DNA of 64,000 bases from Alistipes senegalensis. GTDB lineage: Bacteria > Bacteroidota > Bacteroidia > Bacteroidales > Rikenellaceae. The notes under the pieces are model-generated. The model was not told the origin of the DNA and made no database searches. It saw only the letters and a list, made by a program, of their open reading frames with translations. Shown here in pieces: positions 1 to 64,000 of the stretch; positions within the stretch are counted from its first letter, which is position 1, and each line of letters begins with the position of its first letter. The translations under genes were made by a program, and so were the position numbers. Location of the stretch: the NCBI GenBank assembly GCA_023664045.1, contig JAMPGH010000001.1:1650083-1714082 (forward strand), in the 5' to 3' direction.

Positions 1-1179
1 CGTGGTGCCGAATCCCGGCATGGTGATGCCGACGATGCCGGTGCGTTCCAGATGGAGGAAGTCGAAGGCCCGAACGGTAACGAGCAGCGCCAGCGTCGAG
101 TCGAGACCGCCCGAAATGCCGATCACGGCGCGTTTGCAGCCCGTATGTTGCAGCCTCCGGGCCAGTCCGTGCGCCTGCATGCGGAAGATCTCTTCGCAGC
201 GTTCGTTGCGGTCGTCTTCGTCTTTGGGTACGAACGGCAGGGGATCGATATCGCGGTCGAGCGCCGCGGCCCGCAGCCCTTCGGGGATCTCCATTTCGAT
301 GACGGTGTTTTCCGTTGCCGCTTCATGCTGGCGGAACGAGGTGTTGCGGCGGCGTTCGAAGTCGATCCGCTCCACATCCACGTCCGCTACGACCAGCTGT
401 TCTTCTGCCGAGAAGCGTTCCGCTTCGCGCAGGATCGTGCCGTTTTCGGCAATGATGCCGTTGCCTGCGAAAACCAGATCGGTCGACGATTCGCCCATGC
501 CGGCCGAGCAGTAGACGTAGGCCGAGAGCGTGCGTGCCGACTGCTGGGCGACCAACTGCCGCAGGTAGGCGTGTTTGCCCACCGCTTCGGGCGATGCCGA
601 GAGATTGAAGATCACTTCGGCTCCGTGGAGCGCCAGATGCGACGAGGGCGGAATCGCGGTCCAGAGGTCTTCGCAGATCTCCACGCCGAACTCCGCACCG
701 TTGACTTCGAACGTGAGGTCCGTGCCGAAATCGGCCTGCTGCCCTGCCGCTTCGATCTTCTCTTCCGCAATTCCGGCACCCGATGCGAACCAGCGGTTTT
801 CGTAGAACTCCGAGTAGTCGGGAACATAGGTCTTGGGTACGACGCCCAGCACGCGGCCCTGCGTGAGTACGACGGCACAGTTGTAGAGCGTCGTGCCGTG
901 GCGTAGCGGCGCTCCGACCAGAATCGTCAGAGGCAGCTTGCGCGTCGCGCGCACGATCTCCTCCAGCGCTTCGTCGGCCGCGTCGAGCAGCGTCGCCTGC
1001 AGCAGCAGATCGCCGCACGTGTATCCCGTTATGGCAAGCTCGGGAAACGCCACGATCTCCACGCCCCGGCGGGCGGCCTCTTCGGCCAGCGCTACGATCC
1101 GTGCGGCGTTGTATTCGCAGTCGGCGACCCGTACATGCGGGATCGCGGCCGCCACTTTCAGAAATCCGAAATTATCCAT
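1..1179 (-). CDS. nadE: Glutamine-dependent NAD+ synthetase, 5' part (cut by window start)
   Basis: Converts deamido-NAD+ to NAD+ in the cytosol, using ammonia released from glutamine. The 393 residues in the window begin at an ATG at 1179. The N-terminal carbon-nitrogen hydrolase (glutaminase) domain shows its triad: E47 in FPELAITGY, K116 in VPKTY and C169 in ICEDLW. The C-terminal synthetase begins with the PP-loop SGGLDS at residues 356-361. The family is usually about 640 residues, so roughly 250 lie beyond position 1. A terminal-inverted-repeat element (1206-1389) sits 26 bp upstream of the start. Function is sure; the gene is incomplete only because of the window edge. Confidence 0.95.
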   Translation of the reverse strand, partial: MDNFGFLKVAAAIPHVRVADCEYNAARIVALAEEAARRGVEIVAFPELAITGYTCGDLLLQATLLDAADEALEEIVRATRKLPLTILVGAPLRHGTTLYNCAVVLTQGRVLGVVPKTYVPDYSEFYENRWFASGAGIAEEKIEAAGQQADFGTDLTFEVNGAEFGVEICEDLWTAIPPSSHLALHGAEVIFNLSASPEAVGKHAYLRQLVAQQSARTLSAYVYCSAGMGESSTDLVFAGNGIIAENGTILREAERFSAEEQLVVADVDVERIDFERRRNTSFRQHEAATENTVIEMEIPEGLRAAALDRDIDPLPFVPKDEDDRNERCEEIFRMQAHGLARRLQHTGCKRAVIGISGGLDSTLALLVTVRAFDFLHLERTGIVGITMPGFGTT

Positions 1180-1205
1180 GACTGTCGGAATTGAAAATTA
1201 AAACC

Positions 1206-1389
1206 CGATTATATACTTTGATGTACCCGTGTTTATCGCCCCTTATTTTCAAATCCGACCGTTGTAGTTCGCGGCCGAAGGCCGCGTATTCAGGTCTGAC
1301 CCTTCCCCCCCCCTCCTCGGAGGGGACTTCGGTCGGAAAGCCGAAACTATTTACTTTCTTGACGGTCGGTGCATCAAGGGATGTAATCG
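1206..1389 (-). repeat. Terminal-inverted-repeat element, copy 1
   Basis: About 184 bp bounded by imperfect inverted repeats: GATTATATACTTTGATGTAC at one end, and a degenerate form (GTGCATCAAGGGATGTAATC) at the other. It shares its core with copies at 8712-8894 and 42552-42808: CCTCCGAGGAGG, GTCAGACCTGAATACGCGG, CGGTCGGATTTGAAAATAAG. It lies just upstream of nadE and downstream of the pepT operon. It encodes no credible protein; the 73-codon frame across it is a by-product. It could be a MITE-like element or a structured RNA. Confidence 0.75.
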
Positions 1390-1392
1390 TCA

Positions 1393-1567
1393 ATGAAAAA
1401 TCAAGAATTGAAAATGGGCGCTTCGACTTCCCGTTTCGGAAATGGCTCGGGTTTCCGCAAATCGCGGCCGCGGGGGCGCCTCTGGCGCGAGCCGGTTTCG
1501 ACGGTAAGGCCGGGGCGGCCCTGCGAATCGATTTTTAATTTCTCATCCTTAATTTTTGATTGTTACT
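1393..1567. repeat. AT-rich inverted repeat around a GC-rich centre
   Basis: The arms AATGAAAAATCAAGAATTG (about 1393-1415) and CCTTAATTTTTGATTG (about 1547-1562) are imperfectly complementary. They flank about 120 bp of GC-rich non-coding DNA between the pepT stop and the copy-1 repeat. Similar AT-rich arms occur at 4803-5023, 12125-12222 and 28331-28450. No gene is visible here. Confidence 0.45.
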
Positions 1568-1570
1568 TGC

Positions 1571-2788
1571 TTATTCGCTCCATAGTTGCGCAAGGTTCAG
1601 AATCACCTGCTGGGCCTTGCGCATGGTCGTCAGCGAGCAGTATTCGAACTTGCCGTGGAAGTTCATGCCTCCGGTGAAAAGATTGGGACAGGGCAGGCCC
1701 ATGAACGAGAGGCGTGCGCCGTCCGTGCCGCCGCGAATGGGCCGCACGAGGGGTTTCACTCCGGCCTGCTCCATCGCCCGCAGCGCCTTGTCGATCACCT
1801 GCGGGTGGGGCTCCACCTGCTTGCGCATGTTGAAATATTGGTCGCGGAGGGTGAGCGTCAGTACGTCGTCTCCGTACTTCTTCTTGAGCAGGTCTACGGC
1901 CGACCAAAGGAAAACTTTCTTCTGCTCGAACTTCTCGGCGTCATGGTCGCGGATGATGTAGCTCACCGTGGCTTTTTCCACCGTGCCGTTGAGACCTACG
2001 CAGTGGTAAAAGCCTTCGTAGCCTTCGGTGTGCTCGGGTTTCTCGGCTTCGGGAAGCAGGCGTTGCAGGTCGCAGGCCACTTCGATCGCGTTCACCATCT
2101 TGCCTTTGGCATAGCCCGGGTGGACGTTGCGGCCCTGAATCTCGATCTTGGCGCTCGCGGCGTTGAAGTTTTCGTACTCCAGTTCGCCCTCCATGCCGCC
2201 GTCGACCGTGTAGGCGAAGTCGGCGCCGAAGGCCGCCACGTCGAAGTAGTCGACGCCGCGTCCCACCTCCTCGTCGGGGGTGAAGCCGATGCGGATCTTG
2301 CCGTGCCGGACCTCGGGGTGGGTCAGCAGATACTCCGCGGCGGTCATGATCTCGGCTACTCCCGCCTTGTCGTCGGCCCCCAAGAGCGTCGTTCCGTCGG
2401 TGTGGATCAGCGTGTGGCCCTTGAAGAAGGCCAGTTCCGGGAAGTCGGACACGCGCATGGTCAGATGACCGTTCAGCACGATATCGCCGCCGTCGTACTC
2501 CTCGACGATGCGGGGCTTCACGCCGGCGCCGCTCATGTCGGGCGAGGTGTCCACGTGGGCGATGAATCCGATGACCGGAGCGTTTTCGCAGCCCGGCGTC
2601 GCGGGGATCGTGCCCATCACGTAGCCGTAGCGGTCCATCGTAACTTCGGTCATGCCGAGCATCGTCATCTCGTCGCGCAGATCCGCAAGCAGCACTTTCT
2701 GCTTCTCGGTCGAGGGAAATGTCGCGCTCTCCTCCGACGACTGCGTGTCGTAGGAGACATATTTCAGGAAACGTTCTTGCAGAGTCAT
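1571..2788 (-). CDS. pepT: Peptidase T (tripeptide aminopeptidase), M20B
   Basis: Cytosolic dinuclear-zinc aminopeptidase that removes the N-terminal residue of tripeptides. At 405 residues it has normal family length. Metal-site motifs are in order: HVDTSPD (H78, D80), GADDKAGVAE near residue 140, TPDEEVGRG near 173 with the catalytic EE pair, and the later HPGYAKGKM and GGTDGARLS segments. Its start lies 3 bp after the stop of the OPT transporter gene, so the two are probably co-transcribed. The pairing suggests that imported small peptides are cut by PepT for amino acid supply. The call is firm. Confidence 0.96.
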   Translation of the reverse strand: MTLQERFLKYVSYDTQSSEESATFPSTEKQKVLLADLRDEMTMLGMTEVTMDRYGYVMGTIPATPGCENAPVIGFIAHVDTSPDMSGAGVKPRIVEEYDGGDIVLNGHLTMRVSDFPELAFFKGHTLIHTDGTTLLGADDKAGVAEIMTAAEYLLTHPEVRHGKIRIGFTPDEEVGRGVDYFDVAAFGADFAYTVDGGMEGELEYENFNAASAKIEIQGRNVHPGYAKGKMVNAIEVACDLQRLLPEAEKPEHTEGYEGFYHCVGLNGTVEKATVSYIIRDHDAEKFEQKKVFLWSAVDLLKKKYGDDVLTLTLRDQYFNMRKQVEPHPQVIDKALRAMEQAGVKPLVRPIRGGTDGARLSFMGLPCPNLFTGGMNFHGKFEYCSLTTMRKAQQVILNLAQLWSE

Positions 2789-2791
2789 CTC

Positions 2792-4792
2792 TTAATCTTT
2801 CATTTTTAATTTCATCGTGTGCCATGCGAAGTAGCCGATCAGCAGCAGATACATCGCCAGTCCCGTCCATTGGGCGGCGTTCGAGGCGGCCCAGTCCGCG
2901 AGGAACCAATCTACGTCGGCGAACTTCAGCGTGGCGCTCACCACGCCCATCAGGGCGCCTCCGGCGATGAATCCCGAGGCGATGAGCGTGCCGCGGTCGA
3001 AGCGCGCCTTGTTCAGGGTCTCGTCTTTCGAGCGCGTCGAGACGTACCATGCCACCAGACCGCCCACGACCAGCGGGGCGTTGAGTTCCATCGGGATGAA
3101 CATGCCCAGCGCGAATGCCAGCGCCGGAATGTCGAGGATCGTGAGCAGCAGGGCCAGCATCGCGCCGCAGAAATAGAGCATCCACGGAGTTTGCCCGCCC
3201 GTCATCAGGGGTTGGATCACCGCCGCCATCGCATTGGCCTGCGGAGCCACCAGCGCTCCTTCGCCCACGAAGCCGTAGGATTTGTTCAGCACGATCATCA
3301 CGCCCGCCACCGTCGCTGCGGCAACCAGCGTGCCGAGGAACTTCCACGTCTCCTGTTTTTTCGGCGTCGTGCCGAGCCAGTAGCCGATCTTCAGGTCGGT
3401 GATGAAGCCGCCGGCCATCGAGAGGGCCGTGCAGACCACGCCGCCGATGACCAGCGCCGCCGTCATGCCCGTCGAACCATTCAGACCCACGCTCACCAGA
3501 ATGAGCGACGAGAGGATCAGCGTCATGAGCGTCATGCCCGATACGGGGTTCGTGCCGACGATCGCGATGGCGTTGGCCGCCACGGTGGTGAAGAGGAATG
3601 CGATGACGAAAACCACCAGAATCGCCGTTACGGACTGTATCCAGCCGTCCAAGAGTCCGAAGTGGAAGAATACGAAGATCGAGAGGAGCGTGGCGACAAG
3701 AATCGTCAGAATGCGCTTCATCGTCAGGTCGCGGTCGGTGCGGGCCGCGGCTGCCGGCTGGGCCTTGCCGCCGCCTAACTCCGAGACGGCCAGTCCGACG
3801 GCCTGCCGGATGATCTTCGACTGCTTGACGATGCCGATGATGCCGGCCATCGCGATGCCGCCGATGCCCAGCGGCTTGCCGATGAACTGGAAGAGGTTTT
3901 CGGCCGTCAGCAGCCGCTGCGGGTCGGCCAGCAGGTCGTCGCGCGTAACGCCCAGAAGCGATGCCATGACCGCCGGGTCGAGCGCTTCGGCGAGCGATCC
4001 GACCAGCGGCACGATGATGAACCACACCAGACACGAACCTGCGGTGATGATCAGCGCGTATTTCAGTCCGATGATGTAGCCCAGACCCAGCACGGCGGCC
4101 GAGGTGTTCACGCCGAATACGACCTTGAATTTGTCGGCCGCCGCCGCGCCCCACGCACAGATGCGCGTCGAGACCGATTCGGTCCAGAGGCCGAACGTGC
4201 CGACCGCGAAGTCGTAGAGTCCGCCCACGAGCCCCGCCACGGCCAGCAGCTTGGCCTGACTGCCGCCTTTCTCGCCCGAGACGAGGACCTCGGTGGTCGC
4301 CGTCGCTTCGGGGAACGGGTATTTGCCGTGCATCTCCTTGACGAAATATTTGCGGAACGGAATCAGCAGCACGATGCCCAGAAGACCGCCGAAGACCGCC
4401 GAGAGGAATACCTGCCAGAACGCCGCGTCGAGCCCCAGAATGTAGAGGGCCGGGAGGGTGAAGATCGCACCCGCGACGATCACGCCCGACGAGGCGCCGA
4501 TCGACTGGATGATGACGTTCTGCCCCAGCATGTTTTTCTTGCCCAGAATGTTGCCGATGCCGGCGGCAAGGATGGCGATCGGAATCGCCGCTTCGAATAC
4601 TTGCCCGACTTTCAGCCCGAGGAATGCGGCTGCGGCCGAGAAGATCACGGCCATCGCTACGCCCATCAGCACCGAGTAGGGCGTTACTTCGCGCGGCGTC
4701 GCCGTCGCCGGCATCAGGGGCGTGTACCGTTCGCCCGGCTTCAGCTCGCGATAGGCGTTTTCCGGCAGCGAGACCTGTTTGTTTTCTTCCAT
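2792..4792 (-). CDS. OPT family oligopeptide transporter
   Basis: A 666-residue inner-membrane protein with many hydrophobic segments from about residue 40 to the C-terminus. Family features include an N-terminal segment reading TPYSVLMGVAMAVIFSAAAA, then GNILGKKNMLGQN, and KYPFPEATATTEVLVSGEKG, a recognisable OPT motif. I chose the ATG at 4792 (MEENKQVSLP) because the 33 codons upstream read through AT-rich spacer. It lies directly upstream of pepT with a 3-bp gap. The expected role is proton-coupled import of small peptides; the actual substrate cannot be read from sequence, and some OPT members move metal chelates. Confidence 0.93.
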   Translation of the reverse strand: MEENKQVSLPENAYRELKPGERYTPLMPATATPREVTPYSVLMGVAMAVIFSAAAAFLGLKVGQVFEAAIPIAILAAGIGNILGKKNMLGQNVIIQSIGASSGVIVAGAIFTLPALYILGLDAAFWQVFLSAVFGGLLGIVLLIPFRKYFVKEMHGKYPFPEATATTEVLVSGEKGGSQAKLLAVAGLVGGLYDFAVGTFGLWTESVSTRICAWGAAAADKFKVVFGVNTSAAVLGLGYIIGLKYALIITAGSCLVWFIIVPLVGSLAEALDPAVMASLLGVTRDDLLADPQRLLTAENLFQFIGKPLGIGGIAMAGIIGIVKQSKIIRQAVGLAVSELGGGKAQPAAAARTDRDLTMKRILTILVATLLSIFVFFHFGLLDGWIQSVTAILVVFVIAFLFTTVAANAIAIVGTNPVSGMTLMTLILSSLILVSVGLNGSTGMTAALVIGGVVCTALSMAGGFITDLKIGYWLGTTPKKQETWKFLGTLVAAATVAGVMIVLNKSYGFVGEGALVAPQANAMAAVIQPLMTGGQTPWMLYFCGAMLALLLTILDIPALAFALGMFIPMELNAPLVVGGLVAWYVSTRSKDETLNKARFDRGTLIASGFIAGGALMGVVSATLKFADVDWFLADWAASNAAQWTGLAMYLLLIGYFAWHTMKLKMKD

Positions 4793-4802
4793 GATCGTTG
4801 GT

Positions 4803-5023
4803 GAAATTAAAGATGGAAAATTAAGAATTTTACGATTAAGCGAGTGCAGAAATTGCCGCAGGCAAGTTATGCCGAGCGAGAGTAAAATCAAACCCTCGGA
4901 GAGGGGTTAATTGAAAATAGTTTTTGCCAGCCAGGGTGCCGATACGACGGAGAATCCTCATGGAAGATGTTTCGTTTTACCCCTGAATGACGGATTTTTC
5001 ATTCTTAATTTTTAATTGTAAAA
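4803..5023. repeat. AT-rich inverted repeat upstream of the OPT-pepT operon
   Basis: The arms GGAAAATTAAGAATTTTAC (about 4813-4831) and CATTCTTAATTTTTAATTG (about 5001-5019) are imperfectly complementary and enclose about 170 bp. Inside, read on the minus strand, is GGCATAAC with TTTCTGC and CTCGCTTAATCG further on; related words recur at 25040-25170 and 25830-25860. The segment separates two minus-strand genes and may hold the OPT-pepT promoter, but I see no clear -7 box. Confidence 0.4.
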
Positions 5024-5027
5024 CGGG

Positions 5028-5354
5028 TTACCGGTTGTCGCCGCTGCCCGATATGCGGTTGCGCTCCATGCGCGAGCGGAGTTTGTCAACGTTGGTCTGC
5101 GCCACCTCTTCGAGGTCGTATCCCAAGTCGTGCGAGAGGGTCGCGCAGTACCACAGCACGTCGCCGATCTCCTTCATGATCTCGGCTTTTTTCTCCGGCG
5201 TAAATTCGCGGCCTCCGTCGCGGATCACTTTCTTCACTTTGTCGGCTACTTCGCCCGCTTCGCCCGTCAGGCCGAGCGTGGGGTAGACGATGCGGCTCTC
5301 TTCAGGATAGATCGCCGTCTCCAAAGCATGTTTCTGGTATTCGTTGAGTGTCAT
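5028..5354 (-). CDS. MazG-like nucleoside triphosphate pyrophosphohydrolase
   Basis: A 108-residue all-alpha NTP-PPase that would hydrolyse (d)NTPs, perhaps damaged ones, to monophosphate and pyrophosphate. The magnesium-binding pattern is visible as E32 and E35 (GEAGEVADK) and E62 and D65 (KEIGDVLWY). A single short domain is typical of the MazG-related family rather than the two-domain E. coli MazG. I use the internal ATG at 5354 (MTLNEYQ) because the promoter -7 box at 5381-5388 would start transcription around 5374. The exact nucleotide substrate is unknown. Confidence 0.88.
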   Translation of the reverse strand: MTLNEYQKHALETAIYPEESRIVYPTLGLTGEAGEVADKVKKVIRDGGREFTPEKKAEIMKEIGDVLWYCATLSHDLGYDLEEVAQTNVDKLRSRMERNRISGSGDNR

Positions 5355-5380
5355 ACGCTTGATTTTTGGGATTCTTTTCG

Positions 5381-5410
5381 CAAAAATACGCAATAATTTC
5401 GGAAAGGCAA
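5381..5410 (-). promoter_or_regulatory. Promoter of the MazG-like gene
   Basis: On the minus strand the -7 box TATTTTTG occupies 5381-5388. The upstream TTG lies at 5408-5410 with a 19-bp spacer, matching the Bacteroidota consensus. The implied leader to the ATG at 5354 is about 20 nt. Confidence 0.6.
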
Positions 5411-5456
5411 TGTCCGCCCCGGCCCACCCCCGTTAAAAAATACGGCGGACCGGAAA

Positions 5457-5488
5457 GGCGGTTCGTCGTACAGGCGGTTCGTCGTACA
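5457..5488. repeat. Tandem 16-bp direct repeat
   Basis: Two identical units GGCGGTTCGTCGTACA sit head to tail, followed by a partial third (GGCGGTCGG), in the spacer between murF and the MazG-like gene. Probably slippage; no function is evident. Confidence 0.6.
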
Positions 5489-5512
5489 GGCGGTCGGGAT
5501 CGGCGGTCGGGT

Positions 5513-6754
5513 TCAGAGCAGCCCGACGATCCGGTCCAGTCCGATGCCGTGCGAGCCTTTCAGCAGCACCAGCGCATCGGCGATCGGGTGCGCCTGCAGC
5601 TCTGCGGCCAGCTCTTCGCGGGTCGGGTAGCAACTCACGCGCGACGAGGGCTTCGCGGCGGCATGCGCCCGGGAGAATTCCGCGCCCACCAGATATAGTT
5701 CCGCCGCCGGATCCTGCATCGCCAGTTCGAGGATCGCCGCATGTTCCGCGGCCGACCATTCGCCCAGTTCGAGCATGTCGCCCAAGATCAGGACGCGGCG
5801 CGTGCGTTCTCCGAGCGGCTCGGCCAGAAATCCCTCGACGGCGGCCCGCATGCTGGTGGGGTTGGCGTTGTAGCAGTCCGCGATCGCTTCGTTGCGGGCG
5901 GTGCGTATGCGTTGCGAGCGGTTGTTGTCGGGAATGTAGCTCGCTATGGCGTGGCGGATGCGTTCTTCGTCGATGTCGAAGTAGCGGCCGATCGCTACGG
6001 CCGCCGCGATGTTGAAGCGGTTGTAGTCGCCCGCCAAGCGGCTTGCGACTCCTTCTGCCAGCCGCTCGGAGTAGTATTCGGCCGCCAGTCCCGGTCGCTC
6101 GGAGATCATCTCCGTCAGCACGGGGTCTTCTTCGCGGACGAAGGCCCGGCCGCCGTTCTCCGCCAGAAAGTCGTAGAGTTCGCCCTTGCCGCGGCGGATG
6201 CCTTCGGGACCGCCGAATCCTTCGAGATGCGAGCGCCCGATGTTGGTCAGGATGCCGTAGTTGGGTTCGGCGATCGCTGCCAGCCGGGCGATCTCGCCGC
6301 AGGCGCTGGCTCCCGTCTCCACGACGCCGAACTGCACTTCGCGCGTCATCGACAGCAGTGTCAGCGGCACGCCGATGTGGTTGTTCAGGTTGCCGTGCGT
6401 GGCATAGACTTCGAAGCGCTCGGAGAGCACGCGGGCTACCAGTTCTTTGGTCGTGGTCTTGCCGTTGCTGCCCGCAATGGCGAGGATCGGAATGCCCAGC
6501 GTCCGGCGATGTTCGCGCGCCAGCTCCTGCAGGGCTTGCAGCGTGTCGTCTGCCACGATGAAACGGTCGTCCGTCGCGGCCGCCGGATCGTCGACCACGG
6601 CATAGGCCGCGCCGGCCCGCAGTGCTTCGGCAGCGAACCGGTTGCCGTCGAACGTAGCTCCCCGCAGGGCGAAGAAAATCGCCCCGGGTTCGATGCGCCG
6701 CGTATCGGTCGAGATGCGGGGATGACGGCAGAAAAGATCGTAGAGTGCGCTCAC
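5513..6754 (-). CDS. murF: UDP-N-acetylmuramoyl-tripeptide--D-Ala-D-Ala ligase
   Basis: Cytosolic Mur ligase that adds D-Ala-D-Ala to the UDP-MurNAc-tripeptide, the last soluble step of the peptidoglycan precursor pathway. At 413 residues it is slightly short for the family. The N-terminal substrate domain carries [16 protein letters not shown], the central ATPase has the P-loop [10 protein letters not shown] (95-104), NLNNHIGVP and [12 protein letters not shown] follow, and the C-terminal domain has [10 protein letters not shown] and [10 protein letters not shown]. Its start lies 4 bp downstream of the stop of the GDP-mannose pyrophosphorylase gene, so the two probably form one transcript. 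It is separated from other mur genes. Confidence 0.96.
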
Positions 6755-6758
6755 GGCG

Positions 6759-7832
6759 TCAGATGTGTTTGTCTCCGTCGTGGAACTTCACTTCGTCGAT
6801 GAATTTCTTGATGCTCTGTTCTTCGGCCCGCGGGCAGATCATCAGCACGTCGTCGGTGTCGACTACGATGAACTCCTTCAGGCCGCTGATGACGGCGATC
6901 TTCTCTTTGGGCAGCGAGACGATCGACGAGCGCGTGTCGTAGAGGTAGCATCCCTCTTCCGGAATGACGTTGGCATAGCGGTCCTTGCGCGAGTGTTGGT
7001 AGACCGAGCCCCACGTGCCCATGTCGCTCCAGCCGAATCGGCCGCGGCGGACGTAGACGTTGTCGGCTTTCTCCAGAATGCCGTAGTCGATCGAGATGGC
7101 GCGGCACTCCGCGAATACCAGTTCCACGATGTTCTGCTCGGCCTCCGAGCCCGTCGCGCGCATCAGGCCGCTGAAGAGGGCATGGTGGTCGGGCAGGTAC
7201 TTCTCGAACGCCCGGACGATGTTCTTCGCTTTCCAGACGAAGATGCCCGAGTTCCACAAGAACTCGCCGCACTGCAGAAAGGTCTGCGCCAGCTCCAGAT
7301 CGGGTTTTTCGGTGAAGCACTTCACTTTGCTGATGGGCTGCGCGTCCGAGACCTGAATGTAGCCGTAACCCGTGTCGGGCCGGGTGGGTTGGATGCCTAC
7401 GGTCATCAGGGCGTCGTGGGTCGAGGCGAATTCCAGACATTCGTCGATCGCCGAGCGGAACTCCTCTTCGTCGAGGATCAGGTGGTCCGACGGCGTAACG
7501 ATCATCTCGGCGTCGGGATTCCGCTTCAGCAGCGTATAGGCGGCATAGGCGATGCAGGGCGCGGTGTTGCGGCCTACGGGTTCGCACAGCACCTGCTTCT
7601 CTTCGATTTCGGGCAGGTGCTCCAGCACGAGATCCTTGTATTTGCGGTTGGTTACCACCAGAAAATTCTCCGCCGGCACCGTTTTCGCGAAACGTTCGTA
7701 CGTGTGGCGGATGAAGGACTTCCCGGTTCCCAGAATATCCAGAAACTGCTTGGGCATCGACTGCCGGCTCCGGGGCCAGAAGCGCGTACCGACTCCTCCG
7801 GCCATGATTACGCAATATTTGTTGCTTACCAT
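6759..7832 (-). CDS. manC: Mannose-1-phosphate guanylyltransferase (GDP-mannose pyrophosphorylase)
   Basis: Makes GDP-mannose from GTP and mannose-1-phosphate for cell-surface glycans. The 357 residues comprise the nucleotidyltransferase domain only, without the C-terminal isomerase domain found in long bifunctional enzymes. The signature [18 protein letters not shown] is at residues 11-29, [13 protein letters not shown] follows near 84, and TPSDHLI near 113. It is the first gene of a manC-murF transcript, with a -7 box TATCTTTG at 7859-7866 and divergent pssA on the other side. The reaction is confident; the pathway served is not shown here. Confidence 0.93.
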
Positions 7833-7858
7833 ACAGTGATATTGAGGCGTTGACTCTA

Positions 7859-7866
7859 CAAAGATA
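7859..7866 (-). promoter_or_regulatory. -7 box of manC-murF
   Basis: TATCTTTG on the minus strand, 27 bp before the manC ATG. No convincing TTTG is found 19-20 bp further upstream. It faces the divergent pssA -7 box 11 bp away, so the two promoters share a very small region. Confidence 0.55.
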
Positions 7867-7877
7867 AAAATATTTTG

Positions 7878-7885
7878 TAACTTTG
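7878..7885 (+). promoter_or_regulatory. -7 box of pssA
   Basis: TAACTTTG matches TAnnTTTG. Transcription would begin near 7892, which argues against the ATG at 7892 as the main start and for the ATG at 7919 with a leader of about 27 nt. Confidence 0.55.
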
Positions 7886-7918
7886 CCGCCTATGGTGGAA
7901 TTTAAATTTCACTTCGCG

Positions 7919-8671
7919 ATGCAAACGAAACTCTTTACCATACCCAACCTGCTCACGCTCTCCAACCTGCTGTGCGGCGCTTCGGCGGCGGTCGCAGCGT
8001 TGTATTGCGACAACCTCACGGCGGCCTTCTGGCTCGTCGTGGCGGCGGCCCTCTTCGATTTCCTGGACGGCTTCGCGGCGCGTCTGCTCGGCATCGGCGG
8101 ACCGCTGGGCGTCGAGCTCGATTCGCTGGCCGACGACATCACTTTCGGGTTCGCTCCCGCGGCCGTGCTGTTCGTGCTCTACGGGCGCACGGAGGGTTGG
8201 TGGTTGTCGGGTGCGGAGTGGTGCGGCGCCGCGGTTTTTCTCTACGCCGCATTCGCTGCGCTGCGTCTGGCCAAATTCAACGTCGACGATACGCAGCGTA
8301 CGGAGTTTTGCGGTTTGCCGTCGCCGGCTGCGGCGCTCGTCTGCGTGTCGCTGGGGCTGCTGGCCGAGCAGGGCGACGTCGTCATCGCGCGCGAAGCGAT
8401 TCTCGCTGCGGCGCTCGTGCTGGGGGCCTTGATGGTCTCTCCGCTGCGGATGTTCGCCCTCAAGTTCCACGGCTTCGGCTGGCGGGGCAATGAAATCCGT
8501 TATTCGTTCCTGTTTGCAAGCATCGCGCTGATCGCCGGGTTGCGGCTGTGGGCCTTGCCGGCCGTCGTCGCACTCTACGTGCTGATGTCGCTCGGCCGGA
8601 AACTTCTCTGTCGGGGGACGCAGGAGGAGAAGCGCCGATCCGGCGACCGGATGCGACCGGACGGATTATAA
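7919..8671 (+). CDS. pssA: CDP-diacylglycerol--serine O-phosphatidyltransferase
   Basis: Integral membrane enzyme making phosphatidylserine, the precursor of phosphatidylethanolamine. The 250 residues contain the full CDP-alcohol phosphotransferase signature D-G-x2-A-R-x8-G-x3-D-x3-D: D50, G51, A54, R55, G64, D68 and D72. Several hydrophobic segments follow. The start MQTKLFTIPN at 7919 matches the usual N-terminus of the family and leaves a leader after the -7 box at 7878-7885; an ATG at 7892 would add nine residues. The C-terminus is basic (about 25 residues). It is monocistronic, ending before repeat copy 2. Confidence 0.93.
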   Translation: MQTKLFTIPNLLTLSNLLCGASAAVAALYCDNLTAAFWLVVAAALFDFLDGFAARLLGIGGPLGVELDSLADDITFGFAPAAVLFVLYGRTEGWWLSGAEWCGAAVFLYAAFAALRLAKFNVDDTQRTEFCGLPSPAAALVCVSLGLLAEQGDVVIAREAILAAALVLGALMVSPLRMFALKFHGFGWRGNEIRYSFLFASIALIAGLRLWALPAVVALYVLMSLGRKLLCRGTQEEKRRSGDRMRPDGL

Positions 8672-8711
8672 AACGGTTTGAAAACAAAAGGGTTGCCTTA
8701 AAAAACAAGGA

Positions 8712-8894
8712 CGATTATATACTTGATGTACCGACGGTCCGAAATTACGATATTTCGAGGACTTCCGACCGAAGCCCCCTCCGAGGAGGGGGTGCGGGGG
8801 AGGGTCGGACCTGAATACGACGCCGGAGGCGGCGGGCTGCAGCGGCCGGAGCCGAAAATCGGGGTCGAGAAATGTCGGTACATGAATAAGTGGT
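8712..8894 (+). repeat. Terminal-inverted-repeat element, copy 2
   Basis: Begins CGATTATATACTTGATGTACC and keeps the core words TTCCGACCGAAG, CCTCCGAGGAGG and CGGACCTGAATACG of copies 1 and 3. Its right half is diverged and the right terminus has decayed to GGTACATGAATAAG. It ends about 14 bp before the -7 box of the porin gene, so it forms the DNA just upstream of that promoter. No protein is encoded. Confidence 0.7.
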
Positions 8895-8907
8895 AAAACA
8901 AGTTAGT

Positions 8908-8915
8908 TATCTTTG
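8908..8915 (+). promoter_or_regulatory. -7 box of the porin-lytic transglycosylase operon
   Basis: TATCTTTG, 26 bp upstream of the ATG at 8942. No clear -33 TTTG is present; the equivalent position falls in the decayed right end of repeat copy 2. Confidence 0.5.
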
Positions 8916-8941
8916 CGGCGGTATTCCCGCCTTCGGAGGAT

Positions 8942-11074
8942 ATGTCGAGGTTGTCGAAAGTTTTGGTTCGTGCTTTGCTGGCGGGGTCGTTGGCGGTCGT
9001 TCCGGCGGGCGCGTTCGCCCAGCTGGATGCCCGGGCGATTCTGCGGGCCCAGCAGCGCGGCGAGCAGACCAGCCTCTACGGCAACAACCCCTACGATACC
9101 GACGAGGAGGGCGAGGGCGTCGAACCGCAGGATTCGACCAAGAAAAAGCGGATCCGCAAGCCGCTCGAATCCTATTTCTTCAGCGATTCGATCCGCGCGC
9201 TCGACAACTTCAAGTGGCGCGTGAGCCGCGACTACAACCGCGTGGAGATCGAACCCCTCGACACCACGCTCACCGATTTCCGCATCGACTATCCCTTCTA
9301 TCGCGAGGAGGTGGGCGACATGGCGCAGGGAGCCCTCGGCCAGACTTCGTTGCCGCTCAATTATTTCCGGCGGCCGCAGTCGTTCGATTTCGGCTTCGCG
9401 GATCCCTATTACGCCTATACCTATCACATGGAGAACGTGCCGTTCTACAACAGCAAGCGGCCCCTGATCCGAATGGGGTATATCGAGTCGGGACAGAAAC
9501 GTTACCGCGAGGAGAATTTCAACATCATGTTGGCGCAGAACATCTCGCCCACGACAGGATTCAACGTCGATTATAAAGCGCGCGGTACGCGGGGCCAGTA
9601 TATCTGGTCGCGGACCAAGAACCACAACCTCTCGGTCGCCTTCAGCCATACGGGCAGGCGTTATTCGGTCCATGCCGCCTACTACAACAACCACATCGAG
9701 CAGCAGGAGAACGGCGGCGTGGTCGGGGTCTGGGCCATCGCCGATACCACCTTTCAGTTGCCGTCGGGCGTGCCCATGAAGCTGGCCGACGCCGAGGCGC
9801 AGAACGTCTACCGCAACAACGCCTTCTTCATCACGCAGTCTTACGGCATCCCTCTGCAGCGCATGACCGAGAGCGACTTCTCGATGGCCGGTCTGTCGGC
9901 CGTCTACATCGGCCATTCGTTCCAGTACAGTTCGTGGAGCAAGGTCTACACCGACCGACGGGCCGACTACACCGACGAGCGCGACCACCGCGACGAAAAC
10001 GGGGAGTTCGTGGCCTCCACGGGCAACTACTACGAGGATTGGTATATCAACCCCGTGCAGTCGCGCGACTCGCTCTACGAGCGGGTCATCTCCAACCGCT
10101 TCTTCATTCAGGCCCAGCCGTGGGACCGCAACGGGGTGGTTGGCACGATCGATGCAGGCGTAGGACTGGACCTGCATGCCTATTCGCAGTTCGGACTCGG
10201 CGACTACCTGACAGGTGAGTATCGCAAGGTCAAGAAAACAAGTTATTTCGCCTACGGCTCGGTCGGGGGCAAAATAAAAAAATACGTCGACTGGGATGCG
10301 AACCTGAAGTTCTACCCGTCGGGCTATCGAGGTGGAGATCTCTCGATCGGCGCTCATCTGGCGCTGACAGGGTTCATCCACGGACATCCCCTGATTCTCG
10401 AAGGTCGCTTTTCGTTGGAGCGCCGCTCGCCGTCCTACTGGCAGGAGAATCTATTCTCGAACCACTTCATGTGGTCCGCTCCTTTGGACAAGGAGAATGA
10501 AACTCGTTTCGAGGTCCGCTTCTCGGTTCCCGACTTCGCTTTCGAGGCGGGGGCATGGCAGGGCGTCGTCGGCAACAAGATCTACTACGCTTCCGACAGC
10601 CGCATCGCCCAGCACGACGGGAGTCTCAGCCTCACGAGTGTGTACGCTCGCAAGGATTTCCGCCTCGGCGGCTTGCACTTGGATAACAGGGTATTGTTGC
10701 AGTGGAGTACGAATCAGGAAGTCGTACCCGTGCCGCTTCTGAGCGCCTACCTGTCGTATTACTACGAGTTTTGGGTTGTGCGCGACGTGTTGCGCCTGCA
10801 GATCGGACTGGACGGGCATTACCATACGAAGTATCGGGCCCCGAGTTACAATCCGGCGCTGTCGGCCTATTACAACCAGCGCGAGGTGGAGGTGGGGAAT
10901 TACCCCTACGTCGATGCCTTCGCGATGGCGAAGTGGAAGAGAATGCGTATTTTCTTGAAGTATCAGCATGTCAACAAAGGATTGTTCGGCAACGGCGAGT
11001 ATTTCTCGGTAGCCGGTTATCCGCTCAATCCGGGCATGTTCAAGATCGGCATCTCGTGGGGATTCTATGATTGA
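8942..11074 (+). CDS. Putative outer-membrane porin (Porin_10-like)
   Basis: A 710-residue protein with a signal peptide (MSRLSKVLVRALLAGSLAVV, cleavage after AGAFA about residue 26). A charged linker with EEGEGVEPQDSTKKK (about 48-65) is followed by a long stretch of alternating hydrophobic residues rich in Tyr, Phe and Trp. It ends in ISWGFYD, close to an outer-membrane barrel C-terminus. Size and N-terminal pattern fit the Bacteroidota 'putative porin' family (PF14121 by recollection). A lytic transglycosylase gene follows after 45 bp. The transported substrate is unknown. Confidence 0.75.
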   Translation: MSRLSKVLVRALLAGSLAVVPAGAFAQLDARAILRAQQRGEQTSLYGNNPYDTDEEGEGVEPQDSTKKKRIRKPLESYFFSDSIRALDNFKWRVSRDYNRVEIEPLDTTLTDFRIDYPFYREEVGDMAQGALGQTSLPLNYFRRPQSFDFGFADPYYAYTYHMENVPFYNSKRPLIRMGYIESGQKRYREENFNIMLAQNISPTTGFNVDYKARGTRGQYIWSRTKNHNLSVAFSHTGRRYSVHAAYYNNHIEQQENGGVVGVWAIADTTFQLPSGVPMKLADAEAQNVYRNNAFFITQSYGIPLQRMTESDFSMAGLSAVYIGHSFQYSSWSKVYTDRRADYTDERDHRDENGEFVASTGNYYEDWYINPVQSRDSLYERVISNRFFIQAQPWDRNGVVGTIDAGVGLDLHAYSQFGLGDYLTGEYRKVKKTSYFAYGSVGGKIKKYVDWDANLKFYPSGYRGGDLSIGAHLALTGFIHGHPLILEGRFSLERRSPSYWQENLFSNHFMWSAPLDKENETRFEVRFSVPDFAFEAGAWQGVVGNKIYYASDSRIAQHDGSLSLTSVYARKDFRLGGLHLDNRVLLQWSTNQEVVPVPLLSAYLSYYYEFWVVRDVLRLQIGLDGHYHTKYRAPSYNPALSAYYNQREVEVGNYPYVDAFAMAKWKRMRIFLKYQHVNKGLFGNGEYFSVAGYPLNPGMFKIGISWGFYD

Positions 11075-11119
11075 CCCGTGCTGTTCTGCAGCCGCAGACT
11101 GCCCTCAAAACGATTTTTT

Positions 11120-11806
11120 ATGTTTAAAAAGACCGTCTGGACCATCGCGATCCTCACGATTCTGACTTTCTTCTACGGCCTCAATGCGCGTTTCGCCGCT
11201 CCGGCGTCGGCTGCCGGCGACGGCATCGGCAGCGGGTACTCGTTGCTCCGGGAGGGCGACTACGCGATCTCGGCCTACGACGAACTGATGCGCAACATCT
11301 GCGAGGAGGAGGGGCACGACTGGCGCTTGCTCTCGGCCATCGCCTACCACGAGTCGCGGTTCCGTTCCGACCGGATGTCGCGGCGCGGTGCCCGGGGGAT
11401 CATGCAGATCATGCCGTCGGTGGGGCGGCAGTTCGGGGTGCCCGTCGAGCTGATCGCCGATCCCGAGAACAACATCCGATTGGCGAACCAGCTCCTGTCG
11501 AGCATCGAGAAGACCCTCGCCCTGCCGGCTTCTACTCCCGCGAAGGACCGCATGAGCATCTTGCTGGCTTCCTACAACAGCGGTCTGGGCCATGTCCGCG
11601 ATGCAAGGCGGCTGGCCCGCTTCTACGGAGACAATCCCGATTCATGGAACGTCATCGTCCGTTATTTGAGCTTGAAGGCGCTGCCCGAGTATTATGAGAA
11701 CGAGCTCGTCCAGTGCGGACGGTTCACCGGCAGCGGGGAGACGCAGGCTTATGTGAACGACGTCCTCGAACATTATTACGAGTATTGCCGCCGGACCGGG
11801 CGTTAG
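11120..11806 (+). CDS. Lytic transglycosylase (SLT/MltF-type)
   Basis: Periplasmic muramidase-like enzyme that cleaves peptidoglycan with 1,6-anhydro product formation. The 228 residues start at MFKKTVW (ATG 11120) with an N-terminal hydrophobic segment (about 5-20) and then the SLT fold: catalytic E78 in YHESRF, GIMQIMP (93-99) and LLASYNSGLGH. The upstream in-frame ATG at 11078 would put an odd 14-residue extension before the signal and is rejected. The gene follows the porin gene after 45 bp and ends at a strong terminator at 11826-11860. Probably envelope remodelling; the specific complex is unknown. Confidence 0.9.
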   Translation: MFKKTVWTIAILTILTFFYGLNARFAAPASAAGDGIGSGYSLLREGDYAISAYDELMRNICEEEGHDWRLLSAIAYHESRFRSDRMSRRGARGIMQIMPSVGRQFGVPVELIADPENNIRLANQLLSSIEKTLALPASTPAKDRMSILLASYNSGLGHVRDARRLARFYGDNPDSWNVIVRYLSLKALPEYYENELVQCGRFTGSGETQAYVNDVLEHYYEYCRRTGR

Positions 11807-11825
11807 CTTCGATTCTTCCGTACAT

Positions 11826-11860
11826 AAAAGCCGTGTACAACAATGGTGTACACGGCTTTT
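11826..11860 (+). terminator. Rho-independent terminator after the lytic transglycosylase gene
   Basis: A perfect 14-bp stem AAAAGCCGTGTACA with a 7-nt loop. It ends in TTTT and continues CGTTTTCC. It lies 19 bp after the stop codon and also faces the DGR-like element next to it. Confidence 0.85.
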
Positions 11861-11886
11861 CGTTTTCCGGCAGTCCGGAAATCGAT

Positions 11887-12397
11887 AAAAGCAGCCGCAG
11901 ATGCTGGACGCAGCGCACAGTGAAGCCGTAGGCATGTTCGAGGCTGTTCATCGGGTTCACGTTCGTAGAGTAGAAATTCAGGCTACTCGCATTGGCATTG
12001 CCTGCAGCGTAAGGCGAGGATGACCAGCAGAGGCCCTGCGCGCCGACACCCGTCAGGGCTCCCGTCGGGAAGTTGCGGTAGCCCGAAGCGACCGATCGGA
12101 GCAATCGCTGGAATGAATGCCGGAAAGGAAACCTTTCTTAATGAATAATTAATTATCAAGCGGATTCGTGGACTCGTAAAAATTATTCACTATTCATTAT
12201 TAACTATTAATTAAGGTTGCTTTCCGGCAGGCTGGGATGAATACCCCGCTTGGCAGGGCGGGGACAGATGAGGCCGAACAAAAATATCCGTTTCCATCTC
12301 CCCCTAAAACCCCGTTCTTAGCGGGGGGATTGCTGAATCTGCAGCCTCGCTGACGGGAACCTTGATTCCCGCCACTCCGGGCCGTAGCTGCTTTCGT
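11887..12397 (-). repeat. Dispersed DGR-like element A (orphan variable/template-repeat segment)
   Basis: Read on the minus strand, the element runs from 12397 to 11887. In order it has AAGCAGCT..GG.CCGGAGTGGCGG, GATTCAGCAATC, a CCCCGCTAAGAACGGGG hairpin with TTTT, CAGCCTGCCGGAAAG, an AT-rich insertion (12121-12227), CATTCCAGCGATTGCT, and a 180-bp segment (12083-11904). The last encodes a C-type-lectin-like C-terminus: GYRNFPTGAL, GLCWSSSP, NFYSTNVNP, then GFTVRCVQ. Element B at 42105-42536 has the same order. No reverse transcriptase or complete host gene accompanies it. The open frame of 126 codons here is not conserved upstream of the 180-bp part, so I do not call a gene. Confidence 0.7.
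12125..12222. repeat. AT-rich inverted repeat inserted in element A
   Basis: The arms CCTTTCTTAATGAATAATTA (about 12132-12151) and TTCATTATTAACTATTAATTAAGG (about 12193-12216) are imperfectly complementary. The whole is bracketed by CCGGAAAG and CTTTCCGG. Element B lacks this block at the same place, so it looks inserted. Confidence 0.5.
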
Positions 12398-12417
12398 ATT
12401 GTTCGACGACCGCCCGA

Positions 12418-14055
12418 TTAGAGTTCCGCGTCGTCGTAGATCAGTTCGAAGTCGTCCAGCCACAGGCAGCTTTGCGTCGAACCGATGAAGTAGTCGCCCC
12501 AGCGCGAGGCCGAGCAGACGATAATCAGGTGCGTCGGCACGGTCGCCTTGTCGCGCCAGTCGATGGGGATCGTGAACTGCGTCCATTCGTCCGCGCTCTT
12601 GTCCAGAATCAGTTCGCCGTAGCCGCTCACGCGGGGATTGTTTTTGTCGAAGAGCTTCTGGTTGCTTTTCTTCGTGCGGATCTGTACCGGCGACTCAGCC
12701 GTGCCCTCGTCTTCTTGGGGTGTCCAGATGCCCAGGGCGATGTAGATCGAACCCTCGTCCATGTCGTCGTTGGTCAGCGTGAGACCCGGCGGCATCGTAG
12801 GTTTCTTCAGGTCGATGTCGATCTGACCCTGCGTATATTTCATCCAGCCGCGCAGCGCTATGGGATGCGTCGCGAAGGGGCGGCCGAAGTTGAGGATGCC
12901 GTCGGTGCCGTCGGTCTCGAAGTAGGTGCCCACGAAGATGTTGCCGGCCGCGAATTTGCCGATTCCCATCAGCGACGCGAATTTCGAGGTCAGCATCGCC
13001 GAGACGGTGCCTGCGGAGCCGGGCCGGATGTCGGCGCTGCTTTCGCAGATCGTCTCGCTGACGGTCGCCGAACCTTTGTTGCCGCTGTCCCAGAAGGCTT
13101 GTTCTTCCGAAAGATAGGGATAGACGACCTTGCCCGGTTTGCTCCACTCCTCGAATCCGCCGTTGGGCAGCGGCAGGGGCGATTCGGTGGTGAAAGTCTC
13201 GACGGTCGAAAGGTCGTCGTTCGAGTAGGCCACCGCTTCGTAACGCGTCTGGGGCAGCAGTCCCTTGATCTGCGTCGAGAACGAGCCGCCGTCGAAGGCG
13301 ATCTCTTCCTGCGGCACTTCGATCCACTCCTCCGTCCCTTCCGCACGGTAGCGGAACCCGAGCGTCGTGCCGCTCAGTCCGTCGGCATAGAGCCATGCCG
13401 AGTGGGTCCACGGCGCTACTTGCGTGAACGAAACCTTGATGTCGGTATATTCGACCGTTAGGTACCATTTCTCCGTGCGGCCGTGGTAGGTTACGTCCAC
13501 TCGGCGCGAGGTCGTGAAGTCGGTCAGCAGGTAAAGATTCGTCTCGTTGAAATCCTCCACGTCGGTGCACGACATGCGGGTGATTCCCTGCGGCCCCAGT
13601 TTCAGGCCCGTGATCTCCACGTGGGAGAGGTCTTCGAAACCCACGTAGGCTTTGGCCGTGCGGGTCGCCGCGTCCCATACCGTCGAACCGATCTGCTCGG
13701 CTACGGTGAAAATGCGGGGAATGGTCTGCTGCGCCTCGATCGTCCAGGGGTAGTCCTGATAGATCGAGAGCGTAACGTCGAGCGGCGACCGCAGGTCGTG
13801 TTCGCCCACGATCTCTTTCGATGCCTCGGCCCGTTCGGTGATCGTGCAGGCCGTGATCTTCACGGCTTGAATGTCGGTCGTCTCTTCGAGCGGCAGCGTT
13901 ACCTTGCGGGCCGTCGCATCGATTGCCGGTTCGCCCGAAAGTCCTTCGGCTTCGATGCTCTCCACCGCGCACTCCACCACCGGATAGGGGATGTCGTTCT
14001 CGATGCAGGCCGTCGACGCCGATGCCAGCAGTATGTAGAGTCCCAGTCGTTTCAT
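12418..14055 (-). CDS. PCMD-domain lipoprotein
   Basis: A 545-residue lipoprotein: signal LLASASTAC with lipobox Cys at about residue 17, then Ig-like beta segments. The C-terminal half resembles the PCMD (putative carbohydrate metabolism, PF13201) domain, with NGGFEEWSKPG, FWDSGNKGS, the conserved GIGKFAAGNIFVG, FGRPF and a final LWLDDFELIY. The same C-terminal words occur in the gene ending at 15963. Start at ATG 14055 (MKRLGLY); upstream in-frame codons belong to the neighbour's antisense reading. It is the last gene of a seven-gene minus-strand locus. Probably surface-exposed and perhaps carbohydrate-binding; no catalytic residues are recognisable. Confidence 0.8.
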   Translation of the reverse strand: MKRLGLYILLASASTACIENDIPYPVVECAVESIEAEGLSGEPAIDATARKVTLPLEETTDIQAVKITACTITERAEASKEIVGEHDLRSPLDVTLSIYQDYPWTIEAQQTIPRIFTVAEQIGSTVWDAATRTAKAYVGFEDLSHVEITGLKLGPQGITRMSCTDVEDFNETNLYLLTDFTTSRRVDVTYHGRTEKWYLTVEYTDIKVSFTQVAPWTHSAWLYADGLSGTTLGFRYRAEGTEEWIEVPQEEIAFDGGSFSTQIKGLLPQTRYEAVAYSNDDLSTVETFTTESPLPLPNGGFEEWSKPGKVVYPYLSEEQAFWDSGNKGSATVSETICESSADIRPGSAGTVSAMLTSKFASLMGIGKFAAGNIFVGTYFETDGTDGILNFGRPFATHPIALRGWMKYTQGQIDIDLKKPTMPPGLTLTNDDMDEGSIYIALGIWTPQEDEGTAESPVQIRTKKSNQKLFDKNNPRVSGYGELILDKSADEWTQFTIPIDWRDKATVPTHLIIVCSASRWGDYFIGSTQSCLWLDDFELIYDDAEL

Positions 14056-14117
14056 GATCGTTCCTGAAGTATAACGCAGTGCGGTTCGTTTTATTTCGGG
14101 TTCTCCGTCATGGATCC

Positions 14118-15071
14118 TCACGTCCGGTTTCCCTTTTTCTTGTTCCACAGATGCACCGTCATGCCGATGCGGATGTCGGCAAGGTTGAGTTTGAAGTTCA
14201 GCTTCGAGTAGTGGCGTTCCCCGATTTTGTTGCCTTCCGCGTCGAATTGCCGGACATTCGTATATCGGAAGCCGCCCAGCCCGAACGAGAGGGTCGCGCA
14301 GACGTTGGGAAAGGCGTAGACCGCGATTCCGGGGTTCAGCCCGGCCTTGACGGTCGTGGTGTTCGAGGTAGTCTGTTTGTAGCTCTCGCCGGATTTGTAG
14401 GCGAAGGTGTTTTCGCCGGTCATGAATGAAAGTTCGATCTCTCCGAAGACGCCGAAGCGCCCTTTTTCGTCCAAAGCCACGTAGGAGCGGTGGAAAAGTC
14501 CGACCGAGAAGCGGTCGCTCGTCAGGTCGAGCCACGGAATCTCGATGTCGATGTCGTTCTGTTCGCCGAGGTTGATGCCCAGCGAGTTGAGTTTTCCCGA
14601 GATGTGGGTGTAGCCGAAGCGCACGCCGATGCACCGGTTGTCGCGGTAGAAGTAGCCGACGAAGGGATTGACCGTCGTGATGTTGCCGCTCAGGTCGATG
14701 CCTTCGAACACGGGGAACATGTCGGCGTCGTCGGTCGAGAGCGTACCGTAGGAGATGGTCAGGCCGCACATGGTTTCGCCCTTGAAGACGAAGCGGTTCT
14801 TGTTGATTTCGCGGTCGATGCGGCGGTTCGTGGGCAGAAAGCGTTTCTTGAGCCGCATGCCGCTGGGGCCGATCGTTGCCGATTCGGCTTCGACGTTCGT
14901 CGCGGCTTTCCGATCGGGTTCTTCCGATACCGGGGTTTCGGTTGCAGGGGCGGGAAGGGGCTCCTGTTGTCCCGATGCCGTCGGCCGCACCTCTTCGGCC
15001 CGGATGCGGAGCACAGGTATCAGCAGCAGCATGCCTGCAAGCCAGAGAGTATGTAGCGTTCGTGGTTTCAT
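14118..15071 (-). CDS. Outer-membrane beta-barrel protein, PCMD-locus paralogue 1
   Basis: 317 residues with a signal peptide (about 1-25, RIRA/EE). A Pro/Glu-rich linker runs to about residue 70, and about 240 residues of alternating beta-strand pattern end VHLWNKKKGNRT. The central part (FVFKGETMCGLTISYG, FEGIDLSGNITTVNPFVGYF, GVRFGYTHISGKLNSLGINLG) aligns with the next gene upstream (WIFGGSASYSTHV, IEGIDSDGYTFKITPMIGYA, GMRLIYSRTLLKIDGGELNLG), so the two are paralogues. Likely an anchor or export pore for the neighbouring lipoproteins; this is inference from context only. Confidence 0.7.
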   Translation of the reverse strand: MKPRTLHTLWLAGMLLLIPVLRIRAEEVRPTASGQQEPLPAPATETPVSEEPDRKAATNVEAESATIGPSGMRLKKRFLPTNRRIDREINKNRFVFKGETMCGLTISYGTLSTDDADMFPVFEGIDLSGNITTVNPFVGYFYRDNRCIGVRFGYTHISGKLNSLGINLGEQNDIDIEIPWLDLTSDRFSVGLFHRSYVALDEKGRFGVFGEIELSFMTGENTFAYKSGESYKQTTSNTTTVKAGLNPGIAVYAFPNVCATLSFGLGGFRYTNVRQFDAEGNKIGERHYSKLNFKLNLADIRIGMTVHLWNKKKGNRT

Positions 15072-15084
15072 CGTGCGCAGCGGG

Positions 15085-15927
15085 TCAGAGGTGGAATGAA
15101 ACGCCCAGTCCGATGGAGAGGGGGTTGATGCGGAAGTTCATGTTGCTGGAGCGGATGTCGGCCGTGCTGACCTGATTCTTCACCTGATGCGAGTGGGTGT
15201 AGCTGATGCCCATCACGCCGATGTTGAGTTCGATGGCCATCGTATTGGTGGCGAATGCGATCAGGCCGGGCGATACGCCTAAGGCGATCGACGTGCCGGT
15301 CTCGTAGGTTCCCCGAATGGGGGTGTCGGCGGCGAATTTGGTCTGGTGGCCGCCCAGCCGGAGCGACATTTCGTTGAAGAGAGCGAAGCGTTTGTTGCGC
15401 CCCAGCGGAATATACTGGCGCCAGAATACGGCGGCCGAGTAGCTGTGTTTGAGCGAATAGTAGTAGTCGGCGGCGATGTGGGTTCCCGACTCTTCGTCGC
15501 CGAGGTTCAGTTCTCCGCCGTCGATCTTGAGCAGCGTGCGCGAGTAGATCAGGCGCATGCCCACGGCCGAGTTGTCGCGCAGGGCGTATCCGATCATCGG
15601 CGTGATCTTGAACGTGTAGCCGTCGCTGTCGATGCCTTCGATGATGAAGAACGTGTAGTCGTCGTTCACATGGGTGGAGTAGGAGGCCGATCCGCCGAAT
15701 ATCCATTGGCCTTCCGGTACGAAGACATGCTTTATGTCGACCAGTCCGCGTTGCCGGCGCAGTTCGTTGATCGTCGGCGCCGACGTGCTGTCCGCTTCCG
15801 CCCGAAGCTCGGGGGCTGCGGCTCGCGTTGCCGCCGGTTGCGGCTCGTCGCCGCTTTTCCGGGCGGAAAAAGCCGGAAAGGCAATCAGCAGCGCAGCGGC
15901 TAACAGAACATGTCGGATCGGTCCCAT
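15085..15927 (-). CDS. Outer-membrane beta-barrel protein, PCMD-locus paralogue 2
   Basis: 280 residues from ATG 15927 (MGPIRHVLLAAALLIAFPAFSA, a signal peptide). A low-complexity segment reaches about residue 60 and a beta-barrel-type pattern ends GLGVSFHL, a typical aromatic/leucine outer-membrane C-terminus. Its stop lies 13 bp before the start of paralogue 1. Compared with that paralogue it has a shorter linker and no basic tail. The upstream ATG at 16149 lies inside the preceding lipoprotein gene and is rejected. Function unknown. Confidence 0.7.
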   Translation of the reverse strand: MGPIRHVLLAAALLIAFPAFSARKSGDEPQPAATRAAAPELRAEADSTSAPTINELRRQRGLVDIKHVFVPEGQWIFGGSASYSTHVNDDYTFFIIEGIDSDGYTFKITPMIGYALRDNSAVGMRLIYSRTLLKIDGGELNLGDEESGTHIAADYYYSLKHSYSAAVFWRQYIPLGRNKRFALFNEMSLRLGGHQTKFAADTPIRGTYETGTSIALGVSPGLIAFATNTMAIELNIGVMGISYTHSHQVKNQVSTADIRSSNMNFRINPLSIGLGVSFHL

Positions 15928-15962
15928 GCGTCGGGTTTGTTCGGGTGTAGGGTGTGTAAGGA

Positions 15963-18152
15963 TCAGTATACCAGTTCCATGTCGTCGAGATACATGAAGC
16001 TCGACGTCGATCCGGTAAAGTAGTCGCCGTATTTGCTGGCCGAGGCGGTCAGCATCAGGTAGGTCGGCACTTCTCCTTCGTATTCTTCGTTGTAGTGCAG
16101 CTCGAGCGTGATTTCGGTCCACTCCGGCATCGACTGCGAGTTGGTCCACTCCGCCCAGGCGACGATATGTCCCTCCGTGCCGTCGTTGGTGCTGTTGATG
16201 CCGTTCTGCTTGGTGCAGTAGCTCATCGTCTTCGAGTTTTTGCTGAAGTCCAGCAGGGTATTCCCGTTCCCCGATTTGGTCTTCACGACGTGCGGTCCGC
16301 CCATCTTGCAGAGGCAGATGTAAACCTGACTCACGTCCGAATCTCCGGACTGGATATGCGACGGGGTATCGTTGCCGCGTTCATTGATCGTTCCGATGTT
16401 GCCTTTGTACCAGAACGAAAGCGCTTTGGGACGATAGGTGAAGTCGAACGGTTTGCCGAATCCGATCACGCCGTCCATACCGTCGGTCCCGAGGTATTTG
16501 CCCAGAAAGATGTTGCCTGCGGCGAATTTGCCGATGCCTAAGAGCGAGGCTTTCTGCGACGTAAGTTTCGCCGAACAGCTGCCCGAGGATCCCGGACGCG
16601 TGTCGTTTTCTTTGGTCGTTACGTTGATGTTCGCTTTCGACGATCCGTGGTTGCCCGTGTCCCACCACTGGTCGTTGCGGTCGGTCTCCGACTGGTAGGG
16701 GAGCAACGGCTTGCTTCCCGACCACACCTCGAATCCCGCGTTGTAGATTTGCGGTCCGGCCGGGTAGGAGACTTGGTGTGCAGCTCCGGCCGTCGTGCCG
16801 TCGAGCAGCAGGCGGTATTCGTAATCGGCGCCCAACGCCGCAAGATCCGGCTTCGTGGAGTAGATGTCGTCGGACTCGTGCGTCAGCTCCGCAACGCTCC
16901 ATTCGCTTTCGCCTTGTTTGCGGTACTCCATTTTCACCTCCGTTGCCGGAGAGAACACGCAGGCGCGCAGGCTCCGGTCGTCGAACCACGGATCGGTCGG
17001 GGGAAGCAACGCCCCCTGCGTGCGGACGGTCAGCGTCTTCGTGCTTTCGCCGCTGTCTTGATCGATGGCCGTGATGGTCAGCACTTGATTTCCCCCGCCG
17101 AAGCGGCCGAAGAATTTCCCGCCCAGCGCCACGGTCATGTTCGTGGCATCGGCCACGTTCACGGCGATGCCGTCGGCATTCTCTTCGGCAGTCGTTGCCG
17201 CCACTTCGCAGCGATCGCCTGCTTCCGTTTCGATGCGTACGGCCTGCATGTCGGCGATCGACGAGATCGCCAGCACCAGCGGCTCGCCCGAGAAGCGTTG
17301 CAGCTCGCTCAGGTCGAAGCCCTCGCCCGTGATCTGCGGATTGGGAATGAACGTAACCGGATCGTCCACTTCGTCGGGATCCTCTTTCAGCGTGAGGGTG
17401 AAGTCGAGGGCGCCGCCCAGATCTTTCGAGTATTTGAATTTCAGTTCGTAGCACACGCCCGGCTCGGTCGAAATCTCCTGCGCTCCGGTCTTGTCCACCG
17501 TCAGGGCTTCGCCGTTCTTCTCGCCTTCGCCGTAGAATCGCCAGCAGAGCGTCGCGGTCGCTTCGGGCAGGATGAAGTAGCCCGCAGCGCTCGTCTCGTA
17601 TACCAGATAGGGTACGCGCTTCTCGTCTATGTTCTCCTGCGTGTATCGTTCGTCGAATGCCACGGTCGTCCCGAACGTCTTTTTGAACGTGGCGGGAACG
17701 CTCTTGTCGTAAACCACCTTCACTACGGTGTTCACCATGTCGCATACCACCTCCACGGTCGTCGTCTTGCCTTCGGCGATGCGGAACTCTTTTTCACCCC
17801 GGTAGGAGGGTCTGAAACCCGTTTCGGCGAAGTCGCCCGCCTCCACGGCGATCGAGTAGTCGCCTTCCAGCAGCCACAGCGACGAGGGCATCTCCGTCCG
17901 CGAGTTGTAGCGGCGGATGAGTTCTTTGCCGACTTCGCCCTCTTGCTCCGTAAGTTTGTAGATGCGGATGACGCAGTGCGTCCACGGATATTGCGTGTCG
18001 TCGTATTCGGCGCGGCTCTGCGGTACGGCGATGGCGAACGATACGGCGCCTTCGCCCGCTTGTTCCGGGTTCTCCGCCGCCTCTTTCGTGCAGGCACCGC
18101 CGGCCAGCAGCATCCCCAGCAGCCATACGATATGGATCGCGAATTTCTTCAT
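15963..18152 (-). CDS. DUF4493 + PCMD domain lipoprotein
   Basis: A 729-residue lipoprotein with lipobox LAGGAC (Cys about 21). The N-terminal half resembles DUF4493, a fimbrillin-like region: WTHCVIRIYKL, LLEGDYSIAVEAGD, VCDMVNTVVKVVYD. The C-terminal half resembles PCMD: NAGFEVWSGSKP, WWDTGNHGSSKANI, GIGKFAAGNIFLG, SFMYLDDMELVY. It sits between a DUF4493-only gene and the two barrels, and it combines the two domain types that neighbours carry singly. The family assignment is from pattern recall; the role may be adhesion, glycan binding or an appendage subunit. Confidence 0.8.
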   Translation of the reverse strand: MKKFAIHIVWLLGMLLAGGACTKEAAENPEQAGEGAVSFAIAVPQSRAEYDDTQYPWTHCVIRIYKLTEQEGEVGKELIRRYNSRTEMPSSLWLLEGDYSIAVEAGDFAETGFRPSYRGEKEFRIAEGKTTTVEVVCDMVNTVVKVVYDKSVPATFKKTFGTTVAFDERYTQENIDEKRVPYLVYETSAAGYFILPEATATLCWRFYGEGEKNGEALTVDKTGAQEISTEPGVCYELKFKYSKDLGGALDFTLTLKEDPDEVDDPVTFIPNPQITGEGFDLSELQRFSGEPLVLAISSIADMQAVRIETEAGDRCEVAATTAEENADGIAVNVADATNMTVALGGKFFGRFGGGNQVLTITAIDQDSGESTKTLTVRTQGALLPPTDPWFDDRSLRACVFSPATEVKMEYRKQGESEWSVAELTHESDDIYSTKPDLAALGADYEYRLLLDGTTAGAAHQVSYPAGPQIYNAGFEVWSGSKPLLPYQSETDRNDQWWDTGNHGSSKANINVTTKENDTRPGSSGSCSAKLTSQKASLLGIGKFAAGNIFLGKYLGTDGMDGVIGFGKPFDFTYRPKALSFWYKGNIGTINERGNDTPSHIQSGDSDVSQVYICLCKMGGPHVVKTKSGNGNTLLDFSKNSKTMSYCTKQNGINSTNDGTEGHIVAWAEWTNSQSMPEWTEITLELHYNEEYEGEVPTYLMLTASASKYGDYFTGSTSSFMYLDDMELVY

Positions 18153-18171
18153 GCCTCGGAATGTCGGTTCG

Positions 18172-19902
18172 TTAAAGTACGCGGATCATGACTTTTTCGG
18201 TGATCGTTTCGCCCTCGGTGTCGATCACCGTCAGCGTGAAATCCGTGTCGCCCTTGAATGTCTCCATCAGGGGGATGAATGCCGAGATGTCGAAGGAGAT
18301 CGAGGTCTGTCCCTCTACTTCGTCGCCTACGGGGAATCCGAATCCTTCCAGCGTGGCGCTCAGTCCCGGCATGGCGGTTTCGGGATCGGCCAGATCGAAC
18401 GATGCCGGCAGCATGCCGTCCAGATCGAGGGCTCCGCTGATTTCCACCAGCAGCGAGCGCACGCCCAGCGGCGCCGTGATCCGGATATTGACTTCCAGTC
18501 CTTCGACCGCGTCGTAGCGTTGTCCGATGTCTTTGCCCTCCCATACGATGCGCGGGGCGGTTCCCGTGGCGAGCTGCACGGCGATCGTCAGCGCGTAGGT
18601 GCTCTTGCGGCCCTCCTCGTCGGCGATCGTCATCGTGAACGTGTGGGTGCCTTCGTAGTCGAAGAGCAGCTTCATCAGGTCCTTCAGCGGGAAGGTCCGC
18701 TCCGTTACGTTGAGGTTGACGGCCGGAAATCCCCATGCGCGCAGGGTCGTGCGGGCTATGCCTTGTACGGTGAAAAGATCGACGGCTTCGGTCAGCCGGT
18801 TGATCTTCAGATATTGTTCGAATTCGGCGTTGTCGGTCGCTACGTTTACCGTGAACGAGACCATCGGGGCCGCCGTCGAAATCGTGAAATCGCAGGGTTC
18901 GTTGAAGTAGCCGTTGTCGTCGAACTTGTCGGCATCGAGCGTGAAGGGTTCGTCGAACGAGTGCCCGGGCCAAAGAAGTTTCGGGGCGTCGGGATCGTTT
19001 TCGTCGGGAATCCGTTCTTCGCAGAATGCGGCGATCGTGCGCGTGTCGATCACCACTTCTTCGTTCGAGATCCAAGTCTCGATATCGGCGTTGATGATGA
19101 GCGTGCCGTCTTCGGCGTTCTGCAGACCTACGGTGATCTTGCGCCATTCGCCGGCTTTGGCGTCGGACGTTACGGTGAGCGGCTGGCGGTCGATCCGCTT
19201 GCCGTTGAATGTCGTGGTCAGATAGAGGACCAGCGGATTTTTCCGGTCGGCTTCGGGTTTGAGATAGCCGGCCAGCGCGGGTTCCTTGCCTTCGAACGTG
19301 AGCGAGTTGTTGTCGCCGAGAACCAGTTCGGCCTGCGTATTTTCGCTCATCGTGGCGATCAGCGTGTCTTTGTAGGCTACCGAAACCTTCACCGAAAGCA
19401 GATGGCAGGTCATCTCCTGCAGCAGGGTGGTTTCGCCTTTGACGATCGTGAAGCGCTGGGTGGCGCCGTAGGTCGGCGTGCCTTCTTCGCCTTCCCATGC
19501 CGTGGGGGGCGTCTCTCCCGAAAAAACGGAGAGCATGTAGAGGCCCACCGGCAGTTCGATCTGCTCGGGGCGGTCGCCGTATCGGAACTGCGTGCACGGC
19601 GTGCCGTTCTTGTCGAGAAGCTCTACCAGTTCGCCGTCGGCATCCATGATCACTACGTTGTAGCTCTCCAGATCGGTATTGCCGGCGCGGGTCGCGGCGT
19701 ATGCTTCCGGGGTCTGTCCTACGTTCTCGGTGCGGTCTTCGACCGTTACGATCAGATCGGAGAACGACAGGTAGCCCGAGTTCCGGGTACCGCCGCCGCC
19801 TTCTTCGCCTTCGAATCGGGAGGTCTCCTTCACGCAGGATGCGGCCAGCAGCGCGCAGGCCGTCAGTGCCGTCAGCGTATATTTTCGAATGTTCGTCTTC
19901 AT
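18172..19902 (-). CDS. DUF4493-like lipoprotein
   Basis: 576 residues from ATG 19902 (MKTNIRKYTLTALTACALLAASC), with the lipobox Cys at about residue 23. The N-terminal part reads YLSFSDLIVTVEDR, ESYNVVIMDADGELVELL, ELPVGLYMLSVFSGETPPTAWEG and FTIVKGETTLLQEMTCHLLSVKVSV, a DUF4493/fimbrillin-type beta sandwich. The rest contains several Ig-like modules (PMVSFTVNVATDN, HTFTMTIADEEGRKSTYAL, TDFTLTVIDTEGETITEKV). There is no PCMD domain. Stop and next start are 19 bp apart, as expected in one transcript. Function unproven. Confidence 0.75.
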   Translation of the reverse strand: MKTNIRKYTLTALTACALLAASCVKETSRFEGEEGGGGTRNSGYLSFSDLIVTVEDRTENVGQTPEAYAATRAGNTDLESYNVVIMDADGELVELLDKNGTPCTQFRYGDRPEQIELPVGLYMLSVFSGETPPTAWEGEEGTPTYGATQRFTIVKGETTLLQEMTCHLLSVKVSVAYKDTLIATMSENTQAELVLGDNNSLTFEGKEPALAGYLKPEADRKNPLVLYLTTTFNGKRIDRQPLTVTSDAKAGEWRKITVGLQNAEDGTLIINADIETWISNEEVVIDTRTIAAFCEERIPDENDPDAPKLLWPGHSFDEPFTLDADKFDDNGYFNEPCDFTISTAAPMVSFTVNVATDNAEFEQYLKINRLTEAVDLFTVQGIARTTLRAWGFPAVNLNVTERTFPLKDLMKLLFDYEGTHTFTMTIADEEGRKSTYALTIAVQLATGTAPRIVWEGKDIGQRYDAVEGLEVNIRITAPLGVRSLLVEISGALDLDGMLPASFDLADPETAMPGLSATLEGFGFPVGDEVEGQTSISFDISAFIPLMETFKGDTDFTLTVIDTEGETITEKVMIRVL

Positions 19903-20018
19903 GGTCGGTATCGAATGATAATGAAAAACCGGGAGTCGGAAATGACCTGTCGGCCACTCGTTTTTCGGTCGGGAGGCCACGATCCTCGATTTCCCGTTCT
20001 TTGTTTACTCGTGCATTT

Positions 20019-20855
20019 TCACTCCGGAATCGCGTCGTCGTTGAGTTCTTCGTCGATCGTCTCGGTGCGGATGGGCGTATCGTTGAGCGTAAGGATCACT
20101 TCGCCCGTGTCGCCGATTCCCGAGACGTCGAACGTGTAGGTGTAGAGGGTCCCGGGGACTGCCTTTTCGTTGACCGTATCGGCGAATTTCACGGTCTGCG
20201 CCGGCTGCGTCGCCGAGGGCTTTTGTTTGGTCGCTTCGCCCGAAATCGTGAAGCCGCCGCCCGGACGGATATAATAGTAATTTCCCGTCGTCGTGTAGTC
20301 GATGTCGAATTCGCTGCCTGCGGCCGTCGTCAGCCTGAAGTCGGCTCCGCTTCCGAAGTAGCCTTTGAAGCGGTCGGTGAAGTCGATCCGCACGATCGTG
20401 TTGGCCAGCCGCGCCGTGATGTCGACCCGCGTAGATTCGAGCCCCACCGACACGGTCGCTTTCGTTCGGCCTTCGAAGTAGGGGCATCCGACTCCTTCGG
20501 GCGATGCCTCCGCTCCCGGATGTTCTGCGTCCGTACCCGTGAAGAGCGTGATTTCGTAGTCGGTCGACCACAGATAGTCGCTCTGCGAATCGTAGTCGGC
20601 TACCGAATCCCAGCGTCGCGCGAAGTCGTATTCGGGATCGGCGCTTTCGATCCGAAGTGCCAGATCGGGCGCTGCAGGAATCGCTTCGGCCGGCAGTTCG
20701 ATACGTCCCGCCGCCCGGGTCCGGGCGGCGATCGCCGGCGAGCACTCCACGGCCAGATGCAGCGTGCCGTAGCCCGTCGCCGCCGTTTCGGGCGCCTCTT
20801 TCGCGCATCCGGCCAGCAGCGCCGCCGCCAGCAGTATGGTCGTCTGTCGTTTCAT
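20019..20855 (-). CDS. Small DUF4493-like lipoprotein
   Basis: 278 residues with signal and lipobox LLAGC (Cys about 17). It contains TGYGTLHLAVECSP, then APDLALRIESADPEYDFARRWDS, DYEITLFTG, CPYFEGRTKATVSVGLESTRVDITARLANTIVRIDF and TYTFDVSGIGDTGEVILTLND. The pattern of a short strand-rich domain followed by 'ARLANTIVRIDF' parallels the DUF4493 segments of the two larger neighbours (VCDMVNTVVKVVYD), suggesting one family at three sizes. Second gene of the locus. Function unknown; surface placement inferred from the lipobox. Confidence 0.72.
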   Translation of the reverse strand: MKRQTTILLAAALLAGCAKEAPETAATGYGTLHLAVECSPAIAARTRAAGRIELPAEAIPAAPDLALRIESADPEYDFARRWDSVADYDSQSDYLWSTDYEITLFTGTDAEHPGAEASPEGVGCPYFEGRTKATVSVGLESTRVDITARLANTIVRIDFTDRFKGYFGSGADFRLTTAAGSEFDIDYTTTGNYYYIRPGGGFTISGEATKQKPSATQPAQTVKFADTVNEKAVPGTLYTYTFDVSGIGDTGEVILTLNDTPIRTETIDEELNDDAIPE

Positions 20856-20856
20856 C

Positions 20857-22617
20857 TTATCGTACGATCGTTACGCGGATGTTGTCGATGTAGTAGTAGA
20901 ACGTTTTGCCGGTTATCGTTACCAGCCAGCCGTCCTTTTTCTTGTAATATCCGAACCAGGTCAGCCGCGTGGCGTTCGAGCATTCGTCCGCTTCGTGTTC
21001 TTTCGCCGTGGGCATGTTCGTCGGCGAGCCGTTCGGATCCAGCGTGTATTCGTCGATTTTTCGCTCCGGATAGTTGGTCGCTCCATGTCCTCCCGCCACC
21101 GCTCCGGCTTGCTCCGATACTCCGAATATGCAGTCGGGAATGCCTTTGTCCGCATTGGTCGTGGCTCCTATGTCGTAATGAATGCGGACCTTGACTTTCC
21201 GACCTGCCTTGATGCCGGCCAAAGCGGGCGAGTCCACTCGACCGCTTTTGAAGTCCAGCTTGGAGGTCGAGGTTCCGACATATGTCCTGACTTCCAGCGA
21301 TTGCTGATCCACCTTCCATCGCGAGCCCGTCCAGCCCGGCAGTCCGGCTTCGGTCAGCTCGTAGGCGGTTCCTCCGTCTTCGTCCGCGTAGGCGTCGTAG
21401 CTCGCGGTCTCCGAGAAATCCTCGAAGAAAAGATAGGGCGCCTCGACCGTGCATCCGTCGGCGGAAATGCCGTTCATCCGGCATCTCTTGCCGTAGACGC
21501 CTTCGGTATTTTCCGAGCCGACGCTCAATCCGACTTCGATGCCGTCGACGAACGCATCTCCTTGATCGTCGAAAATGCGGGTCGAGAAGAGGTTGTCGTC
21601 GATCTTCTCGAAGGTGCGGGTCGTATGTTCCCGGGCGAGTGCCGGGAACTCGTATCCCTCCGGCATCACCAGCGAATCGATCTGCAGTACGTTTTCGCCC
21701 AAGCGGGCCGGGTCGACCGTCAGACGGAACTCCCGCTGGGGGCGCAGTTCGTTGATCGTCAGCTTCACCGGCGTGATCCGGCCCGCTGCGCAGTCGCGGA
21801 ACTCCCGTGTCGACAGGGGCCACGAAATCTCCGTGCCGTCGGTCGCCGTGAACCACACTTCTCCGCCCGTCGGATCGGTCGGCGCAAGGAATACCCAGAA
21901 ACTCTCTCCGGCATCGACCGGTTCTGCGAAATCGATCGTGATGGCGTTGCTCGTGGCCGCCATTTCGGGCGCTGCATCGGGGTGGGTCAGGTCCCACGTC
22001 ATCCGGCCGGCGACGGGCTGCGGAAATTCGATGCGGAGTTTTTCGACCGGTCGTCCCAGCAGGTTGCGTCCTTCGGGGATCGTGATTTTCAGTGCGTGTA
22101 CCTTGTGGCGGAAATGAAGCGTTACGTCGTTGAGGATCTCTTCGCGCAGCTCCGCGCCTTGCGTTGCGGCCAGCATGATGTCCAGATCGGGGTTCCATGC
22201 GCCGTTCTGCACGGCCGGAATCGTGTAGCTCACTTTCGTGCCGTCCGAGGTTTCGGGGAGAGGATAGGAGGCGTAATAGTCGTAGGTCCCGGCGGTCATG
22301 GCGTCGATCATGCCGGTGAAAAGTCCTTCGTCGGGCGATTCCCGCGGATACCAGAGCGTGAAAGGTACGTTTTCGAACGCGGCGGTGCCGTTTCCGTAGG
22401 CCCACAGCGCCATGCGGTCGCCCTTGACCCAGCGGGTCGCCAGCGTATTTTCGTCCAGTGCCGTGCGGGTGTCGTGCGGCGTGGCGATGCGGACTTCGAT
22501 CCGGCGGGATTGCCCCTTCTGCGGGGCCGGCCATTCGTCGTCCTTATGGCACGAAACGGCCGCCGCCGCAAGCGCTGCGACCGTCGATAGAATGGCTAAC
22601 TGTTTGATAATCCCCAT
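20857..22617 (-). CDS. Fimbrillin-like lipoprotein, first gene of the PCMD/DUF4493 locus
   Basis: 586 residues from ATG 22617 (MGIIKQLAIL), with the lipobox Cys at about residue 23 (AAAVSC). The N-terminal half is Mfa-like/fimbrillin-like: RRIEVRIATPHDTRTALDE, TRWVKGDRMALWAYGN, YDYYASYPLP, LHFRHKVHALKITIPEG. The C-terminal half is a separate beta-sandwich (LFFEDFSETASYDAY, KLDFKSGRVDSPAL, YYYIDNIRVTIV) similar in style to carbohydrate-binding jelly rolls. A -7 box TACTTTTG lies at 22642-22649, so this is the promoter-proximal gene; the upstream ATG at 22779 would read through that promoter. It may be the tip, anchor or base of a surface structure, by inference. Confidence 0.75.
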   Translation of the reverse strand: MGIIKQLAILSTVAALAAAAVSCHKDDEWPAPQKGQSRRIEVRIATPHDTRTALDENTLATRWVKGDRMALWAYGNGTAAFENVPFTLWYPRESPDEGLFTGMIDAMTAGTYDYYASYPLPETSDGTKVSYTIPAVQNGAWNPDLDIMLAATQGAELREEILNDVTLHFRHKVHALKITIPEGRNLLGRPVEKLRIEFPQPVAGRMTWDLTHPDAAPEMAATSNAITIDFAEPVDAGESFWVFLAPTDPTGGEVWFTATDGTEISWPLSTREFRDCAAGRITPVKLTINELRPQREFRLTVDPARLGENVLQIDSLVMPEGYEFPALAREHTTRTFEKIDDNLFSTRIFDDQGDAFVDGIEVGLSVGSENTEGVYGKRCRMNGISADGCTVEAPYLFFEDFSETASYDAYADEDGGTAYELTEAGLPGWTGSRWKVDQQSLEVRTYVGTSTSKLDFKSGRVDSPALAGIKAGRKVKVRIHYDIGATTNADKGIPDCIFGVSEQAGAVAGGHGATNYPERKIDEYTLDPNGSPTNMPTAKEHEADECSNATRLTWFGYYKKKDGWLVTITGKTFYYYIDNIRVTIVR

Positions 22618-22641
22618 GTAGAATCCTTTTCTGATCCGTTG

Positions 22642-22649
22642 CAAAAGTA
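22642..22649 (-). promoter_or_regulatory. -7 box of the PCMD/DUF4493 locus
   Basis: TACTTTTG on the minus strand, 24 bp before the ATG at 22617. No good TTTG lies at the expected distance, so the promoter may need an activator. All seven genes downstream have short gaps (about 1-120 bp) and no internal promoter was recognised. Confidence 0.5.
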
Positions 22650-22805
22650 GACAACAAATTCCCCCGAAAGAAATATTTTCAACGAACGGAGGTTTTTTCA
22701 TCACGAAAAGTCGGATTTTTCGGAAAATCGGAATCCGGAAAAGGAGTGAAACGGTCGGATTTCCGGGCCGTTCCATCATGCCGGTTCCGGTTTATGGAAA
22801 AAGAA

Positions 22806-22827
22806 AACGCCGGTCGAAACCGGCGTT
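22806..22827 (-). terminator. Terminator of the DPP5-like peptidase gene
   Basis: A perfect 9-bp stem AACGCCGGT with a 4-nt loop, followed on the minus strand by TTTCTTTTT. It starts 10 bp past the stop codon at 22838. Confidence 0.8.
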
Positions 22828-22837
22828 CCTGCTCTCT

Positions 22838-25000
22838 TTACTCTTGCTTGACGTATCGGTCCAGCCAGCCGAAGAATTCGCGGTTCCAGACCAGCGAGTT
22901 CTGCGGTTTGAATACTTGGTGCGCTTCGTTTTCGAACTCCACCAGCCGGGCCGGGATGCCGCGTACCCGCGCCGCCGTGAATGCTTCGAGCGACTGCGTG
23001 TAGGGGATGCGGAAGTCTTTTTCGCCCGTGAAGATCAGAATCGGCGTGTCCCACTTCTCCGCATATTTGTGCGGCGAGTGGGCGTAGGAGCGCTGCGCCA
23101 CGGCGTTGTGCTTCTCCCAGTAGGGGCCTCCGTAGTCGTTGTTCACGAACCACAGCTCTTCGGTCTGGCCGTACATCGAGTCGAAGTCGAAGATGCCGCA
23201 GTGGGCCACGAAGGCCTTGAAGCGCTTTTCGTGGCAGCCCGCCAGAAAGTAGACCGAGTAGCCGCCGTACGAGGCGCCCGCGCAGCCCATGCGTTTCTCG
23301 TCGGCCCACGGTTCGCGGGCCACGTCGTCCACGGCCGAAAGATAGTCGCGGATGTTCTGTCCCGAGTAGTCGCCCGAGATCTGATCCAGCCACTCCTGTC
23401 CGAACGAGGGGAGACCGCGGCGGTTGGGCGCTACCACTACGTAGCCTTGCGCCGCCATGAGCTGGAAGTTCCAGCGGTAGCTCCAGAATTGCGAAACCAC
23501 GCTTTGCGGACCGCCCTGACAGTAGAGCAGCACCGGGTATTTCTTCGCCGGGTCGAAGTCGGGCGGCAGAATCACCCACGTGAGCATCTGCTTGCCGTCG
23601 GTCGTGCGGACCCAGCGTTTCCGCACTTCGCCCATCTTCACGGCGTCGTAGATCGGGGCGTTGATCTCCGAAATTTGCGCCATCGCGCCGTCGGCAGGGT
23701 TCACGTCGAAAAATTCGGTCGCCATCGAGATCGTGCACACTTCCGCGACGATCCGTCCGCCGGCCATCGTGAAGGCGTCGATGTCGTGGTCGCCCGCAGT
23801 GAGCACTTCTACTTCGCCATCGGTCAGCGCCACGCGGCAGATCTGGTGGGTCGCTTCGATCGGCGCGATGAAGTAGAGCTCCTCGTTGCCGTCCCATACG
23901 ACGTTCATCGCATTGTAGTCGAAGTCGGCCGTCAGGTCTTGCATCTCGGCCGTCGTGCAGTCATAGACGAAGAGACGTTCCTTGTCCGACTCGTTGCCGG
24001 CGCGGCGCATCGAGCGGAAAGCGATCTTCTTATCGTCGGGCGACCAGACGGGGTATTTGTCGTAGCCCGGCATCTCGGCCACGCATTCCACGACTTCGCC
24101 GGCGCATTCGGCCTTGCGGCCCGTCAGGGGTTTGCAGATGTTCCGCGTCTCCCCCGTCGCCAGATCGTAGACGAAGATGTCCGAGTCGGTCGATACGGCG
24201 TATTGCGTTCCCGTTAGGGGTTTGCAGGTGTAGGCCAGCCGGGTTCCGGCGTGGTTCCACGCGATTTCGGCCATGTCGAAATAGGGGGCCAGCGGTGCGT
24301 CCCACGCCGCTTCGGCGCCGAGGATGTCCTTGCCGCCCGTTACGGGCCCGTCGCCCAGCTCGGCTACGAAGATGTGGCGGTAGTCGCCCTCGTCCCAGTA
24401 GTCCCAGTGGCGGGCCATCAGATCGTCGTAGATGCGGGCTTGCGACCGGGGCATGTCGGGATGCACGTCCGACGACTTGCGGGCGCTTACGTGTACCGGC
24501 TGCACCCACCAGATATGCCCTCCGTCGGGGCTCACGCCGAATCCCTCGACGTCGGGAATTCCTTCGCCTTCGCCGCTGCCGGTCAGCTGTGCGGCATCCG
24601 TTCCGTCGGCTTTCATGCTCCATACCTGCGACGAGCCGCTGCGGTCCGAAAGAAAGTAGATCGTCTCTCCGTCGGCCGACCATTGGGGCGCGGCGTTGTT
24701 CGAGGCATAGTCGGTCAGCCGGCGGCAGGTGCCGTCGGCGATCTCCTCGATCCAGAGGGTCGTGATGCCGCGGTTTTCGGCCATGTCGTATTCCGTTACG
24801 GCGTAGAGGAGCCGTGTGCCGTCGGGCGAGAGCGACGAGGAACCTGCACGGCGCATCTTCCACATCACGTCGGGGGTCAGCCGCCCGGCGGCGATTTCTT
24901 CGGCCGTCAGCGCGTTGTCGATCTTCAGGGGCGCGGGGCGCTGGTCGCATCCGCCGATCCCCGCAGCTGCAATAGCCATAAGGAGAATGATTTTTTTCAT
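22838..25000 (-). CDS. S9 family prolyl oligopeptidase-type peptidase (DPP5-like lipoprotein)
   Basis: 720 residues with lipobox GIGGC (Cys about 18), so probably periplasmic and lipid-anchored. A beta-propeller occupies about 40-480 (LSPDGTRLLYAV, APQWSADGETIYFLSDRSG, YPVWSPDDKKIAF). The alpha/beta-hydrolase domain has the triad S577 (GASYGGYS), D662 (TGEKDFRIP) and H694 (FENEAHQVF). This layout matches dipeptidyl-peptidase 5 and acylaminoacyl-peptidase, which release dipeptides with a hydrophobic second residue. It is monocistronic and ends at a terminator. The exact specificity is not decided by sequence. Confidence 0.92.
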   Translation of the reverse strand: MKKIILLMAIAAAGIGGCDQRPAPLKIDNALTAEEIAAGRLTPDVMWKMRRAGSSSLSPDGTRLLYAVTEYDMAENRGITTLWIEEIADGTCRRLTDYASNNAAPQWSADGETIYFLSDRSGSSQVWSMKADGTDAAQLTGSGEGEGIPDVEGFGVSPDGGHIWWVQPVHVSARKSSDVHPDMPRSQARIYDDLMARHWDYWDEGDYRHIFVAELGDGPVTGGKDILGAEAAWDAPLAPYFDMAEIAWNHAGTRLAYTCKPLTGTQYAVSTDSDIFVYDLATGETRNICKPLTGRKAECAGEVVECVAEMPGYDKYPVWSPDDKKIAFRSMRRAGNESDKERLFVYDCTTAEMQDLTADFDYNAMNVVWDGNEELYFIAPIEATHQICRVALTDGEVEVLTAGDHDIDAFTMAGGRIVAEVCTISMATEFFDVNPADGAMAQISEINAPIYDAVKMGEVRKRWVRTTDGKQMLTWVILPPDFDPAKKYPVLLYCQGGPQSVVSQFWSYRWNFQLMAAQGYVVVAPNRRGLPSFGQEWLDQISGDYSGQNIRDYLSAVDDVAREPWADEKRMGCAGASYGGYSVYFLAGCHEKRFKAFVAHCGIFDFDSMYGQTEELWFVNNDYGGPYWEKHNAVAQRSYAHSPHKYAEKWDTPILIFTGEKDFRIPYTQSLEAFTAARVRGIPARLVEFENEAHQVFKPQNSLVWNREFFGWLDRYVKQE

Positions 25001-25026
25001 GTTCGGTCGAGGTTTCTCTCTAATTT

Positions 25027-25186
25027 CGTATCTTTGATTTCGCCTCAGATACTCCGTCTCGGCATAACCGAGCTATCGCTTGTTTCTGCGCTCGAATTTT
25101 CGTATCTTTGATTTCGTCGAAGATACTCCGTCTCGGCATAACCAAGCTATCGCTTGTTTCTGCGCTCGAATTTTCGTATCTTCGTC
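25027..25186 (+). promoter_or_regulatory. Tandemly duplicated promoter region before the NUDIX gene
   Basis: Two nearly identical 74-bp units (25027-25100, 25101-25174) plus the start of a third. Each unit starts with CGTATCTTTG, giving -7 boxes at 25029-25036 and 25103-25110 (both TATCTTTG) and 25177-25184 (TATCTTCG). The second and third are preceded by TTG exactly 20 bp upstream (25080-25082, 25154-25156). The unit also carries GATACTCCGTCTCGGCATAACC. Transcription from the third box would start about 13 nt before the ATG at 25204. Confidence 0.75.
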
Positions 25187-25203
25187 CTGCAAAAACGTTC
25201 GTT

Positions 25204-25860
25204 ATGGAACATACCGTCTACTTCGCCGACAAGTCGGTTTCTTTCGTTTCGGAGCCTTTCCGCGGGGGCGCTTCGGTCTTCGTGCCCGACGGAATCGGGG
25301 CGATAAGTCGCGACAAGATAATGAAATTTCTCGAAACGGACAATTCCGTCGCCGTCGTCGCGGCCGATCCCGATGCGGCGTTCGCCCGTTTCGCCGAGGA
25401 TTTCACAAGGGTCGAGGCGGCCGGCGGGGTGGTGGCGAACAGCCGGGGCGAGCGGCTGATGATCCGCCGCAACGGCCGCTGGGATCTGCCCAAAGGACAT
25501 CTCGAGCCGGGCGAGTCGATCGAACAGTGCGCCGCGCGCGAGATCGCGGAGGAGACGGGCGTCCGGGCCGAGGTCGCGGCTCCCTTGTGCACTACGTGGC
25601 ATGCCTACTGGTTCCCGAAGACGGAGCGCTGGGAGCTCAAGCGCACCCGTTGGTTCCTGCTCCGGGCTCTCGGCGACGATCCCCTCGCACCGCAGACCGA
25701 GGAGGGTATCGACGAGGTCGTCTGGTGCTCGCCCGTGGATTTCACGGCCCATCTCCAAGAGGCTTTCCCCACGGTGCAACGGGTCGGGGAAGCGTTGCTT
25801 TGCAATGAAGAATCAAGGCGGTCTCTGCCCTCGCTTAATCGTAAAATTCTTAATTCTTAA
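25204..25860 (+). CDS. NUDIX hydrolase
   Basis: A 218-residue cytosolic hydrolase of nucleoside-diphosphate-X compounds. The NUDIX box is complete at residues 98-120 (G98, E104, R112-E113, E116-E117, G119). The first about 70 residues are a separate unassigned segment. The start at ATG 25204 follows the duplicated promoter; upstream in-frame codons lie in that repeat and are rejected. The last residues (SLPSLNRKILNS) read into the AT-rich spacer motif CGTAAAATTCTTAATTC, so the natural stop may have been displaced. The substrate cannot be told. Confidence 0.87.
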   Translation: MEHTVYFADKSVSFVSEPFRGGASVFVPDGIGAISRDKIMKFLETDNSVAVVAADPDAAFARFAEDFTRVEAAGGVVANSRGERLMIRRNGRWDLPKGHLEPGESIEQCAAREIAEETGVRAEVAAPLCTTWHAYWFPKTERWELKRTRWFLLRALGDDPLAPQTEEGIDEVVWCSPVDFTAHLQEAFPTVQRVGEALLCNEESRRSLPSLNRKILNS

Positions 25861-25870
25861 TTTTTCATTC

Positions 25871-26287
25871 TTAATTTTGGAAGTGTCCGTTCATCGCTTG
25901 GGCGATGCCTTCGGCGATGCGGTCCACGGCTTCCTGCAGCTTGCCGCCGATCATCATCTTCATCATCATGTTCAGCTCGGCGTGCAGCACGATGCGCAGA
26001 CGCGTATCGGCATCCGAGACCTTGTGCAGCTGAATCCAGAATGCGAAATCGACGGGTACGCCGCCTTCGTCGCCCACGATCTTCACGTGCTTGGCTTCTA
26101 CACGCTCCTCCATGCGGAGCTTCACGGTGAATCCTTTGGCCTTGAACGAGCAGCGTTCCTCGTCGGCCCGCCACTCTTCGACGCGGTCCGCCAGCGCGGG
26201 CGTCAGGTTGTCGAAGCGGCTGATGGCCGCATAGATCTCTTCTGCGGGGCGCAGTACCTGTTGTTGTTTGGAGATGTATTCTTGCAT
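25871..26287 (-). CDS. SRPBCC/START-like domain protein
   Basis: 138 residues from ATG 26287 (MQEYISKQQQVLRPAEEIYAAISRFDNL). The pattern fits the SRPBCC helix-grip fold: an N-terminal amphipathic opening, central beta strands (CSFKAKGFTVKLRMEERVEAKHVKIVG, DFAFWIQLHKV, TRLRIVLHAELN) and a long C-terminal helix (MMMKMMIGGKLQEAVDRIAEGIAQ). Such proteins bind hydrophobic ligands or act as chaperones. It lies 10 bp downstream of tsaE and is probably the last gene of a porX-tsaE-SRPBCC transcript. No specific function can be given. Confidence 0.78.
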   Translation of the reverse strand: MQEYISKQQQVLRPAEEIYAAISRFDNLTPALADRVEEWRADEERCSFKAKGFTVKLRMEERVEAKHVKIVGDEGGVPVDFAFWIQLHKVSDADTRLRIVLHAELNMMMKMMIGGKLQEAVDRIAEGIAQAMNGHFQN

Positions 26288-26297
26288 AAGTGCCGGT

Positions 26298-26714
26298 TTA
26301 TTCGATTTCGAACGTGCGGGCCGTGGGGCCGTCGACGGTGATGCGCACCTCGATCCGCTCGTCGGGCAGCAGGGGCTCGATCTTCTCGGGCCACTCCACC
26401 AGACAGACGTCGCCCGAATAGAAATACTCTTCGTAGCCGAAGTCGTAGGCTTCGCGCAGGTCCTCGATGCGGTAGAAGTCGAAGTGGCAGATGCGGCGGC
26501 CTCCGTCGCCCTCGTATTGGTTGACAATGGCGAACGTCGGGCTCGTTACCGTGTCCGCAGCGCCCAACTGCGCTGCGATTTCGCGGATCAGCGTGGTCTT
26601 GCCCGCGCCCATTTCGCCGCGCAGCGCCACGACGGTGCGCGGGCCCAGCAGCTCGACGATCGCTGCGGCCGCCTGCGGCAGTTCGTCCTGCGAGTTGATG
26701 CGGATGCTCTTCAT
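26298..26714 (-). CDS. tsaE: tRNA threonylcarbamoyladenosine biosynthesis ATPase TsaE
   Basis: ATPase of the TsaBDE complex that makes N6-threonylcarbamoyl-adenosine at tRNA position 37. At 138 residues it has normal family length. The P-loop GEMGAGKTT is at 33-41, followed by TSPTFAIVNQYEG and HFDFYRIE, both typical of TsaE, and CLVEWPEKIEPLLP. The start overlaps the last 4 bases of porX (26711-26714), implying translational coupling. No other tsa gene is in the window. Confidence 0.95.
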   Translation of the reverse strand: MKSIRINSQDELPQAAAAIVELLGPRTVVALRGEMGAGKTTLIREIAAQLGAADTVTSPTFAIVNQYEGDGGRRICHFDFYRIEDLREAYDFGYEEYFYSGDVCLVEWPEKIEPLLPDERIEVRITVDGPTARTFEIE

Positions 26715-28261
26715 CGTTTGGGTTTCAATACTAAGTAGGGTACGATCATCTCCTCCATCGAGATTCCGCCGTGCTGGAACGTGTTGCGGTAGTAGCGGAT
26801 GTGGCGGTTGGCGTCGTTGTTGTAGACCAGAAAGTCGGTGTTGTAGGCGAAGATGTAGCTCGACGTCAGGTTGCTCGACGGCAGCTGGATGTCTTCGGGC
26901 CGCTGCACCTCGTAGACTTCGCGCGAGTTGTAGGCCAGGTTGCGGCCCGTCTTGTAGCGCAGGTTGGCCGAGGTCTCGCGGTCGCCCGTTACCTTCACCG
27001 GGTTGTCCACGCGGATGGTGCCGTGGTCGGAGGTGATGATGACGGTGTGTCCCCGCTCCGAGAGAAGCCGGAGGATCGTGTAGAGATCCGAGTGCTCGAA
27101 CCACGAGCGCGTCAGCGAGCGGAACGCCGCCTCGTCTTCGGTCAGCTCGCGGATGATGTCGGTCTCGGTGCGGGCGTGGGAGAGAATGTCCAGAAAGTTG
27201 TAGACGATCACCGAGAAGTCGGCATCGTATACCTTTTGTATATTGTCCACCAGCCGGCGCCCCTGCTCGGGCCGCACCAGTTTGTCGAACGAGAACTTCC
27301 ACGACTTGCCGTTCTGGGCCATCAGGCGGCGCAGGAAATCTTCTTCGTACTGGTTCTTGCCGCCCTCTTCGTTGTCGTTGAGCCACTTGTCGGGCATCAG
27401 CCGGTCGATGGCCAGCGGCATCAGTCCCGCGAATATGGCGTTGCGGGCGTATTGCGTGGCCGTGGGCAGAATGGCGCAGTAGAAATCTTCGGCCGCCACG
27501 TCGTAGTAGCCCCTCAGCAGCGACGAGATCGCGCGCCATTGGTCGTAGCGGAAGTTGTCGATCAGCAGCAGCGTGGTCTTCGGATTCTCGTCGGCTACGG
27601 GGAAGATGCGCGAGCGCATGAGCGTGTGCGACATCACGGGAGTGTCTTCTCCCCGTTTGTTGATCCAGTCGTAGTAGTTGCGGCGCACGAACTTCGAGAA
27701 CTCTTGGTCGGCCTCCGTCTTCTGGTAGGTCAGCACCTCCTTGATGCTGCGGTCGGTCGAATCTTCCAGTTCGATCTCCCACGAGGTCAGACGCCGGTAG
27801 AGCGAGCACCAGTCCTGAAAGGTGTCGGCCATCTGCAGCGACTGCGAGATGCGTCCGAATTCCGAGCGGTAGTCGGCCGTGGTCTGCTCCGTTACCAGCT
27901 GCTGCGAGTGTACGATCTTCTTGATCGACAGCAGCACCTGATTGGGATTCACCGGTTTGATCAGGTAGTCGGCGATCTTCGACCCCACGGCCTTGTCCAT
28001 GATGTTCTCCTCCTCGCTCTTGGTTACCATGATTACGGGCGTGGTGGGGCGCACCTCCTTGATCTTGGGGAGGGTTTCGAGTCCCGTCATGCCGGGCATC
28101 ATCTCGTCCAGAATGATGAGGTCGTAAGCCCCCTCCGCCGCCATGTCGATGGCGTCGTAGCCGTTGTTGCAGGTCTCTACCTCGTAGCCTTTCCCGCGGA
28201 GGAAAAGCACGTGGGGCTTGAGCAGTTCGACTTCATCGTCGACCCAGAGTATTTTGACCAT
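26711..28261 (-). CDS. porX: PorX-type response regulator with PglZ-like effector domain
   Basis: 516 residues. The receiver domain (1-120) has acidic D8-D9-E10, phosphorylatable D52 (LIILDEMMPGM), T80 and K102. A helical linker follows, then an alkaline-phosphatase/PglZ-superfamily domain with LLLIDNFRYDQW, ILPTATQYARNAIFAGLMP, NFLDILSHA and VIITSDHGTIRV, carrying the expected Asp/His metal ligands. This architecture is that of PorX, which with the kinase PorY controls type IX secretion and gliding genes in several Bacteroidota. The partner kinase and T9SS genes are not in the window. A near-consensus promoter lies at 28281-28311. Confidence 0.93.
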   Translation of the reverse strand: MVKILWVDDEVELLKPHVLFLRGKGYEVETCNNGYDAIDMAAEGAYDLIILDEMMPGMTGLETLPKIKEVRPTTPVIMVTKSEEENIMDKAVGSKIADYLIKPVNPNQVLLSIKKIVHSQQLVTEQTTADYRSEFGRISQSLQMADTFQDWCSLYRRLTSWEIELEDSTDRSIKEVLTYQKTEADQEFSKFVRRNYYDWINKRGEDTPVMSHTLMRSRIFPVADENPKTTLLLIDNFRYDQWRAISSLLRGYYDVAAEDFYCAILPTATQYARNAIFAGLMPLAIDRLMPDKWLNDNEEGGKNQYEEDFLRRLMAQNGKSWKFSFDKLVRPEQGRRLVDNIQKVYDADFSVIVYNFLDILSHARTETDIIRELTEDEAAFRSLTRSWFEHSDLYTILRLLSERGHTVIITSDHGTIRVDNPVKVTGDRETSANLRYKTGRNLAYNSREVYEVQRPEDIQLPSSNLTSSYIFAYNTDFLVYNNDANRHIRYYRNTFQHGGISMEEMIVPYLVLKPKR

Positions 28262-28280
28262 AGTCTTCGCTTTCTTGTCG

Positions 28281-28311
28281 CAAAATTAGTGTTTTTACTC
28301 CCAAACGCAAA
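28281..28311 (-). promoter_or_regulatory. Promoter of porX-tsaE
   Basis: On the minus strand TTTG (28308-28311), a 19-bp spacer and TAATTTTG (28281-28288) make an exact match to the Bacteroidota vegetative promoter. The ATG at 28261 is 20 bp downstream. Confidence 0.75.
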
Positions 28312-28330
28312 AAACGGAGAATTATTGGGA

Positions 28331-28450
28331 TAATTCACAATGCACAATTCATAATTCACATTTTTTCCGAATTTATTCCTTTCGTCGAGCGGATGTCGAC
28401 AGCGGGCGTGCCGAAAGAAAATTATGAATTGTGAATTATGAATTGTGAAT
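28331..28450. repeat. AT-rich inverted repeat between porX and HU promoters
   Basis: The left arm TAATTCACAATGCACAATTC and following ATAATTCAC (28331-28359) is complementary, with offsets, to the right arm built from two copies of AATTATGAATTGTGAA (28420-28450). The centre of about 60 bp is mixed GC. The 350-bp gap from 28262 to 28612 otherwise holds only the two divergent promoters. Confidence 0.65.
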
Positions 28451-28534
28451 CGGTTTTCGACTTTTGCCCGATATTTGTTTATCGGCTTGTGTCAGTGCGG
28501 GGTAGACCGCTCCGGGCAAAAACGCGAAAAAATT

Positions 28535-28565
28535 TTTGCGGATAATTAAATAAAGCGTATATTTG
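28535..28565 (+). promoter_or_regulatory. Promoter of the HU gene
   Basis: TTTG (28535-28538), exactly 19 bp, then TATATTTG (28558-28565): a consensus Bacteroidota promoter. It gives a leader of about 40 nt that is A/T-rich before the ATG, as in strongly expressed genes of the phylum. Confidence 0.8.
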
Positions 28566-28612
28566 CAAACTCGATTTTTGTAAAAAGACTTAATTCTTAA
28601 TATCATATAGCT

Positions 28613-28885
28613 ATGACAAAAGCAGACATCGTAAGCGAAATCGCCAAAAGCACCGGTGCCGAAAAAGTGCAGGTGCAGGCTATCGTAGAGGCTTTCATGG
28701 AGAGCATCAAGACGTCGTTGACCAACAATAACAACGTCTACCTCCGCGGTTTCGGCAGTTTCATCGTGAAGAAGCGTGCCAAGAAGGTGGCCCGCAACAT
28801 CTCGAAGAATACGACCATCACCATTCCCGAGCACAATATTCCCGCTTTCAAGCCTGCCAAGAGCTTTGCTGCGAAAGTAAAATAG
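28613..28885 (+). CDS. HU family DNA-binding protein
   Basis: A 90-residue nucleoid protein that bends DNA as a dimer. It has N-terminal helices (MTKADIVSEIAKSTG, VQAIVEAFMESIKTSL), the beta-arm region with GFGSFIVKKRAKKVARN and the C-terminal PAFKPAKSFAAKV, typical of HU. The usual 'RNPxT' arm tip is replaced by RNISKNTTITIP, as often in Bacteroidota HU. Strong promoter, and 39 bp before the 29-residue basic peptide gene. Chromosome organisation is the expected role. Confidence 0.94.
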   Translation: MTKADIVSEIAKSTGAEKVQVQAIVEAFMESIKTSLTNNNNVYLRGFGSFIVKKRAKKVARNISKNTTITIPEHNIPAFKPAKSFAAKVK

Positions 28886-28924
28886 TTTCCAGATAAATCA
28901 AGAACCTCTTAAAATCACAGAACT

Positions 28925-29014
28925 ATGCCGAACGGAAAGAAGCATAAGCGCCACAAGATGGCTACCCACAAGCGTAAAAAACGTCTGCGCAAGAATCGCC
29001 ACAAGAAAAAGTAG
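28925..29014 (+). CDS. 29-residue highly basic ribosome-type peptide (AURKAIP1/COX24-like)
   Basis: ATG at 28925, TAG at 29012-29014. 18 of the 29 residues are Lys, Arg or His: MPNGKKHKRHKMATHKRKKR followed by LRKNRHKKK. Short proteins of this kind are widespread in Bacteroidota and annotated AURKAIP1/COX24-domain proteins, thought to be ribosome-associated; that is recalled family knowledge. It lies between HU and a terminator at 29038-29070, hence likely expressed from the HU promoter. Easily missed by gene finders because of its length. Confidence 0.8.
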   Translation: MPNGKKHKRHKMATHKRKKRLRKNRHKKK

Positions 29015-29037
29015 GGTAGCGACGTCTATGAACGGTT

Positions 29038-29070
29038 AAAGCTAAAGGGGCCTGCGGCTCTTTTAGCTTT
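29038..29070 (+). terminator. Terminator after HU and the basic peptide gene
   Basis: The stem AAAGCTAAAGGGGCC pairs with GGCTCTTTTAGCTTT around a 3-nt loop, with a mismatch or bulge in the middle, 23 bp after the stop codon. Only a weak T tract follows. Confidence 0.65.
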
Positions 29071-29237
29071 ACCTATTTAAATCGACGGTGTCCGCACCGT
29101 CTCCGGAGGCGGTCCGCAGAGCCCTGCCGACGCCCGTTTTCCGGAAGATCTTGAAGTTCTCCGCCACTTCATCCCAACAGGCGGTCCGATACTAATTTCA
29201 GCATACCGCGCTCCGCAGCGGGGCGCGCAGAGAATAA

Positions 29238-30788
29238 ATGAACAAGGAGTTAATCGTAAACGTCAGCCCGACCGAAATCACCATCGCCATGTGCGAGGAC
29301 AAGGTGTTGGTCGAGTTGTCCAAAGAGCAGTGCCAGACGGGCTTCGCCGTCGGAGATATCTATCTGGGCAAAGTTCGCAAAATCATGCCGGGGCTCAACG
29401 CGGCATTCGTCAACATAGGCCACGAAAAGGACGCTTTCATCCACTACCTCGATCTGGGAACCCATTTTCCGTCGTTGCAGAAGCTCGCTTCGTCGTACGT
29501 TCCCGGCAAACGGGGCCTGCGCATCGAGAGCATGAAGATGGAGAATCCCGTCGAGAAGGGCGGCAAGATCGGCGACTACCTGCAGGTCGGACAGCAGATC
29601 ATGGTGCAGATCGCCAAAGAGGCCATCTCCACCAAAGGTCCGCGCCTGACGGCCGACATCTCGTTGGCCGGGCGCAACGTCGTCCTCGTGCCCTTTTCTT
29701 CGAAGGTCTTCCTTTCGCAGAAGATCCGTTCCGGCGAGGAGAAGAAGCGTCTCAAGCGCATCGCCGCCGCCGTCTTGCCCAAGAATTTCGGCGTCATCAT
29801 CCGCACCGCCGCCGCCGAGGCGAAGGACGAGGATATCGAGCAGGACATCCGCACGCAGATCGACCGCTGGCGCAAAACCGTCTCGGCCATCCGCAAGCAT
29901 GCGGCTCCCGCGCAGATCATGAGCGAGATGAACCGCGCCAATACGATCATCCGCGATTCGCTCAACGGCGACTTCTCGCAGATCGCCGTCGACGACGAGG
30001 CGATGTACAACGAGATCCGCAGCTACATCCGGCAGATCCAGCCCGAGAAGGAGAAGATCGTGAAGCTCTACCGCGGCAGCGTGCCCATCTTCGACAACTT
30101 CGACATCTCCAAGCAGATCAAGTCGCTCTTCGCCAAGTACGTGTCGCTCAAGCGCGGCGCCTACCTCATCATCGAGCGCACGGAGGCCATGAACGTCATC
30201 GACGTCAACTCGGGCAACCGCACCAAAGCCGAGGACAATCAGGAGCAGACGGCGATGGACGTCAACCTCGCCGCCGCGAAGGAGATCGCCCGGCAGCTGC
30301 GGCTGCGCGATCTGGGGGGTATCGTCATCATCGACTTCATCGACCTGCACAAGGCGCAGAACCGGCAGGCGCTCTTCGACGAGATGGTCAAACTCATGTC
30401 TACCGACAAGGCCCGGCATACCGTCTTGCCGCTCACCAAGTTCGGACTGATGCAGATCACCCGGCAGCGCGTGCGGCCCGTCGCCGTCGAGAGCGTTTCG
30501 GACGTCTGCCCCACCTGCAACGGCTCGGGCAAGATCGAACCTACGGTGGTTCTGGACCGGAAGATCGAGAACCAGATCTCGCTGCTCACCGAGGATCGCG
30601 GCCACAAGTTCATCCGGCTGGTCGTCAGCCCCTACGTCGCGGCATTCCTTAAGAAGGGCTTCTGGTCGTTGCGCCGGCGGTGGGAGTGGAAGTACAAGGT
30701 GCGCCTCGAAATCGTCGAGGACCAGAGCGTCGGCATCGTCGAGATCCACTACCACGATAGGAAGGATAACGACCTGATCAAAAAATAA
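29238..30788 (+). CDS. rng: Ribonuclease G (RNase E/G family)
   Basis: 516-residue endoribonuclease for rRNA maturation and mRNA decay. An S1-like domain is at about 35-130 (GDIYLGKVRKIMPGLNAAFVNIG), followed by the catalytic core with magnesium ligands in NVIDVNSG and VIIDFIDL, the Zn-link CPTCNGSG near residue 420, and a C-terminal small domain. Length fits RNase G, without the RNase E scaffold tail. The 167-bp region between the preceding terminator and the ATG shows no clear promoter box. mfd follows after 178 bp, also without a visible signal. Confidence 0.95.
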   Translation: MNKELIVNVSPTEITIAMCEDKVLVELSKEQCQTGFAVGDIYLGKVRKIMPGLNAAFVNIGHEKDAFIHYLDLGTHFPSLQKLASSYVPGKRGLRIESMKMENPVEKGGKIGDYLQVGQQIMVQIAKEAISTKGPRLTADISLAGRNVVLVPFSSKVFLSQKIRSGEEKKRLKRIAAAVLPKNFGVIIRTAAAEAKDEDIEQDIRTQIDRWRKTVSAIRKHAAPAQIMSEMNRANTIIRDSLNGDFSQIAVDDEAMYNEIRSYIRQIQPEKEKIVKLYRGSVPIFDNFDISKQIKSLFAKYVSLKRGAYLIIERTEAMNVIDVNSGNRTKAEDNQEQTAMDVNLAAAKEIARQLRLRDLGGIVIIDFIDLHKAQNRQALFDEMVKLMSTDKARHTVLPLTKFGLMQITRQRVRPVAVESVSDVCPTCNGSGKIEPTVVLDRKIENQISLLTEDRGHKFIRLVVSPYVAAFLKKGFWSLRRRWEWKYKVRLEIVEDQSVGIVEIHYHDRKDNDLIKK

Positions 30789-30966
30789 ATTCTTCGAATC
30801 GAGAATACGGAAGGGGCGATCGGAGGGGCGGCCGGAGGGTTTGTCGAGCCGGTATTTCCGAGCGTCGGGCGTGGAGCTCGATTCCACGCTTTCTTCGGCA
30901 TGATCCGCCTCCGGAGGCTCCAGCTCCCGTTTAATCGTAAATTCTTCATTTTTACTTTTACTTGCC

Positions 30967-33900
30967 GTGTCTCCCCATGAACAGTTGGCGCAGCTGGCCG
31001 CCGGGTCGGAGCGCCTCGGAGAGCTGTGCCGGGCATATGCCGCCAGGCAAGCGACCGTCCACCTCGAAGAGTTGGTCGGCGGGGCGCTTTCGTTCTATGC
31101 CGCCGCGGCGATCGCCCGCATGGGAGGCGTGCACCTCTTCGTCGCCGAGGACCGCGATGCCGCGGCCTATCTGTTGAACGACTTCTATAACTTGTTGGAC
31201 GAACGGCAGGTCTGCTTTTTCCCCTCTTCTTGGAAGCGCTCCGCCGCCTACGGCGCCGAGGATGCGCAGGGCGTGGTGCAGCGTACCGCCACCTTGAACG
31301 CTCTGCGGAACTTCGGCGGTACGGGTTATCTGGTCGTCTGCACCTATCCCGAGGCGTTGGCCGAGCGGGTCGCCGATGCCGAGGCGTTGCGGCAGGGATC
31401 GATTCAGGTGCGGGTCGGCGACCGGATCTCGATCGATGTGCTCGTGCAGGCGTTGACCGACGCCTCTTTCACGCGCGTCGACTTCGTCTACGAGCCCGGG
31501 CAGTACTCCGTGAGGGGCGGCATCGTCGACGTCTTCTCTTTCTCCGAAAGCAAGCCCTACCGCATCGACTTGTTCGGCGACGAGGTCGATTCGATCCGAC
31601 GGTTCGAGATTTCGAGCCAGCTCTCGTCCGAAAAACTCTCCGAGATCGCCGTCATTCCCGACATGAACGCCGCTGCTTCCGCGTCGCGCGTCTCGTTGGC
31701 GCAGTTCGCCGGCGCGGAGGCCGCATGCTGGTTCTACGATCCCGACTTCGTGCTGCGCAAGATCAACGACGTGAGACGCAGGACCCTCGGCGATCTGGAG
31801 CGGCCCGAGACGATCGATGCGTTGATGACCAGCCGCAACGGCTTGCTCGCCGATCTGGCCCCGAACCGCATCTTCACGCTCCGCGACAACCTGCCCGAGC
31901 GTCCCGCCACGGCGGCTGTCCGCTTCGCGACCGCTCCGCAGCCCAAGTTCAACAAGAACTTCGAGATGCTGGCCGACGACATGATCCGCAATGCGTTGCG
32001 GGGTTACGAAACGTTCATTCTCTCCGAAAACAAGGTGCAGGTCGAGCGCCTCGAAAACATCTTCCATCGGATCGGCCGCGGGCAGGCCGTCGTCCGGGCG
32101 CTCGGGGTTACGTTGCACGAGGGTTTCGTCGACCATGACCTGAAAATATGCCTCTATACCGACCACCAGATCTTCGACCGCTACCAGCGCTACCGCATCA
32201 ACGGCGAGATCCGGCGCGACGAGCAGATGACCGTCGCCGAATTGAACCAGCTGCGGCCGGGCGACTACGTCGTGCATATCGACCACGGCGTCGGGCGCTT
32301 CGACGGTTTGGTGAAGATCTCCGAGAACGGCAAGTCGCACGAGGCGATCAAGCTCGTCTACAAGGACGGCGACGTACTCTTCGTCAACGTCCATTCGCTC
32401 CACCGCATTTCGCGTTACAAGGCCGGCGACGGCGAGCCGCCCAAGATCTACAAGCTCGGCAACGGGGCTTGGCAGAAGCTCAAGAACGCCACCAAAAAGG
32501 CCGTCAAGGACATCTCGCGCGAGCTCATCGCCCTCTACGCCCGGCGCAAGGCTTCGAAGGGCTTCGCCTTTTCGCCCGACAGCTACCTGCAGCACGAGTT
32601 AGAGGCTTCGTTCCGCTGGGAGGATACGCCCGACCAGCAGGCGGCCGTCGCCGCCGTCAAGAAGGATATGGAGTCCGACCAGCCGATGGACCGGCTCGTC
32701 TGCGGCGACGTAGGTTTCGGTAAGACCGAGGTCGCCATCCGCGCCGCATTCAAGGCTGCGACCGACGGCAAGCAGGTCGCCGTGCTGGTGCCCACCACGA
32801 TTCTGGCTCTGCAGCACTACCGCTCTTTCTCCGAGCGCCTGCGCGGCTTTCCGGTGAAGATCGAGTATCTGAACCGCACCAAGTCGGCCCGCGAGGTGGC
32901 GCAGATCCGCGAGGAGCTGGCGTCGGGCAAGATCGACATCCTTATCGGCACGCACAAGATGCTGGGCAAGCAGATCCTCTTCCGCGATCTGGGACTGCTG
33001 ATTATCGACGAGGAGCAGAAGTTCGGTGTCGCCGCCAAAGAGAAACTTACTCAGATGAGCGTGTCGGTCGATACGCTCACCCTCACCGCTACGCCCATTC
33101 CGCGGACGCTGCAGTTTTCGCTCATGGGGTCGCGCGACTTGTCGGTCATCTCTACGCCGCCGCCCAACCGGCAGCCCATCCTCACCGAGTCGCACACCTT
33201 CTCGGAGGAGATCGTCCGCGATGCCGTCGAGGCCGAGCTCGCCCGCGGCGGTCAGGTCTATTTCGTCCACAACCGCGTCGAGGACCTGCTTTCGATTGAG
33301 GGCATGATCGCCCGCCTCTGCCCGAAGGCCCGCGTCGGCGTCGGACACGGCAAGATGCCCCCCGAGCAGCTCGAAAAGCTCGTCATGGACTTCATCTACG
33401 GGGAGTTCGACGTGTTGCTCTCGACCACCATCGTCGAGAACGGCATCGACATCCCCAACGCCAATACGATCATCATCGACAACGCCCAGAATTTCGGTCT
33501 GAGCGATCTGCACCAGTTGCGCGGCCGCGTGGGGCGCTCCGACCGCAAGGCCTATTGCTACCTCCTCTCGCCGCCCGACGAGCTCTTGTCGTCCGATGCG
33601 CGGCGGCGCCTGCGGGCCATCGAGGAGTTCTCCGACCTCGGCTCGGGCTTCAACATCGCCATGCAGGACCTCGACATCCGCGGCGCCGGCAATCTGTTGG
33701 GCGCCGAGCAGAGCGGCTTCATCGCCGACATCGGATTCGAAACCTACCAGAAGATCATGCAGGAGGCCATCGCCGAGTTGCGGGCCGAGGGACTGCAGGT
33801 CGCCGGGCTCTCGGAGGCCGAATCCGACGTCGTGGAGCGGATGCGCTTCATCGACGATGCACATATCGACATCGAAGTCGAGGCTTCTCTGCCCGACTCT

Positions 33901-34296
33901 TACGTCTCGCAGCAGGCCGAGCGCCTGAAGCTCTACCGCGAACTCGATTCCACGAAGGACGAGGAGGCTCTGGCGGCTTTCGGCCGGCGTCTCGAAGACC
34001 GCTTCGGGCCCTTGCCGCGGGCGGTGTGCGAGCTCCTGAACGTCGTGCGGCTGCGGTGGGAGGCGATCCGGCTGGGCATGGAGCGCGTCAAGGTCAAGAA
34101 CGGACTGATGATCGTCCACTTCGTCGGCGAGGAGAATTCGCCTTATTACAAGAGCGACACCTTCATGGAGCTTCTGAAGCGCGTTACGCAGCATCCCGAG
34201 CGTTTCGTCCTCAAGCAGCACAATAATCGGCTGGCCATGACCGTTAGAAATATCAAGGACGTGGAGGCGGCCTACAAAACGTTGCGGGAGTTATGA
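30967..34296 (+). CDS. mfd: Transcription-repair coupling factor
   Basis: 1109-residue DNA translocase that displaces stalled RNA polymerase and recruits UvrA. It has the N-terminal UvrB-like module (FFPSSWKRSAAYG, PGQYSVRGGIVDVFSF), the RNAP-interaction CarD-like domain (LRPGDYVVHIDHGVGRFDG), Walker A GDVGFGKTE (K586) and DEEQ box at 681-684, and helicase motifs TATPIPRTLQFSLMG and QLRGRVGRS. The start appears to be GTG at 30967 (reading SPHEQLAQL); no ATG lies near the expected N-terminus. Its stop overlaps the coaX start by 4 bases. Confidence 0.96.
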   Translation: MSPHEQLAQLAAGSERLGELCRAYAARQATVHLEELVGGALSFYAAAAIARMGGVHLFVAEDRDAAAYLLNDFYNLLDERQVCFFPSSWKRSAAYGAEDAQGVVQRTATLNALRNFGGTGYLVVCTYPEALAERVADAEALRQGSIQVRVGDRISIDVLVQALTDASFTRVDFVYEPGQYSVRGGIVDVFSFSESKPYRIDLFGDEVDSIRRFEISSQLSSEKLSEIAVIPDMNAAASASRVSLAQFAGAEAACWFYDPDFVLRKINDVRRRTLGDLERPETIDALMTSRNGLLADLAPNRIFTLRDNLPERPATAAVRFATAPQPKFNKNFEMLADDMIRNALRGYETFILSENKVQVERLENIFHRIGRGQAVVRALGVTLHEGFVDHDLKICLYTDHQIFDRYQRYRINGEIRRDEQMTVAELNQLRPGDYVVHIDHGVGRFDGLVKISENGKSHEAIKLVYKDGDVLFVNVHSLHRISRYKAGDGEPPKIYKLGNGAWQKLKNATKKAVKDISRELIALYARRKASKGFAFSPDSYLQHELEASFRWEDTPDQQAAVAAVKKDMESDQPMDRLVCGDVGFGKTEVAIRAAFKAATDGKQVAVLVPTTILALQHYRSFSERLRGFPVKIEYLNRTKSAREVAQIREELASGKIDILIGTHKMLGKQILFRDLGLLIIDEEQKFGVAAKEKLTQMSVSVDTLTLTATPIPRTLQFSLMGSRDLSVISTPPPNRQPILTESHTFSEEIVRDAVEAELARGGQVYFVHNRVEDLLSIEGMIARLCPKARVGVGHGKMPPEQLEKLVMDFIYGEFDVLLSTTIVENGIDIPNANTIIIDNAQNFGLSDLHQLRGRVGRSDRKAYCYLLSPPDELLSSDARRRLRAIEEFSDLGSGFNIAMQDLDIRGAGNLLGAEQSGFIADIGFETYQKIMQEAIAELRAEGLQVAGLSEAESDVVERMRFIDDAHIDIEVEASLPDSYVSQQAERLKLYRELDSTKDEEALAAFGRRLEDRFGPLPRAVCELLNVVRLRWEAIRLGMERVKVKNGLMIVHFVGEENSPYYKSDTFMELLKRVTQHPERFVLKQHNNRLAMTVRNIKDVEAAYKTLREL

Positions 34297-35033
34297 ATCT
34301 CATCGTCGACATCGGCAATACGTCGATCAAGTTGGCCGTCATGGATCGCGGCGCCTGCGTCGCCGAGCGGAGGACCGAGCGGCTTTTGCCCGCCATGCTC
34401 GACGAGTTGTTCGCTGCCCATGCCGTCGACAAGGCCATCGTCTGCTCCTCGCGGGGCGATGCCTCGGAGATCGTCGCCATGATCCGGCCGCGCGTGGAGC
34501 GGTTGGTGGAGTTCGCCGCTTCGACTCCCGTGCCCGTCGCCAGCGACTACCTCACGCCCGAAACGTTGGGCCGCGACCGGTTGGCCGCGGCCGTCGGCGC
34601 CGCAACGCTCTATCCCGGGCGGGAGGTGCTGGTGGTCGACTGCGGCACGGCCGTAACGTTCGATCGGGTCTCGGCCGATGGGCGGTTTCGCGGCGGCTGC
34701 ATCTCGCCGGGGCTGCGCATGCGGCTGCGGGCGCTGCACGACTATACGGCGTCGCTGCCCCTGTGCGATATCACCGAGGACGAGGAGCTCGTGGGGCTCA
34801 CCACGCGGCAGGCGATCGAGCGGGGCGTCATGAATTCGCTCGTCTTCGAAATCGAGGGTTACGTGTCGCGCATGCAGGGAAAAATCGACGGTTTATGCGT
34901 AATTTTTACCGGCGGGGATGCGAAATGCTTGGCGAAAAGAATTAAAAATACGATATTTGCAGATCGTAATCTGGTCTTTTGCGGATTGGATCGAATTTTA
35001 GAGTTCAATGCAAGTGAAGAACACCTTGAATAG
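34293..35033 (+). CDS. coaX: Type III pantothenate kinase
   Basis: 246-residue cytosolic kinase for the first step of coenzyme A synthesis. It has N-terminal phosphate-binding DIGNTSIKLAV (D6), the central VVDCGTAVTFD, GGCISPGLRMRLRAL and the C-terminal ITGG-equivalent IFTGGDAKCLAK. ATGA overlap with mfd and a 26-bp overlap with the following outer membrane protein gene indicate co-transcription. Near the end base composition becomes AT-rich (34900-35000), unlike the body of the gene. Confidence 0.94.
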   Translation: MNLIVDIGNTSIKLAVMDRGACVAERRTERLLPAMLDELFAAHAVDKAIVCSSRGDASEIVAMIRPRVERLVEFAASTPVPVASDYLTPETLGRDRLAAAVGAATLYPGREVLVVDCGTAVTFDRVSADGRFRGGCISPGLRMRLRALHDYTASLPLCDITEDEELVGLTTRQAIERGVMNSLVFEIEGYVSRMQGKIDGLCVIFTGGDAKCLAKRIKNTIFADRNLVFCGLDRILEFNASEEHLE

Positions 35034-36381
35034 ACTGCTCGTCGCGGCGTGGTTGTCGCTCGTTCCGGCAGTCGTGTCGGCGCAGACGAGCAGCATCAAC
35101 GCTTTCTCGCCCTACACGATGTACGGCATCGGCGAACTGACGACCCCCGGATCGCTGGCCATGCGTTCGATGGGCGGCGTGGGGGTGGCCGTGCGCAATC
35201 CCGGTGCGGTCAACATGCTCAATCCCGCGGCTTTCAGCGCCGTTCCGCAGAAGAGTTTCCTGTTCGGCTTCGGACTGGAGGGACAGAATTACTATAATTC
35301 CCAGAGCGACGGCGGCGTTACGAAGAAGTCGGCCTACAACACCTTCAACTTCCACGACATCGCCTTCCAGCTTCCCATCCACAAGCGCATCGGTCTGGGC
35401 TTCAGCCTCACTCCCTACAGTTCGGTGGGTTACCGCACCAAGTTCTACGGCGCCTACTCTCCCGACGATCCCGTATGGGGCAGCGTGGGCCCCGTGCTCT
35501 ACTCCTACGAGGGCGAGGGCGACGTTACGGAGGTCAAGGCCGGCATCGGCTGGGAGGTCGCCAAGAACTTCTCCATCGGCATCGCGGCCCAGTATTACTG
35601 GGGCAAGATCGAGCGGTCGTACGTCGCGACGCCTACGTCGATCGTCGGCGACGGCACGTTCAATCCCATCGTCGGCGAGGGCGATTACACCATCTCGCGC
35701 TTCAAGGGACAGATCGGCGTGCAGTGGAACGCCGTGCTCAACTCCCGGCGGGCCCTGACATTCGGCGCCACCTACGATCTGGGCGGCGATCTGCGGCCCC
35801 GCAGCGAGGAGCGCATCTATACCTCCGATCTCTCCGGCACCGCGGTCAAGGGCGACTCCGTCGATCTGAAGCTCGTGCTGCCCGCACAGGTGGCTGCCGG
35901 CGTCTACTACCAGACCGCCCGGTGGGCCGTGGGCTTCGACTACGTCTACCAGAACTGGGGCGGCCGCAACAAGGGCATCGCCCGTACGGCGGCCGGCACT
36001 TCGGGCGGAAGCCTCGACGTCGCCTATACCGATACCCATACCGTCAAGTTCGGCGTGGAGTTTACTCCCAGCCGTTACGACGCCCGCAGCTTCCTCAAGC
36101 GTTGGTCCTACCGCGCCGGCGTCCGCTACGGCTCCTACAACCAGACTTTCGGCGGCCACGAATTGCAGCAGTACGCCGTTACGCTCGGTTTCGGCATCCC
36201 CGTGCACTTCTTCGGTTCTTCGTCGATCGACGTGGGCGTCGAGTACGGATGCCGCGGCTTCAACGTCGCCGAGCGCATCGGACTGGTGCGGCAGCGCTAC
36301 TTCAAGTTCGCGGTGGGCTTCGCCCTCTTCGCGGGCAGCGAGAACGGCGAGTACTGGTTCGTCCGTCCCAAGTACGATTAA
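35008..36381 (+). CDS. Outer-membrane barrel protein, FadL/OmpP1-like
   Basis: 457 residues with a signal peptide (MQVKNTLNRLLVAAWLSLVP, cleavage near VSA/QT at 25). After it come AFSPYTMYGIGELTTPGSLAMRSMGGVGVA and RNPGAVNMLNPAAFSAV, the N-terminal signature of FadL-like hydrophobic-compound porins in Bacteroidota. Glycine/tyrosine-rich beta strands follow. The ATG at 35008 lies inside coaX (26-bp overlap). Next gene, a TPR protein, starts 28 bp after. Substrate unknown; fatty acid or hydrophobic uptake is only a family-level guess. Confidence 0.78.
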   Translation: MQVKNTLNRLLVAAWLSLVPAVVSAQTSSINAFSPYTMYGIGELTTPGSLAMRSMGGVGVAVRNPGAVNMLNPAAFSAVPQKSFLFGFGLEGQNYYNSQSDGGVTKKSAYNTFNFHDIAFQLPIHKRIGLGFSLTPYSSVGYRTKFYGAYSPDDPVWGSVGPVLYSYEGEGDVTEVKAGIGWEVAKNFSIGIAAQYYWGKIERSYVATPTSIVGDGTFNPIVGEGDYTISRFKGQIGVQWNAVLNSRRALTFGATYDLGGDLRPRSEERIYTSDLSGTAVKGDSVDLKLVLPAQVAAGVYYQTARWAVGFDYVYQNWGGRNKGIARTAAGTSGGSLDVAYTDTHTVKFGVEFTPSRYDARSFLKRWSYRAGVRYGSYNQTFGGHELQQYAVTLGFGIPVHFFGSSSIDVGVEYGCRGFNVAERIGLVRQRYFKFAVGFALFAGSENGEYWFVRPKYD

Positions 36382-36408
36382 AACTACAAAACATAAACGA
36401 TCTGCATC

Positions 36409-37746
36409 ATGAAAAAGATTCAATCTCTGCTCGTTGCGGCCTGCTCGCTCTGCGCGGTCGCAGCGATGGCCCAGCAGGACTTCAGCGGGCCGCAGTATGC
36501 CAAGTGGGGCGATACGCCTGAGGAGCGCGAGAAAAATATTCTCAACAGCAACTTCCTCAAGGAGTCGTACGAGAACAAGGACTTCAATGCCGCTGCGCAT
36601 TATCTGCAGGAGCTCATCAACAGCTGTCCCGGTGCTTCTGTGGCGATCTACCAGCGCGGCGCCAACGTCTACAAGAACAAGATCAACCGCGCCAAGAGCA
36701 TGGCCGAGAAGAACATGTACATCGATTCGCTCATGCTCATCTACGACCTGCGTCTGCAGTATTTCGGCGACAGCCCCCGGCAGGGCGCAGCTTTCATCCT
36801 CGACCAGAAAGCCCGCGAGTACCTGACCTATCGCGCCGGCGACCGGGCCGGAATCCGCAAGGCGTTCCGTGCCGCCATCGAGGCGGGCGGTGCCGCCACC
36901 AACCCCGAAACGCTGGTCGCTTACTATAGCAACCTCTGCGACGACTTCAAGAATACCGACGAGGTAACGCCTGACGAGGTGATCGCCGAGTACGACCGCC
37001 TGCTGCCTTATTTCGGCGAGGATGCCGCCGAGTACAAGGGTCAGTTCGACACCGTCTTCGGCAAGTCGGGCGCCGCAAGCTGCGAGGCGCTGGAGAATAT
37101 CTTCCGCGTCAAGTTGGAGGCCGATCCCGATAACGAGGAGCTGCTCGCGCAGGCCGTGAGCCTCATGTCGCGGCCCTCGCTCAAGTGCAACAGCGATTTC
37201 TACCTCGCTATCGCCGAAAAATATTACGAGGTGAGCCCCTCTGCCGGCTCCGCCATGTCGCTGGCTCAGGCTTTTCAGGAGCGCCGCGACTACACGAAGG
37301 CCACGCATTATCTCAACGAGGCGCTGGCCGTCGAGCAGAATCCCGAGAACCGTCAGGCGCTCTACGTCCAGATCGCTCTGGTCGAGTTGCTCGCCAACCA
37401 CCTCCAGAGTGCCGCCGCCGCCGCCCGTGCGGCCCGCGACCTGAATCCCGAGGACGGCCAGCCTTACTTCATTCTGGCGCAGTGCTACGCTTTCTCGGCC
37501 GCTCAGTGCGAGGGTTTCGCCGGTCAGGCCATCTTTTGGGTAGCTTACGACACGATGACGAGAGCCCTTTCGTTGCTTCCCGCCGATTCGGACTACATCG
37601 CTCCCGCGCGCAGCTCGCTCGCCTCCTATCGCAATCACTTCCCCACTTCGGAGGAGTGCTTCTTCAACGAGGCGAAGGAGGGTTCTTCCTATACGGTTTC
37701 TTGCGGTCTGGCTGCCGGTCAGTCCACCACGGTCCGTTTCCGTTAA
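36409..37746 (+). CDS. Secreted tetratricopeptide-repeat protein
   Basis: 445 residues with a signal peptide (MKKIQSLLVAACSLCAVAAMAQ). Helical repeats resembling TPRs follow: NFLKESYENKDFNAAAHYLQEL, AMSLAQAFQERRDYTKATHYLNEALAVEQNPE, LVELLANHLQSAAAAARAARDLNPEDGQPYFILAQCYA. It lies between the FadL-like barrel gene and lptC. Such an order (coaX, OMP, TPR, lptC, CNNM, PpiD) is, as I recall, conserved in gut Bacteroidales. Probably a periplasmic scaffold in envelope assembly; the partner is unknown. Confidence 0.8.
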   Translation: MKKIQSLLVAACSLCAVAAMAQQDFSGPQYAKWGDTPEEREKNILNSNFLKESYENKDFNAAAHYLQELINSCPGASVAIYQRGANVYKNKINRAKSMAEKNMYIDSLMLIYDLRLQYFGDSPRQGAAFILDQKAREYLTYRAGDRAGIRKAFRAAIEAGGAATNPETLVAYYSNLCDDFKNTDEVTPDEVIAEYDRLLPYFGEDAAEYKGQFDTVFGKSGAASCEALENIFRVKLEADPDNEELLAQAVSLMSRPSLKCNSDFYLAIAEKYYEVSPSAGSAMSLAQAFQERRDYTKATHYLNEALAVEQNPENRQALYVQIALVELLANHLQSAAAAARAARDLNPEDGQPYFILAQCYAFSAAQCEGFAGQAIFWVAYDTMTRALSLLPADSDYIAPARSSLASYRNHFPTSEECFFNEAKEGSSYTVSCGLAAGQSTTVRFR

Positions 37747-37768
37747 TCGATCCTCCGGTCCGGTGGGC

Positions 37769-38629
37769 ATGCCCGAACATCTGACGAAATACCTTTCGGT
37801 AGCACTTCCCGTTTTGGGAAGTGCTATCTTGCTATTCTCCTGCGAGCGGCCGGCTTCGGCCGATGCCGCCGCCGAGGAGCTGCGCATGACCGAGTACAGC
37901 GAGAACCTCTCGATCGTCAACTCCCAGAACGGGCGGCGTTCCTACCACTTCGTTACACCGCTGATGGAGGGTTATTCGCAGGCCCGCGAGCCTTATCGCG
38001 AGTTCCGCAAGGGGGTGAAGATCACCACCTACAAGGACGACTCCCTCTCTTCGGTCGATGCCGTGCTCACGGCCAACTATGCCATTTATTACGAGAAGCG
38101 CGAGCTGTGGGAGGCCAAAGGCGACGTCGTGGTCGAGAAGTCCGACGGCAAGACGCTCTATACCCAGCAGCTTTTCTGGAACGCTCGCACCAAGAAGATC
38201 TATTCCAACGTCGATTCCAAGATCGTGCAGAGCGGCGGCACCGACGTCTTCATCGGCGAGGGTTTCGAGTCCGACGAGGAGTTCCACGACTGGCGCTTCC
38301 GCCGCATGAAAGGGCGCATGGAGGTCGACGTGGCTCCCGCCGATGCCGATTCCACGGCCGCCGCGCGACCGACGGCGCCCCGGTCTTCCGGGCAAAACGG
38401 CGGCTTCGATTCGTCCCGGTCGGCTGCCGCCTCCTCCGCCGGCGTTAACGGCGGTTCCGAAAGGAGAGGCATACCCGAAAATTCCGGTACCGTCGAAAAG
38501 AAACCGCAGCCTGCCGATTCCCGGCGAACTTCCGATCGTTCCCGTACGCCGCTTCCGGCCGACGCACCTCGTCCCGACCGGGTCGAGCCGCTGCAGGTCG
38601 GCCCCGCATCGTTAGACCCCGCTCCGTAA
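37769..38629 (+). CDS. lptC: LPS export protein LptC, lipoprotein form with extended tail
   Basis: Periplasmic component of the LPS transport bridge. 286 residues from ATG 37769 (a GTG 6 bp upstream is also possible), with a lipobox ILLFSC (Cys about 25). The LptC/LptA-like beta-jellyroll spans about 50-185: YREFRKGVKITTYKDD, ANYAIYYEKRELWEAKGDVVVE, QQLFWNARTKKIYSN. The last about 95 residues are low-complexity Ser/Pro/Arg/Ala, absent from usual LptC. Its TAA overlaps the next ATG (TAATG). Core call good; the tail is odd. Confidence 0.85.
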   Translation: MPEHLTKYLSVALPVLGSAILLFSCERPASADAAAEELRMTEYSENLSIVNSQNGRRSYHFVTPLMEGYSQAREPYREFRKGVKITTYKDDSLSSVDAVLTANYAIYYEKRELWEAKGDVVVEKSDGKTLYTQQLFWNARTKKIYSNVDSKIVQSGGTDVFIGEGFESDEEFHDWRFRRMKGRMEVDVAPADADSTAAARPTAPRSSGQNGGFDSSRSAAASSAGVNGGSERRGIPENSGTVEKKPQPADSRRTSDRSRTPLPADAPRPDRVEPLQVGPASLDPAP

Positions 38630-39894
38630 TGTTCACTTCCGTCATATTGATTCTCGTGATGCTGTTGTTGTCGGCATTCTTCTCGGGGATGGAGATCGCT
38701 TTCACCAGCAAGAATCGCCTCAAGCTGGAGATCGACCGCAAGCAGAGCCGCCTGTTCGACTACATCGCCGAGATATTCGCCCGCCACCCCGGACAGTATA
38801 TCACCACGATCCTCGTGGGCAACAACATCGCGCTGGTCGTCTATTCGCTCTACATGTCGGTCCTGCTGCGCTCCGTGTTCTACGCATTGGGGTGGGAGCG
38901 CGTGGCGCACGAGGGTTCGGTAGCCGTCGAGACGGCCGTTTCGACGCTCATCATCATCTTCGTCGCGGAGTTCCTGCCCAAATCGGTCTTCCGCAACAAC
39001 CCCAACTTCTATTACCGCGCGCTGGCGCCGGCGATCTTCTTCTTCTACCTCCTGCTCTATCCCGTCGCCCGACTCACAGCGCTCGTCTCCCACGGCATTC
39101 TCCGTCTGTTCGGCCGGCGGATCGTCGAGCAGGATGCGCCGGCGATCTTCAACCGCGACGATCTGGCCGCCTTGCTCGATGCCAACGGCGCCGAGCCGGG
39201 CCCCGATCCCGACCACGATCTGAAACTTTTCCAGAATGCGCTGGATTTCGCCGACTTGCGCGTCCGCGACTGCATGATCCCGCGCGTCGACATCGAGGCG
39301 GTCGATGCCGACGACACCACCGTCGAGCAGCTCACGGCCCGCTTCGTCGATACGATGTATTCGCGCATCTTCGTCTGGCGCGGCAACATCGACCACATCG
39401 TCGGCTACGTCAATTCCAAGAGCCTCTTCACGCGGCCCGAGACCGTCGCCGAGGTCATCATGCAGGTGAGCTTCGTGCCCGAGACCATGCCCTTGCAGCT
39501 CGTTCTGCAGAACTTCATCAAGCATCGTTCGAACGTCGCCGTGGTGATCGACGAGTTCGGCGGCACGGCCGGCATCATCTCGCTGGAGGACGTGCTGGAG
39601 CAGATCTTCGGCGAGATCGAGGACGAGCACGACGTGCCCGATCTGACCGAGAAACAGGTCGGTCCCGGCGAATACGTCTTCTCCTGCCGGCTCGAGGTGA
39701 AGTATCTCAATGAGAAATACGGTCTCGGCATCGAGGAGAGCCGCGAGTACGATACGCTGGCCGGCTTCGTCATCTTCCACTACGAGGGAATTCCCACGGC
39801 CGGCGAGACCGTCGTCGTCGGCGATCTGCAGCTGCGCATGTTGCGTACGACGCGTTCGCGCATCGAGCTGGCGCGGGTGAAAAAATTGTCTTGA
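38629..39894 (+). CDS. CNNM/CorC-type transmembrane protein with CBS pair (GldE-like)
   Basis: 421 residues. The N-terminal DUF21/CNNM domain has membrane segments (1-25, about 60-85, 100-125, 130-160) and the motif SAFFSGMEIAFTS. A CBS pair follows (about 215-340: RDCMIPRVDIEAVD, VVIDEFGGTAGIISLEDVLEQIFGEIEDEHD), and then a CorC_HlyC domain (about 350-415). Family members handle Mg2+/Co2+ efflux; the homologue GldE in Flavobacteria is linked to gliding and lipoprotein function. It starts within the stop codon of lptC, so it is translationally coupled. Confidence 0.88.
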   Translation: MFTSVILILVMLLLSAFFSGMEIAFTSKNRLKLEIDRKQSRLFDYIAEIFARHPGQYITTILVGNNIALVVYSLYMSVLLRSVFYALGWERVAHEGSVAVETAVSTLIIIFVAEFLPKSVFRNNPNFYYRALAPAIFFFYLLLYPVARLTALVSHGILRLFGRRIVEQDAPAIFNRDDLAALLDANGAEPGPDPDHDLKLFQNALDFADLRVRDCMIPRVDIEAVDADDTTVEQLTARFVDTMYSRIFVWRGNIDHIVGYVNSKSLFTRPETVAEVIMQVSFVPETMPLQLVLQNFIKHRSNVAVVIDEFGGTAGIISLEDVLEQIFGEIEDEHDVPDLTEKQVGPGEYVFSCRLEVKYLNEKYGLGIEESREYDTLAGFVIFHYEGIPTAGETVVVGDLQLRMLRTTRSRIELARVKKLS

Positions 39895-39921
39895 AGCAGG
39901 GGCTTTTCAGAATAAAATCAT

Positions 39922-39929
39922 TATCTTTG
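39922..39929 (+). promoter_or_regulatory. -7 box of ppiD
   Basis: TATCTTTG in the 75-bp gap after the CNNM gene, 41 bp before the ATG at 39970. No TTTG lies 19-20 bp upstream. The box suggests that ppiD is at least partly transcribed on its own. Confidence 0.5.
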
Positions 39930-39969
39930 GCTGTTATTTTCCGCAAACAACGATAATTTACATTTCAAT

Positions 39970-42003
39970 ATGGCAAGTTTAAACACCTTACGTACCAAGT
40001 TCGGCATCGTGCTTTCGATCATCATCGCACTGGCCCTTCTGGCATTCATCCTTTCGTTGAAGACCGAGATGGGTTTTTCGGGCAACGATCCGAAGATCGG
40101 CGAGATCGACGGCACGAAGATCCGTTATTCGGAGTACTACGAGCTTTACGAGCAGGTCAAGGCCCAGAGCGGCGCTCAGGAGAGCGACGAGCAGCAGGCC
40201 GCCTTGCTCGCCAATACGACGTGGCAGGCCCTCGTGGCGCAGCACGTGCTGACACCCGGTTTCGAGAAGGCCGGTCTGCGCGTCTCCGAGCAGGAGCGTC
40301 AGGCCATGATCGCCGGCCGGCAGTATTCGCCGGTTTTCTATCAGGCGTTCGCCGATCCCCGCACCGGTTTCTATAACGTGGAGGTCGTCGGGCGTTTCCT
40401 CTCCGAGGCCGAGACGAATCCGCAGGCGATGACTACATGGAAGCAGCTCAACGAGCAGGCCCGTCTCGAGCGCGCCAGCCAGAAGTTCGGCGCGCTGGTT
40501 CGCGGCGGCGCCTATGTCAATTCGCTCGAAATCGCGCAGGGCGTCGATGCCGCCAACGACCGCTTCTCCGGCAAGTGGGTCGGCAAGCGTTATTCGTCGG
40601 TGCCCGATTCGCTCGTCGCCGTCTCGAACAGCGACATCAAGGCTTATTACAAGCAGCATAAGAGCGCATTCCGGCAGACTCCTTCGCGGTCGTTGTCGTA
40701 CGTCGTCTTCGAGGTCGAGCCTACGGACGACGACTTGCTGGCTCTGGAGCACAGCGTGCAGGAGGTCGGCGCGAAGTTCGTCGCCGCCGAGGATGCGAAA
40801 GCGTTCGTGCGGGCCGATCGTCGCGGACATATCGCCGAGAACTACGTCTCGGCGGCTCAGCTCTCCGACGAGGAGGCCGCCGCGCTGATGGCCGGCAAAA
40901 CCTACGGCCCCGTCCTGAAGAACAACGAGTGGACGATGGCCCGGGTTCTCGATTCGAAAACCGCAGCCGATTCGCTCGGCATCCGTCATATCGTGTTGCC
41001 TTATACCGAGGAGAAGCTGGCCGACAGCTTGTTGACCGTGATCCGTCGCGGTGCCGACTTCGGCGAGCTGGCCGCCCGCTATTCGGTTTACGACCAGACG
41101 GCCGCCAACGGCGGCGAGGTCGGCGTCCTGCCGTTCTCGGCGTTCACCGGCGAGTTCGTCGACGCATTGGCCGGTGCCAAGCAGGGCGACGTGGTGAAGG
41201 TCGCTTCGGGCGATGCCATCCAGTTGCTGCAGATCTATCGCGCCGGTCGTCCGACCCGCCACGTGCGGCTCGCTTCGATCACCTATCCCGTCGAGGCTTC
41301 GTCGGCTACGATCCGCGAGGCGCATAATCAGGCCCTTTCGTTTACGGTTAACGCCAAAGGTTCGATCGAGAACTTCAACGAGGCCGCTTCGGCTGCTGCG
41401 CTCACTCCGCGTGTCGCCGTGCTCGGTCAGGGCGAGCGGACGATCCGCGGGCTGGAGGATTCGCGCGACGTGGCCCGCTGGGCCTACGGCGCTGAGAAGG
41501 GCGACCTCTCGGAGATCTTCAAGGTCGGCAAGGATTACGTCGTCGCCGTTTTGACGGGCATCGACAACTCGGAGTTCACGCCCGTCGAGAAAGTTTCCGC
41601 ACAGATTCGGGCACAGTTGCTCCGCGACAAGAAGTACGACTACATCCTCGGCGAGCTTTCGGGTTCGACGCTCGACGAGCAGGCCGCCAGCCTCGGTTCG
41701 CAGCCCGCCGAGTTCGAGAACGTCGTCTACAATTCCTATTACCTCGACGGCGCAGGCATGGAGCCCCGTCTGATCGGCGCCATCGCTTCGACGACCCAGA
41801 CCGGTGCCGTTTCGGCTCCCGTCAAGGGCTTCAGCGGCCTCTACGTCTTCCAGGTCGACGACATCCGGCACGGCGAGGCTCAAACTCCCGAGGCCGAGCA
41901 GGCTCGGGCGCAGGCTACGGTCGAGAGCCGGGTTTCGCAGCTCGTCATGCCCGCCATGCAGGAGCTGGCCAAGATCAAGGATTTGCGCGGCCGTTATTTT
42001 TAG
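39970..42003 (+). CDS. ppiD: Periplasmic peptidyl-prolyl isomerase / chaperone PpiD
   Basis: 677 residues, anchored by one N-terminal transmembrane helix (about 11-30, IVLSIIIALALLAFILSL). A SurA-like N-terminal chaperone region has NDPKIGEIDGTKIRYSEYYELY. Parvulin-type PPIase segments follow: IRHIVLPYTEEKLADSLLTVIRRGADFGELAARYSVYDQTAANGGEVGVLPF, then a second half-domain. It helps outer-membrane proteins fold after export. Follows envelope genes and ends at a terminator at 42025-42056. Confidence 0.92.
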   Translation: MASLNTLRTKFGIVLSIIIALALLAFILSLKTEMGFSGNDPKIGEIDGTKIRYSEYYELYEQVKAQSGAQESDEQQAALLANTTWQALVAQHVLTPGFEKAGLRVSEQERQAMIAGRQYSPVFYQAFADPRTGFYNVEVVGRFLSEAETNPQAMTTWKQLNEQARLERASQKFGALVRGGAYVNSLEIAQGVDAANDRFSGKWVGKRYSSVPDSLVAVSNSDIKAYYKQHKSAFRQTPSRSLSYVVFEVEPTDDDLLALEHSVQEVGAKFVAAEDAKAFVRADRRGHIAENYVSAAQLSDEEAAALMAGKTYGPVLKNNEWTMARVLDSKTAADSLGIRHIVLPYTEEKLADSLLTVIRRGADFGELAARYSVYDQTAANGGEVGVLPFSAFTGEFVDALAGAKQGDVVKVASGDAIQLLQIYRAGRPTRHVRLASITYPVEASSATIREAHNQALSFTVNAKGSIENFNEAASAAALTPRVAVLGQGERTIRGLEDSRDVARWAYGAEKGDLSEIFKVGKDYVVAVLTGIDNSEFTPVEKVSAQIRAQLLRDKKYDYILGELSGSTLDEQAASLGSQPAEFENVVYNSYYLDGAGMEPRLIGAIASTTQTGAVSAPVKGFSGLYVFQVDDIRHGEAQTPEAEQARAQATVESRVSQLVMPAMQELAKIKDLRGRYF

Positions 42004-42024
42004 TCGCGTCGGTTCGCAGTCTCA

Positions 42025-42056
42025 AGCGGGGTACGGTGTGCGTGCCCCGCTTTTTT
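42025..42056 (+). terminator. Terminator of ppiD
   Basis: The stem AGCGGGG pairs with CCCCGCT and an inner ACG/CGT pairing closes the loop. TTTTTT follows at 42051-42056. It begins 22 bp after the stop codon. Confidence 0.8.
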
Positions 42057-42104
42057 GCGGAATCCCGATACTCGGTGCAGATTCTGCAGGTTCCCAAGAT
42101 AAAA

Positions 42105-42536
42105 AGCAGCTTCGACCCGGAGTGGCGGCGGCCTGCCGCTTCCGCCAGCGCGGTCCGTAGATTCAGCAATCTCCCGCCTCGCTAAGAGCGGGGTTTTATG
42201 GGGAAATGGAACCGGTTCTTTCTATCGAATCCGATCTCCCCTTATCCCCTCCCGGGCGGGTTTATATCCCAGCCTGCCGGAAAGCGCATTCTTTTCGGTT
42301 TTCATTCCAGCGATTGCTGCGATTTGTCAGCATCGGGCTTCCGCACCTTCCCGACGGGAGCCCTGACGAATGTCGGCGCACAAGGTCTCTGCTGGTCTTC
42401 TTCGGCTTCCGCTGCCGGCAGTACCACCGCAAGCGACCTGAATTTCAACTCGACGAACGTGAACCCGTCAAACGGCGACAACCGTGCCAACGGCTTCACT
42501 GTGCGCTGCGTCCAGCATCTGCGAGCTGCTTTTTTA
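42105..42536 (+). repeat. Dispersed DGR-like element B (template-like, A-rich copy)
   Basis: Same order as element A: AAGCAGCTTCGACCCGGAGT, GATTCAGCAATC, a hairpin with GCTAAGAGCGGGGTTTT, CAGCCTGCCGGAAAG, CATTCCAGCGATTGCT, then a 180-bp segment (42336-42515). That segment encodes GFRTFPTGAL, GLCWSSSA, LNFNSTNVNPSNGDNRANGF and TVRCVQ, followed by an invariant tail to CTGCTTTTTT. Many of its variable codons are AAC or ACC, as in a template repeat. A 114-codon ORF (42198-42542) spans it, but a 1-nt indel against element A just before the lectin part shows the upstream frame is not conserved. Confidence 0.7.
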
Positions 42537-42551
42537 AGGTAAAAGTAAAAA

Positions 42552-42808
42552 CGATTATATACTCTGATGTACCAACCCTCAAGAAAGTGAATAGTTTCGG
42601 CTTTCCGACCGAAGTCCCCTCCGAGGAGGGGATTGCGTTCCGCTTCTGCTGTGGCGGTTCGGCAATCCGAGCAAGCTCGATTGCGCTCACCTGCTGCCGC
42701 AGTCTACGGGAGGGTCAGACCTGAATACGCGGCCTTTGGCCGCGAACTATAACGGTCGGATTTGAAAATAAGGGGCAATAAACACTGGTACATCAAAGTA
42801 TATAATCG
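42552..42808 (+). repeat. Terminal-inverted-repeat element, copy 3 (with insertion)
   Basis: The best-preserved termini of the family: CGATTATATACTCTGATGTA and the mirror TACATCAAAGTATATAATCG. Core words agree with copy 1 nearly base for base (GACCTGAATACGCGGCC, TCGGATTTGAAAATAAGGGG). About 76 bp (around 42632-42707) with ATTGCG and AGCAAGCTCGATTGCG is inserted in the middle of the CCTCC..GGAGG palindrome region relative to copy 1. It begins 16 bp after element B. Confidence 0.8.
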
Positions 42809-42848
42809 GGAAAGTAACCATCCGTCGCCCCGTACTTGCAGACGTAAA

Positions 42849-42884
42849 AAACAGGCGCCTCCGGATGAACGGAGGCGCCTGTTT
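42849..42884 (-). terminator. Terminator of the mutA-mutB operon
   Basis: A perfect 15-bp stem AAACAGGCGCCTCCG with a 6-nt loop, followed on the minus strand by TTTTTTACG. It is 22 bp past the mutB stop codon. Confidence 0.9.
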
Positions 42885-42905
42885 GACAATAGGTCGCGGC
42901 TTTCG

Positions 42906-45044
42906 CTACTCTTCCAGCAGGATCTCGAGGATCTTGATGGCGGCCGTAGCGATCGGCGTGCCGGGTCCGAAGATGGCGGCGGCACCGTCGCGGTAAAGTT
43001 CGTCGTAATCTTGCGCCGGGATCACACCGCCCACGATGACGATGATGTCTTCGCGGCCCAGCTTCTTCAGCTCGGCGATGATCTGCGGCACCAGCGTCAG
43101 ATGGCCGGCCGCCAGCGACGAGACGCCCACTACGTGTACGTCGTTCTCGACGGCCTGCCGTGCAGCCTCTTCCGGCGTCTGGAACAGCGGACCCATGTCG
43201 ACGTCGAATCCGATGTCGGCATAACCCGTGGCTACTACTTTGGCGCCGCGGTCGTGGCCGTCCTGACCCAACTTGGCGATCATCACGCGGGGCTGACGGC
43301 CCTCTTTCTTCGCAAACTCGGCGCACAGTTCCTTCGCGCGCTCGAACGACTGATCTTTCTTCACTTCCGAACTGTAAACTCCCGATATCGAACGAATCAC
43401 GGCCTTGTATCGGCCTACGACCACTTCGCAGGCGTCGGAGATTTCGCCCAGCGAGGCGCGTACTTTCGCCGCTTCGACGGCCAGCTCCAGCAGGTTGCCC
43501 TGCTTGGTCTTCACGCACTCGGTGATCGCCGCCAGCGCTTTCTTCACGGCCGCTTCGTCGCGGTTGGCGCGCAGTTCCTGCAGACGCTTCACCTGACTCT
43601 CGCGCACCGCCGTGTTGTCCACAGCCAGAATGTCGATCGGCGCCTCCTTTTCGAGTCGGTATTCGTTCACGCCGATGATCTTCTGCTCGCCCGAGTCGAT
43701 GCGGGCCTGCGTGCGGGCCGACGACTCCTCGATGCGCATCTTAGGAATGCCGGTCTCGATGGCTTTGGCCATGCCGCCCAGCTTCTCGATCTCCTGAATG
43801 TGTCCCCAGGCCTTGCGGGCGATCTCCTCGGTCAGCGTCTCCACGTAGTAGGAGCCTGCCCACGGGTCGACCTCGCGGCATACGGAGGTCTCTTCCTGAA
43901 TGTAGATCTGCGTGTTGCGGGCGATGCGGGCCGAGAAGTCGGTCGGCAGGGCGATCGCCTCGTCCAGCGCGTTGGTGTGCAGCGACTGCGTGTGTCCCAG
44001 CGCCGCACCCATCGCTTCGATCGCCGTGCGGGCTACGTTGTTGAAGGGATCCTGCTCCGTCAGAGACCAGCCCGAGGTCTGCGAGTGGGTGCGCAGGGCC
44101 AGCGACTTGGGATTCTTGGGGTCGAACTGCTTGACGATCTTGGCCCACAGCATGCGGGCGGCGCGCATCTTGGCGATCTCCATGAAGTGGTTCATGCCGA
44201 TGGCCCAGAAGAACGAGAGGCGCGGTGCGAAGGCGTCGATCGACATGCCGGCGTTCACGCCCGCACGAAGATACTCCAGACCGTCGGCCAGCGTGTAGGC
44301 CAGCTCGATGTCGGCCGTCGCTCCGGCTTCCTGCATGTGGTAGCCCGAGATCGAGATCGAGTTGAATTTGGGCATGTTCTTCGAGGTGTATTCGAAGATG
44401 TCGGCGATGATGCGCATCGAGAACTCGGGAGGATAAATATAGGTGTTGCGCACCATGAACTCCTTGAGGATGTCGTTCTGGATCGTTCCCGACAGCTGGT
44501 CGAGGGTGCAGCCCTGCTCCAGACCCGTTACGATGTAGAACGCCAGAATCGGCAGCACGGCGCCGTTCATGGTCATCGACACCGACATGCGGTCCAGCGG
44601 AATGCCGTTGAAGAGCACCTTCATGTCTTCCACCGAGCAGATCGATACGCCGGCTTTGCCCACGTCGCCCACCACGCGCGGGTGGTCGGCGTCGTAGCCG
44701 CGGTGCGTCGCAAGGTCGAAGGCCACCGACAGACCTTTCTGTCCGGCGGCCAGATTGCGGCGGTAGAAGGCGTTCGACTCCTCAGCGGTCGAGAATCCGG
44801 CGTATTGGCGGATGGTCCACGGACGCATCACGTACATCGTCGAGTAGGGACCGCGCAGGAACGGGGCGATGCCCGCCGCGTAGCCGAGGTGTTCCATGCC
44901 TTCGAGGTCCTGAGCCGTGTAGGCACCCTTGACCGGAATGCGCTCCGAGGTGAGCCACGGCTCCGCCTCGCCGCATCCTTTCGCGGCGCAGCAGTTCTTC
45001 TGTGCGTCCGCGTCGTATTTCAGTTCCGAAAATTTAGCTCTCAT
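42906..45044 (-). CDS. mutB: Methylmalonyl-CoA mutase, large (catalytic) subunit
   Basis: 712 residues. Adenosylcobalamin enzyme interconverting succinyl-CoA and (R)-methylmalonyl-CoA, the key step of succinate-to-propionate fermentation in gut Bacteroidota. A TIM-barrel substrate domain carries [32 protein letters not shown] and [10 protein letters not shown]. The C-terminal B12 domain has D595-G-H597-x2-G600 (lower-axial His), SSLAAGH and VIVGGVIP. Transcribed after mutA with a 2-bp gap and closed by a strong terminator. All catalytic landmarks are present. Confidence 0.97.
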
Positions 45045-45046
45045 AG

Positions 45047-46897
45047 TCAGATTCCCATTTCTTTAAGGTAGAACTTCAGTGTCTCCAGCACGTTGGACTT
45101 CACGTTGATGAAGTTCGTGATGCCCTGCGCTTCCAGTTCGGGGGCGCAGGCCGGGGCTCCGGCGACCACCAGAATGGCTTTGCCGCCCAAGAGCTCCTTC
45201 ACTTTGGGCGCTGCTTCGGCGTAGTCGTCGTCCGAGGCGCAGACCACCACGATTTCGGCTTTCGACTCCAGCGCGGCGGCTACGCCCTCGCCGATCGACT
45301 GGAAGAAGGTGTTGTCTTGTACGCGGATGCCGGCGCAGGCGAAGAAGTTGCACGAGAACTGCGCGCGGGCCCGGGCCATCGCCAGATTGCCGCACGTGAG
45401 CATGAAGGCTTTGGGTTGCTTGCCCGAGCGGTCGACATGCAGGCGCATCTCCTCGAAGGCCATTGCACCGCGGTAGGGCGTCAGGACGTTGCCTTCGGCC
45501 GTCGTGCGGGCTACGGCGTCGGCCGTGATTTCGGCGGGCGCCACCTCGGTGAAGTTGGGATATTGGTTGGCGCCCAGAAGAATCTGACGGCGCGTCGAGA
45601 TGTTCTTGTCTTTGGCTGCGGCCGATGCCTTGACTCGCTCCACGATCGTCCCGGCTTGGTAGGCTGCCGTGTAGCCGCCCTGTTCCTCGATCTCGAGGAA
45701 GAGCTTCCACGCCTCTGCGGCGATCGACTGCGTCAGGTTCTCGATGTAGTACGAGCCGCCTGCGGGGTCCACCACCTGATCGAAGTGCGACTCATGCTTG
45801 AGCAGGAGCTCCACGTTGCGGGCGATGCGCTTCGCGAATTCGGTCGGCGCCTCGAACGCCCGGTCGAAGGGCGTTACTTCCAGCGAGTGCACGCCGCCGA
45901 TGGCTGCCGACATCGCTTCGGTCGTGCCGCGCAGCATGTTCACGTAGGGGTCGTAGACGGTCTGATTCCAGCGCGAGGTCTCGGCATGGATCATCATCTT
46001 GCACGAGCACTTCTTTTCGGGGTTGTAACCTTTCACGATGTTGGCCCACAGCATGCGGGCGGCCCGCAGCTTGGCGATTTCGAGGAAGTAGTTGGACGAG
46101 ACGCTCAGCGAGAAGCGGATTTTGCGGGCTATGTCGTCGATGCCCAGCCCCGCTTCCGTCAGACGCACCAGATAGTCGTGTCCGGCCGAGAGGGCGAATG
46201 CCAGCTCCTCGACGATCGTCGATCCCGAGTTGCCGAAGATCTGCCCCGAGACGTTCACGACGCGGATATGTTTGTAGGCCGCGGTCTTGCCGATCAGTCC
46301 GGCGATGCGGGCGAAGCACTCCTTGCCGTCGGGCGAGCAGAAATCGCCTTTCGACGCGAGGCCTTTGACCAGCGGGTCGATGACGAAGGCGATGCGGGCT
46401 TCTTCTTTGGCCACGCCTTCTTTCTCGATCTTGGCCAGCACCAGATCGGCTACATGGCCGATCTTCTCGCCGCAGAATACCAGCTCGACGGCCGGCAGGT
46501 GGATGTCGCGCAGCAGTACGTCGAGGTCCGCGGCCGAGAAGTCGGCGCTGTCGATATGGAAGCCGAGCGAATCCACGCCCGTCCCGAGCAGTTGCAGCGC
46601 TTCGGCGTTGGCGGCGGCGGGATCCGCGACCGTTACGGTCTGGTGGATGCGCCAGCGGTTGTGGGCATGCGTTCCGCGTACGTAGGGGAACTCGCCTGCC
46701 TGCGAGCCCAAGAAGCGGAGTCCTTCGAGGTTCTCGGCGCGGTAGTAGGGCCGGACGTTGAAACCTTCGCCCGTGCGCCATACCAGTTTGCGCTCGTAGT
46801 CGGCACCTTTCAGGTCGGCCGCGATCACCTCTTCCCATTGCTCGGTCTTGACCGGCGGGAATTCGGCGAACAGCTTTTCATGGTTGGTATTTGCCAT
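45047..46897 (-). CDS. mutA: Methylmalonyl-CoA mutase, small subunit
   Basis: 616 residues, structurally like MutB but without a functional cobalamin site: the DxHxxG motif is missing in the C-terminal domain, as usual for this subunit. Recognisable pieces are [85 protein letters not shown] and [13 protein letters not shown]. First gene of the mutAB operon, with a promoter at 46939-46969. It stabilises the heterodimer with MutB. Confidence 0.96.
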
Positions 46898-46938
46898 AAT
46901 TATTTAGAGATTAGTAAGAGTTCGCATGAATAAGTAGC

Positions 46939-46969
46939 CAAAGGTATAAAATAAATGGCAATGCGGCAA
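46939..46969 (-). promoter_or_regulatory. Promoter of mutA-mutB
   Basis: On the minus strand TTG (46967-46969), 20 bp, then TACCTTTG (46939-46946). The ATG at 46897 lies about 42 bp downstream. The spacer is AT-rich. Confidence 0.7.
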
Positions 46970-46984
46970 TAAATTGTTACAAAA

Positions 46985-47260
46985 ATAACAGTGTTCCCCT
47001 CCGCCTGCCGTTTCTTTCCGTCCGCTCCTTTCTTTCTCTTCTGCTGTTTTTTCTGCCCGTCGGTCTTCGCCCGCACTCTTTCTTGCCCTCCTGCTCGCTC
47101 CTTTGACAGCAGCTTTTTCAGGCGCCGCGTGCCGTCGCTCCTTGTCCGCCCGCTCCCGCCGATTTTTTCTGCTATCTTTTCCCGGTGGCCCCTCCTCTCC
47201 GGCCGCCGGAAAATATGCGCCTTTCGGTTGAAAATTTTTCTGAAACACCTCAAAATTTCC
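46985..47260. other. Strand-asymmetric polypyrimidine region in the mutA-glnN intergenic gap
   Basis: From about 46992 to 47180 the plus strand is dominated by C and T (for example CTCCTTTCTTTCTCTTCTGC) in a 604-bp gap between divergent genes. Two Lys/Arg-rich minus-strand frames cross it but look like by-products of the composition. I see no gene. It may be non-canonical DNA (triplex-prone) or the remains of a coding region. Confidence 0.5.
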
Positions 47261-47308
47261 CAAAATCGAAAAGTCGTAGATTTCGACCCATGTCCGAAAA
47301 TCCGTGCT

Positions 47309-47403
47309 GTTTTTCCGGAAATAGCCTTAAAAATTCGGGATTATCATGAAAAATAGTCATTATTTTTCGGAAACGTGCAAAAAAAATAGGCGTTTTTCGG
47401 AAA
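47309..47403 (+). promoter_or_regulatory. Three repeats of TTTTTC(C)GGAAA upstream of glnN
   Basis: GTTTTTCCGGAAA at 47309-47321, TTTTTCGGAAACGTGC from 47363 and TTTTTCGGAAAAAGTGC from 47393. The last two are 30 bp apart (about three helical turns) and the cluster ends 40 bp before the glnN -7 box. The core is partly palindromic (TTTCnGAAA-like). It could be an operator for nitrogen control; no regulator is known from the window. Confidence 0.45.
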
Positions 47404-47442
47404 AAGTGCGATTTTTGAAAAACAGGGAAACCGAAAAATAAT

Positions 47443-47450
47443 TACCTTTG
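47443..47450 (+). promoter_or_regulatory. -7 box of glnN
   Basis: TACCTTTG, 52 bp before the ATG at 47502. A TTTG is present at 47414-47417, but the spacing (25 bp) is longer than usual, suggesting an activator-dependent promoter. It rules out the ATG-like start at 47448. Confidence 0.55.
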
Positions 47451-47501
47451 TCCCGAGCGGAAATTCTCTCGAAAACTGCAATCCCAACAAAACAGGAAAC
47501 T

Positions 47502-49679
47502 ATGTCGCTACTCAGATTCAAGATGGTCGATGCGGCCATCAACCACACGGCTGTGGAGCCGCCCGTACCCGCCGGCCGGCCCTCGGATTATTTCGGCGCA
47601 AAGGTCTTCGGCCGCGATGCCATGCGCAAATATCTCAACAAGAATACCTTCGATGCCCTTGTCAATACGATGGAGAACGGCACGCCGCTGCCGCTCGAAA
47701 TCGCCGACGGCGTAGCGGCCGGCATGCGGCAGTGGGCGCTGGAGCACGGCGCCGACCACTATACCCACTGGTTCCAGCCCCTTACGGGCGGCACGGCCGA
47801 GAAGCACGACGCTTTTGCCGATCCCGACGGTCGTGGCGGCGTGCTGGAGGAGTTCTCCGGAAAGCTGCTCGTACAGCAGGAGCCCGACGCCTCGTCGTTT
47901 CCCAACGGCGGCATCCGCAACACCTTCGAGGCGCGCGGTTATTCGGCGTGGGACCCCGCGTCGCCCGCTTTCATCGTCGATACGACGCTCTGCATCCCCA
48001 CGGTCTTCATTGCCTATACGGGCGAGGCGCTCGACTACAAGGTGCCTCTCTTGCGGTCGCTTTCGGCCGTCGACCGGGCCGCTACGGAAGTGTGCCGCTA
48101 CTTCGACAAGAACGTGCAGAAAGTCTACTCCTATTTAGGTTGGGAGCAGGAGTATTTTCTGGTCGACGAAAGTCTGTGGGCCATCCGTCCCGATCTGGTG
48201 TTGACCGGCCGCACGCTCATGGGCCACGAGTCGGCCAAGAACCAGCAGCTGGAGGACCATTATTTCGGCGCCATCCCCACGCGCGTCATGGCTTTCATGA
48301 AGGAGCTCGAATACGAGTGCCTTCTGCTGGGTATCCCCGTCAAAACACGACATAACGAAGTGGCGCCTAATCAGTTCGAGCTGGCTCCCGTCTACGAGGA
48401 GGCCAATCTCGCCAACGACCACAACCAGCTCCTGATGACTATCATGGACAAGATCGCGCGACGCCACCGCTTCCGCGTCCTGTTGCACGAGAAGCCGTTC
48501 AAGGGGATCAACGGCTCGGGCAAGCACAACAACTGGTCGCTCGGTACCGATACGGGCGTCAACCTGCTGGGCCCCGGCAAAACCGCGTCGGAGAACCTGC
48601 AGTTCATCACTTTCCTCGTCAATGTCATCTCGGCCGTCTACAAGCACAACGGTCTGCTCAAGGCTTCGATCATGAGCGCCACGAACGCCCACCGACTGGG
48701 CGCCAACGAGGCGCCCCCGGCCATCATCTCCACCTTCCTCGGGTCGCAGGTCTCGGCCGTGCTGGATAAGTTGGCCGCTTCGAAGGGCGACGATGCCATC
48801 CGCTTCGACGCCCGCAACGTCTTCAAGATGAGCGGGATTTCGCATATCCCGACCTTGCTGCTGGATAATACCGACCGCAACCGCACTTCGCCCTTCGCCT
48901 TTACGGGCAACCGCTTCGAGTTCCGTGCCGTGGGGTCTTCCGACAACTGCGCCGAGGCGATGATTACGCTCAATACGGCCGTGGCCGACGAGCTCACGCA
49001 CTTCAAGCAGGCCGTCGACGCCAAGATCGAGGCCGGCGCCAAAAAGGAGAAGGCGATCTACGAGGTCCTCAAGAAGATGATCAAGGATTGCCGTCCGATC
49101 CGCTTCGACGGCAACGGTTACTCCGACGAGTGGAAAGCCGAGGCCGCCCGCCGCGGACTGGACTGCGAGACCTCCACGCCGTTGATCTTCGACCGTTATC
49201 TCGATAAGGAGTCCTTGAAGATGTTCGGCGACATGGGCGTCTATACGAAGGTCGAGCTCGAGGCCCGCACCGAGGTGAAGTGGGAGACCTATACCAAGAA
49301 GATCCAGATCGAGGGCCGGGTCTTGGGCGATCTGGCCATGAACCACATCGTGCCCATCGCCTCAAGATACGAGGCTCTGTTGTTGGACAAGGTCTACAAG
49401 TTGCAGCAGATTCCCGAATTGAAGTCGTCGGCCGACATCGCCCTCATCAAGAAGATTCAGGACCACACGACGGCGATCCAGAAGCTCACCGAGGAGATGA
49501 TCGAGGCCCGTAAAACGGCCAACCGCATCGAGGACCAGCGCAAGAAGGCGATCGCCTACCACGATTGCGTCGCCGGTTTCTTCGACGAGATCCGCCACCA
49601 CATCGACAAACTGGAGGAGATCGTCGACGACCAGATCTGGCCGCTGCCCAAGTACCGCGAGTTGTTGTTCATCCGGTAA
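47502..49679 (+). CDS. glnN: Glutamine synthetase type III
   Basis: Cytosolic ammonia assimilation: glutamate + NH3 + ATP to glutamine. The 725 residues match the long GSIII family, not the about 470-residue GSI. Start chosen at MSLLRFKMVDAAI (ATG 47502). Landmarks are SYLGWEQEYFLVDE (metal-binding Glu), VKTRHNEVAPNQFELAPVYEEAN, HEKPFKGINGSGKHNNWSLGTD and FAFTGNRFEFRAVGSSDN, with a long C-terminal helical part specific to GSIII. Monocistronic with its own promoter, three possible operator repeats and a strong terminator. Sole nitrogen-assimilation gene in view. Confidence 0.96.
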   Translation: MSLLRFKMVDAAINHTAVEPPVPAGRPSDYFGAKVFGRDAMRKYLNKNTFDALVNTMENGTPLPLEIADGVAAGMRQWALEHGADHYTHWFQPLTGGTAEKHDAFADPDGRGGVLEEFSGKLLVQQEPDASSFPNGGIRNTFEARGYSAWDPASPAFIVDTTLCIPTVFIAYTGEALDYKVPLLRSLSAVDRAATEVCRYFDKNVQKVYSYLGWEQEYFLVDESLWAIRPDLVLTGRTLMGHESAKNQQLEDHYFGAIPTRVMAFMKELEYECLLLGIPVKTRHNEVAPNQFELAPVYEEANLANDHNQLLMTIMDKIARRHRFRVLLHEKPFKGINGSGKHNNWSLGTDTGVNLLGPGKTASENLQFITFLVNVISAVYKHNGLLKASIMSATNAHRLGANEAPPAIISTFLGSQVSAVLDKLAASKGDDAIRFDARNVFKMSGISHIPTLLLDNTDRNRTSPFAFTGNRFEFRAVGSSDNCAEAMITLNTAVADELTHFKQAVDAKIEAGAKKEKAIYEVLKKMIKDCRPIRFDGNGYSDEWKAEAARRGLDCETSTPLIFDRYLDKESLKMFGDMGVYTKVELEARTEVKWETYTKKIQIEGRVLGDLAMNHIVPIASRYEALLLDKVYKLQQIPELKSSADIALIKKIQDHTTAIQKLTEEMIEARKTANRIEDQRKKAIAYHDCVAGFFDEIRHHIDKLEEIVDDQIWPLPKYRELLFIR

Positions 49680-49697
49680 GTCTTTCGTATAGGACAG

Positions 49698-49733
49698 AAA
49701 AGGCCTGCGATCCGAAGATCGCAGGCCTTTTTT
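49698..49733. terminator. Bidirectional terminator between glnN and the GH3 gene
   Basis: A perfect stem AAAAGGCCTGCGATC with a 4-nt CGAA loop. The plus strand ends in TTTTTT and the minus strand in TTTTCTG, so it can serve both convergent genes. Confidence 0.85.
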
Positions 49734-49847
49734 CGAGGCAGGCGGGAGGTCGGGGCTCGTCGGATTTCCCGGTTTTTCCGGTCGTTTCAGCGCCACGGCT
49801 GCCCCGGCATAGAAGGTTTCCCGGCCTCTTCCTCGCCCTTTCGGAAC

Positions 49848-52061
49848 TTATTCCACGCGGAACGGATGGCTTTCGCCCGATGCCGAGTCGCCGGCTACCC
49901 ACAGTAAGAAGTCGCCGGGTTCTACGACATACTCCATGTCGCGGTTCCAGAACGCCAGCTCTGCCACGGGCAGTTCGAAGCGCAGGTGCTTCGTCTCGCC
50001 GGGGGCCAGCGCCACCCGTTCGAAACGCTTCAGCTCCCGTACCGGACGCACCACCGAGCCTACCAGATCGCGCGTGTAGAGCTGGGCGACTTCCGTTCCC
50101 GGGCGCTTGCCCGTGTTGGTCAGGTCGAACTCCACGACGATCGTGTCCGCCATGCCGAATTTCGGTTCGTTGAGCGTGATGTTGCCGTATTCGAAGGTCG
50201 TGTACGAGAGACCGTAGCCGAACGGGAAGAGGGGACCGTAGCCCGTATCGAGGTAGTAGGAGGTGCAGCCCAGCGACGTCTGCCCGGCGTGCAGCGGAAT
50301 ATCTTCTATCAGCGTCTCCGTGCCGTTGCAGGGGCGGCCCGAGTTGTTGTGGTTGTAGTAGAACGGGGCTTGCCCGGCGTCGCGCAGGAAGGTCATGGGG
50401 CTCTTGCCCGAGGGGGTCGCCTTACCGCGGATCAGGTCGGCGATCGCCGCACCGCCCATCGTGCCCGGGTGGAACGAGTAGAGCAGGGCGTCGCAGTTCG
50501 CAAGGTCGCGTTCGATGGTCAGGGGACGACCCGCGATCACCACCGCGACCACCGGTTTGCCGCTCTTGCGTACTTCGGCGATCAGCTCGCTCTGGGCTCC
50601 CTGCAGATTCAGACGCGAGAGCGAGTGGGCTTCGCCCGAGAGGATCGCCTCTTCGCCCACGCAGACCACCACGGCATCGGCCCGTTTGGCCGCCGCCCGT
50701 ACGCGGGCGAAGTCGCGCGTGTCGTTGTCGCGGCTGTAGCGCAGGCCCGGTTCGTAGATCACCTTGTAGTGTTCGCGCAGCCCTTGCAGCGGCGTTACGG
50801 TGTGTTCGGGTTCGCAGTCGAACGACCACGTGCCCAACTGGTCGTAGGGCGCATCGGCCATCGGGCCCGTTACCAGAATCGTCCGGGCTTTCTCCAGCGG
50901 CAGGACGTTCTTGTCGTTCTGCAGCAGAATCGCCGATTCCGCGGCGCTCTGCTTCGCGGCGGCCAAATGCTCGGGCGCATAGACTTTCGTCCGCACGTTC
51001 TCGACGTCCACATAGGGATTCTCGAAGAGTCCCAGCCGGAATTTCAGCCGCAGGATGTTGCGCACGGCGTCGTCGATCGTCTTTTCGGAGATCCTGCCCT
51101 CTTCGACCAGTTCTTCGATGAAGGTGATGAATCCGAACGACATCATGTCCATGTCGACACCGGCGTTCACCGAAAGTTCCGTGGCGTGCTTGAGGTCTTT
51201 GGCATAGCCGTGGGCGATCATCTCGCCCGACGAGTTCCAGTCGGTTACCACCATGCCGTCGAAACCCCATTCGTCGCGCAGGATGTCGCGCAGCAGGAAG
51301 TCGTTGCCCGTCGAGGGGATGCCGTCGATCTCGTTGAACGAGGTCATCAGGGTCAGCGCTCCGGCGTCGACGCAGGCTTGGAATGCCGGCAGGTAGGTGT
51401 TGCGCAGCGAGCGCTCCGAGATCATCGTCGAGTTGTAGTCGCGACCTCCTTCGGCTGCTCCGTAGCCTGCAAAGTGCTTCACGCAGGCGGCCATCGAGGT
51501 GGGATCGGCATAGTCGTCGCCCTGATAGCCGCGGACCATCGCCACGCCCATCTGGGCATCCAGATAGGGATCTTCGCCCGAGCCTTCGGCCACGCGGCCC
51601 CAGCGGGGATCGCGCGCTACGTCGAGCATCGGCGAGAAGGTCCAGCGAATGCCCGATGCCGTCGCTTCGACGGCCGCCGCGCGGGCTCCCTGCTCCACCA
51701 GCAGGGGATCGAACGTCGCGGCCAGACCCAGCGGAATCGGGAAGATCGTGCGGAATCCGTGAATCACGTCGCGGCTCACCAGCACGGGGATGTGCAGGCG
51801 GCTCTCTTCTACGGCCGCCCGTTGCACGGCGTTGATCTCTTCGGCGTCCACGCAGTTGAGTATCGAGCCGAGTTCGCCTTTGGCGGCGGCTTCGGTCAGG
51901 TTGTAGCCGCCGGACACTTGGTGCATCTGCCCGATCTTTTCGCGCAGGGTCATCTGCGCGAGCAGGTCGTCGACCTTGCGGTCGATTTCGGTTTTCGGGG
52001 CGCAGCCGCAGGCTGCGAGGGCTACGAGCGCTCCGAGAACTATTTCGCGGAATGGTTTCAT
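49848..52061 (-). CDS. bglX: Glycoside hydrolase family 3 beta-glucosidase (BglX-type lipoprotein)
   Basis: 737 residues with signal and lipobox LAAC (Cys18, another Cys at 20). The N-terminal GH3 TIM-barrel has RWTFSPMLDVARDPRWGRVAEGSGEDP, KHFAGYGAAEGGRDYN and the nucleophile D274 in MVVTDWNSS. The alpha/beta sandwich (about 375-580, VCVGEEAILSGEAHSLSRL) supplies the acid/base, and a C-terminal fibronectin-III-like domain ends the protein. It would release glucose from short beta-glucans made by the GH16 neighbour. Last gene of the laminarin-type locus. Confidence 0.95.
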   Translation of the reverse strand: MKPFREIVLGALVALAACGCAPKTEIDRKVDDLLAQMTLREKIGQMHQVSGGYNLTEAAAKGELGSILNCVDAEEINAVQRAAVEESRLHIPVLVSRDVIHGFRTIFPIPLGLAATFDPLLVEQGARAAAVEATASGIRWTFSPMLDVARDPRWGRVAEGSGEDPYLDAQMGVAMVRGYQGDDYADPTSMAACVKHFAGYGAAEGGRDYNSTMISERSLRNTYLPAFQACVDAGALTLMTSFNEIDGIPSTGNDFLLRDILRDEWGFDGMVVTDWNSSGEMIAHGYAKDLKHATELSVNAGVDMDMMSFGFITFIEELVEEGRISEKTIDDAVRNILRLKFRLGLFENPYVDVENVRTKVYAPEHLAAAKQSAAESAILLQNDKNVLPLEKARTILVTGPMADAPYDQLGTWSFDCEPEHTVTPLQGLREHYKVIYEPGLRYSRDNDTRDFARVRAAAKRADAVVVCVGEEAILSGEAHSLSRLNLQGAQSELIAEVRKSGKPVVAVVIAGRPLTIERDLANCDALLYSFHPGTMGGAAIADLIRGKATPSGKSPMTFLRDAGQAPFYYNHNNSGRPCNGTETLIEDIPLHAGQTSLGCTSYYLDTGYGPLFPFGYGLSYTTFEYGNITLNEPKFGMADTIVVEFDLTNTGKRPGTEVAQLYTRDLVGSVVRPVRELKRFERVALAPGETKHLRFELPVAELAFWNRDMEYVVEPGDFLLWVAGDSASGESHPFRVE

Positions 52062-52079
52062 TCGGAAAGGGTTTTTAGG

Positions 52080-53588
52080 TTATTCGATTTTCTTGAATAC
52101 GCGTACGTAGTCCACTTCGTAGGTGGCGGGCAGGCACGATTCGTCGATGCCTTGCGCTCCGCCCCAGTCGCCGCCCCATGCAAGGTTGAGCTTCAGGTAG
52201 AACGGATTGTAGAAAGGCCACGTGTCGTAGTTGCCTTTTTTGTCGTTGACGAAGCGGAAGTGTTCTTCGCCGTCGAAGTAGAAGATCAGCATCTCTTCGG
52301 TCCACTCCACCGCGTAGGTGTGGAACTCTTCTTGGGCCGTCGGCAGCAGCAGTTCGTGGGTCTTCTGCGTTCCGATCGAGTGGTTGTAGGCGTTGCAGTG
52401 GATGCTCGACGAAACGTAGTTGGGGTTGTATCCCACCTCTTCCATGATGTCGATTTCGCCGTCGCCGGGCCACGTCTTGAAGTTCTTGGGCATCATCCAG
52501 AACGCGGGCCACGTGCCTTTTCCCGAGCAGAGTTTCAGCCGGGCTTCGAAGTAGCCGTAGGTCCAGCCCTCGAGGGTGTTCATGCGTACGGAGCGCACCT
52601 TGCCGTCGATCTTCTTGGCGATGATCTTCAGCGTGCCGTTCGATACGAGGGCCAGCTTTTCGCCTTGATACTGGCCTCCCGAAACATAGTCTTGCAGTTC
52701 ATGATTGCCCCAGCCGCCGTCTCCGGTCTCGTACCACCACCGGTCGACGGAGGGCAGCGATTCGCCCGAGGCGTTGAACTCGTCGGCCCATACCAGCCGA
52801 TAGCCCGCCGGCGTGGGGATCTCGGATTCGACGTATTCGGCTTTCTCCGGTTTCGAGAATCCGTCGCCCGCTTGGAAGCCGGTCCAGACATGGATTTTCC
52901 GCAGATCGGGATTTCCCGTCGCATCGAACGTCGTCAGCGACTGTTGGTTGCGGATATCCAGTTCCGTCAGCCGGTTCCCCGAGCAGTCGAGGTATGCGAG
53001 CTTCGTAAGTTCGGTCAGGTCGAGTTCCGTCAGGTCGTTGTCCGAGCAGTCCAAGTAGGTGAGCTGCGGGAATATCGTGTTCAGCTCGGCCATCGAGCGG
53101 ATGCCCCGGCCCGATGCTTCGATGCGGGTTACGGCCGCCGCCTCTTTGGTGCTCAATATGCCGTCGCCGTCGGTGTCGTAGTTCTCAAGTAGATAGGTCA
53201 GGAATGCAGGATCGGCGATCTCGACCGCTTCGACTTGATAGTGTTGCTTCACGGGCAGTATTTTCCGATCGTTGCCGATGCGGAATACCAGATTCGTGGT
53301 GCGGGCTTCTCCCGTTTTGTTTTCGTCGACGGCAACGCGGATCTCCGAGGTGCCGGCCACTCCGCCGCTCGGGGCCACGCGGCACCACGACGTATCTTCC
53401 GATACGACGCCCCAGTCGGCCGTGGCCGTTACCGCGATTGCTTGCGTCGCGGCTTGGTCGGTGAGCGTCAGCGTCTCGGGCGAGAAGGTCAGTTCGCCGC
53501 TTCGGGCGGCTGCGGGATCGTCGGCTCCGGAGCAGGCGCCTGCCAGCAGGACCGTCGCCGCAAGGATGCTCGATAACATGCGTTTCAT
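52080..53588 (-). CDS. GH16 endo-beta-1,3-glucanase lipoprotein with BACON, EF-hand-like and LRR-like parts
   Basis: 502 residues from ATG 53588 (MKRMLSSIL), lipobox LAGAC (Cys about 17). The order is: a BACON-type domain (about 25-120, LTLTDQAATQAIAVTATADWGVV, SWCRVAPSGG); an EF-hand-like calcium loop (DTDGDGILSTKEA); two leucine-rich turns (LTYLDCSDNDLTELDL, LAYLDCSGNRLTELDI); then GH16. The GH16 motif is E378-I-D380-I-M-E383 (nucleophile, helper, acid/base), with the preceding WPAFWMMP. The EIDIME spacing with inserted Met is typical of laminarinases/lichenases. Likely surface cleavage of beta-1,3-glucan. Confidence 0.93.
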   Translation of the reverse strand: MKRMLSSILAATVLLAGACSGADDPAAARSGELTFSPETLTLTDQAATQAIAVTATADWGVVSEDTSWCRVAPSGGVAGTSEIRVAVDENKTGEARTTNLVFRIGNDRKILPVKQHYQVEAVEIADPAFLTYLLENYDTDGDGILSTKEAAAVTRIEASGRGIRSMAELNTIFPQLTYLDCSDNDLTELDLTELTKLAYLDCSGNRLTELDIRNQQSLTTFDATGNPDLRKIHVWTGFQAGDGFSKPEKAEYVESEIPTPAGYRLVWADEFNASGESLPSVDRWWYETGDGGWGNHELQDYVSGGQYQGEKLALVSNGTLKIIAKKIDGKVRSVRMNTLEGWTYGYFEARLKLCSGKGTWPAFWMMPKNFKTWPGDGEIDIMEEVGYNPNYVSSSIHCNAYNHSIGTQKTHELLLPTAQEEFHTYAVEWTEEMLIFYFDGEEHFRFVNDKKGNYDTWPFYNPFYLKLNLAWGGDWGGAQGIDESCLPATYEVDYVRVFKKIE

Positions 53589-53664
53589 GATTTGAAGCGT
53601 AACAGGTTGGTTCGAAAACAGCAGGGCGAAGCCCCGGTCGGAGCCTCGTCCCGCTGGTTGATGA

Positions 53665-55683
53665 TTATTCCATTTCGGCAACTTGGTGCTCTTGGAAGAT
53701 GATCTCCTTGATCGTCGCCACGGTGCCTGCTTCGCAGCCGCCGAAGTCGAGTACCAGCTGCAGTTTCTCGATATCTTTGCCGGAGAAGTTCGCAGCCTTG
53801 TAGACGAACTCTTCATCGGCCGTTACGGCATGACGGCCGTCGAAGTAGAAAATGCCGTCGTCGGCTGCATCGACCAGTTTGATCGTTACGCCGGGATGAT
53901 CTTTCGTGCAGGTGATCGAGATTCGGAAATCGTAACGTTTGTCGGCGCTCGACGACATGTCGGTGGTGAACTTCACCTGACCCTGCCACTGATCGGAGGT
54001 CGCGTCGTTCATCGTGATGACGTAGGTGGTGCCCTCCTGCTCGAAGTCGGGATCGCCGATCTGTGCCCAGCCGGCATCGGCGAACCAGAACGTCGGCGAC
54101 ATCGTCGTCTTGGGCCACATGTTGGCCGCCGATTCGGGATCGAAGAGCGTCGGACCTACCGGCTCGGCCGCCTCGACCGACATGTCGAGCGTGCCGCCGT
54201 TGTCCACGAACGTGAAGGTGTAGAGACCCGCCGTCGCGCCGTCGGTGGCGATGTTGCCGTTGTCTTCGGGAATGTCGAACAGACCGTTTCCGTCGATCGT
54301 GCCGTACTTGTCTTTCGTCCATTCGACGCCCCAGTTGGCTTGTCCGAAGACCTTGATCGAACCGCCTTCGGCCTTCATGTAGAGGGTGATGCGGTAGGTC
54401 TTTTCGTCGATGCGGGCGCAGGGCAGGGCGTTTTCGGTCGTCCAGCCGATCAGGTTCGACAGCGAGGGCTTGCCGCCGCCGTCGCCGATGATCCAGAGGT
54501 CGCCGTTGTTGTCGTAGGTGGCCGGCTCGCCGTTCTTGAGCGGGAGCACCTTCAGCCACTTGCCGTCCCAGATCACGCGGTATTCGCCGTCTGCAGCCTT
54601 GAATTCCAGCGTCGAGGCGTCCACGTAGTCGAAGAAGTCGGGATCCACCCAGATCGCCGTGAGGTCGATGCCCTTGACCGGGATCTTGTCGCCCTGTGCG
54701 AGCCCGGTCTCCACCATGCCGTTCGCGAAGCCTACGCCGTTGAACGACGTGTCGGCTTCTTCGCCGTTGCTCATCGGCACGAAGTTGTAGTGCCATGCGA
54801 TCGAGCCGTCGTCGATGCACATCTTGATTTCACGGCGCAGCGCCGACGTCGAGGTCTCGAGCAGTTTGTAGCGCGGCGTGTCGAGCGCGGCCTGATTGGG
54901 AATGTACGATACGTTGACTCCCGGGTCGAAGCAAAGGTAGATCTCTTCGATGCCGGCGTCGTTCCAGTTCTGTTCGAACCGGTACTGCGCGTCGAACTTC
55001 TCGATGGGGGCCATGTAGTCTTCGCCCTCTTTCTGGAGGTATTCCGGTTTGTAGCCCGATCCGGCGTTGACGTAAACCATGCCGTCTTCGCCCGGATCGT
55101 AGGTGTAGGTGCCGTCGGCGCTGAAGGTCATCACGTCGTTGTAGAGGCTCCAGTCGGCCTTTTCGTTGGCTGATGCCGACCACCAGTTCAGGCCGTCGCC
55201 GCCGCTCTCGCCGCAGCCGAAGTGGCCCGCCGCGGAGGAGTTCCATACCCACTCCTGCGTGCCGTTGTTCGAAATGGCGTTCTTGTAGGGCGTGTCGTTG
55301 AACGGATCGCGATAGGTGTTCTCGAGCGAGAATTCCACCACCTGCGAGCCTATCGAGATGCCGTTGCCGTTGTAGGCCTTGACTTCGACGCTGTGTTCTC
55401 CGGCATCGCGGAAGCGGAGCCGGAGTCCGTTCTGGGCATAGGCGTACTTTTTGTTGGCTGCTCCGTCGATCTTCTCTTCGCCGAAGATCCACATGGGGAT
55501 CATGCCCTTGTTCTCCAGATTGAAGGTTACGTAGTTGGTCTCCTGATCGACTTCTATGCGGATGTCGAAATCGGAGGCTTGGGGCAGTCCGTTGACGTCG
55601 GGTTCAGGGTAATCCGTCGTACAGGCGGCCGCCAGAAGCGGCAGCGCGAGTGCGGACGCTATGTATTTCCAAAATCTTTTCAT
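53665..55683 (-). CDS. SusE/SusF-like surface glycan-binding lipoprotein
   Basis: 672 residues with lipobox LLAAAC (Cys21). N-terminal PKD-like fold (SDFDIRIEVDQETNYVTFNLENKGMIPMWIFGEE, AGEHSVEVKAYNGNG), a middle domain with QEWVWNSSAAGHFGCGESG, and tryptophan-rich modules further on (LIGWTTENALPC, KVFGQANWGVEW, TTYVITMNDATSDQWQGQVKF). Position after SusD and before GH16 is the usual site of the surface glycan-binding protein in a polysaccharide locus. Ligand inferred as beta-1,3-glucan from the enzymes, not from the protein itself. Confidence 0.82.
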   Translation of the reverse strand: MKRFWKYIASALALPLLAAACTTDYPEPDVNGLPQASDFDIRIEVDQETNYVTFNLENKGMIPMWIFGEEKIDGAANKKYAYAQNGLRLRFRDAGEHSVEVKAYNGNGISIGSQVVEFSLENTYRDPFNDTPYKNAISNNGTQEWVWNSSAAGHFGCGESGGDGLNWWSASANEKADWSLYNDVMTFSADGTYTYDPGEDGMVYVNAGSGYKPEYLQKEGEDYMAPIEKFDAQYRFEQNWNDAGIEEIYLCFDPGVNVSYIPNQAALDTPRYKLLETSTSALRREIKMCIDDGSIAWHYNFVPMSNGEEADTSFNGVGFANGMVETGLAQGDKIPVKGIDLTAIWVDPDFFDYVDASTLEFKAADGEYRVIWDGKWLKVLPLKNGEPATYDNNGDLWIIGDGGGKPSLSNLIGWTTENALPCARIDEKTYRITLYMKAEGGSIKVFGQANWGVEWTKDKYGTIDGNGLFDIPEDNGNIATDGATAGLYTFTFVDNGGTLDMSVEAAEPVGPTLFDPESAANMWPKTTMSPTFWFADAGWAQIGDPDFEQEGTTYVITMNDATSDQWQGQVKFTTDMSSSADKRYDFRISITCTKDHPGVTIKLVDAADDGIFYFDGRHAVTADEEFVYKAANFSGKDIEKLQLVLDFGGCEAGTVATIKEIIFQEHQVAEME

Positions 55684-55713
55684 ATTCGGTAACGTTTTTT
55701 TTGACGATGACTG

Positions 55714-57222
55714 TTAGTAGGCGTTCTGCTGGATGCCGGGATCCTTGTCGACTTCCGACTGCGGAATGGGCCAGTACTTCTTCGACTCGCTCCAGTCGAC
55801 TTGGCGGTATTCGTGATTGGCGGCGGTCAGCACCGTCTGCGCCAGCCCGCTGCGCACCAGATCCCAGTAGCGCTTGCCTTCGCCCACGAACTCCTTGTGG
55901 CGTTCTTCGATGATGTCGTTGCGCGTTGCGCCCGTCGCCGTGCTGTGGGCCCGGTCGCGCACCTGCTTCAGGTAGCTCGAGCCGTCCTGACCTAACAGCA
56001 CCGACAGCTCGGCTGCGTTGAGCAGCGTCTCGGCATAGCGGTAGATACGTTGGTTGTTGCCTTGATTCATGTTCGCATCGCCCAAGTAGCCGTGGTTGTA
56101 GTTCACGCGTCCGGCGTATTTCAGCAGGAAGTAGCCGGTATCTTGCCAGCGGGCATCGTAGGAGGCTTTGGGGTTGGTTTCGGCCACGTACTTGTCCCAG
56201 TTCAGAATGCCTCCGTCGCGGCGGATGTCGCCCTCGTCGTACATCTCGTAGGCCGATGCGGCTACCGGACCGAATCCCCAGCCGTCGGCGAACGTGTTGT
56301 CGTTCTTGATGCCCGGGATTCCGATCAGAATCGGGTAGATCGTGCCGCCCGTGGCGATGGGAGCGTCCCAGCTGCGTACGCCGCCTTCGGATATGTAGTT
56401 CACTTCCCAGATCGATTCGCTGTTCCACTCGCCGCTCTCCAGCCAGATCGAGGCGAAGTCGGGAACGAGCGAGTACTGGCCGCTCTCGATGATCTCCTTC
56501 ATGTAGCCGAGCGCTTTCTCGTAGCGCGTCTCGTCGTTCTGATACATCACCGCTTCGGCGTAGAGCATGTAGGCCATCGCCAGCGAGATGCGGCCTTCTT
56601 CGCCGCCTGCGACCTTCATGGAGAGCGCCTCCATGTCGATGGCTTCCTCGATGCGGGTTACGATGTGTTCGTATACCTCGTCATGACCTAACTGCGCCGC
56701 CACGTAGGGGGCCTCCAGATTGCGGTCGTAGTAGGGGATGTTGCCCCAGAACTTCCAGAGAATCGTGTAATAGTAGGCTTTCAGAATGGTCGCTTCGGCC
56801 TTGTAGCGGGCTTTGCGGGCGTCGCTCATGCCGGGGACGTGGTCTATGTTTTCCAGTACGTGGCACGTGCGGTTGATGCCCGAGTAGGCGATCGTCCAGA
56901 TCTGGTTGCAGCAGTCGATGGCCGTGGCCGTGTAGTAGTGGGCTTTCACCAGAATGGGCTGGTCGCCTTCGTTGCTGCCGCCGCAGTAGATGTCGTCGGC
57001 CATGATGTCCGAGACCATGCAGAGGTTGTCGTACTGGTAGAAGTAGTCGAACCACTCCAGCGGATCGTATGCGGCCGTGAGAGCCTGATACATGCGATCT
57101 TCGTTGATGAAATATTCGTTGATCGGCTCGGAGCCGTTGTGTTTCACGGTGATGAAGTCTTCCGTGCAGGCCGAAAGTCCTACCGCGGCGAGCGTACCGA
57201 GCGCTATGATTGTTTTTTTCAT
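55714..57222 (-). CDS. SusD-like glycan-binding lipoprotein
   Basis: 502 residues from ATG 57222 (MKKTIIALGTLAAV), lipobox GLSAC (Cys about 19); a further ATG 9 bp upstream is also possible. SusD/RagB fold: INEDRMYQALTAAYDPLEW near the N-terminus, TPR-like helices (EATILKAYYYTILWKFWGNIPYY), and a C-terminal half with NIIEERHKEF-like DIIEERHKEFVGEGKRYWDLVR and WPIPQSEVDKDPGIQQN at the very end. Pairs with the SusC barrel upstream as lid of the transporter. Confidence 0.95.
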   Translation of the reverse strand: MKKTIIALGTLAAVGLSACTEDFITVKHNGSEPINEYFINEDRMYQALTAAYDPLEWFDYFYQYDNLCMVSDIMADDIYCGGSNEGDQPILVKAHYYTATAIDCCNQIWTIAYSGINRTCHVLENIDHVPGMSDARKARYKAEATILKAYYYTILWKFWGNIPYYDRNLEAPYVAAQLGHDEVYEHIVTRIEEAIDMEALSMKVAGGEEGRISLAMAYMLYAEAVMYQNDETRYEKALGYMKEIIESGQYSLVPDFASIWLESGEWNSESIWEVNYISEGGVRSWDAPIATGGTIYPILIGIPGIKNDNTFADGWGFGPVAASAYEMYDEGDIRRDGGILNWDKYVAETNPKASYDARWQDTGYFLLKYAGRVNYNHGYLGDANMNQGNNQRIYRYAETLLNAAELSVLLGQDGSSYLKQVRDRAHSTATGATRNDIIEERHKEFVGEGKRYWDLVRSGLAQTVLTAANHEYRQVDWSESKKYWPIPQSEVDKDPGIQQNAY

Positions 57223-57244
57223 GATCGTCATTCGTTTTTCAGGT

Positions 57245-60200
57245 TTAGAACGTGAGGTTTACGCCGACCGAGAAGGTGCGCGACTGCGGATAGACGCCGC
57301 GGTCGATGCCGATCTCGGTTCCGAAGCTGCCGTTGCCGCCCGTTACTTCGGGATCGCAGCCCGAGTAGTCGGTCAGCGTGAAGAGGTTCTCGGCCTGTAC
57401 GTATACTCTCAGACGCGAGATGCCGGCCTTGCGGGTGATGCGTTGCGGCAGGGTGTAACCCAGCTGTACGTTGCGGGCGCGCAGGAACGAGCCGTCTTCG
57501 AGCCACAGATCCGAGCTGCGGTAGTTCTCGTTGGCCGAGTCGTAGGTGAAGCGCGGGTATTTGTTGGTCGAGCCTTCGCCCGTCCAGCGGTTGAGGATCG
57601 TCTTCGGGAGGTTGATGTAGTAGAGGTCCGTACGGCGCGTAACGTTGAATACTTCGCAGCCGGCCTGACCTTGCAGCAGGATGTTGAGATCCAGACCCTT
57701 CCATTCGAATCCCAGATTCAGGCCGAACGTCCAGTCGGGCATGCCCTTGCCGATCTTCGTGCGGTCGTCGTCGTTGATCGTGCCGTTGCCGTCGACGTCC
57801 ACGAAACGCACGTCGCCGGGCTGCGCTTTGGGTTGCAGCAGTTCGCCGTCGGCGTTGACGTAGGAGTTCACTTCATCCATGTTCTGGAAGATGCCGGCGG
57901 TTTTCCAGCCGTAGAAGTAGGGGAACGGCAGACCCACCACGCCGCGCGTCAGCTGGCCGATCTTGTGGCTCGCACCGTAGAGCGCCGGATTTTCGCTGCC
58001 CAGATAGGTCAGTTTGTTCTTGTTGTAGGTCGCGTTGGCCGATACGTGCCATTTGAAGTCGCCGCGGCCGTCGCGGTATCCCAGCTCCAGCTCGACGCCC
58101 GAGTTCTTCATGTCGCCGATGTTGCCGATGGGGGCCGAGTCTCCCGAGTAGGAGGGCACGGGCATGTCGAGGAGCATGCCTCGGGTCTTCTTGTCGTAGT
58201 AGTCGATCGAGAAGGTCAGCTTGTTGTTCAGGAACGCCAGATCGAGACCCACGTCTACCTGACGCGACTCTTCCCACTTCACGTCGGGGTTGGCCAGTCC
58301 CGAGGGCTTCGCGCCGATGGCGATCGATTCGGTGGCCGTGGCGCCCGAGCCGAATACGTAGTTGTTGCCCGAGTTCATGTAGACGGCATAGCGGAAGTCG
58401 CCGATGTTGTCGTTGCCGTTGATACCCCACGAGGCGCGGAGCTTCATGGCCGAGAGCCAGTCGACATCGCGCAGGAAGGCTTCGTTCTTGATGTTCCAGC
58501 CGGCCGATACCGAGGGGAAGTTGCCCCACTTGTTGTTGGCTCCGAAGCGGCTCGAACCGTCGCGGCGGATCGTCGCTTCGATCATGTAGCGTTCGTCGTA
58601 GTTGTAGGATACGCGGCCGAAGTAGGATGCCAGCCGGTAGGGAATCGAGTTCCAGCTGCCCCAGCCGTTGCGGTCGCCGTCGGTCCGCTGACCGAGGGTG
58701 TTGTTGACCGAGATCTTCCACGTGTCGTAGGGGTACATCAGGCCGTTGGCTTCGGCACCGACGTTCATCGACGACGACGAGAGGGCCGACTGACCCAGCA
58801 GGATGGCTACCGAGTGCTTGCCGAAGGTCTTTTCATAGGAGAGGACGTTCTCCACCTGCCACAGCAGCGAGCGGTTCATGCTCTGCCATGCGCGGGTGGC
58901 GTAGTTGGTCTTCTCGACGACCGATTCGTTTCCGTCCTTGTCGTAGGTCGTGTTTTCGGTTACCGTGTCGTAGGCGTAGTTCTTCGACGAGAGGAAGTAT
59001 TGTTGCGCGTAGCCGTAGCTGCCCCAGAATGCGAGGTCGATGCCCACCGACGAGCGGAACTTCAGTCCGTCGTAGATCTGCAGCTCGGCGGCGAAGTTGC
59101 TCACGAACTTGTCCGTGTGGTACTTCTCGCCCGGCAGTTCGAGCGATGCCAGCGGGTTGGTCTGTTCGTTGTAGATCGCACCGTCGGCGATGGTGTAGGC
59201 GCGGCCGTTCTTGTCGCGGATGATATGGTCGTAGCCGTCAGGGTAGAGGGTTTTGTAACTCTCTTCGGTCGCGGCATCCGCGAAGATCGGTTCCAGCGGC
59301 GACATGCCGATGGCCGAACCCAGCGGCGAGCCGTATTCCGAGTTGGTCGACACGCCTTTCGAGAGGATGCGCGCATAGGAGTTCGAGGTCTGGAGCGTCA
59401 GCTTGTTGAGCCAGTCGCGCTCCTTCGTGCGGTCGAAGATCGTTACGCCGATGTTGGCGCGCAGGGTGATGCGTTCGTAGTTCGAGCGGTCGAAGTTGCC
59501 GCCGATGATGCCTTCGCGCGAAAGATATCCGGCCGAGAGGGAGTAGTTCACGTCGTCGGTGGCTCCGCTGATCGTGAGGTCGTGCTTCATCACCGGGGCG
59601 TTGTCGTTGAAGATGGCGCCCACCCAGTCGGTTCCTTTGCCGAATGCGTAGGGATCTTCATAACGCGGTGCGGTGCCGCTGTTCACGGCGCCTTCGTTCA
59701 TCATGATGGCGTATTCGGTGGCATCGAGCACTTTGGGCTTGCGCCACGGGCTCTGCCAGCCGTAGGAGAAGTCGTAGCTCACTTTGGCGCCGCCCTTCTC
59801 GCCGCGCTTGGTGGTTACGAGGATCACGCCGTTGGTCGCACGGGCTCCGTACACGGCGCCCGAAGCCGCATCTTTCAGTACTTCGATGCGTTCGATGTCG
59901 TTGGGGTTGAGGTAGTCGATGCCGCCCGAGATGGCCAGACCGTCTACAATATATAAGGGCTCCGAGTTGTTGATCGAGCCTACGCCGCGGATGCGCACCT
60001 GCGAACTGGCGTCGGGCGCACCCGAGGTCGTCGTTACGGTAACGCCCGAGGTCATGCCTTGCAGCACGTTGTCGATGCGGGTCTGCGACTGGCTCTTGAG
60101 CTTGTCGGCCGTGATGCTCGAAATCGCAGCCGTTACGACGCTCTTCTTCTGCGTGCCGTAGCCCACTACGACGATCTCGTCGATCGCGGCCGTATCTTCT

Positions 60201-60493
60201 TCGAGTACGATGTCATAGTCGGTTCTTCCCCCCCCCACGGTGATCCGCTGGGGTTCGTAGCCGAGGTACGTTACGATCAGCACGGCATCGTCTGCCGCCG
60301 TGATCGCGAACGAGCCGTCGATGCCGCTCAGCACGCCGAGCGCGGTCCCTTCGACTGCGACCGCCGCGCCGATGATCGGCACGCCCGTCGAGTCCTTGAC
60401 GGTACCCGTTACTTGTCGGTTCTGTGCGAAGGCACTCCCCGACGATGCCATAATCGCGAAGATTAGGGCGATCTTGAAAGTCAAGGTTTTCAT
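57245..60493 (-). CDS. SusC-like TonB-dependent outer-membrane transporter
   Basis: 1082 residues: signal peptide (1-23), a carboxypeptidase-regulatory-like domain (about 27-110, VTGTVKDSTGVPIIGAAVAVEGT), TonB box region (IDEIVVVGYGTQKK), plug domain (LQGMTSGVTVTTTSGAPDASSQVRIRGVGSIN, PLYIVDGLAISGG) and a 22-strand barrel ending FSVGVNLTF. Imports oligosaccharides with SusD using TonB energy. First gene of a five-gene minus-strand locus, with a likely -7 box TATTTTTG at 60596-60603. No hybrid two-component or sigma/anti-sigma regulator adjoins it. Confidence 0.96.
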   Translation of the reverse strand: MKTLTFKIALIFAIMASSGSAFAQNRQVTGTVKDSTGVPIIGAAVAVEGTALGVLSGIDGSFAITAADDAVLIVTYLGYEPQRITVGGGRTDYDIVLEEDTAAIDEIVVVGYGTQKKSVVTAAISSITADKLKSQSQTRIDNVLQGMTSGVTVTTTSGAPDASSQVRIRGVGSINNSEPLYIVDGLAISGGIDYLNPNDIERIEVLKDAASGAVYGARATNGVILVTTKRGEKGGAKVSYDFSYGWQSPWRKPKVLDATEYAIMMNEGAVNSGTAPRYEDPYAFGKGTDWVGAIFNDNAPVMKHDLTISGATDDVNYSLSAGYLSREGIIGGNFDRSNYERITLRANIGVTIFDRTKERDWLNKLTLQTSNSYARILSKGVSTNSEYGSPLGSAIGMSPLEPIFADAATEESYKTLYPDGYDHIIRDKNGRAYTIADGAIYNEQTNPLASLELPGEKYHTDKFVSNFAAELQIYDGLKFRSSVGIDLAFWGSYGYAQQYFLSSKNYAYDTVTENTTYDKDGNESVVEKTNYATRAWQSMNRSLLWQVENVLSYEKTFGKHSVAILLGQSALSSSSMNVGAEANGLMYPYDTWKISVNNTLGQRTDGDRNGWGSWNSIPYRLASYFGRVSYNYDERYMIEATIRRDGSSRFGANNKWGNFPSVSAGWNIKNEAFLRDVDWLSAMKLRASWGINGNDNIGDFRYAVYMNSGNNYVFGSGATATESIAIGAKPSGLANPDVKWEESRQVDVGLDLAFLNNKLTFSIDYYDKKTRGMLLDMPVPSYSGDSAPIGNIGDMKNSGVELELGYRDGRGDFKWHVSANATYNKNKLTYLGSENPALYGASHKIGQLTRGVVGLPFPYFYGWKTAGIFQNMDEVNSYVNADGELLQPKAQPGDVRFVDVDGNGTINDDDRTKIGKGMPDWTFGLNLGFEWKGLDLNILLQGQAGCEVFNVTRRTDLYYINLPKTILNRWTGEGSTNKYPRFTYDSANENYRSSDLWLEDGSFLRARNVQLGYTLPQRITRKAGISRLRVYVQAENLFTLTDYSGCDPEVTGGNGSFGTEIGIDRGVYPQSRTFSVGVNLTF

Positions 60494-60907
60494 AGGCTTT
60501 TGTGATTGGTTTAGGTGAGTATGGTGTTTTTTTTATCGCTTCCGACCTGATTTTCCAATTTATTTAAAATATGCGGGCCGTTATTTCGCGTACTTCAAAA
60601 ATAATCATTTTGCGCCGATCTGCTCTTCTCGTCGCGGAATAAATCGTCGGAATATAATTGAAAAATCATTTAGTATGCTTGTATTCAATATTTTGTAGCT
60701 TTTCTTTGGGGCGAAAAAGTGGATGTTTCCCGTTCCGCTTCCCGCCTCCGATTTCATAAAGTGGAAATAAATTTTTTTATAATTTCATAATTCGTTGATT
60801 TTCAGTAGTTGTTTCGATCATCTCACCTTAAAAAAAGTGGATAAAGCTGGAGCTTTTCTCTCCCTTCGGGCTTCTTTTTCGCCCCGAAATCGGACGATCC
60901 GATCTTT
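60494..60907. other. AT-rich leader and intergenic region upstream of susC
   Basis: A 414-bp gap between susC and the radical SAM gene, both minus strand. It is AT-rich (for example AAATAAATTTTTTTATAATTTC) and holds the probable susC -7 box at 60596-60603, giving a leader of about 95 nt. No ORF, hairpin terminator of note or small-RNA signature was recognised. Confidence 0.5.
60596..60603 (-). promoter_or_regulatory. Possible -7 box of the glucan locus
   Basis: TATTTTTG on the minus strand. There is no TTTG at the proper distance, which is common for inducible SusC promoters, but the match could be by chance in AT-rich DNA. Confidence 0.35.
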
Positions 60908-61804
60908 TTACAGATGTTCGATTCCGCGACGGTAGAGGAGCAGTTCTTCTTCGCTCAGCCGGTCGAGTGCGGCATCCAGTTCGCGGAGCATGCGGGCCCG
61001 GTCTTCGGGCAGTCGGCCCAGCAGCGGCACGGTGTTCGAGACCGTGTGCCCCATGATCGTGGCCGGGAGGGTCAGTCCGGCAAGGAAAGCGCGCAGTTCT
61101 TCGATCCGTTCGCGTTCGGTAGCTTCTTCGAAGCGCCCGGCCGCCACGTCGACCGCCAGCGGCGCCTCCGGGAAAAGCGTCAGCGAGACGATGCCTATGA
61201 TGTAGGGATGCAGCCGGTTGAAGAGCGCTGCCGTGGCTTCGGCCGCACGACGGCCGTTGCCGGCGCCTGCCAGCCCGGTCATGTAGGTCAGGTAGTACTC
61301 GATGCCCGCTTCGTCCAGACGCCGGCATTGCTCCAGCGCATCGCTCGCCGTCCAGCCCTTGTTCATGAACTCCAGCGTGGCCTCGTCGCCCGTTTCGGTG
61401 CCTATCGAGAGCCCCGTTACGCCGCGGGCCCGCAGGTCGCGCAGTTCTTCGTCGCTCTTGGCCGCGATGTCCGTGATGCGGGCGAACATGCCGACGGTCC
61501 GTACTTTGGGCAGGTGGTCGCGGATGCGGTCGACGAGCCGCACAAGGCGTCCGTAGCTCAGCACGAACGGATTGGCTCCCACCAGAAAGACGCGCCGTGC
61601 GCGGGGTTGGTGGCGGGCGATCAGCCGCAGGTCGGCTTCGATCTCTTCGGCACTCGACAGGCGGAATCGAAGATCGCCGTAGAGCGTGCAGAATTTGCAG
61701 GCGCGGTGCGTGCAGCCGACGGTCGCCTGCAACAGCACGGAGTGGGCTTCGTAGGGCGGTCGCCAGACGGTGCCGGTGAAGTGTTGTTGTTCCAAGTCTG
61801 TCAT
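60908..61804 (-). CDS. Radical SAM protein
   Basis: 298 residues from ATG 61804 (MTDLEQQHFTGTVWRPP). The [4Fe-4S] cluster motif is C31-x4-C36-x2-C39 (GCTHRACKFC), a spacing with one more residue than the classical Cx3Cx2C but regular in this uncharacterised subfamily. Elp3/HemN-like core features follow: RRVFLVGANPFVLSYGRL, GVTGLSIGTETGDEATLEFMNKG and YYLTYMTGLAG. Cytosolic; the reaction is not known. A divergent HxlR-type regulator gene begins 230 bp away. Upstream ATG at 61969 would add a Cys/Arg-rich tail crossing the other promoter and is rejected. Confidence 0.85.
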   Translation of the reverse strand: MTDLEQQHFTGTVWRPPYEAHSVLLQATVGCTHRACKFCTLYGDLRFRLSSAEEIEADLRLIARHQPRARRVFLVGANPFVLSYGRLVRLVDRIRDHLPKVRTVGMFARITDIAAKSDEELRDLRARGVTGLSIGTETGDEATLEFMNKGWTASDALEQCRRLDEAGIEYYLTYMTGLAGAGNGRRAAEATAALFNRLHPYIIGIVSLTLFPEAPLAVDVAAGRFEEATERERIEELRAFLAGLTLPATIMGHTVSNTVPLLGRLPEDRARMLRELDAALDRLSEEELLLYRRGIEHL

Positions 61805-61915
61805 GATTTTCAGTGTGATTGATTTTGTTGCGTATCGCAGGTGCGGGCCGCAGCCTCCCGGCGCGGAGGCCCGCAAGCGTGCCTCGCAGGCTGCGGCAAG
61901 AAGATGGAATTTTCG

Positions 61916-61923
61916 TATTTTTG
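61916..61923 (+). promoter_or_regulatory. -7 box of the HxlR-type regulator
   Basis: TATTTTTG, giving a start near 61930 and a leader of about 105 nt before the ATG at 62035. The 230-bp gap (61805-62034) shared with the radical SAM gene shows no other feature. Confidence 0.45.
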
Positions 61924-62034
61924 CAGCTGCAAGATAACCCCGATTCCGGGTCCGAACAAGAACGCACACGGCTGTCGGTAACTTACGCCGGCATCAGTTT
62001 CGGTGAGCCCGAAGTCGTTGCAACGACAAAAAAA

Positions 62035-62358
62035 ATGAAGAAAAATTCCGACAGACCGCCTTTGTCGCCGGCATGCGCCATGATCGGGCGCCTCGGCAAC
62101 CGGTGGGTGTTGCTCGTGCTGCTGACTTTGCACGAGCGGGGCGTGTTGCGTTTCGGCGAGTTGGGACGTGCCGTTCCCGGCGATGTTTCCGAACGGATGT
62201 TGGCCTCTACGCTCCGCGATCTGGAGCAGGCAGGATTGGTGGCGCGCACCGTTTGGCCCGAGGTGCCGCCGCGCGTGGAGTATGCCCTCACGCCGAAGGG
62301 CGAATCGTTGATGCCGGTGTTGACGCCTTTGTTGAGGTGGGCTGAAAAAAACGCCTGA
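62035..62358 (+). CDS. HxlR-family winged-helix transcriptional regulator
   Basis: 107 residues from ATG 62035. HxlR landmarks: CAMIGRLGNRWVLLVLLTL, LRFGELGRAVPGDVSERMLASTLRDLEQAGLVART (recognition helix) and VEYALTPKGESLMPVL (wing). The first Cys (CAMI) is at the position of a redox-sensing cysteine in some HxlR/HypR/QorR regulators; whether it senses anything here is unknown. Divergent from a radical SAM gene and convergent with an SDR gene, either of which could be its target. Confidence 0.9.
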   Translation: MKKNSDRPPLSPACAMIGRLGNRWVLLVLLTLHERGVLRFGELGRAVPGDVSERMLASTLRDLEQAGLVARTVWPEVPPRVEYALTPKGESLMPVLTPLLRWAEKNA

Positions 62359-62378
62359 ACCGAAAAGTTCAGACGTTA
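62350..62378 (+). terminator. Possible terminator after the HxlR-type gene
   Basis: AACG.CTGAAC pairs with GTTCAG.CGTT around a CGAAAA loop, overlapping the stop codon. Only a short T tract follows, so it is weak. Confidence 0.45.
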
Positions 62379-62436
62379 TTCTCGTGAAGAGGTCGGGCGT
62401 TGTTGTGTGAGAAAGTAGCCCTCCCCCTGCGAAAAG

Positions 62437-63168
62437 TCAGGGGTTCTTGCGTACCGGAAGCCGTTCCCACAGCCACTCCGGAATCAGCCGCCACAGAAAG
62501 ACCAGCAGGGCGTAGCGGCGGTCGATGACCGCGCGGCGTTCGCCTCGCACGAGTGCCCGGAAGATGCGCCGGGCTACGGGTGCGGGTTGCATGAGTAGCG
62601 GATAGTCGTCGCCCGAGAGCAGGGGTGTGGCTACGAATCCGGGGCGGATGTCCGTGAAGCGGATGCCGAGCCGTTCCATGCGGGAGAGTTGCGCCAGCGC
62701 GTCGACGTAGGTGTTTTGCAGCCGTTTGGTCGCCGAGTAGGCCGGTGCCGACCCGAGCCCGCGCGTGCCCGCTACGGAACTGATTACGGCGATGCGGCCA
62801 CCGCCGTGCGCACGAAACCAGCCGAATGCCGCCGTCAGCATGCGTACGAATCCCTCGCCGTTGGTGCGGAGCGTCTCTATCTCGATGTCGGGCCGCAGCT
62901 CGGTGTTGCGTTTGCCGATGCCCGAGGCATGGAAATAGATCTCCATGCCGCCCATGCGGTCGATCAGTTCCCCGAGCCGTTGCGGGGCGTCTTCGCCGGT
63001 TACGTCGAGCACCGCAGTCTCCACCTGTTCCGGGGCCAGCGCCCGGAGCCGTGCCAGTGCTTCTTCGTTGCGGCCCGCCGCTCCCACGCGCCAGCCCGCC
63101 GCAAGGCAGAGCCGGGCCGTTTCGAATCCCAGCCCCGAGGTGGCTCCTACGATGACGATGCGTTTCAT
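62437..63168 (-). CDS. Short-chain dehydrogenase/reductase
   Basis: 243 residues with the Rossmann nucleotide site GATSGLGF (8-15), catalytic SSVAG (S130-S131), Y144 and K148 (YSATK), and the RPGFVATPL segment. Cytosolic NAD(P)-dependent oxidoreductase, substrate unknown. The C-terminal about 30 residues are hydrophobic and basic (YALLVFLWRLIPEWLWERLPVRK), as in SDR proteins that attach to membranes. Its neighbour is the HxlR-type regulator at 62035. Confidence 0.9.
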   Translation of the reverse strand: MKRIVIVGATSGLGFETARLCLAAGWRVGAAGRNEEALARLRALAPEQVETAVLDVTGEDAPQRLGELIDRMGGMEIYFHASGIGKRNTELRPDIEIETLRTNGEGFVRMLTAAFGWFRAHGGGRIAVISSVAGTRGLGSAPAYSATKRLQNTYVDALAQLSRMERLGIRFTDIRPGFVATPLLSGDDYPLLMQPAPVARRIFRALVRGERRAVIDRRYALLVFLWRLIPEWLWERLPVRKNP

Positions 63169-63247
63169 ATGCGGTCGGTTTTATCCGGATTCCGAACGCC
63201 GGCCCCGGCCGGCCCCGATCGGCTCCGGCCTCCGGCTCGATTCCCGG

Positions 63248-63691
63248 TTACTCCTCTTCTTCTTTCTGCGCGGCTTCTCGCTTCTTGCTCCGCGGCAGCG
63301 CAAGCATGTCGCGCACGGCTTCTTCCGGTAGTTCGTCCGAGGCGATGCGTAGCAGGAAGTGGGTCTTATTGTGCTTTTCGCCCGAGGTGTAGGCTTGCAC
63401 GAACTCCCAGCCGCGGCTCGTCATGTAGTTGAGCGCCTGAATGCCCGAGTTGAACAGGTATGCGCGGCCTTCGGCGTCGTTCAGGATTTCGTAGCGCCAG
63501 TATCCTATTTTTTGCCCGACGTCGAATATCACGCTGTTGCCTCCGGTAACGGGCAGGTGGGAACAGACGATTTCGCAATAAAGATAGTCGGGTATGCGGG
63601 CCGGCAGCCGTTCGGGCGACAGCAGATCGTCCTGCGCTTGCAGCGGGAGAGTCCCGAGCAGTCCGAGCAGCATCGGAATCAGTTTTTTCAT
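63248..63691 (-). CDS. Small secreted protein of unknown function
   Basis: 147 residues from ATG 63691 (MKKLIPMLLGLLGTLPLQAQ, signal peptide). The mature part contains YLYCEIVCSHLPVTGGNSVIFDVGQKIGYW, then NSGIQALNYMTSRGWEFVQAYTSG and HFLLRIASDELPEE, followed by a charged Lys/Glu tail. The 'ALNYMTSRGWEFVQ' segment recalls short Bacteroidota proteins of the DUF4177 type (uncertain). It starts 12 bp after the stop of the deaminase gene, so co-transcription is likely. Confidence 0.72.
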   Translation of the reverse strand: MKKLIPMLLGLLGTLPLQAQDDLLSPERLPARIPDYLYCEIVCSHLPVTGGNSVIFDVGQKIGYWRYEILNDAEGRAYLFNSGIQALNYMTSRGWEFVQAYTSGEKHNKTHFLLRIASDELPEEAVRDMLALPRSKKREAAQKEEEE

Positions 63692-63702
63692 CGTCGCTTC
63701 TT

Positions 63703-64000
63703 TTATTTTGCGGGTGCGCACTGCACGCATTCGATGCCCACCTTGCGCAGAAGATCGAGCCCCTCTTCCGAGCGGTAGTCTTCGTCGTAGACCACACGCC
63801 GGATGCCGGCCTGGATGATGAGCTTCGAGCACTCCAGACACGGTGCCGCCGTGATGTAGAGCGTCGATCCGTCGCAGTTGTTGGCGCTTTTCGCCACTTT
63901 GGTGATGGCATTCGCCTCGGCGTGCAGCACATAAGGCTTCGTGTGCCCGGTTTCGTCTTCGCAGACGTTCTCGAAACCCGAGGGGGTTCCGTTGTAGCCG
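63703..64000 (-). CDS. Deoxycytidylate deaminase family protein (N-terminus beyond window)
   Basis: 99 residues of the C-terminal part are visible, reading in from the window edge: GYNGTPSGFENVCED, zinc ligands H-A-E (VLHAEANAI) and PCLEC (P-C-x2-C). This is the dCMP/ComE deaminase pattern converting dCMP to dUMP for thymidylate synthesis. The gene continues past 64000; the apparent ATG at 63930 lies within the conserved HAE region and is not the start. Confidence 0.88.
   Translation of the reverse strand, partial: GYNGTPSGFENVCEDETGHTKPYVLHAEANAITKVAKSANNCDGSTLYITAAPCLECSKLIIQAGIRRVVYDEDYRSEEGLDLLRKVGIECVQCAPAK

Follow-up and report, generated by a model that had tools for sequence, protein, structure and literature searches.

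Two probable orphan template units of a multi-template diversity-generating retroelement in Alistipes

Background

Diversity-generating retroelements (DGRs) are usually pictured with one template and one or few targets. The canonical element (BPP-1 type and its bacterial relatives) consists of a reverse transcriptase (RT), Avd, one template repeat (TR) and one or several variable repeats (VRs). A plan with many silent donors and one expressed acceptor is known from silent-cassette antigenic variation, for example of Neisseria pilin. Excerpts of one paper describe DGRs with several VRs or few TRs, including examples with 2 or 6 TRs (PMC6642488), and excerpts of another describe targets in Thiohalocapsa PB-PSB1 that are changed by an RT and TR located elsewhere, as judged by matching at all non-A sites (PMC10907252). 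According to parts of a review, type V tip pilins are diversified by DGRs in Bacteroides (PMC12632263). No description of a multi-template DGR library was met in the literature searched, which covered listings and paper excerpts. The two units described here, A and B, lie in a 64-kb stretch of Alistipes DNA (the window), and are probably orphan template genes. They would belong to a DGR with many templates, of a kind that rewrites a pilus tip in relatives, in some cases in trans.

Results and Discussion

Units A and B of the window

The first-pass annotation had singled out two 180-bp segments on opposite strands (the TRs of Table 1) as variable segments of a DGR. Recounting bore out their gap-free alignment with 32 differences (BLASTN E 9.7e-41), 20 of them at codon positions 1 or 2, where 17 of the 20 have A in one copy; the flanks that it had named are constant, and the window contains no reverse transcriptase, the genome's sole RVT_1 match falling outside. 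The resemblance between A and B extends upstream past the 180 bp, and both upstream stretches match the Rfam RT-7 RNA, missing its gathering score of 116.8 and clearly related by E-value. Upstream of unit A is a PCMD lipoprotein gene (12418-14769, minus strand) and convergent with it is a lytic transglycosylase gene (11078-11806, plus strand); unit B lies between a SurA-like PPIase gene that has its own hairpin (39970-42003, plus strand) and a methylmalonyl-CoA mutase gene (42906-45044, minus strand). The role of variable segments was not upheld: A and B are intergenic, each with an RT-7 leader and with a tail that covaries with it, and the VR of relatives is the C-terminus of a pilus-tip gene. 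Judged by sequence, A and B are best annotated as intergenic orphan template units that correspond to the template in relatives, not as variable segments. A weak Rfam Ysr141 match in the window (32639-32892, minus strand, 28.8 bits against 196) was taken as chance.

Table 1. Features of template units A and B in the window
Feature	Coordinates	Strand	Basis
Template unit A, helix P1 5′ strand through T-run	11887..12394	-	sequence, plan common to 47 copies, P1 covariation, neighbours
RT-7 RNA leader, unit A (Rfam RF03028)	12094..12381	-	76.8 bits, E 6.3e-16
Template repeat (TR), unit A: 60 stop-free codons, end VRCVQ, 34 A	11904..12083	-	
P1 5′ strand AAAGCAGC, unit A	12387..12394	-	sequence, covariation
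P1 3′ strand GCTGCTTT, unit A, continuous with T-run	11888..11895	-	sequence, covariation
Template unit B, helix P1 5′ strand through T-run	42101..42535	+	sequence, site comparison, fold z -3.84, neighbours
RT-7 RNA leader, unit B (Rfam RF03028)	42116..42324	+	61.9 bits, E 6.8e-12
Template repeat (TR), unit B: 60 stop-free codons, end VRCVQ, 34 A	42336..42515	+	
P1 5′ strand AAAGCAGC, unit B	42103..42110	+	sequence, covariation, fold
P1 3′ strand GCTGCTTT, unit B, continuous with T-run	42525..42532	+	sequence, covariation, fold

Template library and DGR locus

The assembly of the window's genome, an Alistipes by the relatives of its RT, comprises 1.97 Mb in five contigs and is 86% complete. 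The search that had been proposed, for further copies of the segments and a reverse transcriptase beside them, succeeded: the DNA of unit A matches 41 places in the genome, the peptide of unit B finds 47 (E up to 0.01) with stops in 0 of 47, and the only reverse transcriptase found is adjoined by a tandem array of A-rich copies. The array consists of 11 units (C1:483.6-488.4 kb) between the reverse transcriptase and an Avd-like gene, and the remaining 36 of the 47 units are scattered. All 47 follow a common plan, in which a leader ending in variants of CCAGCGATTGCT precedes a short variable stretch and a segment of about 60 codons ending VRCVQ (length 180 in 37 units, 177 in seven and 183 in three); CATCT follows and then, in nearly all, a T-rich run.

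The reverse transcriptase scores above the cut-off of RVT_1 and matches the PHROG reverse transcriptase family (E 5e-91), both being general RT models; visual reading found the motifs IGNLTSQ and YVDD, which we take to be DGR-type. The Avd-like protein matches the PHROG family 'Avd protein of DGR' (E 2e-20), and also NCBIfam DivGenRetAVD (51 bits) and Pfam bAvd (35.8 bits), both under the curated cut-offs. Membership of a DGR, as first proposed, agrees with this RT, the Avd-like gene and the A-rich copies elsewhere in the genome, and with the encoded segment, which has a weak match to the end of the FISUMP domain, where relatives have the stretch rewritten by DGRs. Repeated searches of the 86% complete assembly found no target gene, the best candidate being a partial fimbrillin-type protein (33-36%); the window's genome thus has the RT, the Avd-like gene and the templates, and the relatives have a DGR by the features tested. 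The use of A and B as templates is accordingly presumptive.

Directly before the Avd-like gene is an orf conserved in two genomes (L032:15048-16235, minus strand, 395 aa; L126:11625-12317, minus strand, 230 aa) that has no family match; it looks MutS-N-like, a name that had no library or PDB support. A cobalamin riboswitch (L032:3048-3258, plus strand, 93.9 bits) is located upstream of the DGR region of the window's genome.

RNA anatomy and context of the units

The 5′ end of the leader can pair with the tail that follows the TR (helix P1), and the leader sequence G[C/T]AGAT can form a second helix with ATCT[G/A]C of the tail. Because the units share descent, the following figures are not strict probabilities: P1 scores 23.7 with each unit's own ends against 19.8 (sd 0.53) with ends reassigned, 0 of 1000 reassignments reaching that value (from the 45 of 47 units that could be used); the 11 array units by themselves score 25.7 against 20.5 (0 of 2000 as high); and the second helix, in the 127 of 196 units from all genomes that were usable, has the pairs C-G 73, T-A 33, T-G 21 and C-A 0. 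The predicted fold of unit B contains P1, the second helix and a helix AGCAAUC/GAUUGCU that closes the leader. Together, P1 and the second helix would hold the TR between leader and tail.

Just upstream of P1, 10 of 45 units, all of them scattered, have a box TAnnTTTG (expected about 0.005 per unit), presumably the Bacteroidota -7 element; it is absent upstream of A and B. The orf upstream of the 36 scattered units is on the same strand in 21 and on the opposite strand in nine, and six have none. When the upstream orf is well scored, 18 of 21 scattered units, A and B included, follow a same-strand gene, the score line for this figure having been chosen after the scores were seen. A gene running through the units was considered and rejected: none of the scattered units, to which the orf scoring was applied, is inside a well-scored orf, and the spacing before the TR varies.

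Survey of related genomes

The sample consisted of 151 genomes of the genus. RT-7 was found in 14 of the 151 (above the cut-off in four) and a related RT in 26 (E up to 1e-20). Seven genomes (G000, G007, G009, G012, G060, G106 and G115) have RTs at least 82% like that of the window's genome and from 12 to at least 42 peptide matches each; a longer query gave 88 matches in G060, a few of which are other proteins. Another seven, with RTs 48-54% like that of the window's genome, have 2 to 25 peptide matches. The peptide match by itself occurs in 53 of 151 genomes and, being often single and weak, is not a count of 53 template libraries. A separate expansion, independent of the first, may have occurred in G079 (1.3 Mb), which has an RT 54% like that of the window's genome, a single RT-7 match and 25 peptide matches (83 candidates). 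The target in relatives is the C-terminus of a DUF4906 or fimbrillin-type protein, 773 aa long in A. muris, whose gene belongs to a fimbrillin operon; by sequence profile, the A. muris target matches the end of the FISUMP domain weakly (20.4 bits against 41.65).

Templates and their variable repeats

In three genomes with a single RT-7 (G002, G033 and G076), RT-7 precedes the TR and the RT, and a VR ends a nearby gene; all VR mismatches are at template A (18/18, 21/21 and 16/16, respectively). This layout and the A-only mismatches identify the leader plus segment as a DGR template. Two loci of G085, with three and five TRs, have VRs with 19/19 and 9/9 mismatches at template A, only one TR matching the VR in length at the first locus.

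In the four expanded genomes with an assigned VR, this repeat matches a unit of the array or a scattered one, and nearly all of the mismatches are at template A. The G106 VR, cut to 171 nt by a contig end, has 12 of 12 mismatches at A of an array TR. The G007 VR has 22 of 23 at A of a scattered unit on contig C25, other TRs of the same length showing at least 50 differences, and the A. muris (G115) VR has 17 of 21 at A of a scattered unit on C5, the four non-A mismatches all lying in the first 36 nt and the next-best TR having 37 mismatches. In G060, the array TRs of the same length all have at least 54 mismatches to the VR; therefore, a scattered donor was predicted ahead of the search, and it was located on C7 with 6 of 7 mismatches at template A. 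The single non-A mismatch of both G007 and G060 is the last base of the segment. In G007, G060 and A. muris the best donors are on other contigs, and the donor units of A. muris and G007 have a conserved gene in common on the 3′ side, so they probably derive from one placement. Binomial values for A-located mismatches range from 4e-14 to 3e-4; foreign TR sets leave 12-62 non-A mismatches, and own sets 0-5 (the five in G012).

Altogether, some VR was available from six expanded relatives: the donor could be assigned in four (an array unit in one, scattered units in three), G009 was unassigned and G012 was dropped. The partial G009 VR (109 nt, from an assembly 82% complete) fits none of the 36 unit copies compared, some of them duplicates, with at least 33 mismatches. 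The G012 VR had been considered a mosaic of two array TRs, an interpretation dropped on finding that a 3.55-kb array copy (99.8%) runs into the VR; the near-identical copies (L132:5403-8951 and 13060-16608) reflect either a joining artefact of the assembly or genuine recombination of TR with VR. Treating the A. muris VR as a two-part mosaic reduces its non-A mismatches from four to one, a hint only, as foreign sets gain likewise. The assignments compare TRs of the same length as the VR, which sets aside one TR in A. muris, two in G007, two of three at the first G085 locus and several in G060; they leave out G100 (partial), L091 (Ns), G079, G098 and a third G076 match. The L091 VR (6007-6186), in the target of an Alistipes MAG, has Ns at variable codons, the pattern expected from within-sample variation.

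Alternative explanations

It is very improbable that A and B are orphan VRs, that is, remnants or non-coding targets mutated in place by a DGR. The count behind this idea is sound, as 24 of the 32 A-B differences at all positions involve A, and AAY codons are fewer in scattered units (4.7, with seven in A and eight in B) than in array units (9.1). As proof of A-directed mutagenesis the count fails, most of it being divergence between two templates: none of the 689 unit pairs is more extreme than A-B, in which A takes part in 75% of the differences against a mean of 47%, and the proposed check for enrichment of changes at A, when polarised with a third unit, found only 6 of 12 changes starting from A in A, 7 of 17 in B, and 86 of 317 over 21 units. 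Taken alone, the bias is therefore weak evidence. Neither unit is inside a target gene, and polarised changes mostly do not start from A; both bear the template leader and tail instead of the tail that follows the VR in the targets of A. muris, G007 and G060; two other units have an identical TR with all 36 A intact; and scattered units are donors in relatives.

A more substantial alternative, unlikely in our estimation, is that spread of the template has left mostly dead scattered copies and that only the array and a few survivors do the work. The deficit of AAY codons suggests that some scattered units may be decaying, the promoter-like box is absent in 24 of 34 usable scattered units, and no target was detected in the window's own assembly. 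Against this, all segment lengths are multiples of three, 47 of 47 segments are stop-free, diversity at 16 conserved residues is 0.045, 0.039 and 0.22 at codon positions 1, 2 and 3, and a no-selection simulation gave about 10^-6.3 over 31 units. TR segments are thus constrained at the protein level, which for scattered, intergenic TRs is expected if they get written into a gene; moreover, the donor is a scattered unit in three of the four expanded genomes with an assignable VR. Least credible is a pure DNA cassette archive, in which the VR changes by ordinary gene conversion between units and target and reverse transcription plays no part. In its favour, the two units with identical TRs, both of the window's own genome (G000:C1:526127-526306 and 996980-997159), share 197 bp (the TR block and its edges) beneath differing leaders, which by sequence appears to be module exchange without changes at A; and the site of unit B, empty in G007 and A. 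muris, is occupied in G009 by a unit with a different TR (the stretch inspected in G012, G060 and G106 showed no unit). Placements may therefore persist while their contents are swapped. Plain conversion does not account for VR-donor mismatches that are nearly all at donor A, nor for RT and Avd-like genes at the array. A phage origin of the units was also considered and rejected: of the 40 viral loci retrieved with a 16-base leader motif, none had a protein match resembling the template.

Proposed mechanism

Under the preferred interpretation of A and B as template genes, each unit would give an RNA whose RT-7 leader pairs with the tail right after the TR. In this paired form the RNA would present the TR to RT and Avd, whose genes are elsewhere on the chromosome. 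Copying of the TR, error-prone at A, would then yield a cDNA that takes the place of the VR at the end of the pilus-tip gene. The library (11 tandem units at the DGR locus and 36 scattered units) would let the tip be rewritten from many backbones. Comparison of the units shows the leader-tail pairing and the protein-level constraint on TRs; we infer that A and B are transcribed and used, that their RNA binds RT and Avd, and that the benefit is a choice among templates. A bolder and tentative extension, which may well prove too broad, is a genome-wide archive in which a single pilus tip is supplied in trans by tens of template RNAs, many of them placed behind different genes or under promoters of their own. 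If so, the expressed neighbourhood could bias which tip backbone gets written, and cassette-type antigenic variation would be joined with A-directed hypermutation.

Comparison with known systems

The kind of element is known; its layout is new, in that a single target is served by tens of templates, some of them in trans. As in a canonical DGR, there are an RT, an Avd-like gene, a template right before the RT, mismatches at template A and a C-terminal target that may be lectin-like; unlike a canonical DGR, there are 11 tandem and 36 scattered TRs in the window's genome, and scattered TRs of relatives donate in trans. Reversal of the template to target ratio changes the reachable sequence space, adding other backbones, other A positions and codon-sized indels, and makes this a natural setting in which to study recognition of template RNA in trans by RT and Avd. 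Detection methods confined to the vicinity of the RT can overlook the true template: A. muris, G007 and G060 each have their best donor on a different contig. The Rfam RT-7 RNA (RF03028) is the leader of each unit; the TR and the back-pairing tail lie outside the part matched by the model, under whose cut-off A and B fall. Silent cassettes of the Neisseria type share the plan of many donors and one acceptor, whereas mismatches at donor A point here to error-prone reverse transcription. In the excerpts available, the DGRs of PMC6642488 mostly have many VRs per TR, whereas the relatives examined here have many TRs and one target. The remote targets of Thiohalocapsa PB-PSB1, as excerpted (PMC10907252), use the DGR of another locus, whereas the templates here stand alone, away from any RT. 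The Bacteroides tip pilins resemble the target in the fimbrillin operon described here, and the excerpts of the review (PMC12632263) mention no template library.
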